64,000 nucleotides of DNA, from contig OX485809.1 in assembly GCA_950295325.1 (NCBI GenBank), positions 38,099,081 to 38,163,080 of the forward strand. The letters are read 5' to 3'. This stretch comes from Polytrichum commune. Its lineage: Eukaryota > Streptophyta > Polytrichopsida > Polytrichales > Polytrichaceae. The translations under genes and the position numbers were made by a program. The notes beneath the pieces are model-generated. The model was given only the letters and a program-made list of their open reading frames with translations. It did not search any database and had not been told where the DNA came from. Shown here one piece after another: positions 1 to 64,000 of this stretch. The number at the start of each line of letters is the position of its first letter. Position 1 is the first letter of the stretch.

Positions 1-456
1 TCAGTGCCTAGTCAGTCACCCAGAAACATTTACAAGGGCCAGAGAAACAATGAGACTAGTTGTGAGAGAAAGTTATCAGTTACCGTACAACCTACACAAC
101 AATCACCCATCACTAATATCCTTCAGAAATTATTTTTGGCAAAAACACTGCTCAAAGTTCCAGCCTTGTCTGAACGAGTGTTGGTCTAGTATCCTCTTTT
201 TTTGATACCGTTTGGATATCTATAACGAGGATTACAAATATTTTGATACCAGTAGGGTATAAGTGTTTGTAAGGTATTTTTGTTTTTGATACCATAAGGG
301 TCTATGAACCATGCAAGAATCTTCATACCTAGACAATTTTGACACCCACAGGTAGGTTCTTTGATACCATCATTGATGTTGATTATTGATACTGTGCATT
401 CACCAATATACTGGTGCAACATTGGTCTGAACATAAGAAAGTGCAGTGAAGCAAAC
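1..456. other. 3' continuation of MED15 copy A, no exon recognised; contains a dispersed repeat
   Basis: This stretch lies downstream of the last recognised exon of MED15 copy A on the minus strand. About 198-405 is a repeat rich in the phrase TTGATACC that recurs in receptor intron 2 at about 53226-53500 and ends there with the same GATTATTGATACC plus GCATTCACC segment. I see no splice-bounded exon in 1-197. Confidence 0.5.
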
Positions 457-1901
457 CTGCTGCTGCTGCTGCTGTACAACTTGCTGTTGCTGTGCAGCTT
501 GGCGCTGCTGCTGTTGCATTTGTTGGAGGCGGCTGCTCATCACTGTGGGATTCATAACCTGGCCAGCCACACCAATCGAATTCTGGGACAAACCAGTAAT
601 GGTCGACAAGTTGGAGCCCAGCCCAGAAGCCGGAGTTTGAATACCACCAGCTCCAACATTTGCCTGAATAGACTGAGCCAGCAGCTGTTGCTGCTGACGT
701 TGCTGGAGTTGCTGCTGCTGAAGCTGCTGTTGTTGCTGTGATTGACCCCCCAGCTGGACTCCATTGCCCAATGTTTGTGCAGCATTCCGCATTGCAAGAG
801 CTGCTGCAGAACGAGACCACAAAGATATTTATTACAACCTCTAGGCACAGAGCCTAATCCAAATGTATGTGGCTGCTTTACTAGACCTAATTGGAACCCC
901 TGGACTGAAACTCTTCAAACCACAATGTCATCACCTCATCCCGAACAACTGCAGTAGATTCTCAACTGCAAACAACCACATTGTGATTCTTCCATTATTA
1001 TCATTTGTTTGTCTACTATGTCTAGTCTTTCGCACTGACCTGCATCCACCGGTTTCATTGCTGCCTGACCTGCTGCCTGAGGCACTGGAACACCATGCCT
1101 GGCTTGCAATGGATTACCATTGGCCTTGGTCTCAAGAGACAGCATCTTCAGGGAGATCTTTCGAAGGTAGTCTTGCTGGAAGATACGCCAATCATTTCAG
1201 ATACTGTTAGCTATGAAACCTATTACCAAATCCTTTGAGATTTCCTATTCACGTTGGATAAACTAACGATAGAGAACATTTGAAACCTATTGTGATGCAT
1301 GACCTGATTCGCAGAGAAAGCTTCTGGAACCTCAACGAGTTGGCATTGTAGAGTACCTGGTCTGTTGCAGCCTGAAAGATCTTCTCTTCAAATCGCCATG
1401 CTATCATAAGAAGCTCGTCTACACCATCCTGCCCTGCCACTGGCATGTGTCGTTGCAAAGTGTCCATTCTGCATAAACAAGAAACAAAGCCAGTTCCTAC
1501 ATTTCAATCACAACATGACTTCCCACATGATCGCAGCTATTCCAATGATATGCTTAACCTCGGACATAGTTCTCCACCACCTCCATAACCTGAGAACTGG
1601 TTCCAACATACCTGTACAATAAGTTCCAAACGTATACTTTGACCAGACCATATTTTCCTTCCCCAATTTTGGTTATATTTCTAAAATATGAGGGAAACAC
1701 ACAATCCCAAAACAATGCCTACTCTCGTAATCACACACTTTAAATTATCACAGGAGGGCTACGCATTGCGTTTGTCTGTATAAACTCTGTCAGCATATGC
1801 TATGTCTGCCTCGAACCACAACCTGCAACTCAAACTTACATTCTTTTCACAATTTTTTGACGAGAGTCATGTGCCAACGATGCCCGCCAGGAGTTCTCCA
1901 T
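457..1901 (-). CDS. MED15: Mediator subunit 15-like, N-terminal KIX plus Gln-rich exons (copy A, partial)
   Basis: Four minus-strand exons join in phase at GT-AG sites: 1901-1840, 1468-1357, 1175-1040 and 803-457. They give about 219 residues. Residues 1-20 begin MENSW and carry SRQKIVKR. Next come IMDTLQRHMPVAGQDGVDEL and RFEEKIFQAATDQ, then QDYLRKISLKMLSLETKANG. This is the layout of plant MED15 KIX domains, a three-helix bundle that binds activation domains and links them to RNA polymerase II through the Mediator tail. The fourth exon is Gln-rich with ALAMRNAAQTLGNGVQ at its start. No stop or frameshift is seen in any exon. The start is the first ATG that gives the expected N-terminus. The gene should continue past position 1. 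Of the three copies here it is the only one that could be functional. The family call is strong; activity of this copy is inference. Confidence 0.85.
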
Positions 1902-2845
1902 CGTGGAGGTCGTTGAATCAGACTCAACAATATCGGTGCTTGCAAGGGATCTGTAGATGGTATATTCCAATTTGTACTACCTCCAAATGAAAGGCCTGAA
2001 CAGGGACAGCACACGGACAAACCAATCCACAGGCATATAAGTAACAGCCATTATATCCGATTCCGAAGAAGAGAACTCTAAAATTTACACACTCCAGTAG
2101 CCAATGGCTCCCAACCTTCACAACACAATCTTTCTATGCCACACAAATCTAGACCCCAACTTTGAAACCCTACTGACACCGATCCAATCCAAACAGAGAA
2201 TGCGTAATCGGATGACTTCTGGCGATCAACTAGAGACCAATTGACGATAGAGGTCAGACACCCAGAAATTCATCTCAAATCGGATACAAGGAGATCCATA
2301 CACGAAGTGAGCAAAAACTCAAATTCTTGGTAGTGCACTCCTGTCTTCCGAGCTTAATGATGTTCGCCCTAAAACTACAGACTTTGTTGCAGACTTCATA
2401 AACAACCCCGAAGATGCTGAAAGGCTGACATAGCAAGTCCTTTTTTTCAAGTGATGTTTCCTTTCAAGAAACTGCAGAGGAATAGAGTCCCCACAGACCA
2501 TTTGCAAACAGATCCATGATTGCCATTACTACGGCATTCAAGATCAAAACTTGTGGTAGTCAGCCACAATAAAACCCTTCCCCCCTGAATCTCTCTCGCT
2601 CGCGCGCTCTCTCTGTCCATACCAAATTCGGACTGGCATATAGATCTGGAGAACCTCTTGGACGGCGTAAATGACCGCTTTACATTCTCACAAGACTCAC
2701 CAAGGCCAATCCAGTTCCCAGTGAAGCTGCCACGGCACACCAAATTCGGTACCAATCCGCTTCAAGAGCGCCCGTGGATGCTTTCACAGGCTGCAAACCC
2801 TTTTCCAATTCAATTCAACCTATGAATCCTTCGCCTTTTTCCTTC
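1902..2845 (-). promoter_or_regulatory. Upstream region of MED15 copy A (putative 5' UTR and promoter)
   Basis: This is the minus-strand upstream flank of the KIX exons. About 1902-2335 is also present beside copy C, and 2216-2570 beside copy B, so it travelled with the gene. It includes a CT/CG-rich stretch at about 2590-2620 of the kind found near plant core promoters. No TATA box could be assigned. About 2571-2835 is absent from the second duplicated unit. Confidence 0.35.
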
Positions 2846-5800
2846 TCTGTTTCCTTCAAGCCACCGAACCCTGTCTCCCTTAACCCAAAACTACAGCTTT
2901 TGTCCCACCCACAGAATTCCTCCCCATCAAAAAGAAACAACAACAACCCTTCACCCACCCGACCCTTTGCCCATCTCTGGAGTTCCCCTTACAACCCTAC
3001 AAACTAGAAATCAAAACCGAAACGAAACAAAACTACAAAAACAAACACTCGGTCACCCCCGAAGGCCTGGAAAAGCAAGCAAGAGAAAGGGGGTGGGGAC
3101 CGGTGGGCAATGTCTCTCTACTTGCTCCGACTAACTTTAGTTGCAGGCAATCTTGTGCAGACACTCCGGGAAGGTGAACAGAGTGAGTGTCTGTCTGTCT
3201 TCTCTGTCTGTGTCTGCACACGCAGCACGCAGCGGATGAGTGGTTGGTGGCAGGAACGAAGAAGATCAGGGGAGGAGGGAGCTTGGGAAGCAAGAAGGTG
3301 GAGGAGGGGTAAAGCGAGGGAGAAGGCCACAAAGTGAGCGGCAAGTGGGGCCCTTTCTTTCTTCTTTCCCCTTGTGCTTTTTCCTTGCCTTGTTGCCATT
3401 GTGCAGCTGGGATTCCTCCTCACCCTTGTTTGTGGTGTCCCTCCACTCCCATGCCCCCAACCTAACTTAGTCCACACCATGTCCACCTCTCATCTCCACT
3501 ACCTCGTGCAAGTGGGGATGCTGCTATTCACCAATCCCTCGCGAGGAAAGGTAATAACAAAAGTCATTTATTGGGGACGTCTTTTGGCGTCTTGTGACAT
3601 GAATTGGGCCCCTCGTGAGAGAGTTTAATCATATTCTTGTAGGTCGCGGTCCCCCCCCCCCCCTCCTCCATTATCGTATTGAGTGTCCACATCTCAAAGA
3701 GCAAGAGTGCTCATGTTTGTATCCCAGGTGACGAAGCATGCATCGGATTCGCCTAAACTGTATGAAAAAAGAAGCCATCAAAATTCCTATGGTTTTTCAG
3801 ATGTAAGCTTGCATAGTTTATGTATAGGCAATAAGAGTTCCAAATTTCATGCTTGCTCACACTCGCCCTTGTGGTGTCCCCCCACCCCACCCCCCCAACC
3901 TAGTCCACACCATCTCCACCTCTCCTCCTCACTGCCTTGTGCAAGTGGTGGTGTTATTCACCAAACCTTTGATGAGAAAGATAAGAAAAAATTATTGATT
4001 GGGAAGGTTTTTTGCCGTTTTGTGACATCAATTGGGTCCCTTCGGGGGGGGGGGGGGGGGGAGAAAGTAAATGCCCTTGTAGGTTACGGCCTCGGACTCC
4101 CTCCATTATCATGATAAGTTTATGCATCTCAAAGAGCATGTGCGATCATGTTTGTATTCTAGATGATGAACCAAGTGCCAACGATGAAGAAAACAAGTGT
4201 CTAAACAAATTCCTAAATCAAATGAAACTTGGAGAAGCCGATGGCCATTATTTCTCGATTTCCACTCGAGTTGCGTTGGTTCGCCCGTGTTGGTTGTATT
4301 TTGGTGCAATTCTTGCAATTGAAATCTCAATTTGTGCCCCAAAAAAAATTAAAAAAAGGAGAAGCCAATAATATGTAATTGTTTCCCTATAAGTTTCACA
4401 CATGCATGCATACCGTACTACCTTTACCACATTGGGTATTTATGGTATAATATGTATTGTATTTGTATTTGTAGATTCAACAATTTGAGTTTAAGGGGGG
4501 AATTTGTTTTTTCCATATTTATTTTTTAGATTTAAAAAAATCCTTCAATGGTTTAATTAGTACCAACATGGTAAAGGTACTACAGTATTTTACAAAAATG
4601 TGATAGGAATTTCACATTTCATGCTAGCTTGACTCACCCTTGTGGTGTCTTTTTATCCCCCCCCCCCCCCAAAAAAAAATAATAATAAATCCATACCATC
4701 TCCACCTCTCATTTCCACTACCTCGTGCCATTAATGGTGCTATTTATCAATCCCTTAATAGGAAAAATTAGTGAATTAGGTCCTTCAGTCTAGTGGTTCA
4801 ATGTTCTTGTAGGTCACTGTCTTCTTCCATTACCATGTCAAGTTTCCACCTCTCAAAGAGCAAGGGCATTCATCTCTTCATCATGGATGATATAATTAGT
4901 GTCAATGAAACCAAATCAAGTGTCAAAGTAGAATCCTAGAAAACAAACCATAGTTATAATTAGAAAACCAAACTATAGTTTTCCTTGCAATTTTTTGTCC
5001 GCATACATATCATCCAAATATGCGTTAAGAATTTCAAATTTCATGCTAGCTAAACTCCTCAACCTAATTGTAAAATACAAAGACAAATAATTAATTGTGC
5101 ATGCATTAGATTTTTTGAAATAGAGATGCATGTATGGATGAACTTGCTTTAAGTTGCACCATCTCCACCCCCTCGTAACAATGTCAAATTTTTTGTTCAT
5201 TGTTTTTCAAGCGTTGGTCGCTATTTTGAATGGCATTGACAATATGGAACTTATGACACTTTCATCTAAAATAACAAAATCAACAAATAACATCTTTTGT
5301 CATTTGATGGATTGTGTTTCTCAAGTTACCCTCGATCTAGGCAATGGTATTCTTCCGCTAAGTACCCAATGTAGTCCAAAATATATTTGACCGTCATCCA
5401 ATTTATATGCTTGATTTGCGATTATTGGACCCTACAAATGGAAAATGTTTCTACAACAAAGTGAAACACGACTATGTCGTTTCCTACACTCAAACAATTC
5501 CCCCTGCCCCACCTCCCTACAAATTGTTGAACATTTAAAGTGTTTCACCGGTAATTCATACAATTTAGGGTCGTATGAATCACAAAGAATTCATGCACCA
5601 CAATAGATAATCTGAATATAAACCTCAATCCAACATAATCTCTTGATCAATTTTGATTGTGAACCAACCATAATCTATTGTCATAAAACAATTTGGACGA
5701 CTTGTTTGCAAGAGGTACAATGTGTAGAATATGTTGGTAAGTAGGGAGCACCACCGCTTGCAAAGGCAAGCATGCAACATTCCACAAAGAATGTAGATGT

Positions 5801-8556
5801 TTTATTTTTCATTGGTATGTTGTAAATTTGTCATATGATGTGTTGTTGGTAGTTGTGAGAGTGTGGTTGACAATAAGTGGAGGTACCCTACATGGTGTTC
5901 ATTGAAATACTATTGGATTCTTTGCAAATTGATTTATGACATCTCTTTTTCTTCATTTTTAAGAGCATCATAGCTCTCATACAAAACTCCACATTGATGT
6001 TATTCTCTCATCTTCATTATCCCAATTATAGTTGGTGAGAAATTTTGACTATATTTTATGTTGTTTTCAACAACATTCTTATACCTTTGATTTTATAGAT
6101 GCCACGGAGTTTTGTTCCATGATCTCATTGAGATTGAAATTTTATTTTAAGGTCTTGGTGAACCAAAACAACATGTCAAACAATGAATTTGAGCAACTAA
6201 GCCATAACAACAACTTCCAAAACTCTCTGATTCATTCTAAAAGAGAGTCAACTTCTATCTGTATGTGCTCAAAACCATGTGCATGGCCTTCACTACCGTA
6301 GTTCATTGGGATGTTTCTCCTCTCACACCCCCCCCCCTCCAATGTTTTAGAGGAAACAAAACTCATGGTAACTCTTGTTCCATAGCACATCACTTTGAGA
6401 CTCATCCCTTATGATGTCCTTTTCCTTAAGTTTTGTGCATCCCCACCAAACATCATCACCATCGCACAAAGATGTTTTATTGGGGGGGGGGGGGGGGGTT
6501 CAATTTGAAACCAAGAATTTCCCAATTCCTCAAGATTCCTTACCCACAATGGTTGCTATGACATACCAAGAGAAAACTAACACGTTTTGTGAAGGGATCA
6601 AGCACAATAACAAATCTATATGAGTATAGAGATTGTCTAGAGAATGATTAATGCAAACAAGGGTGTCACCTTCAAAATATTATTCAAATTCATAACATTG
6701 TTTTGTGGGACTGACAATAATCCATAGAATATTCCCATGTTTAGAATGAATATAAAGAATAATATGTGAAATATTAACAGTTCCACAGAACATTGTTATG
6801 GATTTGAATAATGTTATGTTAGACTTGGTGTGCCAAAAACTTATATTAATATCAAACCACTATAGCCAAACACCCATGTTTGTGGGAGGAGTAGGATCGA
6901 TCCTAGAAATTAACTCATTCTAGCAAAAATATTTCATTGACTTCAATGTTGGATTGCGTGAATTGCTCAAATTAAATAGCACAACTTGGACCAGTCCCAG
7001 AATTATTTGGGGATTTTTCCAAACAAGACAAACAAACTCAGACCCTTACACCGTCTACTTTTTTTTCATGTATCCGGAACCTTCTTAGAGATTTTTTTTA
7101 ATCACAAATGGAGGAAATATTTGAGTAGAATTTCAATCTTTAATCAATGGTAAAGATGATTTTGAACTATTATCCATTATATTTTACAAGAAATGATAGA
7201 GTTCTTTGTAATCGTGAAATGGGATCCCTATGTAATATACGAGGGAAGCTAGCATGTGAATGGTGAGTAGTGAGCAATAACATGCGAGGAGTGAGCAATA
7301 CCATCTTATAGAAGTTTTCATTTTACGAATACATTTCATAAAGTTGAATAGTTTAGCTATAAATAGAATACAAGGGCACATATTACATCCAAAAAATAAA
7401 CCATATCACCATGGAATTCATGCTCTACATCATGTCAAGGGGTTTATCATCATATAATACACCCGGTATACGTAGATGTAGAAAAAACTTAATATAATAT
7501 TGTAGCTTTCATGTTAGTAAATGGAACTCGGAATTAGCTACATTTACCTATATATATTGATCAAATTTATATGTCAACAATGTACTAACATCACATCCTA
7601 ATTATATTATTAATTATTGGTGCTCAACAATAGTTGCAGCCCTATATGATTTAGGTATGATGTGCATGACCTTGTTGTAGTTCAAATTTACAGCAACATA
7701 CATGAAGGTGTTTGCCATCATGTAGTCAACCTTGCACACATTGGAAGTGTTCTAGTATCTCATTTGTTCCTATGCTTGGCATCATGTGCATTTGGATTGC
7801 GCCAACTTTTCAATGTTGAAAACCAACATCTTCTAGATTAAATATCTCAATACAACGTTTTCACTTACAAATCAAATACCTCATCCCCAATTCACTTTCG
7901 CTTTCAAATTTGAGAAATACTTTAAATATATATTCATTCATATGACGTAGCTCATAAAAATTTGACCATGCAACATTCATCATTGAACCCAAGGAAATGA
8001 TGAAACCTAGATTTATGAACAAATAATCATTTGAGTCACCATGTAAGCACAAATATTATCAAATTTTAAGAACTTTACAAATGTGATTTGTAGATCTACC
8101 TTTATTTTAAATATTTAAATAGATAATTTATTTGTAAACAACAACAAAATGCAATAAACAATAACTCCCCCTTATATATATTATAAAATTCAATGCCTCT
8201 AAAAATGCCCTTCTATGTAGTCATATTATTGAATTTGTGGTGTCCAAAGGACATACTTACTTCTCCAAAATAATACAATCATAGCACCTTTTTGATTTGT
8301 ACATAACTATATGGATTAATATCCCTTCCTTACGTGTACTTTGTAAACCAAAATTTCAATAAGAGCGTTAGCTACTAGATTGTAGACTTGGAGTATATGT
8401 ACTCTCTGTATGTTAAATTGGGTAGTTGGGTGCAAGAAAATATGTTCCAGAACAACAAAAGTTATCAGTCAAAAACTAAACTTTGCGACAATTAGAGGTT
8501 GCTTAACATTTACATCTCCTACACCATTTACATAACAATATGATCATTGGAATTGA
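2846..8556. repeat. Segmental duplication block, copy 1
   Basis: This block matches 10643-18303 in the same orientation, with only scattered substitutions and small indels by eye. It is mostly non-coding. Inside it are degenerate tandem subrepeats (about 3400-3740, 3840-4150 and 4620-4870) that share a CTTGTGGTGTC phrase followed by a C run, CACCATCTCCACCTCTC, and TCTCAAAGAGCA. Several G or C homopolymers exceed 10 bases (near 3650, 4045, 4660 and 6481). I found no spliced or conserved reading frame; the short overlapping ORFs at 3033-3490 on both strands look like chance. Adjacency suggests it began as upstream flank of the MED15-like gene. Confidence 0.85.
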
Positions 8557-10066
8557 CCCAAACTGGTCAGAATGTTGTGCAGGCACAGGTTGGGGTGCAC
8601 CAGCAGGTGGAGGAGGTTGGCCAGGTGCACCAGGTCCTGGAGGTCCTGGCACACGCAAATATGGTATCATACGATGAAAGACATCCTTGTAGTGCTTCAG
8701 GTTTTGCAGTTGTTCAGCTGGCATTGGCTGCATTGTCACATATTCAGATCCATTAGCAATGTTTGACTAGAAAAAATATAGATCACTGCACTGAAAACCA
8801 AACAACGGTGCTGCAGAGAATTCTATGAAAATTCATAACCACTCACAACTACACACAACAAATGCCAGACATGAAAGTAGACTGCCATAGATCAAACTGC
8901 CAAAACCCTCAACTCCTCATCTGACAAAATTTGAACCCTTCTCAGGACATGCAATAAACACTTTTTGAATCCATCAAACCTCCAATATTGACTCTAATTG
9001 TTGTGTATTTTGGACCATAAGAGAATTCCACTAACAAGGAGACGCTTCACTTCTGCAGGAACCCTCTAATTTGCAATCATCAGAACAAGATGCTCAAAAC
9101 ACCCACAGGTGCTTTTGATATTAAAAGGTTCTGTGGAACAGATGAACAACCTGATTGCTGCGAGTGCACAGCATCTCATAAAGCTCATTCATATCTGATG
9201 AGTATTTGTTGTTCAACGATTGTAGCTGTGCAACCAAACAAACACCAGATGTCAACAGGGTTTTTATAGTTGAAAAACCTAATACTCGACACAATGAAAG
9301 TCACCCAAAGTTACAAAAGCCAGTGTAAACCTGTGTTTTGACAATGTCACGTTGCTATTGCTGCGGTGGCAGCGGCTGCTGCAGGGGAACTCCTGTTGTT
9401 ACAAAAATCGGTCATCAGCAGTGTATGTATTGGACTACCTATAAAGGACACTTCATGAACTATACAGACTCAAAACATATTATATCTTGATGTTACAAAT
9501 GCAAAACAGAACTCTTACACCCATTCATCAACAATTATCTCACAGAAACAGGTAGTCGCTCAAAAAGCCTAAACTAGTGTAGCAATGGTATGTGTAATCA
9601 ACACTGCTAAGCATCAGATCCACCGTCGCTCGCAAACCTTGCATGTCCGCTCTGAAATCATCCATTAGTGTACTCTGCCCTACCTGGCTGTCCAATGCGC
9701 TGATGCTGCCCCTGCTGCTGGCTGGAGACAGTCGGCTGTTGTGCAACTGGTTGTGATGAAGAGGGCTGTGACTGTTGTGATTGCGCCAATCATTTCAGAT
9801 ACTGTTAGCTATGAAACCTATTACCAAATCCTTTGAGATTGCCTACTCACGTTGGATAAACTAACGATAGAGAACATTTGAAACCTATTGTGATGCATGA
9901 CCTGATTCGCAGAGAAAGCTTCTGTAACCTCAACGAGTTGGCATTGTAGAGTACCTGGTCTGTTGCAGCCTGAAAGATCTTCTCTGGAAAACGCCATCCT
10001 ATCATAAAACGCTCGTCTACACCATCCTGCCCTGCCACTGGCATGTGTCGTTGCAAAGTGTCCATT
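8557..10066 (-). pseudogene. MED15: MED15-like copy B, internally deleted with a nonsense codon
   Basis: Minus-strand exons are: KIX exon 10066-9955 (MDTLQRHMPVAGQDGVDERF), then, after a deletion joint near 9783, a Gln-rich exon 9783-9684 containing QPTVSSQQQGQHQRIGQP, a short exon 9392-9331 (GVPLQQPLPPQQ, stop, QRDIVKTQ), exon 9225-9151 (LQSLNNKYSSDMNELYEMLC) and exon 8766 to about 8557 (EQLQNLKHYKDVFHRMIPYL). The last two match the family's middle helical region. Exon phases agree. The N-terminal exon, the QDYLRKI exon and most of the Gln-rich exon are missing, and TAG at 9357-9355 interrupts a Gln run, most simply CAG to TAG. The last exon is cut where block copy 1 begins. These exons show what the full gene holds downstream of copy A. 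Confidence 0.85.
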
Positions 10067-10642
10067 CTGCATAAACAAGAAACAAAGCCAGTTCCTACAT
10101 TTCAATCACAACATGACTTCCCACATGATCGCAGCTATTCCAATGCTATGCTTAACCTCGGACATAGTTCTCCACCACCTCCATAACCTGAGAACTGGTT
10201 CCAACATACCTGTACAATAAGTTCCAAACGTATACTTGAACAGACCATATTTTCCTGGCCCAATTTTGGTTGACCTCTGGCAATCAACTAGAGACCAATT
10301 GACGATAGAGGTCAGACACCCAGAAATTCATCTCAAATCGGATACAAGGAGATCCATACACGAAGTGAGCAAAAACTCAAATTCTTGGTAGTGCACTCTT
10401 GTCTTTGTCTTCCGAGCTTAATGATGTTCGCCTTAAAACTACAGACTTTGTTGCAGACTTCATAAACAACCCCGAAGATGCTGAAAGGCTGACATAGCAA
10501 GTCCTTTTTTTCAAGTGATGTTTCCTTTCAAGAAACTGCAGAGGAATAGAGTCCCCACAGACCATTGGCAAGCAGATCCGTGATTGCCATTACTATGGCA
10601 TTCAAGATCAAAACTTGTGGTAGTCAGCCACAATAAAACCCT
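10067..10642. repeat. Duplicated upstream flank of MED15 copy B
   Basis: 10067-10268 matches the flank beside copy A at about 1469-1670. A deletion joint near 10268-10272 then jumps to sequence matching 2216-2570. The missing piece corresponds to A 1671-2215 and contained the first coding exon. Confidence 0.8.
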
Positions 10643-10841
10643 CTGTTTCCTTCAAGCCACCGAACCCTGTCTCCCTTAACCCAAAACTACAGCTTTCGTC
10701 CCACCCACAGAATTCCTCCCCATCAAAAAGAAACAACAACAACCCTTCACCCACCCGACCCTTTGCCCATCTCTGGAGTTCCGCCTACAACCCTACAAAC
10801 TAGAAATCCAAACCAAAACGAAACAAAACTACAAAAACAAG

Positions 10842-11285
10842 AAAACGGTAGAACCGTGAGGCTCTGTCCTTTACTATGAAAGACTACAATTATAGTTGTC
10901 CACTTTGCTCATGCCAATCCATGGCTATTTACTATATCAAACCTTTCTTGGATTTTGTGCACCTTCTTCTCAAATGCAAGTCAAGGATTTTGATATCACC
11001 CGAAATTTTTAGAATAAATAATCAAGAACTGCTGAAATAACTATAGTTAACTAGATTTCTTTCAATGCATTTTAGGGAGCAACTATAGTTCTATATATAC
11101 ATATACATATAAATATATATACACATACACATACATATATAATTATAGTTAACATCCACATTAAATAAAGTGGACCAAAAATAACAAGAACAAATAACAT
11201 CCAAGTGTGAACGCAAAGTGGGTAGGAAATTTGCTCTTGAAACGAAGAAGTTGATGCATAGCCTCTGTCCTACAGACAGAGCCAA
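10842..11285. mobile_element. About 440-bp segment present only in block copy 2
   Basis: Copy 1 reads straight from ACTACAAAAACAA into ACACTCGGTCACC, while copy 2 has about 440 bp between them. The segment ends resemble each other in inverted orientation (GGCTCTGTCC near 10860, and GGCTCTGTCTG on the opposite strand near 11282), and AACAA flanks both sides. It includes an AT-rich microsatellite at about 11097-11150. Its class is not assigned. Confidence 0.5.
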
Positions 11286-11404
11286 CAAACACTCGGTCAC
11301 CCCCGAAGGCCTGGAAAAGCAAGCAAGAGAAAGGGGGTGGGGGGCCGGGTGGGCAATGTCTCTCTACTTGCTCCGACTAACTTTAGTTGCAGGCAATCTT
11401 GTGC

Positions 11405-12347
11405 CTCCCTTGCCCTCTCTCAACCAGTGTGTATGTTTGACAAATTTCATGTGACGTTCAACCTCAAATCCAAAGTGTCACGTGATGTTTTCAAAAACAA
11501 AAATGAATGTCAATTGACATCTACATTTTATTCCAAAATGTCACCTCAATTTTTGGCTTACACAATATTTTAGAAAACTAATATTTTGAATAATAAAAAA
11601 CATACTTGATTTGTAACAAAAAAAAAACTATCAATCGAGTGTAAGTATCCTTCGGTCTCGCATGTTTCTCCAAATGTTGAAGATGGTAGCCCAATCCATT
11701 GCATCCACTTCAAGCCCACAAAGAGAAACCTGCATAAGAGCATCAAGGGTCTTCAAGTTCAACCTATTGCGCAAGTGGCTTTTGATTGCATTTTGTTTGG
11801 AAAATCCTCTCTCACAAATAGCTATACTTGATGGAATGAGTATAATTTTTTGCCAAAGTTGCATAAGTTTAGGCCAATTTGTGTGCCATTCCAAATAGCT
11901 ACCACATATGCGCCAAGCCTCAAATATCGTTTTGTTCTCACACTCATGTCAAAGTGTTTCCGTAAATTCCAAGAGTTCTCCCTTACACATGTCACTCTCT
12001 TCTTCAGTGTATTCAAACATTTGCCTCGCCATGTTCCTAGTTAATCTCGCTCTCCGATCATTGTCTTAGCTCCCGGTTACAAAGGAAATTGCAAGAGCAA
12101 AGTTGAACTTAAGTATGTGAGTGAGTGTAGGAAGTTCTCCTATTGTTATGGGTTATGTTTTCCGGATACTTGAGCTGCACTTTATAGTACTCAAGTAATA
12201 CGTGTCATTTCAATTTCTAGTGTGTCAATTGACGTGTGGTTTTCTTCTTCACAAGTCACAGTACATGTCAATTTCTAGATTGTGCGTGTCAATTGACGTG
12301 CATTTTTCTTTTGTGCAAGTTTTTGCGTGTCAAAAGAGAAAAACTCA
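11405..12347. mobile_element. About 940-bp extra segment in block copy 2 holding hAT transposase sequence
   Basis: Copy 1 runs directly from CAGGCAATCTTGTG to CAGACACTCC, while copy 2 has this segment between them. Either it inserted in copy 2 or was lost from copy 1. I found no clear terminal repeats. The hAT remnant at 11631-11894 lies inside it. Confidence 0.5.
11631..11894 (-). pseudogene. hAT-family transposase C-terminal (dimerisation) fragment
   Basis: The minus-strand translation contains IPSSIAICERGFSKQNAIKS followed by HLRNRLNLKTLDALMQVSL. This matches the hAT C-terminal dimerisation region, where a CERxFS motif precedes an I-K-x-x-x-R-N/S-x-L block. The reading frame stays open a little further upstream but loses recognisable sequence, and no N-terminal BED finger or DDE core is present. 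It is a broken remnant, about 85 residues of a protein that usually exceeds 600. A second, related remnant is at 42351-42554. Confidence 0.8.
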
Positions 12348-15300
12348 CTGCAGACACTCCGAGAAGGTGAATAGAGTGAGTGTCTCTCTTTTTGTCTGTC
12401 TTCTTTGTCTGTCTGTCTGCACACGCAGTGGATGAGTGGTGGGTGGTAGGAACAGAGAAGATCAGGGGAGAAGGGAGCTTGGGAAGCAAGAAGGTGGAGG
12501 CGGGGTAAAGCGAGGGAGAAGGCCACAAAGTGAGCGGCAAGTGGGGCCCTTTCTTTCTTCTTTCCCCTTGTGCTTTTTCCTTGCCCTGTTGCCATTGTGC
12601 AGCTGGGATTCCTCCTCACCCTTGTTTGTGGTGTCCCTCCACTCCCATGCCCCCAACCTAGTCCACACCATGTCCACCTCTCATCTCCACTACCTCGTGC
12701 AAGTGGGGATGCTGCTATTCACCAATCCCTCCCGAAGAAAGGTAACGAAAGTCATTTATTAGGGACGTCTTTTGGCGTCTTGTGACATGAATTGGGCCCC
12801 TCGTGAGAGAGTTTAATCATATTCTTGTAGGTCGCGGTCCCCCCCCCCCCCCTCCTCCATTATCGTATTGAGTGTCCACATCTCAAAGAGCAAGAGTGCT
12901 CATGTTTGTATCCCAGGTGACGAAGCATGCATCGGATTCGCCTAAACTGTATGAAAAAAGGAGCCATCAAAATTCCTATGGTTTTTGAGATGTAAGCTCG
13001 CATAGTTTATATATAGGCAATAAGAGTTCCAAGTTTCATGCTTGCTCAACTCGCCCTTGTGGTGTCCCCCCACCCACCCCCCCAACCTAGTCCGCACCAT
13101 CTCCACCTCTCCTCCCTACTGCCTCGTGCAAGTGGTGGTGTTATTCACCAAACCTTTGATGAGAAAGATAAGAAAAAATTATTGATTGGGAAGGTTTTTT
13201 GCCGTTTTGTGACATCAATTGGGTCCCTTCGGGGAGGGGGGGGGGGGGGGGGAGTAAATGCCCTTGTAGGTTACGGCCTCGGACTCCCTCCATTATCATG
13301 ATAAGTTTATGCATCTTAAAGAGCATGTGCACTCATGTTTGTATTCTAGATGATGAACCAAGTGCCGACGATGAAGAAAACAAGTGCCTAAACAAATTCC
13401 TAAATCAAATGAAACTTGGAGAAGCCGATGGCCATTATTTCTCGATTTCCGCTCGGGTTGCGCTGGTTCGCCCGTGTTGGTTGTATTTTGGTGCCATTCT
13501 TGCAATCGAAATCTCAATTTGTGCCCCAAAAAAAGTATTTTAAAAAAGGAAAAGCCAATATGTGTGTAATTGTTTTCCTAGAAAGTTTCACACATGCATG
13601 CATACCGTACTACCTTTACCACATCGGGTATTTATGGTATAATATGTATTGTATTTGTATTTGTAGATTCAACAATTTGAGTTTAAGGGAGGAAATCGTT
13701 GTTTCCATATTTATTTTTTAGATTTAAAAAAATCCTTCAATGGTTTAATTAGTACCAAAGTGGTAAAGGTACTACAATATTTTACAAAGATGTGATAGGA
13801 ATTTCACATTTCATGCTAGCTTGACTCACCCTTGTGGTGTCTTTTTATCCCCCCCCCAAAAAAACAAATCAAAAATGATAAATTCATACCATCTCCACCT
13901 CTCACTTCCACTACCTCATGCCATTCATGGTGCTATTTATCAATCCCTTAATAGGAGAAATTAGTAAAATTCATGCTCATGGAAGATTTTTTGGCTATAT
14001 TGCAGTGAATTAGTCCTTCAGTCTAGTGGGTCGATGTTTTTGTAGGTCATTGTCTTCTTCCATTACCATGTCAAGTTCCCACCTCTCAAAGAGCAAGGGC
14101 ATTCATCTCTTCATCACGGATGATACAATAAGTGTCAATGAAACCAAAGCAAGTGTCAAAGTAGAATCCTAGAAAACAAACCATAGTTATAATTAGAAAA
14201 CCAAACTATAGTTTTCCTTGCAATTTTTTGTCCGCATACATATCATCCAAATATGCGTTAAGAATTTCAAATTTCATGCTAGCTCAACTCCTCAAGCTAA
14301 TTGTAAAATACAAAGACAAATAGTTAATTGTGCATGCATTAGAGTTTTTGAAATAGAGATGCATGTATGGATGAACTTGCTTTAAGTTGCACCATCTCCA
14401 CCCCTCGTAACTCAATGTCAATTTTTTTGTTCATCGTTGTCCAAGCGTTGGTCGCTATTTTGAATGGCATTGACAATATGGAACTTATGACACTTTCATC
14501 TAAAATAGCAAAATATAACATATTTTGTCATTTGATGGATTGTGTTTCGCAAGTTACCCTTGATGTAGGCAATGGTATTCTTCCGCTAAGTACCCAACGC
14601 AGTCCAAAATATATTTGACCATCATCCAATTTATATGCTTGATTTGCGATTATTGGACCTTACAAATGGAAAATGTTTCTACAACAAAGTGAAGCACGAC
14701 TACGTCGTTTCCTACACTCAAACAATTCCCCCTGCCCCACCTCCCTACAAATTGTTGAACATTTAAAGTGTTTCACCGGTAATTCATACAATTTAGGGTT
14801 GTATGAATCACAAAGAATTCATGCAGCACAATAGATAATCTAAATATGAACCTCAATCGAACATAATCTCTTGATCAATTTTGATTGTGAAACCAACCAT
14901 AATCTATTGTCATAAAACAATTTGGATGTCTTGTTTGCAAGAGGTTCAATGTGTAGAATATGTTGGTAAGTAGGGAGCACCACCGCTTGCAAAGGCAAGC
15001 ATGCAACATTCCACAAAGAATGTAGATGTTTTATTTTTCATTGGTATGTTGTAAATTTGTCATATGATGTGTTGTTGGTAGTTGTGAGAGTGTGGTTGAC
15101 AATAAGTGGAGGTACCCTACATGGTGTTCATTGAAATACTATTGGATTCTTCACAAATTGATTTATGACATCTCTTTTTCTTCATTTTTTAGAGCATCAT
15201 AGCTCTCATACAAAACTCCACATTGATGTTATTCTCTTATCTTTAGTATCCCAAATATAGTTGGTGAGGAATTTTGACTATATTTTATGTTGTTTTCAAC

Positions 15301-16543
15301 AACATTCTTATACCTTTGACTTTATAGATGCCATGGAGTTTTGTTCCATGATCTCATTGAGATTGACAATTTATTTGAAGGTCTTGATGAACCAAAACAA
15401 CATGTCAAACAAAGAATTTGAGCAACTAAACCACAACAACAACTCCCAAAACTCTTCAATTCAGTCCAAAAGAGAGTCAACTTCTATATGTACATGCTCA
15501 AAACCATGTGCATGACCTTCATTACCGTAGTTCATTGGGATGTTTCTCCTTTCACACCCCCCCTCCCCCCATGTTTCGAGAGGGAAAAAAACGCATGGTA
15601 ACTCTTGTTCCATAGCACATCACTTTGAGACTCATCCCTTATGATGTCATTTTTTTCCTAAGTTTTGCGCATCCCCACCAAACATCATCAACATCGCGCA
15701 AAGATGTTTTATTTGGGGAGGGGGGGGGGGGTCAATTTGAAACCAAAAAGCATTTCCCAACTCCTCAAGATTCCTTACCCACAATGGTTGCTATGACATA
15801 CCAAGAGAAAACTGACATGTTTTGTGAAGGGATCAAGCGCAATAACAAATCTATGTGAGTATAGAGTTTGTCTGGAGAATGATTAATGCAAACAAGGGTG
15901 TCACATTCAAAACATTATTCAAATTCATAACATTGTTTTGTGGGACTGATAATAATCCATAGAATATTCCCATGTTTAGACTAAATATAAAGAATCATAT
16001 GTGAAATATTGACAGTTCCACATAACATTGTTATGGATTTGAATAATGTTATGTTAGACTTGGTGTGCCAAAAACTTATATTAATATCAAGCCACTATAG
16101 CCAAACACCCATGTTTGTGGGAGGAGTAGGATCGATCCTAGAAATTAACTCATTCTAGCAAAAATATTTCATTGACTCCAATGTTGGATTGCCTGAATTG
16201 CTCAAATCAAATAGCACAACTTGGACCAGTCCCAAAATTATTTGGGGATTTTTCCAAACAAGACAAACAAACTCATAGACCCTTCCAACGTCTACTTTTT
16301 TTTCATGTATCCGGAACCTTCTTAGAGATTTTTTTTAATCACAAATGGAGGAAATATTTGAGTACAATTTCAATCTTTAATCAATGGTAAAGATGATTTT
16401 GAACTATTAATTATCCATTATGTTTGACAAGAAATGATAGAGTTCTTCGTAATCATGAAATGGGATCCCTATGTAATATACGATGGAAGCTAGCATGTGA
16501 ATGATGAGTAGTGAGCAATAACATGCAAGGAGTGAGCAATACC

Positions 16544-17031
16544 CCCAGGGAGTGCATTGTTCAAGTACTGTATTTATACACGTGGGTGCACAAAAGGGGT
16601 ATTATTAAAAACAAGCATGTACAAAATGTATGTGCAAGAGACATATTGCTATTAAGCAAGAAGTAGATATACATGAGGCTATAGAAAAATATATGTAAAG
16701 TACGCATTTACGCGTTCAAGTCAGACTTGGACCAAGAATCATGTGTTTTTTCATCCACTAAGTAACGACTTTATAACTAAAAATCCATGATTTGATATTA
16801 TACATATAATAGGGCCATATTTTTGGATTTCCAAACATTTGTACACATGTTATATACAATTTCTGTATTTGTTTTTGGACCCTTGTGTACGTATGGAAAT
16901 GTATTTTGAAGCAATGAGATTTGTAAGTATATTGCTTGATTTTAGCAAAAATAAAATGTATACAGGGGTATTTTAATAAGGGGCATGCACGCACGTGATG
17001 CTTGGTTTTAATGAATAGTACACTCCCTGAG
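16544..17031. mobile_element. 488-bp hAT-like non-autonomous element (MITE)
   Basis: The element starts CCCAGGGAGTGCATTGTTCA and its reverse complement starts CTCAGGGAGTGTACTATTCA, an imperfect TIR of about 20 bp. It is flanked by an exact 8-bp duplication GCAATACC at 16536-16543 and 17032-17039. The duplicated block retains the empty site, with one GCAATACC at 7295-7302. An 8-bp TSD and a CAGGG end fit the hAT superfamily. There is no transposase inside. Confidence 0.9.
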
Positions 17032-18303
17032 GCAATACCATCAGATAGAAGTTTTCATTTTATGAATACATTTCATAAAGTTGAATAGTTTAGCTATAAA
17101 TAGAATACAAGGGCACATATGACATCCAAAAATAAACCATGTCACCATGGAATTCATGCTCTACATCGTGTCAAGGGGTTTATTACCATATAATACACCC
17201 GGTATATGTAGATCTAGAAAAACCTTAATATAATGTTGTAGCTTTAATGTTAGTAAATGGAACTCGAAAATAGCTACATTTACCTACATATATTGAAATT
17301 TCATCAAATTTATATCTCAAGAATGTACTAACATCACATCCTAATTATAGTATTAACTATTGGTGCTCAACAATAGTTGCAGCCCTATATGATTCGGGTA
17401 TGATGTGCATGACCTTGTTGTAGTTCAAATTTACAGCAACATAAATGAAGGTGTTTGCCGTCATGTAGTCAACCTTGCACACATTGGAAGTGTTCTAGTA
17501 TCTCATTTGTTCTTATGCTTTGCATCACGTGCATTTGGATTGCGCCAACTTTTCAATGTTGAAAACCTACATCTTCTAGATTAAATATCTCAATCCAAGG
17601 TTTTCACTTACAAATTAAATACCTCATCCCCAATTACTTTCGCTTTCAAATTTGAGAAATATTTAAAAGATGTATTCATTCATATGACACAACTCATAAG
17701 AATTTGACCATGCAACATTCGTCGTTGAACCCAAGGAAATGATAAAACCTAGATTTATGAGCAAATAATCATTTGAGTCACCATGTAAGCACAAATATTA
17801 TCAAATTTTAAGAACTTTACAAATGTGATTTGTAGATCTACCTCTACTTTAAATATTTCAATAGCTATTTTATTTGTAAACAACAACAAAGTGCAATAAA
17901 CAATAACTCCCCCTTATATATATAATAAAATTCAATGCCTCTAAAAATGCCCTTCTATGTAGTCATATTATTGAATTTGTGGTGTCCAAAGGACATACTT
18001 ACCTCTCCAAAAGAATAAAATCATAGCGCCTTATTGATTTGTACATAACTAGGTGGATTAATATCCCTCCCTTATGCGTATTTTGTAAACCAAATTTTCA
18101 ATAAAAGCCTTAGCTACTAGATTGTAGACTTGGAGTATATGTACTTTGTGTATGTTAAATTGGGTAGTTGGGTGCAAGCAAATATGTTCCAAAACAACAA
18201 AACTTATTAGTCAAAAACTAAACTTTGCGACAATTAGAGCTTGCTTAACATTTACGTCTCCTACACCATCTAAATAACAATATGATCAATGGAATTGACC
18301 GAA

Positions 18304-20195
18304 AATAAATGGTATTACGTATAACAATTGGGTGCAGTCAAATTGAGATCATGCACTTTATACCCCCCCCAAATAAACACCCTCTTGACACAAGTGTATA
18401 CCACAACACATAGTAGTTGTCCTCCCTAAGAACCTACCAAGAGCATGTGATCATTTTTTTTTTAAAATTTTTTGTAGTAGAAAGGCCACAATCTCAGCTA
18501 TTTTGAAAGATTATGAAAGCCTTCCTTTGTGCCCACACTAGAATACAACCACCATTATAGAGTGACATGGTATTGTGTTTCAACATCTTGCATTGTATTG
18601 TGTATGACTAATTTTTGCAAGGTTTTTCTACTGAAACTATAACTATAATTACATGTGTTGATGGGACCGGTGATCTTGATCACAAAGAGTTATCCACATC
18701 ATAGTAGGGTTGTGACATCTTCAAAGTACACATCACAACAATCAATCACATGTTGGAAGGTTATTATGTTGCTTGTATGAAAGAAAGCTAATAAGAAAAC
18801 ATCATATAACTAGTGCAAAGATATGGTTGTAAATAGGTCAAATTATTAAATCGTACATCTATGAGTCTCAACCAATACCATGGGGTGGGCACTACTAGTA
18901 CATTTTTCTCATAATGGTTTACAAATGGTCCTAGCAATGCTTCCCATGGCTTCCAAAATGATTTTGGAAACTCACCAAAAATTTACAAGTGTTCTTCTCA
19001 ATGCTGAGATGATCAATATTAACATTTGGATACTCTTAAATTACTCTTAAATTTTCCTTTATTTTTTTGAAAATATTTACAAAATGCCCTCAGACCGTTT
19101 TATAGGGCTTTACAAATGATTTTACAAATCTTCAAAAAAATTGGGATTAGTCACCTCGGTGCCTCAATGACTAATATCACCATTATGCATAAGGGAGAGG
19201 CATTATTTTTCTCTAGTATGTACATCTAGAAAGTTTATTAATTTTTTTGAAGTAAAGGTAGATGTATAGAAGGAGGACCTAAGGTTTAGAGAAAAAAACA
19301 ACAATAATGTGTTAGTTTCATCCAATTCATGTTTCCATGCATTGTTGTCATTTGGTCGTTGTTCTTAACGGTTAACATGTATATTCTTGTTAGGGACTGC
19401 ATTTGGGAGTAGGTTTTTACAAACTAGAGGCTCTTGGAGTGCTCATGCACTTCCTTGCTCTCTTTGTTTGTTTGATGCAATCATTGAGTTACATGCTATG
19501 AATGAAAAAAATAAAATTCAATGACTTTCTCATTGGAAAGTGAAAACGGACTTCATATGTGATAAATGCGTATTTAATTCATGACTTGCATTTTATATAT
19601 GTAGTGGAGGCGTTTATCACATTGGAATGAAGAAATCATTATAAATACACGAGTCCACTTTCTAGCATGCCATTAGTACATATACATTTGTCTTCTTTTT
19701 TTCTATAAACTTCTCGTATATAGGGGGTTTAATGTCAAAGTGACCCACGCATGTCATTTAGATTTCAAATGTGGAGTCTACCCCCCCCGGGTTGTGTACA
19801 AGCAAACATTTGAACAACATTGTGGATCCAACACTCACCACAAAACAATCAAGTCATCGATTCGATCGCATAGGGCATCAGATGGGGCTCTTTGACAACT
19901 CCATGGAAGAAAACACCCCAAGCCATCGAAGACCTCCATTTGCATTCCGAAGATGGAATGAGCTTAACTAAGAAGGTTTAAAAGTTAATTATATTTTTGT
20001 GAAAACTACAATAAGCAGTAATAATTGCTATTTGAGTTTACCACTAGGAGTTTCTTGAAGATGAAGTGTTAAGCGTGAGACATGATTTTAATTGCATGGT
20101 CAGGAGAAGCAATCCCCAAATCCAAGGTCGATGACTGTGACATAGTCTTGACTGGGTTCATTTTGATTAGCAACATTGTTGTTTAGGAGACTCCT
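18304..20195. other. AT-rich intergenic sequence
   Basis: I see no conserved reading frame, RNA gene or paired repeat. A short plus-strand ORF at 19771-19971 resembles nothing I know. Confidence 0.4.
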
Positions 20196-20213
20196 TGTGT
20201 GATACACTACCCA

Positions 20214-21800
20214 CATGGTGCAAGCGGAGTAAAGTGGACAACTCCTAATCCCTGCCTAGGTTCAAGTGACAATAATTTAAAACTGTACACTATCTTTGAA
20301 TTTTGGGAAGAATTTTTTTTATAGATATTCAAAAAAACATATTGATTTACAAAGCCAAACAATTCATGATGACAAAAAAATTCCAAAAAATTCCTACATA
20401 TTTTAGAAGACGGTGGACATGGTGTGCAAGTAGGTGATATTGAACAAGTGATTGTCTAAAGTTTGTTTAGAATATGATAAAGTTACATTAAATTGATGGT
20501 TTTTTTATTTTTTTTGTGATGATGACCTCAAATTTAAGGAATTCAAGGAATATGAAAAAATCCAACTTTAAAATATTTAAGGTCATGAAATTTATGTTCA
20601 AAACCAAATTCAACCATGTGCTTTTGAGCATCATTTTTAACGATAAGATTTGAAGATCTTAGCTTCATATTCTACGTTTGAATATTTCACTGTCGCGCAC
20701 CTCTCCATGAAGAGTGCCTGAAACACCATGGGCACAAGGGGGACCTTGGAGTGATACCCGGGACTTGTGGCGCCGTTGTTGAAAGGGCCCAAGTGATCCT
20801 AGTGTGGGTGAAGGCCCTGGGCGTTGGGAATGCCTCCCACCCACAGAGACTAGGAGTCATGAGGGTAAGGCCATCAACTATGCGTAGCTTGTGGCGTGCG
20901 GATTCTAGAATGCTTAACAACACCTCAATCGGAGGTGTGAGCTAGGAGATATGGCAATTTGAGCGGGCGCTGTCACGGAACAACGCCCTGGTACAGAGTT
21001 GGCTTGGGAGTGGCTCCCGGGATTGCCAAGGTTTGAACAAGCATAACTTCCTCAATACTTGCCCAAATGGGGCAAGCGAGGAGTTCATCGGTATCTAAAT
21101 GAATCGTAGATGATGATGAAGTGAACATCAGAGATCGTACAAGGGAGTTATGTTGTTCTGAAGCTGCTGGGGGCTTCCAGCCCCAACGGCTAAGGAAAAA
21201 TGTCTACTTGGCCCCATCTCTTAGTAGAGAAACAAAAGGTTTGTTAACGGTGGGGTAGGGACCTTGCTTAAAGTCCTAAAGGCTTCTATGGGTGAGACGG
21301 TGTGGCCAACCAAACCCACACGAGGCCGAATAGCACGGCCTCCACGGGCATTGGCCCAACGTGGGGACATAGTTGCCTAGTATGATTTGGGTTGTTATAG
21401 TATTACTCTGGCAACGCAATGATCAACTAAAGATTGGACTTCCATGAATTGAAATCCACATCTAAGCACTGGTTACCGATTAAGGGGAGAGTCCCGAATA
21501 CAAGAGTAGGAGGGTTGGTCCCCCTCTTAGACTAAGAAGTCTACAGTATGGGGAGCTAACCATTAGCATGGCGAAATGCAAAAGGTCAACGTTTGTGACC
21601 CTTATTAGAATTGAAGAATTATCAAGTTAGTTAAGGGACGCTAGCAAGGGTTGCGACATTAACACAACAATAGAGATCATCATGAAAGAAAACCCAATTT
21701 AAATAGTAATCTACTTTTAGGCCTCTGACAAAAAAAAAATAGAACATGATTTTAGTATACCAGAGCACTATGTTGGTCCACTTTACCATGCTTGCACCCT
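20214..21800. mobile_element. About 1.6-kb element with short terminal inverted repeats, class unknown
   Basis: The left end has GGTGCAAGC, two bases, then AGTAAAGTGGAC (20215-20240). The opposite strand of the right end has GGTGCAAGC, two bases, then GGTAAAGTGGACC (about 21771-21797). The interior at 20690-21640 is clearly richer in G+C than its surroundings and has no recognisable protein. No target duplication was confirmed, so the outer limits are approximate. Confidence 0.55.
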
Positions 21801-22211
21801 ACACATGTAATATGACTATAACAAAATTATTAATAGAGCTTTCTTGTGCAAATCATTGGTTTTCCACATGCGTTCGATTCCTGTTCACATCTCATCCATC
21901 CATGTTTTTTACTACACCGTGGTAGTATTTTTTGTTTGATTGTGGCGTGATAATTACTTGATGATCAAATATATCTACATCATTGGAAGGACAGAAAATG
22001 AGATTCTCATCACTTTATGAATATATCAAGACCCCATACTGATGCTAAGTCTAAATATAGGTTCATTTCTTCAGAGCTTGCAATATAACTTCAAAGCTTG
22101 ACTTGTTGCCAAGCTTTGGGAAAGCTCCTACACAATGAAAGACGTTATTGCACTTTGTGAACTCCGAATAGTAACACACACTAACTAGACAATTAGTGCA
22201 GTGATTCATTT

Positions 22212-22390
22212 GAGTTCATGAGATCCTATGTACTAGGTAGCGGTCATCTACAGAGTGGCTACTGGGTGTAGCAGGGGAGCAGAACCTGCCGAGTCGCGTC
22301 AGCGACGAGGGAGGTTCTGTTCACCTGCTACACCCGGTAGCCACTCTGGATGACCTGCTACCATACGTAGCCGATGAAGGATCTCAAAAA
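22212..22390. repeat. Large hairpin upstream of the tyrosine recombinase
   Basis: The arms 22236-22287 and 22312-22362 are reverse complements with few differences. They share CAGAGTGGCTAC, GGGTGTAGCAGG and CAGAACCT. The 24-base loop contains its own stem, GTCGC-GTCA-GCGAC. Outside the arms TGAGATCCT pairs again (about 22219-22227 with 22378-22386). It lies about 190 bp before the first candidate ATG of the recombinase. Confidence 0.85.
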
Positions 22391-22552
22391 TAGTTACCTG
22401 CCTACCAGTTACTACTAGGTACCTTCCTTGTTGGCGGGAGGTAGGAATTTCAAAAGTGTCACGCCGAGCTATCTCCAACACTTCTATTCTCAGTTTAGGC
22501 TTTTTGTGCTCTGTCAGTTCTGTCTTTGTTGTCTGCCAGTCTTGTCGCTGTC

Positions 22553-25500
22553 ATGGAAGGTAATTAAGAGGATGGTGACGTTGAGCAACATCAACCTATG
22601 CCGTCATTCAAGTTGTTTAGTGATGACGATGAGTTGGAGAGGCCGTTAGAAGTTGGTGCTTCAAGGGGTAGAAAGAAGGGACGTTCTGGCACCAAGTTTC
22701 GTGGATCTGGAAGGCGCAGTCGAGGTTGAGGACGAGGACAAGCTCCTGTGCATCGTGATTCACATGGTGTCGAAGAGATCTATGTTCCATCAGAAACATC
22801 TTTGTTGAATTCATCACAGTTTGCTTGTGGTGCAGATGGCGTTTTGTTGAGTGATAGCCATAATGTTGTTTCAAGTGTGCAAACTGTTTGTATTGACGCA
22901 CCTCCATCCTCAGATGTTCGTGTTGATGGTGTTGATTCGAACATTGTGAGAAGCAACACTATTCCCAATGTTTTGAATGCACCAGTGTTTGTGAACACTA
23001 CTGTGTGTGCAAATCTCACAACTGCTGCATCCGTAAATGCTACCTTCATAAATGGGACAAGAAGTGATGGCAATCCAAGCTCTAGTTCTGTGCATCTTGG
23101 GGAGGTTCCAGTGCATGCTAGTGAGTTTCCACTCCAAGATAGATCTTCACAGGACCTTGTTGTGCATGTGGCACATGCGATTGTTCCATCTTCCTCGGAA
23201 TTTCTGGATTTAGATCAAGAGGATTTCAATAGTGTCCAAAATGGCGATGAATCGAATAGTTACCAAAACGAGAGGTGGTGTATCAATAGATTTAATGCTT
23301 GGCGTAGGCACATGAATATCCCCACTGATATCCCCGTGGAAAAGATTCCACTACAAGAACTTGGTGTGATTCTTAGCAAGTTCTTTTTGATGGTTTGCAA
23401 GGTTGATGGCAGCAGGTATCCAACCGAGTCCATCAAAAACCTCTTGATGTCTTTCAATCGCATAATTCTAAGAGAGCAGAAAACTCGCATCAATCTGACT
23501 GGGAATGAGGAGGTTGAGTTCAATATTCAGAGGCATCCGTGGTTTATTAGTGCTTGTCGCGCCGTACAAAAGGCAATGACCAAAAGTAAGGATCTAGGGG
23601 CCAATAAACCTCGGAGGAAAGTCGATCCTCTAATTTATGAGCAGGAGAAGTTAATCTTGGCCCATCCTTTACATCAGGTTACATTTGCTCATGGGATTCA
23701 CAAGAGAATGGCCTTTTACTGTTTTATTGTCTTCCTCATCAGAGGTAACACTGAATTGTGGAAGGTAATGGTCAAGGACTTCACAATTGAAGTGGATCAA
23801 CGTGGACGTGAGTTCTTGAAGTAGGTGTCCTCTCTTCAGAATCCATCAATTTTTAGAATCTACAAGTGCCTTTGTTGTATCTGTATATGTGCATTAAAGT
23901 TCTGAGTATGAGCGTAATATTATTCTCATTTGAATGGCCTTTGGTCTTGAGGTTCAGAATGATGCATGACTAACAACTTCAGTAATTAGGTGTCTACAGG
24001 CCTGCTCGGAGTCTCAAACATTTTCGGTAGTTTGAGTATGAACATATTAACAATATTGATATGTTGTGCAGGTACGATGAGCGTACTTCAAAGAACCACA
24101 AAGTTACACTCAGCAGGTTCCAAGAGGAACACTTCAGGAGGCCAGTAGTTTCTTTCAATCCTGATGTAGTAGCCACATTTCGAGCTCTTTTGTCTCATAT
24201 GCCAACCAACTCAGAGCATGGTCATCTATTTCTTGCTGCAATTGTCAATCCACGCTCTAATATTTGGTTCAGAAGTGGCATCAATGTTGGTGAGTCAGCT
24301 ATGAGAAACTGGATGCGTCAGATGTGTAAGACAGTAGGTCTAGTTGGTGATTTTACTAATAAATCAGGGAGAGTGACTGCAATTTCACGCATGTCAGCAG
24401 GTATGGTCCCTAGAAAAGCAATCGCTTCAGTTACTGGTCATCGTGATGAAAAGACTCTTGAAAGGTACGATAGAACGTTGCAATTGCAACAAAACGCTGC
24501 CCAAGCTCTTTGTAGGGAACCTTACGATGAGGATGGTAATCCTCTTACATATGAAGACCATTATCGCAGGCAAATGGAGCATTACCATGCGCATGAAAAT
24601 GTGCTAGAGGATAGTACATCAGAACTTCCTCCCTCTCATGGAAGTGGCATCCAACAAGGTTTTGGTGGTCGACTCCAGATCCGATCTGCACCGGACCAGG
24701 TTGAGGAACAAAATTTTGTTTCTGAAGCTTTTGAGGAAGATGTTCATAATACGAGTGAAAATGATGATGAAATTGTTGTTTGTCCTGAAGTTCAAGAGTG
24801 TGGCCAAAATTTAGACGATCCTTCTATTCTCCCACCAACAAAGACTAGGAGATTTGATTCCACTTCGCATGTCAGATTCCAGGTTCCTCCTACTACAATT
24901 CCCCATGCAAGTGCCTTTCGTCCAAGTAATGTGCACAGTGCATTTCGTCCAGTAGCTTTTTGCCGACCTCATGTGCCGCCTCCAATATACAGACCTCAAG
25001 CGGCTCCATTGCAGAGGCAATTTTATACCCCTTCAAGGCCTTTTAATCATGTGTACAAACCATACGATATCTATCGTGATAGGGTTTTTGCTCCTCCGCC
25101 GAGGCCTATGGCTCCTTATCAACATGTTCAGTCTATTGGTCAGGCAAATCCCGGTAACATCAGGACAGGTTGCGGTAACATACCATATGTTGTGACACCT
25201 AATACGTCTACCCCGGAAGCTGTGTGGTTAGAGTACGTTAAAGAATGCTGGAATTATGAATGGACATCTTTTGAGAAAGAAGATTTCAGTCATCACATCC
25301 CGGCTACTACTGTTGATGCTGTAAATTTACCGTGTGTCCAAGCTGTTTCAAGTGGTCAATGTGCAGAAACTAATGATGTTAATCAGGTCATGCAAGATGC
25401 TGAGAGGAATAACCAACAAGTTGGTGAAGGAGTTGCAGTATTGAATCCCGTGGCATTGCAACAAGTTGATGTCCCTAGGCAAGCTGATGTTGGTCGAATT

Positions 25501-25617
25501 CAGTTCCATGCTGGAGTTCACCACCACTACAATATTGTTTTAGGCGATCCCATCTCTTTGTCAAGAGTTTTGGAGAATATATTCCAACGAACTGGACGTG
25601 ATGGTTCAGGGAATTAA
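22553..25617 (+). CDS. Crypton/DUF3504-like tyrosine recombinase, two exon blocks, probably decayed at the 5' end
   Basis: Two open blocks belong to one protein. The first, ending at 23821, has an acidic then Arg/Gly-rich N-terminus and, from about 23268, a core-binding-like region (WCINRFNAWRR, DGSRYPTESI, NLLMSFNRIILRE). It ends with the first catalytic Arg in FLIRGNTELW (23741-23743). The second (24072-25617) has the strand Lys (SKNHKVTL), Lys-x-x-Arg in TNKSGRVTAISRM, His in VTGHRDEKTL and the nucleophile Tyr in LERYDR (24466-24468). A Pro/His/Arg-rich tail of about 370 residues follows. Tyrosine recombinases cut and rejoin DNA through that Tyr, and Cryptons are transposons built on one. 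ATG 22553 is in frame, but TAA (22565) and TGA (22727) interrupt; both read as C-to-T changes. An alternative is an intron 22560-22730, which would restore the frame. The expected joint after FLK lacks a canonical donor, because TAG GTG follows directly. The family call is good; activity is doubtful. Confidence 0.8.
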
Positions 25618-27247
25618 TGCAGGAAGATTAGTGCAAACCCAGTGCAGGTATGCGATTGAATTAATTGTGCTGGCACCTTTGAGCATGGGTTGATCTGTAG
25701 CTAATTCCTCTGCCTGCATTAATTTGTGCAATGATCTGTAGCTGGTTGTTCATGTGCCTGCCTTACTTTGTTTTCGATCATCCTCCTGGATATAGATTGC
25801 ACCCTAGCTTGATAATTTCTGAAGCTAAATGTGTTTTTGGTGTGAATGGTTAGCATATTTTGTGTTTTGTTTTGTTTCGAATAATCTGTTTTGTTCCGGA
25901 AGTCTTTTTCAGCAATGTAATGTTGAGTGGAACTTTGAATGTATTTGCAGGTGGGTACATTGTCATGGGCTCCCGCACCTCTGGTAAGACTGAGGTGGCT
26001 ACCACCCCAGCTACATGAGACCAATTTGTTCCTTAGAATACAACAACACGTCTTCAGGTGTCATTCTGGAGGTCATTATGTGAACGAACCTCTGAATTTG
26101 AGCAGGATATGAGGTGCTTAGCTCATACTGCAAAAGAGGCCTTACCTGCCTCATGTTTTTAATCCATTTGGTAGAAAGAGGTGTTTGAATATAGTGTATT
26201 AATGCACTATTCATTTGCAAGCACCCACCCGATGGTTTTGGAAGGTCCTAGAGCTAGAATAGGCTGTCAATAGATGTTGCATTAGACCCCTAACCTGTGA
26301 GGTTGATTGGACCTTGCTCCAGTCCAAGTTCCTTGGATCAACACTAGATTCATGCAAAAGAACACATAAGCTTAGTAGAGGAGATGTTTGTGCTTTATAT
26401 GGCATCGATCTTGAGCATCCAAGATGTCAAATGGTGGCTTGTGCACTCTCATTGTCAATTCTGAAATCATTCATCAGATGCTCAACAAAAATAAAAGCAG
26501 GGGGAGAAGTATGTAAGCACCCCTTGTCGTGTCTCCTGGTAAGTGTTGGGTTCTATTTGTCTCTGAATTGTCAATTGATCTGGTATTAGTGTAGTTGTAC
26601 ATCACTTTTTTGGTAGTTAACCAATTTGAAAATCCATGGAATGATTCACAAGAGGTTTAGCCTATTGGCTAGCAAACTGTACCATTGGTTTTTGTGTACC
26701 TGAGCTGTTTGATTGAGGAAAGGCATACAAAAATTCTTGCATACTGCTGTGGAACCTTAATGTGAAGAGGTCACCTTTTTGCAGCAATTCCCTATTTGAT
26801 GGTGTTGGAACATGTGCAGATAAGATTTAAACCATTCTAGGTTCAATAGCTAATGCAATTGGGTAGGGTCTATATGATTGTTTAAAGTGAGAATATTTAC
26901 TTCGACCCCTTATAACTATTGCATCTCACCTTGATTCTGAAACTTGCAATGACAATCTCCAAGCTGACGGATCAATCATTCCAACAGATTTCACCAGCTG
27001 ATGTGGCTAGGGTGCAATCGATCTCCAGGTGGATGATCGTATGCAAATTAACGCAAGCACTGAAACATCTAGCTACCTACAGATCAATGCACAAATTCGA
27101 TAGTCCCGGCACACTTCACCGCAAAAAGTTCCAAAATCAAAGGCAGGGTGCAAGACGATCTCCAGAAGCACGATGAGCTACAACGGAGAGAAAGAGAAAA
27201 GATATTTGAAAATGGATTCCCGCCCATTTGGGGCTAATTGGTGTAAT
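25618..27247. repeat. 3' flank of the recombinase with direct and inverted repeats
   Basis: 25655-25760 holds two similar units built on ATTAATT(T)GTGC and GATCTGTAGCT. The segment 25721-25808 recurs inverted at 27006-27097 (shared AATTTGTGCA, TGATCTGTAG, CGATCATCC, GATTGCACCCTAGC), so 1.2 kb lies between inverted copies. No coding region is evident. Whether this belongs to the recombinase element is unknown. Confidence 0.6.
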
Positions 27248-27255
27248 AATCTAGT

Positions 27256-27665
27256 CACGGGTAGATCACTCCATTGTCAAGTTGAACACCACGTGCGACC
27301 AAAAAAAACCTTCTTTTGGTAAGTTGCACCACCAAAATGGGTCAAAATTTTATCAAAATTTTATCATGAGTAGATATGCACAGTACTTATGACATAGTCA
27401 AAAAAGGTAACTAAATTTGATGATTTGTTTTTTTCATAAAACATACCATTTCTAACTAGAATGACACAAAATTGAACTAAAACAATTACTAAAAAAAATA
27501 AAGATGACTAAAAATTTCAAAAAAGTATTCAAAAGATACTATCAATGGTTATGTATATGTAGAAAAAATATCATAAATTTTAAAATTATATATGGCATGT
27601 AATATAGGGGTAGCAAACTTTGTCCGCACATGGTGTCAACTTGACAATGAAGTGACCTCTCCGTG
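27256..27665. mobile_element. 410-bp MITE, CACGGG family, copy 1
   Basis: This is the reverse complement of the element at 63474-63882. It has TIRs of about 40 bp (CACGGG at the edge, CATTGTCAAGTTGA and ACCACGTGCG further in) and an exact 8-bp duplication AATCTAGT at 27248-27255 and 27666-27673. It has no coding capacity. The 8-bp TSD allows a hAT or Mutator-like origin. Confidence 0.9.
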
Positions 27666-28188
27666 AATCTAGTCCCACATGGTGAAAAGGGTAGGTAAGT
27701 AGGTCGGAACAAGTTAGGTAGGTCGCAACACAGTAGGTCGCTATGGTCTTGGACCGTCCAGTGGAGAGCCAATGGGACTTCGCCACATCAGCTTCTATAT
27801 CTCCAGAATCGGCTACGTAACACATACTTGACCCAACCAATGGTAAGATCCAGGAAAAACATAACTCAGGATTGTAGGATTGTAGATGTAAGCCTTGATT
27901 AAAACAAAGGTAATTGAGATTATTAGTTGAGGAAAAGGTTATTCAAGTTCAACTTTGTCAGTTTGCAAGAGCCCCTTTACTGGTTTGCATATGAGAATGT
28001 AGAGATCATCAGGCATCTAGTCCATGGTCTCAGGACCCTTGTAATCCATCCCAACCATTAATTCTATGCTTATATCCTGCTGAGGATAAATTGTGTTGAA
28101 ATCTAGCTATGAGCTATTTTTGACATGCTCCATATGCAAGCACATTAGAAAAAAAACTGTTTGTAGCTAAAAATGAACCAGATTGCAA

Positions 28189-28840
28189 CTATGTTCGGGG
28201 AAAACCGACGGCTAGTTCATTATCAGCCGATGGATTCCCCCTCATGGCCGGTCCAAAGTTCCAACCATCGGATGGCAATCCGACTGTAATTTCAATCCTC
28301 CGGCAATTAGCCGATGGACCAAAAAATGTCCCGGAAATGTAGCTGATTCTTCTTGTGAGTTACTGGATTTCAGCCGGAAGCATCCAGAGCGCTATTTGTC
28401 TGGGGCATCTGATGATGCACTTGAGGAAGTACCCTAAACCTTACACTTTTTGAATTATGCAACCTTTCCATGACCAAATCCAATTGCTTCTATGAAGAAT
28501 TGGGGGACCCTTGGCCTTCAAGCGGTGAAGGCATTGCTAGGTTCAATTCCTGCCAAGGATATTAACTCTTCAAATTTAAAGTTTTGAACATGCCTTTCTT
28601 TTCACTTATTCAAGACTTTGTACTAAGAAATGATTTCTAATAACTTTTCATACATTTTTAAACAATCAGTGCCGATATGAATTCCATTTAATATGATATC
28701 GGCCAATGAAAATATGAAAATATAGGCCGATTGATCTTACAAAAGACCGGCTGTTGCCGATGTAAATTGGAAAAAACCCGACCCTTCGTAGCAACTACCG
28801 GCAATTAGCCACTAAGGCTTCAAAAACTTCCCGAACTCTG
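28189..28840. mobile_element. 652-bp hAT-like non-autonomous element
   Basis: An exact duplication GATTGCAA flanks it at 28181-28188 and 28841-28848. The ends are CTATGTTCGGGGAA and, on the opposite strand, CAGAGTTCGGGAAG. The left end resembles the 226-bp elements at 30255 and 37590 (GGGGA, AACCG, TAGTT in order), so they are probably one family. The interior has many CCGAT/ATCGG palindromic pieces and no protein. Confidence 0.85.
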
Positions 28841-28848
28841 GATTGCAA

Positions 28849-29307
28849 TACCAATAAATAGACTCCAACAAGAATAAGTATTTCGCCATTGAGCTCACGC
28901 ACATGTCTAAAAGTCTGAGGACAACATCTCAAAATAGTAGTGGCCCATATTTAATGTTGAGTTAGTATTGATACTATCATTTCAGTCCCAACTTAACATT
29001 TAGCTGGTGATTTAATCGGCATTGATTCAACTCAACCTCTTATGTCTTACAACTGAAAAACACACAAATAAAATATCAACATTACAACCTTATGTTTCGT
29101 ATGCATCCATTCAATATTGTAGTTTGATGTGTAATCAATGTCGATATGCATCAATGTAAGCTGCCGCAGCGTGACTTCTGTTTAGTTTCCTCCTCCATCG
29201 GTGCCGTGTCTTCCTGACAGTCCAGAGAATGGCAATTCCATACACTTGAACCTACGCAACTTTGAGAACATCCGTTGGGTTAGAACATGCTTATGCACCG
29301 GATTTGG
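28849..29307. other. Intergenic sequence between MITE and MED15 copy C
   Basis: I see no gene or paired repeat here. MED15 homology begins abruptly at about 29308. Confidence 0.4.
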
Positions 29308-31241
29308 TGGACAAGTTAGAGCCCAGCCCAGAAGCCGGAGTTTGAATACCACTAGCTCCAACATTTGCCGGAATAGACTGAGCCAGCAGCTGTTGCTGCT
29401 GTTGTTGCTGTGATTGACCCCCCAGCTGGACTCCATTGCCCAATGTTTGTGCAGCATTCCGCATTGCAAGAGCTGCTGCAGAACGAGACCACAAAGATAT
29501 TTATTTCAACCTCTAGGCACAGAGCCGAATCCAAATGTATGTGGCTGCTTTACTAGACCTAATTGGAACCCCTGGACTGAAACTCTTCAACCACAATGTC
29601 ATCACCTCATCCCGAACAACTGCAGTGAATTCTCAACTGCAAACAACCACATTGTGATTCTTCCATTATTATCATTTGTTTGTCTACTATGTCTAGTCTT
29701 TCGCACTGACCTGCATCCACCGGTTTCATTGCTGCCTGACCTGCTGCCTGAGGCACTGGAACACCATCCCTGGCTTGCGATGGATTACCATTGGCCTTGG
29801 TCTCAAGAGACAGCATCTTCAGGGCGATCTTTCGAAGGTAGTCTTGCTGAAAGATACGCCAATCATTTCAGATACCGTTAGCTATGAAACCTATTACCAA
29901 ATCCTTTGAGATTGCCTACTTACGTTGGATAAACTAACGATAGAGAACATTTGAAACCTATTGTGATGCATGACCTGATCCGCAGAGAAAGCTTCTGTGA
30001 CCTCAACGAGCTGGCATTGTAGAGTACCTGGTCTGTTGCAGCCTGAAAGATCTTCTCTTCAAATCGCGATGCTATCATAAAAAGCTCGTCTACACCATCC
30101 TACCCTGCCACTGGCATGTGTCGTTGAAAAGTGTCCGTTCTGCATCAACAAGAAACAAAGCCAATTCCTACATTTCAATTACAACATGACTTCCCCACAT
30201 GATCACAGCCATTCATATGCTATGCTTAACCTCGGACTCCACCACCTCCATAACAACGATCGGGGAGAACCGGCAGTTAGTTACAGATGAACAGGTTGAG
30301 TTTGAGAAATAACCGGTTGAAGTTCAAGACTGCAGGAAAATTACCGATCATTTTAGAGGAATTCATAGAATATGCCCTAATTTAATAAAGGAAAACCGGA
30401 GGATGTCAACATATAACCGGTTGGACTTGCAAACATTAGGATCTCAACCGATTATGCCCAAAAATCTCCCCGATCACTGCTCCATAACCTGAGAACTGGT
30501 TCCAACATACCTGTACAATAAGTTCCAAACGTATACTTGAACAGACCATATTTTCCTTGCCCAATTTTGGTTATATTTCTAAAATATGAGGGAAACACAC
30601 AATCCCAACGCAATGCCTATTCTCGTAATCACACCTTTAAAATATCACAGGAGGGCCACGTATTGCGTTTGCCTGTATAAACTCTGTCAGCATATACTCT
30701 GTCTGCCTCGAACCACAACCTGCAACTCAAACTTACATTCTTTTCACTATTTTTAGACGAGAGCCATTTGTCAACGATTCCCGCCAGGAGTTCTCCATCG
30801 TTGAGGTCGCTCAATCAGACCCAACAATTTCTGTGCTTGCAAGGGATCTGTAGATGGTATGTTCCAATTTGTACTACCTCCAAATGAAAGGCCTAAACAG
30901 GGACAGCATACGGACAAACCAATCCACAAGCAAATAAGTAACAGCCATTATATCCGATTCCGAAGAAGAGAACTCTAAAATTTACACTCTCCAGTAGCCA
31001 ATGGCTCCCAACCTTCACAACACAATCTTTCTAGGCCACCAAATAAAGACCCCAACTTTGAAACCCTACTGGCACCGATCCAACCCGAACAGAGAATGCG
31101 TAATCGGATGAGCTCTGGCGATCAACTAGAGACCAATTGACGATAGAGGCCATGTTCAGACACCCAGAAATTCATCTCAAATCCGAAATGAGGAGATCCA
31201 TACACGAAGTGAGCAAACACTCAAATTCTTGGTAGTGCACT
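29308..31241 (-). pseudogene. MED15: MED15-like copy C, truncated and interrupted
   Basis: Minus-strand remnants match copy A exon by exon: 30798-30737 (MENSWRESLTNGSRLKIVKR), 30139-30028, 29846-29711 (QDYLRKIALKMLSLE) and 29475 to about 29308, where homology breaks inside the Gln-rich exon. The KIX exon has TAG at 30102-30100 where copy A has CAG, and the conserved MDTLQ has become TDTFQ. Splice positions are conserved. A 226-bp MITE (30255-30480) interrupts the first intron. Homology on the upstream side ends at about 31241. Two independent defects make this a pseudogene. Confidence 0.9.
30255..30480. mobile_element. 226-bp hAT-like MITE inside MED15 copy C
   Basis: The exact duplication TCCATAAC flanks it (30247-30254 and 30481-30488). 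Copy A has that site once, in CTCCATAACCTGAGAAC. Ends share GATCGGGGAGA in inverted orientation. A near-identical copy is at 37590-37814. Confidence 0.95.
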
Positions 31242-32025
31242 CTGGGTGGTACGTTTGCTTCTCTGCTCCTCTGAAGTGATGTGTCAAAACTTTGGGTTTA
31301 GGGTTTCGGGTTCTGTAAGTACACTACCAATATCTTCGGATGTGTTTTCCATGTGTATGTCGCAATATGAAAGTTGTGAAGGACAAGTCTTTTAGACCTG
31401 TTGATCCAGTATTTAGGTCGAAACGATTCCTTCATTTTGGCACCCAACCCAATGTAGACGGAAATTAAGCAAATGAATGTGTCCATCAATCCCGTGCGTC
31501 TAAATGAAAGTACCAATATTTGTGTACAAGGATAGTGATTCGCGAGGCTTGCTTTGCTTATGATATGTGAGGGTATCCGGACTGTATGTTTGCAATATTG
31601 AAATTGTAAATCCTACGTACTCTTCAGGGCCTATTGATACAGGGGCAGGAAACTATCCCTCCATTTTGATTTCCAACCCACTACAGACGGAAATCAGAAA
31701 AGTGAATGTGTTCTTCATTCCCCTGCCTCTTGAAGAAAATGTCGCTCCTTGAGTATAGTAAGGACTGTCCTGAGTTATGAGAGGATTGCTCAGCTAACTG
31801 TTTGTGAGGGACTCATGTGTGTGTGTGTTTGCAATTTGCAATTTCGACACAGTATCCAGAAAATGATCCTCATATTTGGATCCCCAAACCAATGTAGAAG
31901 GAAATGAAGGCAGTGAATGTGTTCTTCCACAAAATGGAAGTGCCACAATAATATGTGTGCAAGGGAAGTGGATGTTGAATGATTAACGTGAGGTTTGCTC
32001 AGCTTATATGTAATGAAGGAGATTT

Positions 32026-33264
32026 GAGGGCCACTTCACACTACGGTGGAGAAGTGCACCGGTCAGTCAAGAATTTTAGCCCAGGACACGGTTATTTGAG
32101 GCAAGGGTTGGTATGCCGGAGAAGATGAAAAGACAATAAAATAATGTCTCGAGAAGTCTTGACCAGCTGTAGTGTAACCACGTAGAGGAGAAGTCCATTA
32201 CGTGGTTACAAAATTGTCATAGCCGGCCATAGTAGAAACCTTACCTCCTACATGACCATTGAATTGATATTTAAAAAAATTGTATTGATAAAAAAATTAA
32301 AATGTATATGGCAATGTTTTAGAACTTCTTTCATGACAATAATTTATTTGAATATGTTCCACCTCTATAATACATCCATATTAATGTAAATAAGTAGGTA
32401 ACATTATCTCCTTGTTGATTTTTAAAGAAATTACATGTCCAACCTTGTTAATACGACACCCTCAATATTACAACACATTTTTACGAGACCAAACTTTTTA
32501 GCTCAAAACTCCTTCTTTTATACGACTACGACAATCTATAATGCAACATATAAAATCTCCGTTTTGTCATATCACACCCCCTTACGTTTCATAACCACGT
32601 GCAATAAGAGTATGCTACCCTATATTATATGCCATATATAATTTTAAAATTTATGATTTTTTTCTACATATGTATAACCATTGATAATATCTTTTGTATG
32701 TATTTTTTGAAATTTTTAAGCATCTTAATTTTTGTAGTAATTTTTTTAGTTCAATTTTGCGTCATTCTAGTTAGATACAGTATGTTTTATATATTTAAAA
32801 AAACATCAAATTTGGTTACCCATTTTTACTATGTAATAGCTACCGTGTATATCTACTCGTGAAAAACAACTGATAAAATTTTGACCCATTTTGGTGATGC
32901 TTTATGTAAAAAGTAGTTTTTTTTTATCGCATGTGGTGTTCAACTTGACAATGGGGTGCAACCCCTGGGAGATTTCTTTAAGGAATTATTGAAGTTGGAG
33001 TTCTCCAGAGGCCAAGTTTATTGTCCAAGGCTTTGTGGTTGCCCAAGAAACTTGACCTCCGGAGAACTCCCCTTGAAAAAAGTGTTGCCACGTTGCCTAC
33101 CATATCATTCTTTTCATCCATGTACAAAGTTCTCCACCAAAGGACTCTTGGCCGTAATGTAAATCACCACTGGACAAGAGTGTCACTCTCAGCCAATCAA
33201 ATTTCAGAATTCCCCTAGAATTCATGACCGGAGGACTTCTCCACCGTAGTGTAAAGCGGCCCTG
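32026..33264. mobile_element. About 1.24-kb TIR element inserted in the 225-bp array, with a nested MITE
   Basis: The left end reads GGGCCACTTCACACTACGG and the opposite strand of the right end GGGCCGCTTTACACTACGG; both continue TGGAGAAGT, so the TIR is about 30 bp or more. A target duplication is no longer clear. Inside are a perfect hairpin (TGTAACCACGTA with TACGTGGTTACA, about 32174-32212) and a degraded CACGGG-family MITE at about 32590-32960. Confidence 0.75.
32590..32960. mobile_element. Degraded CACGGG-family MITE, copy 2
   Basis: The interior matches 63500-63870 in the same orientation (GCCATATATAATTT, TTTTTGAAATTTTTA, GTGTATATCTACTC, GGTGTTCAACTTGACAATGG). The left TIR has decayed. 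Confidence 0.8.
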
Positions 33265-34149
33265 AGTATATATGTTTGCAATTTGGAAATTGTGAAGCAC
33301 ACCTAGTCTTCCAGGGATATTTATACAATAGCCAAGAATGATTCCCTCGTTTCAATTCCCAACTCAATGTGAATGGGAATGAAGGAATTGAATGTGTTCT
33401 TGTTTCCCCTACCGCTTTGTGAAAGTGCCACTATTTGTGTGCAAGGAGAGTGAACATTTATTGAATTACACGATGTTTGCTCATGGTATAATTTTGTGAT
33501 GGAATCATGTGTGTATGTTTGCGAAATGAACATTGTAAAACATACCTAGCCTTTCAGGCATATTAATACAGTAGCCAGAAGTGATCCCTTCACGTCCAAC
33601 CCAATGTAGATAAAAATTAAGCAAGTGAACATGTTCATCACTCCGCTACCATTATTTGTGTGCAAGGAGAGTGAACATTGATTGCATTATGCGATGTTTG
33701 CACATGGTATGATTTTATGATGGAATCATATGTGTATGTTTGCAAAATGAACATTGTAAAGCATACCTAGTTTTCCAGGCATATTAATACAGTAGCCAAA
33801 AACAATCCCTTCACTTTAACCTAATGTAGACAAAAATCAAGCAAGTGAATGTGTTCATCATTTTGTTGCCACTATTCGTGTGCAAGGAGAGTGAATATGA
33901 GACCATGACATATGTGAGGTTTGCTCAGGGTACCAAGAAAGCGCCAAACATTTTAAGGAAATCCTATGTGAGGCAATGTATGTTTTGCAATTTGGCAATT
34001 GTAAAGCATACCTAGCCTTTTGGGCATTTAGTTACAGTAGTCACAAACCGTCCCTTTCATTTCAATTCCCAACCGAACATACCTCATAGACATAAATACA
34101 AGAAGTAACTCTCTCCTTTATTTCCCATGAAAGTGACACTAAAGTGTGA

Positions 34150-34340
34150 ATAGTGTCCACGTCGATTAGACCAATTAGTGAGAGAGGACTAATAGTGAGT
34201 GGGGAAATTAGTGAAGGTGATACTAAATTTCTTTACACTATGAAATTATTGTCACCAAAAGATCTAGGAAATATTGTTCATCCTAGCACTATTCACTTTT
34301 GCATGCATATAGATTATTTATTTAATCACTTTACAAACAC
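34150..34340. repeat. Dispersed repeat, partner at about 61230-61345
   Basis: The segment containing AAATTTCTTTACACTATG and CCAAAAGATCTAGGAA recurs in the same orientation near 61240-61320. It is non-coding. Confidence 0.7.
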
Positions 34341-34691
34341 CTTATAACACACTTTTTTTTTGAAATGTATGGTAATTGAGCATGTATTCATGAATTTAGT
34401 ACCACTCGATAAAAAATGCAGCCCACACTAATTTTTCATGGCAAAATAGTGCATGTTTTGGGAAATAGTTCCACACGCACAAAATTGGGATAATGAGTGT
34501 AGTCTACGCAAGGTTTGCTACACTAATGATTTGTGAGGAAATCCTTGTGTGAACAAGTTTGCCCCAAAACATGGAACATTGTAAAGCACTTCATACTTGC
34601 CTATTTTAATGGACCTTTTCCTTATGATTGTCCTTGTGAGCACTTTACAGTGGCAATGTGTGCCACCTCTAGAGGATCGTTGCTAGCACTA

Positions 34692-35975
34692 CAGTCTAAC
34701 CTTGATAATGTCACACCATCCGTTTCACCAAAAAGAGTGATATAAACAAGGTGTGACATATTTGATAATGTCACGTTTTGAAGATTTGTGCATAATGTGA
34801 TATTATCAAAAAATAGGTAGAAAATCAAAATAAAATTATAATGTAAAAAAGAAAATAACAAATACGAGACTTCAATGTTTTTGAATGTAAAATCTAATTC
34901 AAAATTGTGAATAACAACAAGAGCACATCATAATGTGTCATTGAGATCAGGTAAAGACCTCTCACTAGAGACAAAGAAGTTTCTAATGTCACATTGTTTT
35001 GTTGATGTTAAATGTGCAACACCAATTCTAATGAGTTTGTCATGGATTTTTTTCCATTCCTAACAACTCCAGAGTGTTGAAAATCTGAGAACCTTGGCTA
35101 GCCATAAAATTCAAAACATCTTTAGCATATTTTTGTGCATCGCTTAGCTTCACTACTTTAGACTCATCATCACTTCTATCAACAATCAATGGGTCTACTT
35201 CCATGGAATCAAGAACATGTTTGCCATCTTGCACTAATTGCACAAGCTCCTCAGTAGAATATTCCACCTCAAAATCATCTTCACCTTCCATGTTTATGTA
35301 CTCCAAAGGACAAAGCTTTTCTATAGGCTTGCCTTCGACATCTAAACCCAAATTCAATGCGGCGATGAGATTGCCCAATTCCAAAGCTGCTTCCTCCATT
35401 TTGGACTTCAAACATTCATCAAAATTATTGATATCTGCATTCCATTTTGTAGGCATATGGCGGATTTTCTCCAACAATTTCTAATGGTTTGATCATCTAA
35501 TTCATGCCGTGCCGCCACACACCATAGCATTGCTTGAAATAGATCAACATTCAGTTTCCCCAAATCTCCATTTGAGTTGTTATCAATTTGTTGCAAAGTC
35601 CAGGCAACAAGCTTGCGCTTATAGCACATTTTGAATGTTGCAATCACTCCTTGATCCAAAGGTTGAACAACTGAAGTCACATTTGGTGGAAGGAACAAGA
35701 TAGTGATATGGGAGAGTACAAAAGCATTAAACCCATCTATAACTTTTTTGACTATCTATCTATCTACAATATGTCCATCCAACCATCACATACAATCCAT
35801 CCATACTTGGTATTATCACATTTACACTACGGATTTTGGAAAAAAATAGTGACATTACCAAGGGTGATAGGGATAATAACGAGGGAGTTTTACACTATGA
35901 AAATCGGTTTCAAACTTTTAGGTGACAATATCAAGGTGTTCTATTAACAAGGGTGACATTATCAAGGTTAGATTG
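34692..35975. mobile_element. pogo/Tigger-like DNA transposon, internally deleted
   Basis: The ends are CAGTCTAACCTTGATAATG on the left and, on the opposite strand, CAATCTAACCTTGATAATG on the right. Each is flanked by a TA dinucleotide (34690-34691 and 35976-35977), the target used by the Tc1/mariner-pogo group. At 1284 bp it is shorter than a full element and keeps only the C-terminal half of the transposase. Confidence 0.9.
35040..35698 (-). pseudogene. pogo/Tigger-like transposase C-terminal part, frameshifted
   Basis: The minus-strand translation starts FLPPNVTSVVQPLDQGVIAT, the signature around the last catalytic Asp of DDE_1 (jerky/Tigger) transposases. It continues YKRKLVAWTLQQID and TIRNCWR. 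A one-base shift near 35480 then moves the frame to LEKIRHMPTKWNADINNFDE, which runs to a stop at 35040 after an acidic tail. The HTH/CENP-B DNA-binding half and the first two catalytic Asp residues are missing. It cannot be active but supports the class of the surrounding TIRs. Confidence 0.9.
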
Positions 35976-36000
35976 TACATGCCTAACCAAGCTATGGGCA

Positions 36001-36510
36001 TGCACACATGAGACCGAAGGCCCATGACCATTGCAATTCAAGCACTCTAATTGGTGGAAAAGGCAGAGCCGGTCCAAGTTCGCCTCACACTATATATGCT
36101 TGAGGGACCAACGGAGTAAGTGAGTGCAAGATGGATGTAAAGTCTACATGGATTCATGTATGAGATAGAATGGACCATGTTTCATGGTCACTTGGACTAT
36201 GTTCAAAAACCACACCTATTCAGAGGTAGGCCTAATGCAAAACCAAGAGACCACGGCACTCTGAAAGCTCACAATTGTTGATTTATTATATTTTATCATG
36301 TGTGAGGACCGTGCATGAATAGAAACTCATTGAAATAGCATTTGGTTGAGGGCCCATGTACGTATGACTTCACACTACACTCGAGGGCCCGTGACCACAT
36401 TACATGATTTTGGAAGTGTCTTGGGACGGCCTTTGGACAACTTCTTTCGGGCTCTCGCAATTCCATGGTCACAGACCTTGTCTCGTGTGTGACGTGGCCC
36501 TACGATTCCT
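36001..36510. mobile_element. About 505-bp TIR element; an inverted relative lies at 40597-41513
   Basis: Left end CACACATGAGACC then GCCCATGACCATTGCAATT; opposite strand of right end CACACACGAGACA then TGTGACCATGGAATTG: an imperfect TIR of about 40 bp. The interior (GGGACCAACGGAGTAAGTGA, CATGTTTCATGGTCACTTGG) matches 41513 down to 40597 on the other strand. Confidence 0.7.
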
Positions 36511-37580
36511 CAAAATTCAAGCACCTCCATAGACCGTTCAAGTAAAAAACTATGCGTGCTCTTCCTTCGACTTCTCTCATGTCTCTTTATACACTGAGGA
36601 TGCGTCGCTTCATATTGCTTGTAAAAATGCACCATGATAAGATTATGTGGATTGACACCGACAACAAAACAAGTACTCAGTGGGTTCGTAAATGATTTCT
36701 GTGATGGTCATAGTCCTCCTTTCAACAGACAGAGGACATCTACCTTTTGAGAGAAAGTCTGGTAACTACTACTCCTAGAGTGCTTCCTGAAACATTGCAT
36801 GAGTACATTCCTTGAGACCCGTTCAAATCCCATGTAGAATTTATAGTTCGCCTTCAGGAAAGACGAAGCAGGAAGCACCTTATAGTATCGTACTTTGTTT
36901 GCTACAAACACATACACAAAGTCGCGAATAGCAAGTCAAGCTTTGATGCAATTCAGATGCGTATATTTCAGTAGCACACCTACAGTAGTGTTTCCATGTT
37001 GCCAAAAAGCTCACAGGAAATTTGGTTTTGGAAATGGTTGCTGTGGATGTCATAATCCCTCTGTCAACGAAAGCCCGGTAATATCATACTCCTGTGTTTC
37101 ATCGTAGTAGAAGCACGTCCATAAAATAGTAGTGATTAGCAACGAATTCAGTGTTAAAACTCCGATGTTTGTACTGTTTCTGGAACAGACCTAGTGTTTC
37201 CATGTTGCAAAATGCTCACGGGAGGGTTTGGTTTTGGACTTGGCAGGCACTGTATGCAGAGGGTATGAAGGAAATGTTGGAACAGTATTTCACAAGGAAG
37301 CCACTTCCAGAAGAGAATTGCATTGTGAGGGAGGGGGGTATTGTCTTCTCAATACAAGTAGATGTGTCTTTTAGATTCACACTCCTTAAAAAATGGAGAT
37401 GATTCCATGGAACAAAGGCTCATCAAAAAGTATACAGATGGAATTAAGTTGAATACTACATCATGTGCAGTGATTTGCATACGAGTTTCTCGTCAATTCT
37501 TATTACGAATGGGTTGCCTTCTGAGTGTGCAAAGTTTGCCTCATGAATATGGGTTTAAGAGGCTGCCAGTAATGCACATG
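36511..37580. other. Intergenic sequence without a recognised gene
   Basis: Short reading frames on both strands (36708-36917, 36895-37107, 37151-37402) resemble no family I know and have no splice or context support. Confidence 0.4.
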
Positions 37581-37589
37581 GGTCTTGCA

Positions 37590-37814
37590 CTATGATGAGG
37601 GAGAACTGGCAGTTGGTTACAAATGTACCGGTTGAGTTTGAGAAATAACTGGTTGAAGTTCAAGACTGCAAGAAAATTACCGATCATTTTAGAGGAATTT
37701 ATAGAATATACCCCAACTTAATAAAGGAAAACCGAAGGATGTCAACATATAACCGGTTGGACTTGCAAACACTAGGATCTCAACCGACTATGCCCAAAAA
37801 TCTCCCCGATCATT
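37590..37814. mobile_element. 225-bp hAT-like MITE, second copy
   Basis: It closely matches 30255-30480 in the same orientation. GGTCTTGCA flanks it at 37581-37589 and 37815-37823; an 8- or 9-bp duplication cannot be told apart because the edge base is shared. Confidence 0.9.
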
Positions 37815-37861
37815 GGTCTTGCATGCTTACTTGTTTCCGACTAAGCGCAATTCTTCTCGGA

Positions 37862-38095
37862 TATGGAACACACACATGATTCTTATGAAAGAGTTAGCAA
37901 ATCCAAATCTTGGTCGTAGCCAATTCCCTCATCATTTTTGGAGCATACATGCATGGATATCGTATTCCATATCCAAGTGAGGAATCTCATGCTCATCAAA
38001 TGGTCGTGTAATTTAGGTTCCCCCAATTATGTAGACTATTGAGCACATAGTCCAATCTCTTCTAAGCAATTGACCTTGATTTGGCCATCTTGTGA
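37862..38095. repeat. Dispersed repeat, one of four plus-orientation copies
   Basis: It shares TTAGCAAATCCAAAT, CTCATGCTCATCAAATGGTC and AGTCCAATCTCTT, with variation, with 47545-47790, 53815-54090 (receptor intron 3) and 57305-57620 (receptor intron 7). No ends were identified. Confidence 0.75.
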
Positions 38096-38593
38096 GTTTA
38101 TTTTAGGTTTGGTATGTGTGTGACTTGCCAACTAGTTAAGTAACACTTTCAAAAGTCTTAGAGTTTTAGAATCTAGAAATGTTTAGATGGAAGGTCATAA
38201 GAGGAGAATAATTGCCACCTAGGAATTGAATATCCTTGGCGCACACTTATATTAAGTATCCGTCGTACTAGTACCTAACATGCCCTTGAAGTATGATATT
38301 CAATGACTTTTCTTATTAAGTCACCTACATTTGAGTGGTGTGTGGGTTTGGGTTGGCTCTAAATACAAATACCAAGAAGACATATGTTTAAAAAAGTTCA
38401 AACTCCATGTTTAAAACATGATGACCATCATAATTTCAAAAGCAAACATGATTGGGGGAACATGTATGACCATCTAATGAGCACAAGAACAATTCACTTT
38501 CATGTCATTTTAAATAAGATATTCATCATGAGGAAAGTGGCTATGGCCTTGATTTAGGTTTGCTAACTATCTTGTATCAATCGTGTGTTAAGG

Positions 38594-39455
38594 TCGAGGC
38601 AACCAAGTTCATATACCTGCTCACTAGGGTCATGTACTGCCGACACAGATGAGATCTATATTTTTTTCAAGCGAACGGAGTTAAGGTTTATGTGGTGGCG
38701 GCTTGTGATTGATTACCCTCATAAGAGTTTTGAAATTTGTTGTAGCCAAGAATTAGCATTGATAGGAGCGGTTATGGGTTAAGCTATAGATTGATTGTGT
38801 GTAATCCTAGACTTTAATGCTTTGAAATTTGTAACAATTTCTATATTCATGACCAAAAAAAATCATTATCCTTAGAATATGTTACCCTTTTGGACGAAAA
38901 GTAATTTCTTACTAATACTCCTCCTAAACAAATGCAAAATCTCTTCTTCTTCTTCTTTTGGTTATAGATGCCTCCACCTTACATATCCTAGGAGAAATGG
39001 GTTGGTTGGAAAAGGTAACCATTTAAGACCCATCTACCTCGATGGACTTTGGTCCCTTTGTGCGAAGACAACAAAATAATAAAAATAAGAAACATTATGG
39101 TTGAGGCATCTATAACCGATAAAATGAGAGAGTCCACATGTGTTTAGAAGGAGCAATAGCGAAGGATTATTTTTCTTGCGAAGAGACACAAATTCTAAGA
39201 AGAATGTCAAAAAAAAGTTAAATCAAAGTGTAAATTTTAGGGTTACACATAGCCAATCTATGGGTCTACCCATAACCACTCATCTCAACATAACTCCTTG
39301 GCTACGACAAGTACCAAAACTCTTATGAAGATAATTGATCACAAGCCGCTACCACCACATAAACCTTAACTCCGTACATTCTGGAAAAAACGTATAGATC
39401 TCATCCGACGTCGGCACTACATGACCTTGGTGAGCGATTAAAAAGACTTGGTCGG
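38594..39455. repeat. Long fold-back, arms of about 370-390 bp
   Basis: 38594-38980 pairs with 39092-39455 in inverted orientation. Shared blocks include GGAGTTAAGGTTTATGTGGT, GGTTATAGATGCCTC and GGGTCATGTA/AGGTCATGTA. The loop is about 110 bp. Arms differ by many substitutions and small indels, so this is not recent. Loop phrase GTAACCATTTAAGACCCATC also occurs near 61845. Confidence 0.85.
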
Positions 39456-39465
39456 CTATGTATTA

Positions 39466-39763
39466 GGTAATCGTTTTATTGGAACTGGTTATCAGTGCAG
39501 AACCGGTTCTGTCAAGGTGGCGAGCCAGCTTGACAGAACCGGTTCTGCACCGATAACCGGTTCCAATAAAATGATTACCGGACGTAACCGGTTGGCCGCT
39601 TTGTTGAGCCGCGCAGGTGACCTAAACAGTGGGTCACATGTCACCATAACCGATTTAGATGATCATAACCGGCTGGGATGTCGAGGTTATCGTCTGCAAA
39701 CATGTGTGCTCAGAGCCAATCGTGTAGTGCCACCTCGGCAAAACAAAACGGCCAACCGGTTAC
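39466..39763. repeat. Nested AACCGGTT palindromes
   Basis: The arms 39466-39516 and 39529-39579 are 51 bases each, with 48 complementary positions and a 12-base loop. Two of the three differences are G-T pairs. Just outside, GTAACCGGTTGGCCG at 39584 pairs with CGGCCAACCGGTTAC ending at 39763. The block contains several copies of the self-complementary AACCGGTT. Confidence 0.9.
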
Positions 39764-39766
39764 GGA

Positions 39767-40590
39767 TGCTTCAACCCTAAATAGTGTGACTTGCAAAGAT
39801 GGTCTTGAAAACCTGTATCGTGATGGTTTCGTGTGTGAAGAGCGAGATGTTGGTCAAATTAATGTGTGTGGCCGAGTGAAGTGTGGAAGACACAGTGAAA
39901 GCCTCAATGATTGTCACCCGAATCTTTAGCGCCAACTCATTACATTGTGCCACAAAGGATACCCCACTTGAGTCTGGCTGGCCATGCAGCAGATGCTGGG
40001 AACCCTATTCTACTTTCTCACATTTTCCATTCATTAATAAAAGGAATTTATATTGGCAGTCAAAGCTGGCTCCAAGGGCCGCCCACTTGCTTTCCTTTCA
40101 CACACTCAAGCCAAGAGCCGGCCGTGACCATGAAATCTCGAGAGCCCAAAAGAAAGCATCCAAAAGGCCGTCCAAAGACACTTCCCGGATCATGTAACGT
40201 TACCCGTAAGCAGTTTTGAATGAGTTTAGTAGTACAAATGTGATACTAGAGTGATTTTTCACATGTATATATGGAGGTTGAAATCACAACATTCAACAAA
40301 GAAAGTCACAACTCATATATATCCCAGTAATGAAATTATCTAAATTTTTCAAAGGCAAGATTCCCTCCCAACTCATATTCACAGCATAGGTCGACCTATT
40401 TCCGATAATTGGAAGATGAAAACTTGAGGATAATCAGTGACCTTTTCAAGGAACCCAGTCCATGCCAATCAAGCTTACTTCTTCTTCTCCTTCCATCATG
40501 CCAAATGTGACAACAACATGTGTGAAGCTTCATGGCTTTAGGGGATTTTATGTATGAAGATTGGGGTGGGGGGGGGTATCAAAAATGGGT
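39767..40590. other. Intergenic sequence without a recognised gene
   Basis: Overlapping plus-strand ORFs at 39678-40219 are not supported by family, splice or codon evidence. Confidence 0.4.
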
Positions 40591-40596
40591 ATGTCT

Positions 40597-41513
40597 GCCA
40601 TGGTGTGGTCATGGGTCCTCAAGTGTAGTGTGAAGACATATGTGACAGGCTTTTAGCCACATGCCATTTCAATGAATTTCTATTCATGTGGGGCCCTCAC
40701 TAGGGGTGCATTTATTTTTATTTTGTTTTAAATATGCATTTCAAAATAATCGGCAAAGTTTGAGGTGTTTTTTTTTTTTTTTAAAAAAAATTCACTACTA
40801 CAATCAGTCCATGCTAGTAGGGCGAATATAAACACGTGCAACTTCGCCAATTGTTCCATATTATCATATAGCATTAGTATATTTAAACTCAACAGCAATG
40901 CACAAGTCCTAAGCCTTGCCATACGAACTGACGAATACCAAAATACAAATTTTGCGTTGAGGGACGTTCCAAACGTAGTCTTGGATCAATACTTGGACGG
41001 AGAAAAGCACAAAGAACTAATCCTATAAAAGGGGAATGTTTTGCCATGAAGGACCTCACGGATTGATGTCTTCAATGATTTTCAATTTTTTTTAAAAAAA
41101 CCTTGAACTTTTTTGAAATAGTTTAAAATGTATTTTATAATGCCGCCTTTGACCTCTAGAATAAATAAAAAATGCAATACTAGTCCTCACACATCATAAA
41201 ACATAATAAATCAATAGTTATGAGATTTTCGGAGTACCATGGTCTTGCGATTTTGTTTGTGTTAGGTCGACCTCCAAGAGATGGTTTTTTAAAATAGCCC
41301 AAGTGACCATGAAACATGATCCATTAGATGCCATGTGGGAATATCCGTGCTTGGTAAAGTTTATATATGTAGACTTTACATTGATCTTGCATTCACTTAC
41401 TCCGTTGGTCCCTTAAGCATAGTGTGAAGCGAGTTTCATTTTCCACCAATGAGAGTGCTTGAAGTGCAATGGTCACAGGCCCCAAGTCTTGTGGGTGAAG
41501 TGACCCTAACCTT
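40597..41513. mobile_element. Inverted, interrupted relative of the 36001-36510 element
   Basis: Read on the minus strand, 41513 down to 41180 and 40710 to 40597 matches 36010-36400 in order. About 450 bp of unrelated AT-rich sequence (about 40720-41170) separates the two halves, and the last 90 bp or so of the element are missing. Confidence 0.7.
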
Positions 41514-42350
41514 CTTATTTAGTGCGACCCACACTAAGTATTCACCACCAACCCACATCAATTGTCTCAATGATATTGAGTGCCAACTAGAGAGGGTGTC
41601 ACATGATGCTTCGTGTTACTTCTATGACAAGTTACGAAGACCACTCTAATTGACATGGCACACCGACTTCAAAGCCACACTAAATTTGGTATTTAGTGTA
41701 AGTACTTCTCAAGCTTCATCACCACATATGAGAACCGACGCCCAACATCAAGTAAGATATGAGGTTGTTATTAGGTATTCTATTTCATTAAACACCTACA
41801 CATATTTGATTGGTGTGTGATTAGGTTATCAACTACCATGTACTCATTAATAATGAAGACAATTGGGAGGACCTGTATATTCAGCTACAGAACCAACAAC
41901 ACATGAACTATAAAATAACCATAACTAAATCAAGGGTGGACCGATTTCAATTTGGTTTTTCTCGATGCTTCATCGTATATTTACTAATCAATAGAAGTTG
42001 GAGAGCATGGAAAAACGGACCAAAGAACACCCACTATATGATTAATACCAATGTTCAATATTGAAGTCTTCAACACATGTCAAATGCCATTTTGGCCGTC
42101 AAAAAAGTTTTGTTTCTGTTTTTCTTTTGGGCACTTCACAAAAATGTGCTTTGCAAAGTTTCCACCCTTCATAGTGAAGGCTTCTCCAAAAATTGCATGT
42201 CACAAAATACAATGGCTGCAATTTGCAAATAAAAACATAGCTGGACTCCAATCTTGGCATTCTAGCATACACTTCCAAAATCCAATAAATCATGCAACTT
42301 TGACTTTGCAGCTTCAACTCAACATTGACTACAACTTCGGCTTGACAAGC

Positions 42351-42554
42351 ATAACTATATGTGAATGTGGATTTTCCAAACACAATTGGGTGAAGAGTGA
42401 TCGCAAAAATCGATTGAAACTTGAAACATCGGATGCATTGATGCGAGTGTCATTATGCAGTCTTCTGATGGAAAATGTGGACTGGGCTATTTTTGACACT
42501 TGGAAATCAACCAATATCCTTTGGAGTCGGAGGATGATTCGATGCATTATGTAA
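42351..42554 (+). pseudogene. hAT transposase C-terminal fragment, second copy
   Basis: The translation ITICECGFSKHNWVKSDRKN followed by RLKLETSDALMRVSLCSL parallels the 11631-11894 remnant (ICERGFSKQNAIKS, RLNLKTLDALMQVSLCG), with CER changed to CEC. The frame is open back to 42051, but that part is not recognisable as transposase. The stop at 42554 follows a degraded end. It is a remnant of the same family, on the opposite strand. Confidence 0.75.
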
Positions 42555-42793
42555 GGAATCTAAATAATTTTAGTGCATGTACTTCTATAATAGAGTGAGA
42601 CATCATATTAATCTCATAATCAATGCAAAACGGCCAATATCAAGTTGTTTTTTGTTTGAAGTGTTGCTGCAAGAAAGTTTGAAGGTTTGAGTGAAGTGTT
42701 GTTATTCTGAAGCCCTTCACATTGAAATGCACATGCACACTTCATCAAACTTGAACACTAATTATCGTACATAGGCCACTTACCGCTCACAGC

Positions 42794-43316
42794 CACTAAC
42801 CGTGCACTTTACCGTGCACTTCACCGTTCACTACTCTATTGTTCACCGTTCGTCTCCTCTATTGTTGTTTTGTTCTTTGACAATGTATCTTGTGATACTG
42901 CATGTGTATGAGCTTTGCTTTGAATATATCATCGGGATAATCTGCTTGTTTGAAGGAAGTTAAAATGCCAGTGGAAACATACAGAGGTAGATGGTTTACA
43001 ACAATATCTTACTGCATAAAATTGGTCAATGGAGTAGCACACTAGAGTGAATCTCTGTAAGCTTGACGAAGCTCAAAATCACTCATGCAGGTGGAGCGAA
43101 GAATGATGAAAAAAATCCGGAAGCAGTTCGAAAAGGAGAAGGTAGCAGAACTGAAGAAGAAAGAAAAACAAGAATGCCCAACAGATAATAAGGTTGAGAA
43201 AAAACAAGAAATGAGGCTTAAAAGCCAACAACGTCCAACAGTCGTGTTTGCCAAAAAGAGAGCTTCTTTTGTAACGCATGTAGCAAAAGTTGAATGAACA
43301 TTGATAGTGCACGGTT
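42794..43316. repeat. Inverted repeat around a Lys-rich reading frame
   Basis: CCACTAACCGTGCAC near 42796 is repeated exactly in inverted orientation near 43303, and GTGCACGGTTAGTA recurs at about 43508. Between the arms is a plus-strand ORF at 43085-43297 (70 residues, Lys/Glu/Gln-rich, KKIRKQFEKEKVAELKKKEK). I do not recognise it; it could be a captured exon or chance. Confidence 0.5.
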
Positions 43317-46300
43317 AGTGGTTAAGGTAGTTAATTTCCAATGCCCAATACAGTTGTATGAAGAACTATGAAAAGGCCATGATTTTTCAATAAAAATTTC
43401 CATTTTACTTTTCAACACTAATATTAAGTGAGCCATTAATTTAATTCAAATACCAAATTTGGAAAATTTTGCTACCCACCTCAAAAAATAAAACATCAAA
43501 GTCAAATGTGCACGGTTAGTAGCTTGCTTACGATAATAGGTTTGAGTAAAGGAGTGCTTCAAAACTCGCAATCGTTTTGCATGATTTGAGGAAAAGCACC
43601 TAATAATGCAAGCTTGGTAAAACAAATAGGCTAGGAGAAATGTATGTATGTATGTACCCACCAAGTAACTTATTATAACTACTCCCATGGCCACTCTGAA
43701 AAGGGGGCCGGGTCTGGCTCATAATCATAGGATTCATACGGATTCCGTGGTGAATGATCATTGACAGATAGATGGATGAAGTTCCAACCGGGTCAATGGA
43801 GGGAACGGGGAATGAAAAACGGAATTTCATCCATCCTCCGTCCATTGACCCTGTAACTCACTGGCCGCCAAGCCCCCATCAGGATCTCAAATTCCAAGGC
43901 TCCACACCTCATTCAACTTGGGATTGACATCTCATCCTCCTCGACACCTCGATAGGGAACCTCACCTCCACCTTTGGTTTTGTTGGGAACTTCTTACGAT
44001 GCCATGTACCCTAAACGATGGTCCTAAATAGTGTCATAGGTGGAGTATTCATGTGGAAATTATTGAATGTGGGCCACAACTAATTATCTACATTCAATAA
44101 TTTTTTTGTCACTTATTATTTGGAATTATGCAATGTTATAAGTATTTAATGTTTAGGTCATTTTTTGTCAAACAAGGATCAAACTGCTTGTTTGGGGATT
44201 ATAGAACATTGCCATCTTTACTTGGTATAAAAATGCTTCAATAATCAAAAAATGATATAGCATTATGTAACTCCAAATAGTAAAGGACACTGAATATCAT
44301 ATTTAGTGTCTTCCGGGTAGCAATCGTGTGGGTGGGTCTCGAATCCCATGCTTTCTCTTGAGTCTAAGTGGAGACTTCTAGCTGACACCTTGAGTTTTAA
44401 GGTAGACATGCCTAAATCCAACATAGCAATGATTTGGATACTCATCCTAGGGAGGTATTGGGTGTTATTTGATTACTCTTCTTAATTGGACCTTGCCTAT
44501 ATTTGACTGGCATGTGATTTGGTGAGGATCAAAGAACAAACACCATACGAACCCATGTTTACGGTAGAAAAATAGAAAACGGTAAAAATAAGTGGATTCA
44601 ACCCAAAAGAGTGGCTTGGAATCTTGGGGAGGTCACTCCCTCTCTATCGTATTTTTTTTGGGGGGGGGAATCATTTCAAAATACCCTAGTTTACTTATAC
44701 ATGCGAAAAAAAATTGTAATTCAAATAACGCATTGAAATTTTCCCTCCCAACACATAGGTAGAGAACATTAACTCCACATTGGATACGTTGCTTTAATAA
44801 CGTTAAGCCAACCAACCTGCAAAGTCATCCATCCAAGTTTTTTCAACATAAAATTACATCTTTTCTTCCATTAGCACTTTTAGACTTGCTACCCCTAGTA
44901 ATTGTTTCCACGCTAATTTACATGTATTGATTAAATAAAAGAGGCCATTATATGTGATGATATTTTACATGTAAACATGTTTCACTATTTTAAAACTCCA
45001 TGTATTATATGTACGTCTTTTTTGCAAAATTGATCTACAATGAATATATTAGACCCTATTTTTAACACATGTTGTTTCTACAATTGTCGCTAGTGAACTC
45101 CCCGAGCTTGGAATTTTTGCAATATTGTTCAAATATATGGAGTAGATGAAATGACGAGGAATGCATGTTGTTTTGTAATATTGTTCCATGTAAATAGTTA
45201 GTTACATTTTCCCAAAGAGGCAAGTAAGTCAAACCCCTTACTTGTATAATAGAGTCTCCCTAATTTGAGCATCAAAATATCCTACTTTGCATACACAAAA
45301 TGGTTAATTGGGTGGCACTTCAAAATGATCCCAAGTGACTGGAAACATGACCTATTTGACCGATCATTGCATCATGTTTGAACCACCACTTTTACAATTA
45401 GCCGTTTTGGGTCCACACAATAATCATTTTGTAACTCGTAGTCTAGTGCATCAACAATGATCACTAACCATTTTCCGTTTTTCTACCTTATAAGAAATTG
45501 GACAACATTTGCAATTTATGAACTCCTCCATACTCCATAGTAAACACCGTTGGGTGTGTGGGGGGGGGGTGTATTTAGTTAGGAAATCAACAAACATGCA
45601 ATTTTGATAACCATGACTAAATAAGGGGAGGTCCGATTTTTAGTTTGGATTTTTGTTGATGTTTCATGTAGATTTGCTAATGATATATGAGTTCATGTTA
45701 TGTGAATTTAATCAGTAGAAGCTAGAGGATGTGGAAAAAAAAAAAAAAAACATCCACAAACCTTCTTTGATCATTAGTGGTCAGCTAAGTATCTTAAAAT
45801 GGGCACCATAAAGACACGTGTTCAAGAGAACATTGAACTTTGTGCTCAAAACTTTGCTAGCCATTCTAAGTTCTATGGTCAACATGATCGGGAGACCTAT
45901 ATAACCACTTAATGAACGAGATAATATTATATTCTATAATAAATAAAATATTCACACGAGCACAAATAATTATGAGATAAATGGCTACATACATGATTTG
46001 GTTTTGCTAACCATCTCTCACTAATTGCATGGTTCTATATCTACAAGAAGTGAGTGCAAAGAGGGGAAAAAAATTAAAAAAATGCCCATATAAAACACAT
46101 CTACCTATGGTCAGGTACAAAAACCTTAGCATAATGCAAAACAAATCACCGCATCAACTCCCTTTTCTTGACTATCATAAAAACGATTGATGTCACCCAC
46201 ACTAATTTCAGCTTAGAGATGTAGCATAGTTCCAAAACCAATGTGGGTTCTAGAGAATTACTGAAGCCCATGCTCAAAGGACTATTTAGTGTAGTTACAG

Positions 46301-49130
46301 AACCTCCACATAACTTAAATGCTGTGACACTCTGTGTTTTGAGGGAATTTTGGCTTGATTATGAAAGTACTTCTGGTCAGTGACATTGATCAAGTCTATC
46401 GAACCACTAGAGTTTAAGTCAAGGATATATTCCTTAATTAGAGCACTATCAAATTCCGGTTATGAGACTAATAAGATCACAACTCATGACTAACTGCACA
46501 TGTAAGTGATCTTGAGGATTCAAAGAATTATACAACATGAGCAAATGGTTTAAGATTGATTCAGGAATTCATAGATTGTTGTACTAATAAGATGGTATGT
46601 AGGTTATTCTTTGACATTAATGTATATCATTAAACACGATCATGATAATTCTTTGACATAATGTTATTCTAAACCGTGAATCATGTATATCGGTTAAGCT
46701 CTGTGCTTTTAAACCGTGACCAAAGGAACACACAAATTTGGAGATTTATTTTTTCTTGATTGCAACAATATTTTACATCTCCATCAAAACACTACGAGAG
46801 TACTAGTCATGAGCAATCGACTAGCATCACTGAAAGAAATATGCAAATCTACCATGGTGGTAGATTCAAAAGATTATAGTAATGCTGGTAGTTTTCTAGC
46901 AACACGTGTCGATTATCCTAGATGCATATGCTTGTAGTGGAACCAACTCCACACAACATTCATTTTTTCAGGATTATGAGACTTGTACGAGCTTAGCAAA
47001 AGGTTGGTTCAGAAACTCATACATTTAAGTTATGGTATATGGAATGTAGGTTATTCTTACATATCTTCAAATATTAGTGGTCCAAACCACCATAAAATTT
47101 GAGGGAATAAAAGAAAGCCTAGTTCATCTCCCTTACAACATGATATGTCTCCTTCACTCAACACCATAATGGCGGCTACACATATACTAAAAGAAGACTT
47201 GTCCATTCCAACCATCCATTGCAACCCATCCACTGCAACTCGTGGCAAGAAAATGCACAAATAAATTGTTTAGGTTGTCAACTGGAGGTTTTTAGTTGCC
47301 AATTCTCCCAAATTTGTAATAAAAAAAACCTTCATTGGACAACTAGAATGAGTTATTGTGCATGTTCTCACCACGAGTTGCAATGAACAAGTTGTATCGG
47401 ATGGTTGACATGGAACAAGTTCTTCCTAGTGATGAGGATGTGTGATCAAAATGGCAACACATGTAGGAAACCGAACCTCAGTCGATTAGCTTACCCTAGT
47501 GAGCTAGATGGTTTTAAATGGTTACTTTCTCCTGACTAATCCACTTCTCCTAAGATACAAAACGCATGATCAATATGACATGTTTAGCAATTCCAAGTCG
47601 AACTTGTAGTCACTCTCCCATCGTTTTTGGATCAAAGTGAAGATCGTCGTGCTCGTTAAATGATCGTACATGTTCCCCCCCACCAATTACGTTGATTGTT
47701 GAACCTAGGCTAGCTATTATAATTTGAACACATCATCTAATCTATCTATCTATTTATAATCCATTCTTAATGCCACAACTAACCACATACCACTCAAATT
47801 AAAGTGTTCGATTAAGATAAGTGATGGGATTGGGCACATCTATCCAAAGCAATCACATCCAAACCCCTCACTATAGTTAGTACATGTTGTCAAGTGCTAG
47901 ATAAGCATTCTTAATTACTCCAAAGCATGCAACCCAACTTACCCACTCATTGAATTGTAGGCATGGACGAAGCATGGAGGCTTAAAAATTTCAATCACTT
48001 TTAAGGTGACAAGAAAACCTAGGTTGGGCTTTCGATTGGTACTACAAGTGCACAAACTTAACAATCGCAACAAGGACACTAAGTTACAAACCAAGAATGT
48101 TATTTCAATCGATACGGGAAGATCGAGCTCATTGCGATACCGCTAAACCTGGACTTGGCATTTGACCAAGTAACTTGCTCTATTGAAACTTGAAGTGAAA
48201 TAGAAATTGAATAAATTTGACCAAGTAACTTGCTCTATTGAAACTCAAACTACCTGGTCTACTATGACAACGTTTTTGGGTTTTGGGACACCACAATGAA
48301 TGTCATGTTGAAATTTATTTTGGCTCGCACAATTTCCATATCATCTCTATGTCATATATTTATGGCCAACATAACATTGCTAACCCTTCTACCTAAACGG
48401 GGAACTTAAAGTAAGTTAGCATATGTAAGGTAAGCAAAAAGCTCTGTAAAATAAGCTCAACTTTATTGTGTGTGAAATCAAACCATTATTATTCTTGTTG
48501 CTAGGGTATTTGGTTGTCTCATTGAAAGACGATCACATAGAAACTTAGCAGTCATGTTATGCTTACGACCTTACATGACCACAAAAAACAACTAATAAAT
48601 TGGAAGTTCAATCTTGTAAAATAATTGGTCACCACCTCTTAGACAAGCTAATTTAAACTTGAGGACCTCATCGTTGTTAACAAAAACCCAACTAATTTAC
48701 ATCCAACCTTAATGCATACGATGAAGTCCACCCACTATTCTTGCTACAACTTACAACTTTTGATTCCTTCATCTAAAAGTGACCGAGTAAAAAGCTTAAC
48801 AATGCTACAACTTTGTTCTTCATTATACTATGGGCACCAAATTTTTTGTTGGACTATAAGTTAAGGAGAGAGGGAATTATCATGTTTGAGTGTACCTCTC
48901 ATCCATCCAACACACAATTTAGATCTTGTACATGTTTGTTGCTGATTCATCTCAAATGACCTTTACTACAATAATTTGGGGTCTTAAAAGCTAATTATGG
49001 TGTCAAATCGACTAAAAGAAACAACCTCCGAGACGCATGCTATTTCAGGACTTTAACGTTGGATGAATGAGAGGTACACTTGTATAGGGATTATTCCCTC
49101 TCTCTCCGTAAGTTAAGGAGGAATTTCTTA
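43317..49130. other. Long AT-rich intergenic region
   Basis: I see no gene. It contains a dispersed repeat copy at 47545-47790, a short inverted pair near 43798-43855 (GGGTCAATGGA with TCCATTGACCC) and several homopolymers (45560, 45735). All ORFs are short and unrecognised. Confidence 0.45.
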
Positions 49131-49189
49131 ATTTAATGTCTCGAAGAGATGATGAAATTGTCCACTGCCTAATTCAAGTAACATGTAAC

Positions 49190-51318
49190 TTAAGTGAAGG
49201 TTTAGCCCTCAGGACCTCATTCAGGACGTCGATCAGGCTCCATTTGGGGACCTGGAGGACCTTCTTCAGTAGTAGGCGTCAGCTGTCCTACTTCCTTCTT
49301 ACTCACTTCAATCGCTTCCCCTCTCGCTCTCTCGCAAACAAAATCACAACTTGAAGGTCCCACGGATCGACCGCAGGGGTAAGTAAGTAAGAATCAGATT
49401 GTCTTCCCTCAAATCTTTTCTACTTTCTGTCACCGCAATGCTGTAGCCAAAACCCACATTCACTGGAAACCGCATTCTTTCATAAGATATTGTCTTTCGG
49501 GAAGGGAACCGAAGTTTTGAGAGTTTTGATGTTGGTACGAGATTATCATTTTTCTCTGCATCTCCATTTTGTGTCTGTGAGGTTATGGGTACCGAAGCTA
49601 GACTCTGGGCAGCATTTGGCTTGGGTTAAGTGATTCGTGGGAGTAGTCAAGTTTCTGGGCATTGCTTGGATGTAATGTGAGAAATTTTGTGAAGTAGGTG
49701 GTACCATTTTGTTTATTATTAGCTTTGAAAGCGTGACTGGGGGTTAAATTTAAATTCTGGGTGGTTCAAGCATTTGTAGCTAGCTTTCCCATTGAAGTTG
49801 TTGTTGTTGTTGTTGTTGCTGGTGTGAGCAGAATCACTTTTTTGTATCTCCATCTGGTGCCTGTGAGGTTATGGGTACTGAAGTTAGAATTTGGGCAGCA
49901 TTTTTTTTGGATTAAGTGATCCGCGAAGTACCTTGTAAATGTTTTCATGCATCGCTTGGATGTAATGTGTAATGTTTTTGAAGTTGATGGTCCCATTTTG
50001 TTCATTATTAGCTTTGGAAGTGAGGCTGGGGATTGAAATTACAGTAGGGTGAAGCCATTGATTAGTACCTGGAGATGCATCACCTTGCCCCCATTGAAGG
50101 CTCCAAGTTTGTATAAATTGTTGTCTCTCCTCACTAATTTTAATCACACAAGGCGAGCTTGGCGAGCTTGGCTCTACTGTCACGGTAATGGCCGTTGTTA
50201 TGGGTTAGGAAAAATGAAAGAAAATTCGTTTCTGGTTTTTCTTTATTTTGATATTGTGAAGGAAAGCATCCTTCGTACCACAGTACATCCACCATTGGTG
50301 CTGGTTGCCACAGCAGTGAGAATGCTACCCTTGAGTTACTCCAAAACGTCCTGTGTGCAGTAATGCTGAATCTTGGGTTGTTCGAAATGCACAATCAATC
50401 AGGGAGCGTGTTCAGGTTGACGGTTACAGATTTATCTACCGAATCAATTAATGACCAGTTTAAGCAAAAATACCTCTTTTGAGACGCAGAGCTGAAACTT
50501 CGGGTTTTTGGGGCTTTGAATTGCTCTCAACAAATCCTCTTGGATGCTTTTAATTTTAATTTTTAGAAATGCCATTTTCATCCCACTGGTTTGTAGTTGG
50601 AGATAGATTAAGAAATACTGCAGAGTTTTTCTGGTCTTGACTCTTGACCCGCCATGCACACAGTACCTATTCTAGTAGTATCACCCCCACTTAAGATTCT
50701 CTCCATGTTGATAAGTTGCATTATGTTTCATATCCAGCTTACATATATGCTTCTGTATTGGGTGCTCCGACAGTCAACAAGCTCTGAAGTGAAGGACGGT
50801 GATGGAGTTTGTTGGTGCCAGGACTCATCCTACCACTGTTAGTTTTTTGGACTCCACCCCTGGGTTCTTTTGGAAAATCCTGCTGTTTTAATGTAGTTTG
50901 CATCCTTACATCCTTGAAATTTGAAGTTGCAGTCTTTTGCTAATGAAGAAAGTGATTCTATGGCAAAATGAAGGTAGCTTGTAGCTTCTCTCCTCTTCTA
51001 CGAATGACCCCAACATGGTTTCTGAATCTTTTTACTTCTGTTTTTACTGGAATTTGCCAGACTTCTCTGGACTGGTGATACTGTACGTCATCTTTTGGTG
51101 AAACACTTTGGCATCGTTATATCCTTGGAATTTCAAGTTGCAGTATAATAGAAAGCGATTCTATGTAAATATGATTGTTTGCTTCTACATGGTTTTTCCG
51201 AGTCTTTACTTTTGATGTCACTGGATTTTTCTCAGGCTTCTCTGGACTGGTGATACTGTACATCAACTTTTGGTAAGAATCTGTAACAGGAGCTGATTCA
51301 ACTGTGGAGTAGACAAAA
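49190..51318 (+). promoter_or_regulatory. Putative leader exon and leader intron of the receptor-like gene
   Basis: A CT-rich stretch (49318-49335) is followed by an excellent donor, CAGGG then GTAAGTAAGTAAG, with GT at 49379. A fitting acceptor, CTGTAACAG, ends at 51289, leaving 29 untranslated bases before ATG 51319. The intervening 1.9 kb has two tandem duplications (about 49545-49770 with 49838-50060, and 50906-51107 with 51115-51278) and a GTT microsatellite at about 49796-49819. Transcription start is inferred only. Confidence 0.4.
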
Positions 51319-54300
51319 ATGGGAAGATTCAAGGTGGTCCTACTCCTACTGGGCCTTAGCAGTTTTGCCATGCATTTGAATTTTGCATCAGCACAAAACA
51401 ACAGCATCCCCCAGTACACTCTGGGTTTCTTAACCCCTGCAGCTGCCTCCGAAATCCCAACCAGCTTAGCTATTGAATGGTGAGTGCCAACAACTCCTGC
51501 TTCACATATCCAACATGATGAATTATGTGTGGAGTGTACAAATTTGGAAATCGGGAGTGTGTCAATGCACAAATAAGATAAATCTACGTTTTTTTCCTCA
51601 GGCAATGAAGAATTACGCATTTTTCTGTCCTCAAAGGCCTAGTTAACCCCTCAACGCTTTTGGAGCCATATTTGGGCCCCTCTCATACATACAACGTGAA
51701 TATACATAGTGATGTGAATTTTTGGTAGATAGGGACAGCTTGTTGTCTTGCAAAGTGACATTTCTTGACACTCGCACAAAGGAACTTCGAAAGAGTTTGA
51801 TGAAGATTTCATATCATCATGTCTAAAGAGAGAACACAACTAGTATGAAACTGCTAAGAGCATTTAGGGTCAATATGGAAATTCAACTTCGGGACATGAG
51901 AAATTGCTGGCCTGAAGCAATTTTAACCCTCTTCATGACAATTCTCCTATTGTCAAATACAACCTAGATTGACCTTTCTCTTAACATCATGTCACCGTGA
52001 CAGGCAATGAAGCATCAAGCCTTTGTCACCAGAAGAGGCTTAGTTAACTGATTAGGTCAAAGATTTTGCTAATACATGAGGTTAACTGCTCATACTGTCA
52101 AGTTTACACCATAGATTGATCTCTCTCTTAACACCATGTCACCATGACAAGCAACGACGTTAAGTATTTGTCATCATCAGAGGCTTAGTTATATGATTAG
52201 ATCTAATTTGTTGCTAACAGATCAGGTTAACTGCTCCTATTGTCAAGTTTATCATTATACCACAGATTGATTTCTCTCTTGACATGTTTCACCATGACAG
52301 GCAATGAAGAATGTAAGCCATTGTCATCATCAGAGGCTTAGTTAACTGATTATGTTCAATTTATTGCTAACAGATTGGGTTAAGTGCTCCTATTGTCAAG
52401 TTTATTATAATACCACAAATCTCTCTCTCTCTCTGTGCTTACCATGATGTTGTCACCCGTGACAGGGAATCTGCGTTCCGAGTGGCTGTGGAGGTGGAGA
52501 ATTCCAAACCTGGGCGTGCTTACAAATTGGTGCCTCACTCAGAATACAGTGATTGTGATTGGCAAACTGCATATCATGGGGCACAGGCAATTGCGACACT
52601 GGACACTAACACTTATCCTCCTGTCATTGGAGTTGTAGGACCAGCTTGCAGCGGGGCAGCCATGTCCTCTGTGGCACCCTTGAAACCCCTTAATATCTCC
52701 ATGGTCTCTTTTGCTGCCACTGCAGAGCCTATCACCGTGGACCGATCTTGGTTCTTCAATTTGTTCCGCACAGTGTAAGCCTCCTAGATCATTCAGAGCT
52801 TTTGGTTTTCCCATTAGACTTATCCTCTAACTCAACATGACTTTGGTCGGAAGTTGGTTAGATTGCATACAACATCTTCCATGTTTGGTAAGTTTCTGGT
52901 CCATGCTTTGGAGGTTTGTCATGTGGAGGTCTGAACAAGGACTATTGTATATTGGTTGGTTGAGGGTCAAACTCATTCTGGCATGCTGAGAGGTGCGAAA
53001 ATGAGTTTGGCCCTCAATGAACCAAACTAGGTTGCTCTTTATTCATATTCAAACACTACCTCAGAGCATGCACCACAATTGGAAAGAGATTATTGATATT
53101 GGATGCAAAACGATCAATGGAAAATCATAGAGGGACCAGCTCCTGATGAAAAGTCCTGTTGAATTAAAGGGTGACTCTAGCGAATGTCTGGAACTCCAAA
53201 ATTAGCCAGCAAAATTTTCATATTTTTTGATACCAGTAGGGTGTGGATATTTGAAGATATCTTTGTTTTTGGTGCTATTCTGGTCTACATAGCATGTAAG
53301 AACCTAGGAAAAATCGCCCTAGTATCAATATGGTTTGGAATGGTAATCACCCAAAAAATAAATAGGGTATACAATGATTCTCTCGCTGCCTTGACATACC
53401 CACCAAATATCAATATTTGACTAGTATTACAATTTTGATATCCACGGGTAGGTGCTTTGATACCATTATTGGTGTTGATTATTGATACCATGCATTCACC
53501 TTATATACCAGACTAACACTGGTCATTTCCTCCTGATATTTTGCAGCAATTCTGACTACATATATGCTGTTATGAAACAGGTACAATGACAAGTTTCAAG
53601 CACAAGCTGTTGCAGCCAGTGTACGTTGTTCACACGCTTTTCTTTTCTTTTTAAAATTAATTTTTTTTCCTCATGAACAATATTCGTATGACAGCTCCCA
53701 TAGCTGTAACCTTTTTCTTAAACTACTTTGAGTGTGCCCTGGCACTTTAAGGTAGATGTGTGTTATTTGGATACTTTTTTCTTTGCACTCACTTCTTGTA
53801 GGATATGGAACACATTGCAATTAGTGCGAGATTATTAGCAAATCCAAATCATGCCTGTTGCCATTTGCCTCATAATTTCTGGAGCTTGTATGATTGTCTA
53901 ATTCGCTATCAAAGCGAAGATTCTCATGCTCATTAATTGATCATATAGGTCCTGTCACAAATCATTTGACTATCGAGCCTAGAATGGTTAGCATATTTTG
54001 AGCATGTAATCCAATCTCTTTTTAAACACTTGATGCCTTTTGGTGTCCATTCTTAGATCCACACCTAACTACATACCACTCAAAACATAGGTGCCAAGAT
54101 TATTGTTGTGTTGGAAGTAGGCATGTCTACATTAACTGTGGATCTCAGTATATCAGAATGAAAATAGAGCCTGGCTAGTTACGCTCTTTTAGCATGCTGA
54201 CACTCTTGGGGTTGTTGGTTACAGATTGCAAAGTTGAATATGACTAGCGCCACGCTTATTCATACGAAGCAATACTATTCGGCCAACTTAGCCCAAGACA

Positions 54301-57300
54301 TCAATGAGGTAAATCAAAGACTGTCCATTTATAATGAGTACTTAATTGAAGGGGAGGCCTGTGTACACACATTTGAAGACACTGATTTCAAAGCAGAGAT
54401 TGGTGGGCCAAGGTAAAAAAGGAATTTTGGGCCTTGACATGTGCCTAATCTTGAGGAGCTTGGTTTCAAGGTTGGTTAAAACTGTCAGTTGATTGGCAAT
54501 GGAGCTTTTTAAGCCTCATGTGGAGGCCACACACATTTGAAAACACTAGTTCAAAATGGAGTTTGGTAAGGCAAGGTACAAGAATTTTGGCGTAAACATG
54601 TGCCTAACTTCAAGGAGCTTGGTTTCAAGGTTGGTCCCTCTTTTATTGAGTAAAAATGTCTAGTTTCAACTCCAATCCAAGACGGTGGTTCTTAAAACCT
54701 CCGTTTCCGATTGGAGTTGGAAACAAACGGTTTTAACCTAAAAGAGGGGGGACCAACCTTGAAACTAAGCTCCTTGAAGTTAGGCACATGTCAAGGCCGA
54801 AATTCGTTTACCTTGGCTTACCAAACTGTGTCTCAAAACCAGCGTTTTCGAATGTGTGTGGCCTCCCCGTCACAAAACCACCGATGTCTTGGGTCGGAGT
54901 TGAAAAGCAACAATTCTAACCAAAATTAGAGGGGACCAGCCATGAAACCAAACTCCCCAAGGTTAGGCACATAAATTCAAGACCACGGTTCTTTGACCCT
55001 GGCCCAATGATCTTAATTTCAAAACCGGCGTTTTTCAAACGTGTGTGGCCTCCACCCTAAACAAGCTGTTAGAAGCTTATTTTCTTGTTTGAGATGTAGA
55101 CCCCAATAGGTACTCACTCACTGGAACTTTTTTTATTTGTGACTTAAAAAAAATTTACAGACAGTTGATCACGGGCAAGTCAACTTACAAGTGGTGACGC
55201 TGGAGGTTGGGACAAATTCCTCTATTGACAGTGAGCAACTTAAAACAGTCTTAGACAACCATGTGCCTACAGATTTTGTGATACTGGTCCTGCATCCACA
55301 GGAAGCACATGATGTCTTCGAAGCTGTTAATGAACAGGTACACCTCTATTCCTTACCATAAACATGTTGACAATCGAGTTATGTGTAAAGTCGAAACTGG
55401 GGGTTTAATCCTTCTTTGAGAGATTTTTCTATTAGGAGCTTGTTAGCTCGCCGTGTGTTAAAGCCTATTTTGAAAGTTGGGTAAAACTCCTTGGACCTCC
55501 TCCTCTTGTCATCCCAGAAACTTCGAGAAAATTTTAGGATTTAAAATAGGGTCTACCATTTGACTCACCATCCTGAATTTGAGATTGGTCTATGCAAGAA
55601 GGTTAACTTGGCCCACCCATTCTGGTAGGACAAGCTAGGAAGCCGGTTTTTAATAGCCCTACACCACTCATCGAGTATGTTAATTTAACCATTAAGAAGA
55701 CTCAGGTGACTTTTTTGCATAACCTCTCAAACTCAAGGTTTAGTCGAGCAACTCAATGGGAGTTTGATGCCAAGACTTCACGCATAACTCTACTGCACTT
55801 GGGGCTTTAAGAAAGGTCTGCACAAATGTAAGGTTTTAAGTTTCCATACTTGATGCATATTTATATTTTAAACTCCCAGTCTATATATGGCTTAGTTTCC
55901 CGCATAATTCTAGAGTTATCCTCTAACTCAACATCACTCTTGATTAGGGAGTTCGTTGTTTTGGATAAAATTCTTGGTGCTACTGTAGCTTGGAGGTAAC
56001 TAGTGTGAATCTTTGAACAAAGAACCTTCTATATCGGTTCATAGAAGGTCAAACTCATTTTGGCATGCCGAGAGGTTCTAAAATGAGTTGGCCTTCAATG
56101 AACCCAAATAATAGATAGGTTGCTTGTCATTCAAACTGAAAAATGACCTCCATATATGCTCCACAAGTGGTAAGAAAGAAACTTCTGATATTGTATACAA
56201 AACAACTGAAATTCATAGTGGACCAAGTCCTGACAAAAAAGTGCCCTTCAATTCAAGGATAGATCTAAAGTGTGGAGTAAAACAAGCTGCTGTTTCATGA
56301 GTATGCTGCAATTACTTGTCGCGGTTTTGCAGAGTGAATGATCAAGATTATTCATTAGAGGTGCTATTTGTGGAGATATCTGTAGTTGGCTAACCCTTCA
56401 GAGTTGCATGGTTTTTGTTGTGACTGCATGAAATAAAGGGAAGGCTGGAGTTCCCATGGTGGTACTTTGGTACTGATGGTGTTACAGCTCTTGACCCTTC
56501 TGATGAAAACCAAACAGGTAGAATTTTGTCACTCATGTTTTATTGTCAACAAGGGAAAAAGGAGTTACACAATAGAGTATTCCTTGAAGTCTCTCAAGAC
56601 TCATGGTTTGGTAGGGAGTTTTGGCCCACTTTGGAAGGAAAACTCTAATTGCGACCTGATTTCCTCATTATGTTTGATGAGAAACTTGTGTTTGTTGTAC
56701 AGTAGGAACTCAAAACAAGGTTCTGAGTGCATAACAATATGCTACTGCGCAATTTGATAAACATTTGGATAGATGATTTAGAGGTATATGACATCTATTA
56801 TGCAAACATTAAGGGACCAAGTTAATTTGAGTTTGGACCTCCAACTTGCCTGACCTGTGTTTTTGTGATGGCTGTCACAGACCCTACTCTTGTAAGTAAG
56901 CTATTGGGAGAAATCGGCCTGTCACCTTATGGTATGTTGTCTAACCAATACTTTGCTCAAGACATTTCCTCAATTTTTGATAAAACAATATTACTGAAGA
57001 AATTAGTGCTATGCCCAACCAGTGACAATAATAACCTAATTGTGATAATTTGGTGTAGATAAATAATTTATGTGTATGTGGATTTCGCATTACCAAAATA
57101 TCTGGAGATAAAAACTGCATGTCATGATCATTGTAATGGAGTTAATTGAGGCAAGCTTTGATATGGAGCACTCCCTTATGTGATGCCCTTTGGGGTCGGT
57201 CCATGAACAAATTTCCATTGTTGTAGTTTCGTGTGTCACTGATCAACCTAAGGTAGGTGGCTCTTAAACGCTACTTTTTCCAACTAGCCCACTTTTTTTA

Positions 57301-60300
57301 CGATATGAAACATGCGACTAGTACAAGATGGTTAGCAAATGCAAATTGAGGCTGTGCTCACTTTCCTCATAATTTTTGCGGCTCATATAAATATCTTATA
57401 CAATATCAAAGTGAAGATTCTCGTGCTCATCAAATGGTCATATACGTCCCCCCCAAATTATGTTGGCTATTGAGCCTAGAATGGTTATCATATTTTGAGC
57501 AGGCAGTCCAATCTCTTTTAAATACACATGTCCTTTGGGTATTCGTTCTTGGAGCCACACCACTCAAATATAGGTATTCGATTAAGATAAGCAACCAACT
57601 TAGGCACATCAACCATATACACAAAACTTGTTTGAATACTTCGACAACAAATTTGTATATTTGTGTCTAAAATCATCAAGAAGTCAGAAATCATTTCACC
57701 CCACAATCTGCTTGTCCTTGTATATTCATTTTCTTTTCTCATTACTAATTACCGGTGCAACCAAAAACATTTGCAGGTGGTGATTATTCAAACAGCTCAA
57801 TTTGCGACACGTACTTCACGTACTGGAAAACAGCAAATTACCCAGGCCTGCCCGTATCTGGCTTGAACAAGTCGAGATCTTACACACCTTACCTTATCGA
57901 CACTGTTCGCTTATATTTTGAGGCCGTCGATTCAGTTGTGACCAACAAGCTCCCCATCACAGCTGGAAATGTTTTGCAGGCCCTTAATGGCTCCGGTCCA
58001 GCAGGAATTTTGCAATTTGACGGATGCACTGGTGTGGTTGCAATAGACCCTGTAACCGGAAGTCGAGACGCTGCACTTCAACCCCCAATTTATGACCTTG
58101 TTTCATTTACATCGGATTCTTGGGAGGTATGTTTGTCATACCTTGTGCAAATCATTTCTTCCCTCTTTATCACTAAAAGTAGAACCACCCCCAACAAGTA
58201 CTTAATAGACAATATTATATGGTCTATGACATTGCGTTCATATTATAACACACCCTATGAACGAGAAGTTGTGAAAATTTAGTTTTCCTTTATCACTGAA
58301 AGCAGGCTCACCCCCAACAATTATTTGATTGGTATTTTATTCAGCCTATGATGTTGAGTTCGTCTTTGACACAACCTATTAAATAAGGGAAGTGAATAAA
58401 TATGCATGGTTTGTATTTGAGCCTAGGTCATTTATGTGTGCTCAAATTTTCCTAGAATTCAGTTACAAATATGTATGCTTCATTCTGAATAGTGCTTATG
58501 ATAGATGGGCTGTTTTTTCTAGAGTCACTTCGGCAATTTTAGCTCAAAATATCAATAAGTAATCTTTAGTGGGCCTCTGTATGACGCCTTAAAGCCCATT
58601 TGGACGGCATACCACTAGGATAGTTGTCTAATAAGGCATTGGGTTGAACCTTCGAGCATTTCAAAGAACTTATTCGTCACAAACGTCTAGATCCATAAAT
58701 CAACATTGGTTGCACATTGATTCCATCACATCAAACTACAACACTGATACAACGCCAACCGAATACAGGGTTGCAATTCTGATCTTTTTTTCTCTCTACA
58801 ATTTATAGTTGCAAGATCTGAAAGAGTGATATGTGAGTTAAAAAATCAATGTAAAATGGATTGTTGTAGGACTATAATGATATTAAACCCTGAATGGAGC
58901 ATTTCATCACAAACCTATAGATCCATACATCATCACCACTGGTTGCACATCGATCCAATGGATATCAAATATAGGGTTGCAATTTTAACCTTTTGTTTCC
59001 ATTTTGCAGTTGCAAGATCTATAAGGATGGAACGTGAGTTGAATCGATGTTGAATAAATCTTTACAGTAGCTAATTATTGAACACTAACTGAACGTTAAA
59101 CACCAGTCACTTGCAATTTAAAGATTTTGTTCTCAATGTTAGATATTTTTTGTGAGAATACACCACATGCTTAACAGAGCTTTTTCTGTGTTTTCTTTTT
59201 GATTCTTTAATTTTTTTTGGCCATTTCTAACAGACCTCATTTTTGGTTGCAGGCAAAAGGCCGGATACAGTCAAACAATTTTGTCACGCTCCAACCTTTG
59301 CAAAGGCCCAACAGTCAATTTGCCCCCAACTCTGTAAGTCAATATTGACCTCTGCCTTATTGTTAAACTTGCTTGATAATATTCAGAGCTCTCACAAGCC
59401 AAGGATGGCCAACCTGACAATGAAAATGATGAGGTGGATATGGTGTAAAATTGCAAGTGACCAGAGATTAAGGTTGAGTCAGTAATTGATACACACTTCA
59501 ACTTCAGGTTTTAACATCTTCTTAAAGCTATCTCAACATTTAGCTTCACATGATTCATTCAACTCAACAAGTGGGGGTCAACTCATAATTCAACCTCTTG
59601 GGCTATTCAACGGTAACAGATAGAAACAAAAGATTCAATTCAAAATCCCCTGTGTGTGGTAGGCATTGATTCAATGTTGTAGTTTTGATGCGATTGGGTC
59701 GATGTGAAAGCAGTGTTGATCTATGACAATTCTAGAGGTTTTTGATTTATGGCTGAGAGGATCACTAATGGACCAGGTCTATCTCCATAAAATGAATAAA
59801 TTGATCAATTAATTCTAGATAGACATAACACTTCCATCTTCCAACCTACTTGAGAGTCATGTTTTGCCAAGTATCCACATGTCAGTTCACAATCACTCGC
59901 AACTATCGCTTCCTCCCTGCCAGTTCATATACTTAATTGAACTGACAATCAAAAGTATATTTTCATTATTATCATTATAATTTCTCAGCTTCCTTAACTT
60001 CAATCAAGCACTGTGCATTCGTTCACGGGGGCCTTGAGAATATAAGCATGGGATGCCTCAACCCAGTGCAAGGACTCAGATTATGCTTGAATTTGCACTA
60101 GGTTGGGATATCCCATGGCTATATTCTCAATGCCCACATGAACAAACCCACACTGCTTGATAATGTCATGTCTACTGCCCTCATCTTAAAAACTTCCGTC
60201 TCAAATTTGGACCTCTTATCAGCCAACCACTTTGACATCGCTTGTTTTTAACAGAGCACATTGTGTTTGGTTTTGCAGGCATATAATGGGCCCAACCCCA

Positions 60301-60443
60301 ACAAGAGCAAAACCGGTGCGATAGTGGGCGGTGTTTTTGGGGTACTTGCAGTAGCTGGAGTTGGTGTTGGTGCATATTTCTTGTACAAACAGAAACGTAG
60401 GAGTCACTATAACCCATCATCCTTTGTGCGGGTGATGGATTGA
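51319..60443 (+). CDS. Single-pass membrane protein with type-I periplasmic-binding (ANF-receptor) ectodomain
   Basis: Ten exons join in frame at GT-AG sites: 51319-51479, 52466-52774, 53581-53620, 54225-54308, 55161-55337, 56439-56517, 56881-56931, 57777-58126, 59253-59333, 60279-60443. They encode 498 residues. Residues 1-25 are a signal peptide (MGRFKVVLLLLGL, cut after ASA). Residues 32-420 follow the ANF-receptor fold: YTLGFLTP, VIGVVGPACSGAAMSSVAPL, ISMVSFAATA, FFNLFRTVYNDKFQAQA, WWYFGTDGVTA, YTPYLIDTVRLYFEAVD, GPAGILQFDGCTG, IYDLVSF. Four ectodomain Cys and about nine N-x-S/T sites fit an extracellular protein. Residues 457-480 form one Gly/Val-rich helix, then KQKRR and a 13-residue tail. 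Plant glutamate-receptor-like proteins and metazoan class C receptors put a channel or seven helices after this fold; here there is neither. Ligand unknown. The protein probably binds a small molecule at the cell surface and works with a partner. Confidence 0.9.
51840..52465 (+). repeat. Tandem units of about 150 bp in receptor intron 1, each ending like the splice acceptor
   Basis: Units end in CACCGTGACAG-GCAATG (52003), CACCATGACAAGCAACG (52151), CACCATGACAG-GCAATG (52300) and the true acceptor CACCCGTGACAG-GGAATC (52465). Spacings are 148, 149 and 165 bp. They share GAGGCTTAGTTA and TCAAGTTTA phrases. Confidence 0.85.
52815..53500 (+). repeat. Repeats in receptor intron 2
   Basis: 52815-53190 matches 55914-56280 in intron 5, same orientation (CTCATTCTGGCATGCTGAGAGG versus CTCATTTTGGCATGCCGAGAGG style pairs, and GGACCAGCTCCTGA/GGACCAAGTCCTGA). 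53226-53500 matches the repeat at about 198-405. Confidence 0.75.
53815..54090. repeat. Dispersed repeat copy in receptor intron 3
   Basis: This is the third copy of the family at 37862-38095, same orientation, sharing ATTCTCATGCTCAT and TCCAATCTCTTTTTAA. Confidence 0.75.
54350..55065 (+). repeat. Fold-back in receptor intron 4
   Basis: Left arm GTGCCTAACTTCAAGGAGCT, TTTCAAGGTTGG, CCCTCTTTTA (about 54596-54645) pairs with right arm 54740-54790; inner AACTCCAATC pairs with GATTGGAGTT around a centre near 54693. A second, more diverged layer lies outside (54350-54480 with 54900-55065). The pre-mRNA could form a long hairpin. Confidence 0.85.
55914..56280 (+). repeat. Repeat in receptor intron 5, partner in intron 2
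   Basis: It matches 52815-53190 in the same orientation, including the TCCTCTAACTCAACAT start and the GCATGC-AGAGG core. Confidence 0.75.
57305..57620. repeat. Dispersed repeat copy in receptor intron 7
   Basis: This is the fourth copy of the 37862-38095 family, sharing TTAGCAAATGCAAAT, TCTCGTGCTCATCAAATGG and CAGTCCAATCTCTTTTAA. Confidence 0.75.
58620..59060 (+). repeat. Tandem duplication in receptor intron 8
   Basis: 58660-58850 and about 58895-59045 share GGTTGCACATTGAT/GGTTGCACATCGAT, AGGGTTGCAATT and AGTTGCAAGATCT, spaced about 230-240 bp. Confidence 0.75.
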
Positions 60444-60620
60444 TGGACCTTTTACATTTGATTATCAATGGGATCATCGAATCGAATCAAGACTCGGCTC
60501 GTGGTGAGAATTCGGGATGTAGATATGCAGCTTGCCAAAGCAGTATTAGGTGGTAGTACTGGTGCCCTTTCCCTCCTTGTAAAGATGCACAAGATTTAAT
60601 GCTCAGATCCTCATGACATT

Positions 60621-61094
60621 GTTCTGTTTTGTTTCGTGGCTGATGCAGAAGCTATTATAAAACCAACATGCCGTATGTCAATGAATTGTTCTCCCCCAAT
60701 GTACGGCAGACATGCCTAATTAGGTTACTTATCCTAATCGAGCACCTATATATCCTAACCTTCGTGCTATCATGCTCCCTAATGTCACACAAGATTTAAT
60801 GTTCAGATCCTCATGATCAATGTTTTAATGAACATTGTGTGATTCTTCTTACAAGAATTCAAAATTAGTATATATTTTTGAATCACTAACACTTCGACCT
60901 TTACAAAGATCAAGAATTGTCCACTTAATGTTCTGTTTTGTTTCGTGGTCAATGCGGAAGCTATTATAAAACCAACATGTCGTATGTCAATGAATTGTTC
61001 TCCACCAATCTACAGTAGACGTGCCTAATTAGGTTACTTATCCTGATCAAGCACCTACATACCCTAACCTTCGTGCTATCATGCTCCCTAATGT
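60621..61094 (+). repeat. Direct duplication downstream of the receptor gene
   Basis: 60621-60785 and 60930-61094 are near-identical (GTTCTGTTTTGTTTCGTGG through TCGTGCTATCATGCTCCCTA), 309 bp apart. A CACAAGATTTAATG segment is also doubled (60589 and 60788). If the 3' UTR extends here, the gene end is duplicated. Confidence 0.85.
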
Positions 61095-63465
61095 TGCTCC
61101 TTCTCTTACATCTCAAGCCCCAGGGAATGGATGTTTTCAATTTAAATCTCACTCCTTGTTCTCACATTTCCCTCTCATATATCATGGGTTTGGCCTTGAC
61201 ATATGGGTTGCCAGATCCTTTCGGAGGAAGCACTACACTGATTATCCCAACTAGTGAAGGTCATACGAAATTTCTTTATGCTATGAAATTAGTGCCACCA
61301 AAAGATCTAGGAAGCATTGCTCATCCCGACATTATTCATTGAAAATATCTATCATTTATAGCAACAATGTTCATGGAAAGTGTCGGTACTTGGCACTATT
61401 CATTGATAAGGATGTGGAATGCACTAGTTTTCCCGAGATCTACGGTAAATGAGCATGTGTCCATGAATTTAGTGTCACTTAGTAAAAAAAATAAGCCTTA
61501 AGTAATTTTGAGATTTGGCTAAATATTGTGTGCTTTGGAATTAGTACCACCCTCACTACTTGAGTTAATCAGTGGTAGAATTACCTTGGCCCATTTACCT
61601 TTATGACATGTTACACCTTTTTCTCAACAATTTACCCTCATGGTTGAGGCGTGGGAAAGGAAGGGGGGGGGGGGGGGAACCATATGATCATTTATTGAGC
61701 TCCAATATCCTCATTTTGATAATGAATGAAATATTCATATGAGCTTTGAAAATTATGAGGACATTAGTGGCCTCAATTTGAATATGCCAATCATAGAATA
61801 CTCATGAGTTCCATATCCTACAAGAAATGAAGTAGTTGGAAAAAGTAACCATTTAAGACCCATCTACCTTAAACTAGGAGCTTATTCAAGTGCAATTCAT
61901 TTAAAATGCACCAAGTTATGTTATGTGCATTTGCACCTATATATGTACATGCCTCGCATTTGTATCATGGTGTGCTACATTGACTTGTTGTGTGTGCACA
62001 TAACTCATGCTATACCTCCACTTGGTTCTTATTTTTGTGAGGACCCTTTAACAAATGATTTGTATCCAAATTTACCCTTTAACATTAGGTGTTCACAATA
62101 GGTCACAATCCAAAATAAGTGCATCTAACTTACTTGTGGTCAATCTTAGCAACATAGAACTTGTTTAGAAGGTTTTTCAATAGTATATTGACAATACATG
62201 TCTTGCATAATATTCTTCAATTATTATGCTTTGCAGAGCCCAACACCTAGGGCCCCATATGGTTGCATGAACATCCAAATATTTGAATATTTTATTTCTT
62301 CTAAATTTGATTTTTACAATAGGGGAGGCTTCCAAAACCTGGAGAGTCCAAGGCGACGAAAGCGCATACAATGATCAATCCCATAAAAAGATATCACAAA
62401 AAGCCTTATAATTGTAAACAATATGCACATCAATGTACATTTGCCTGAAACAATGAATGAAATTATGAATTATTCATAATGATCAATAAATTGTTTGTAC
62501 CTGACAAGGTTAGATGTAAACAAACAAAGTCCATTGATCAATGTTATGTGTCCTCAACACATATGGGTTAATGTCTAGGTGTAAGTAATTTAGCTTATCT
62601 ATAAATGGAAATTGGAGTTGGGTTTGAATAGTAGTAGATTTTGATACCCACTAGTAGCATCAAATTTTGTAACTACAATCAAACCTTTTGATGTAATTTC
62701 TCTAATGCAAAGGTCAATCTCCCTTCCTATCTATTCATGTAGTTGTATGTATGTTATATGAGTGGTACATTTATGTAAGCAATGATGTTTGTTTTGTGTA
62801 TATTATCTTATTTTTATGGGATGGGCCAGTATTTTTGGATGTAGAAGTGCATTAGGAACTCTAAATGTATGAAGTTCCAACAATGATCCTCTTATATTTG
62901 TGCAAACTAGTTCAATTTGGATGCACATTAATGTTGTAGAGGGTTGGTGCAACACTTGCTGGCCTAAGATGTTGTTAAGTGCTTAAAATGTATGATATGT
63001 GCATGTTGATCCTCTCATATATTTGCAAACTAGTTGAACTTGGAATCTTTTGGAGGTTTAAAGGATTGATGCAATTTAATTTTGTAATAATGAGCATGTC
63101 CAATTTCAAAAGGTAGCAAACTTTCCCCTTAGTTTGTGGTGTGTGTGTGGCCACATGCAAATTGCAAATATGAATATGAGGCCACTTATCCAATTACTAT
63201 ATCAAATATGGGGCCATTGTGCACCATATCAAAGTATACACATAGCCTTGATTTTTCCCTTGTACAATTAAAATTTTCCACATGGATTGACGCATAAGTC
63301 TTGTGCATTCGTCACATACTCCCTTTACCTCTACATAAATGACAAGTAGCAATTTTCAAATTTCTTTTTTTGGGATATTTTTGTCTTAATTTTGTGGTTC
63401 TCCTTTTATTAAAACATTTGCAATGTTTGAGACTTTCATTTGAGACAATTTGACATTTGAAGTGT
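61095..63465. other. Intergenic repeats, no gene recognised
   Basis: Includes the partner of 34150-34340 at about 61240-61320, a 16-base G run near 61662 and a segment shared with the loop of the 38.6-kb fold-back near 61845. No supported reading frame. Confidence 0.4.
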
Positions 63466-63473
63466 AATGATAT

Positions 63474-63882
63474 CACGGGGAGGTCACTTCATTGTCAAGT
63501 TGACACCACGTGCGGACAAAGTTTGCTACCCCTATATTACATGCCATATATAATTTCAAAATTTATGATATTTTTCTACATACACATAACCATTGATAGT
63601 ATCTTTTGTATATATTTTTTGAAATTTTTAGTCATCTTTATTTTTTTAGTAATTGTTTTAGTTCAATTCTGTGTCATTCCAGTTAGAAACGGTATGTTTT
63701 ATGGGAAAAAAAAATCATCAAATTTAGTTACCACTTTTAACTATGTCATAGGTACTGTGTATATCTACTCATGAAAAACATTTGATAAAATTTTGACCCA
63801 TTTTGGTGGTGCAACTTACCAAAAGAAGATTTTTTTTGGTCGCACGTGGTGTTCAACTTGACAATGGAGTGAATCCCCCGTG
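63474..63882. mobile_element. 409-bp MITE, CACGGG family, best preserved copy
   Basis: The ends CACGGGGAGGTCACTTCATT and, on the opposite strand, CACGGGGGATTCACTCCATT begin TIRs of about 42 bp that both reach ACCACGTGCG. The exact duplication AATGATAT flanks it (63466-63473 and 63883-63890). It has no coding capacity. Confidence 0.95.
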
Positions 63883-64000
63883 AATGATATTGCAAAAAAT
63901 AGCCTAGTTCCAAAGGAGGCAACATCTTCCTTAGAGGTGTATGTAGACACAATAAGGTAGACATACCCAAAATCAATTGTAGTATGTATCAAAGTTATAC

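Follow-up and report, generated by a model that had tools for sequence, protein, structure and literature searches.

A tyrosine recombinase (YR) gene in a plant genome raises the question of whether it belongs to the host, to a contaminant or to a mobile element, and, if the last, where that element ends and how it might move. The answer is of general interest because end and target recognition by eukaryotic YR DNA transposons is poorly known. We studied a 64-kb stretch of Polytrichum commune DNA (hereafter the window), whose + strand carries two long frames in the ORF list (22730-23824, 364 aa; 24031-25617, 528 aa). An earlier note had joined these, from the letters alone, into a Crypton-like recombinase gene spanning 22553-25617.

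The window gene encodes a tyrosine recombinase

Both frames were found as placed, but the reading frame begun at the proposed ATG at 22553 is interrupted in the window copy by the stops TAA (22565) and TGA (22727), and the mobile unit turned out to be wider than the gene (22230-27817). The motifs that had been claimed are all present in the order of tyrosine recombinases, and an alignment of four family sequences showed the catalytic set to be invariant: R in LIRG, K in TSKNHK, KxxR in NKSGR, H in TGH and Y in RY. Box II of tyrosine recombinases usually has H, whereas in the present element K stands there. The tail of exon 2 is rich in Pro and His as judged by eye, and it had no match in Pfam. 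Also by eye, the C-terminal ends of families A, C and D (defined below) are similar, for example NVFHFHVHDPFEL and NVFHGNISNCTIQL, and this shared tail is possibly a small conserved element.

The PHROG integrase profile phrog_1 matched the window sequence with E=4.4e-9 and matched 4/4 family members, Pfam Phage_integrase matched 3/4 (best E=3.4e-5), and the PDB integrase 3nkh was found with E=4.8e-4, the aligned part spanning the KxxR, H and Y region. The match to integrase profiles is beyond chance and confirms that the window protein is a tyrosine recombinase. The further claim that it is most like the DUF3504/Crypton group held up less well. The proposed HMM comparison did return both DUF3504 and the phage-integrase model, but DUF3504 matched one of four members (family D, E=0.0014-0.0038, under the curated cut-off), as did QRICH1 (family A, E=0.05-0.14, best 0.053), and all Pfam scores displayed for these YRs fall under curated cut-offs. 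Kinship with DUF3504/Crypton is thus weakly suggested at the sequence level. A genome search with PF12012 gave no match, nor did it in the control genomes, so that it carries no weight, and a phmmer search of PDB with protein P0002 yielded weak irrelevant matches only. Relatives were confirmed neither among viral contigs (37 pattern matches) nor among 84,980 prokaryote genomes (49 pattern matches).

The recombinase gene is present in many copies

The assembly measures 408 Mb in 64 contigs. Its contig C8 carries rbcL and accD of plant type, which bears out the reading of a plant-type genome; this rbcL matches PDB Rubisco large subunits along its whole length (best 9chz), and we take the accD/rbcL type to be bryophyte-like. 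At least 34 loci match the YR (exon searches gave 33 and 34 matches, with both exons in 16), these counts being lower bounds in which some loci match only segments beyond the YR domain. The loci are distributed over C1-C4, C6 and C7, six chromosome-sized contigs, with the window on C7.

Loci with readable ends fall into four families, A-D. Family A comprises five long copies (the window copy, L016, L017, L018 and L019) plus 5' pieces, and is 97-99% identical to the window copy over aligned parts. Flanks are unrelated among its copies save for L016 and L017, which lie 32 kb apart with common flanks and were therefore counted as one insertion. In-frame stops interrupt exon 1 of every one of the five long copies; L018 and L019 have, in addition, deletions that change the frame. 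The four copies of family D (L030-L033) are 98-99% identical and 2875-3199 bp long. Both frames are open in L030 and L032 (494 and 249 aa), L033 is broken, and L031 (C2:64877113) is shorter, the right hairpin arm and the start region being missing; because of the latter, only two family D copies were counted as open. Family B elements measure 3208 and 4440 bp, and family C has one copy, L045, of 4191 bp. The position of the predicted intron differs between families D and A, and predicted introns are retained in element copies. The end search at further old loci found palindromes without a convincing pair at L047 and L044, decayed ends at L044 and L027, and no readable ends at L046, L048 and L049.

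The element has a hairpin end and an inverted copy of its right end

As far as can be judged from sequence, window positions 22230-27817 are one copy of a YR-encoding DNA transposon (Table 1). The earlier note had not described where exactly the element ends, its hairpin and target, the inverted right-end copy or the non-autonomous derivatives.

Table 1. Positions of the element, its parts and neighbouring features in the window
Feature	Position	Strand	Remarks
Target flank TAT	22227..22229	+	Adjoins the left end; consensus TAY-G-W
Left terminus G-TACTA	22230..22235	+	Crossover G and one internal-loop strand in the folded circle junction
Imperfect palindrome, 127 nt	22236..22362	+	Inner hairpin
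ATA	22363..22365	+	Second internal-loop strand (in silico fold)
CGTAGCCGAT	22366..22375	+	Right-end sequence in inverted orientation; makes up the outer stem and is shifted inward by the hairpin
YR exon 1	22553..23820	+	N-terminal region, core-binding-like region, catalytic Arg; start is the ATG of the earlier note
Predicted intron, 251 bp, GT..AG	23821..24071	+	Predicted from sequence; bridges the two long frames
YR exon 2	24072..25617	+	K, KxxR, H, Y, then Pro/His-rich tail
3' region	25618..27807	+	No Pfam-recognised gene; two other family A copies differ over about 25864-27666
Nested TIR insertion	27251..27665		Later event, outside the YR element proper; TIRs TCACGG../..CCGTGA, duplication of 6-8 bp; the L016 copy lacks this insertion
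Right end ATCGGCTACG	27808..27817	+	The shared G is its last base
Family B derivative, B-N type, 305 bp	39460..39764	+	Non-autonomous; elsewhere in the window

Families A-D share one plan, in which the left end G-WAYTAG is followed by a palindrome of 76-127 nt (A 127, D 116, B 76 and C about 101 nt), a few bases and then the right-end sequence in inverted orientation, while the right end itself reads YWACG. The inverted right-end complement is CGTAGCCGAT in A, CGTTAAAGGACCG in D and CGTAACCGGTTGGCCGCTT in B. We compared 39 insertions (11 long elements and 28 derivatives; L017, the one-sided L022 and the window derivative at 39460-39764 were left out). The hexamer after the left G was TATTAG in 23, TACTAG in 13, AACTAG in one and a variant in two, and the right end was TTACG in 25, TAACG in 8, CTACG in 4 and a variant in two. 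An anchored right-end complement of at least 10 nt (10-23 nt), no more than 250 nt from the left end, was present in 28/39 insertions, compared with 0/2000 random window pairs, where the longest was 9. The perfect 10-nt outer stem is missing in 11/39 through mutations, L031 being minus one hairpin arm. Rfam gave no match over window positions 20000-30000.

Two further structures were seen. A near-perfect, isolated family A left-end palindrome lies in L026 at about 1065-1140 (C1:28596561-28596638), beside an inverted copy of the L022 left flank, L022 being 9.3 kb away; perhaps it records an abortive event. At 51944-52432 the window contains a tandem repeat of about three copies with a unit of 145-153 bp.

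Short derivatives keep both ends

A search with the family D left end found five short copies (D-N), all of which hold both ends within 256-266 bp. The family B right end gave 219 candidate places, 40 of which were scored, the two full copies among them; the B-N derivatives that were fetched keep both ends in 23/23 cases and measure 359-412 bp. In the window derivative, which has its interior deleted relative to L050, the left flank reads ..GGCTAT/G and the right flank /GATGC. Derivatives also occur on contig C5. The recombinase would mobilise such short derivatives, which retain just the hairpin end and the right end.

Insertion occurs at TAY-G-W with a single shared G

Alignment of the 39 insertions gave the target TAY-G-W, with T at -3 in 27, A at -2 in 31, T in 28 and C in 7 at -1, and T in 26 and A in 10 at +1. 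The bias was significant at each of these four positions (p <= 4.1e-7), and no significant bias was detected at -4, +2 and +3. Left flank and right end are loosely alike (TAYG versus YWACG). The left-side suffix equalled the right-side prefix for 0 or 1 base in 30/39 insertions, for 2 bases in four, 3 in three, 4 in one and 6 in one, the last being L031, where a 7-bp repeat ATCAACG is found on both flanks.

Natural empty sites show the crossover directly. Over five insertions with clean empty-site paralogs, 13/14 paralogs had exactly one G between the flanks (L016 3/4, with L042 the exception; L032 1/1; L066 2/2; L056 2/2; L072 5/5), and in these the target supplies every base on either side of the G. 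At these five sites the event was a simple insertion sharing one G, without a longer target-site duplication. Paralogs were not clean at three insertions, namely L075 (0/5, the base being T or C), L018 (four, gapped at the junction) and L031 (one, gapped), and a comparison among retrieved loci yielded no empty site. Since element sequence begins directly behind the G at left ends, and the right flanks carry the element's TACTAG or TATTAG in 0/39 cases, there is no sign of heteroduplex overlap. A crossover confined to one point is at odds with enzymes of the Cre/Flp type, whose overlap is 6-8 bp.

The ends, if joined, are predicted to fold into one long hairpin

Joined at the shared G, the right and left ends fold in silico into a single long hairpin, whose small internal loop coincides with the crossover. 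Fold energies were -58 to -78 kcal/mol for A, -78 to -86 for D, -56 and -71 for B, and -59 for C, and ten junctions from the four families had z-scores from -7.3 (C) to -19.2, each against 200 dinucleotide shuffles. Stem sequences are unlike between families, and the conserved part of the loop is its left strand, G-WAYTAG. In the family B stem (26 sequences, 64 pairs) 90% of the cells are Watson-Crick versus 15-33% with the partners slid, while compensatory double changes occur in only 2/64 pairs (24:2 and 25:1). Features of integron attC sites are thereby present: the palindrome, an unpaired internal spacer (in the fold) and a crossover at the outer-stem edge (in the empty sites). Inspection by eye shows that inverted arms around a 6-7-bp spacer can also be read at the circle junctions of A, B and C, and not at that of D.

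At the hairpin tip a direct repeat, GGCRAGCC-YG-N(2-3)-GGGCRAGCC, was seen in 13/23 B-N and 5/5 D-N derivatives and in L030, L032 and L045. This apex motif is missing from family A and from the full B copies, and the hairpins that host it are otherwise unrelated.

Discussion

From the analysis of ends and insertions, we think it probable that this Crypton-like YR transposon exchanges one strand at a folded end, in the manner of integron attC sites. The element would leave as a circle, and its junction would be recognised in the form of a folded strand. Cutting at the G by the recombinase would then allow one strand to be swapped with a TAYGW target, and host replication would resolve the outcome, by analogy with integron attC sites. 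We favour this model because the single-point crossover at the base of the palindrome resembles that of integron cassettes, and because mosaic junctions are absent. Had both strands been exchanged, heteroduplex overlaps and a share of mosaic junctions would be expected, and the 39 insertions showed neither. Integron cassettes recombine through a single folded strand, whose structure counts for more than its sequence (PMC2727003).

An ordinary Crypton-type route, with a double-stranded circle, a two-strand Cre/Flp-like exchange and a palindrome that adds recombinase-binding sites or forms a cruciform, seems to us rather unlikely, even though several observations speak for it. Movement as a circle has been proposed for Cryptons, and the usual YR site combines two arms of 11-13 bp with a spacer of 6-8 bp (both PMC3212892), to which the inverted arms read at the A, B and C junctions may be compared; the target TAYGW is also like the element's own TACGTA. 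Family D, however, keeps the fold without such arms. The base at -1 is mostly T in targets and C in the element, so identity at this position is not needed, and mosaic overlap was absent from all 39 insertions and from the five with empty sites.

Much less likely is descent, as a relic or a derivative, from a DIRS-type YR retrotransposon, in which an internal complement of the joined ends circularised the cDNA. Its inner arm and inverted right end are indeed complementary to the joined termini, and the internal complementary region of DIRS elements follows the same circularising logic. DIRS-type elements are moreover harboured by Viridiplantae (PMC4157794), but they carry a reverse transcriptase (PMC4157794; PMC3537659), and profile searches found none in the 3' ORFs of the window element or in the family D protein. 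Units of families D and B are as short as 3.2 kb, and the predicted introns retained in the copies favour a DNA rather than an RNA intermediate. Least credible of all are domestication as a host gene and contamination. Although some divergent single-copy loci have open frames, recent, near-identical copies at unrelated flanks point to a transposon lineage, one of the two origins that the earlier note had offered. Domestication, the other, sits badly with the multiple copies and with lesions in every long family A copy. YR copies on six chromosome-sized contigs and derivatives on a further contig likewise speak against contaminating DNA.

How the element relates to known systems can be considered from its sequence. 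Membership of the Cryptons, compared here as CryptonF, S, A and I (Kojima and Jurka 2011, PMC3212892), is partly borne out. As in Cryptons, the YR is the sole recognised enzyme (profiles of the given ORFs found no reverse transcriptase), copy number is low and there are non-autonomous derivatives; the termini TATGG of CryptonS recall the TAYG insertion motif (PMC3212892). Cryptons are described, however, as having terminal direct repeats of 4-6 bp and as lacking inverted repeats (PMC3212892), whereas in the present element a single G is shared, the right end recurs in inverted form and there is a hairpin. The same 2011 survey finds Crypton boundaries hard to define, and its Table 1 names fungi, animals, oomycetes and a diatom as hosts, and no plant (PMC3212892).

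The attC sites described in PMC2727003 share with our element the palindrome, the unpaired central spacer, a variable terminal structure, a crossover at the outer-box edge and a structure that is kept while sequence varies. Integron cassettes are bacterial and without an integrase, whereas this is a eukaryotic element with its own recombinase, and use of a single strand, shown for attC (PMC2727003), is here inferred. SE elements, strand-biased circularising integrative elements, also use a YR and are reported to circularise one specific strand; they are bacterial, have four shared genes and leave no empty site in the donor (PMC9345347). Starships are YR-driven too and sometimes have inverted repeats, but these giant elements occur in fungi, carry cargo and have a captain with DUF3435 (PMC12134995), a domain that was not found here. 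The open-licence literature on plants yielded no description of such an element. A plant repeat database carries automatic 'Crypton' labels (535 in one table column; PMC8729191), and on Cryptons and bryophytes PMC11630846 offers general remarks.

We tentatively put forward, as a possibility short of an even chance, that these families are a eukaryotic transposon group apart from the described Cryptons, which moves by exchanging one strand, much as integrons do, at an end folded from single-stranded DNA, and which has given rise to a YR MITE family of high copy number in a land plant. The 39 insertions and natural empty sites fix the ends, target and crossover to the base, and the minimal derivatives of 256 bp are possible assay substrates. 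The finding adds land plants as hosts and, if folding is used, would extend folded-end YR recombination beyond bacteria and phages.
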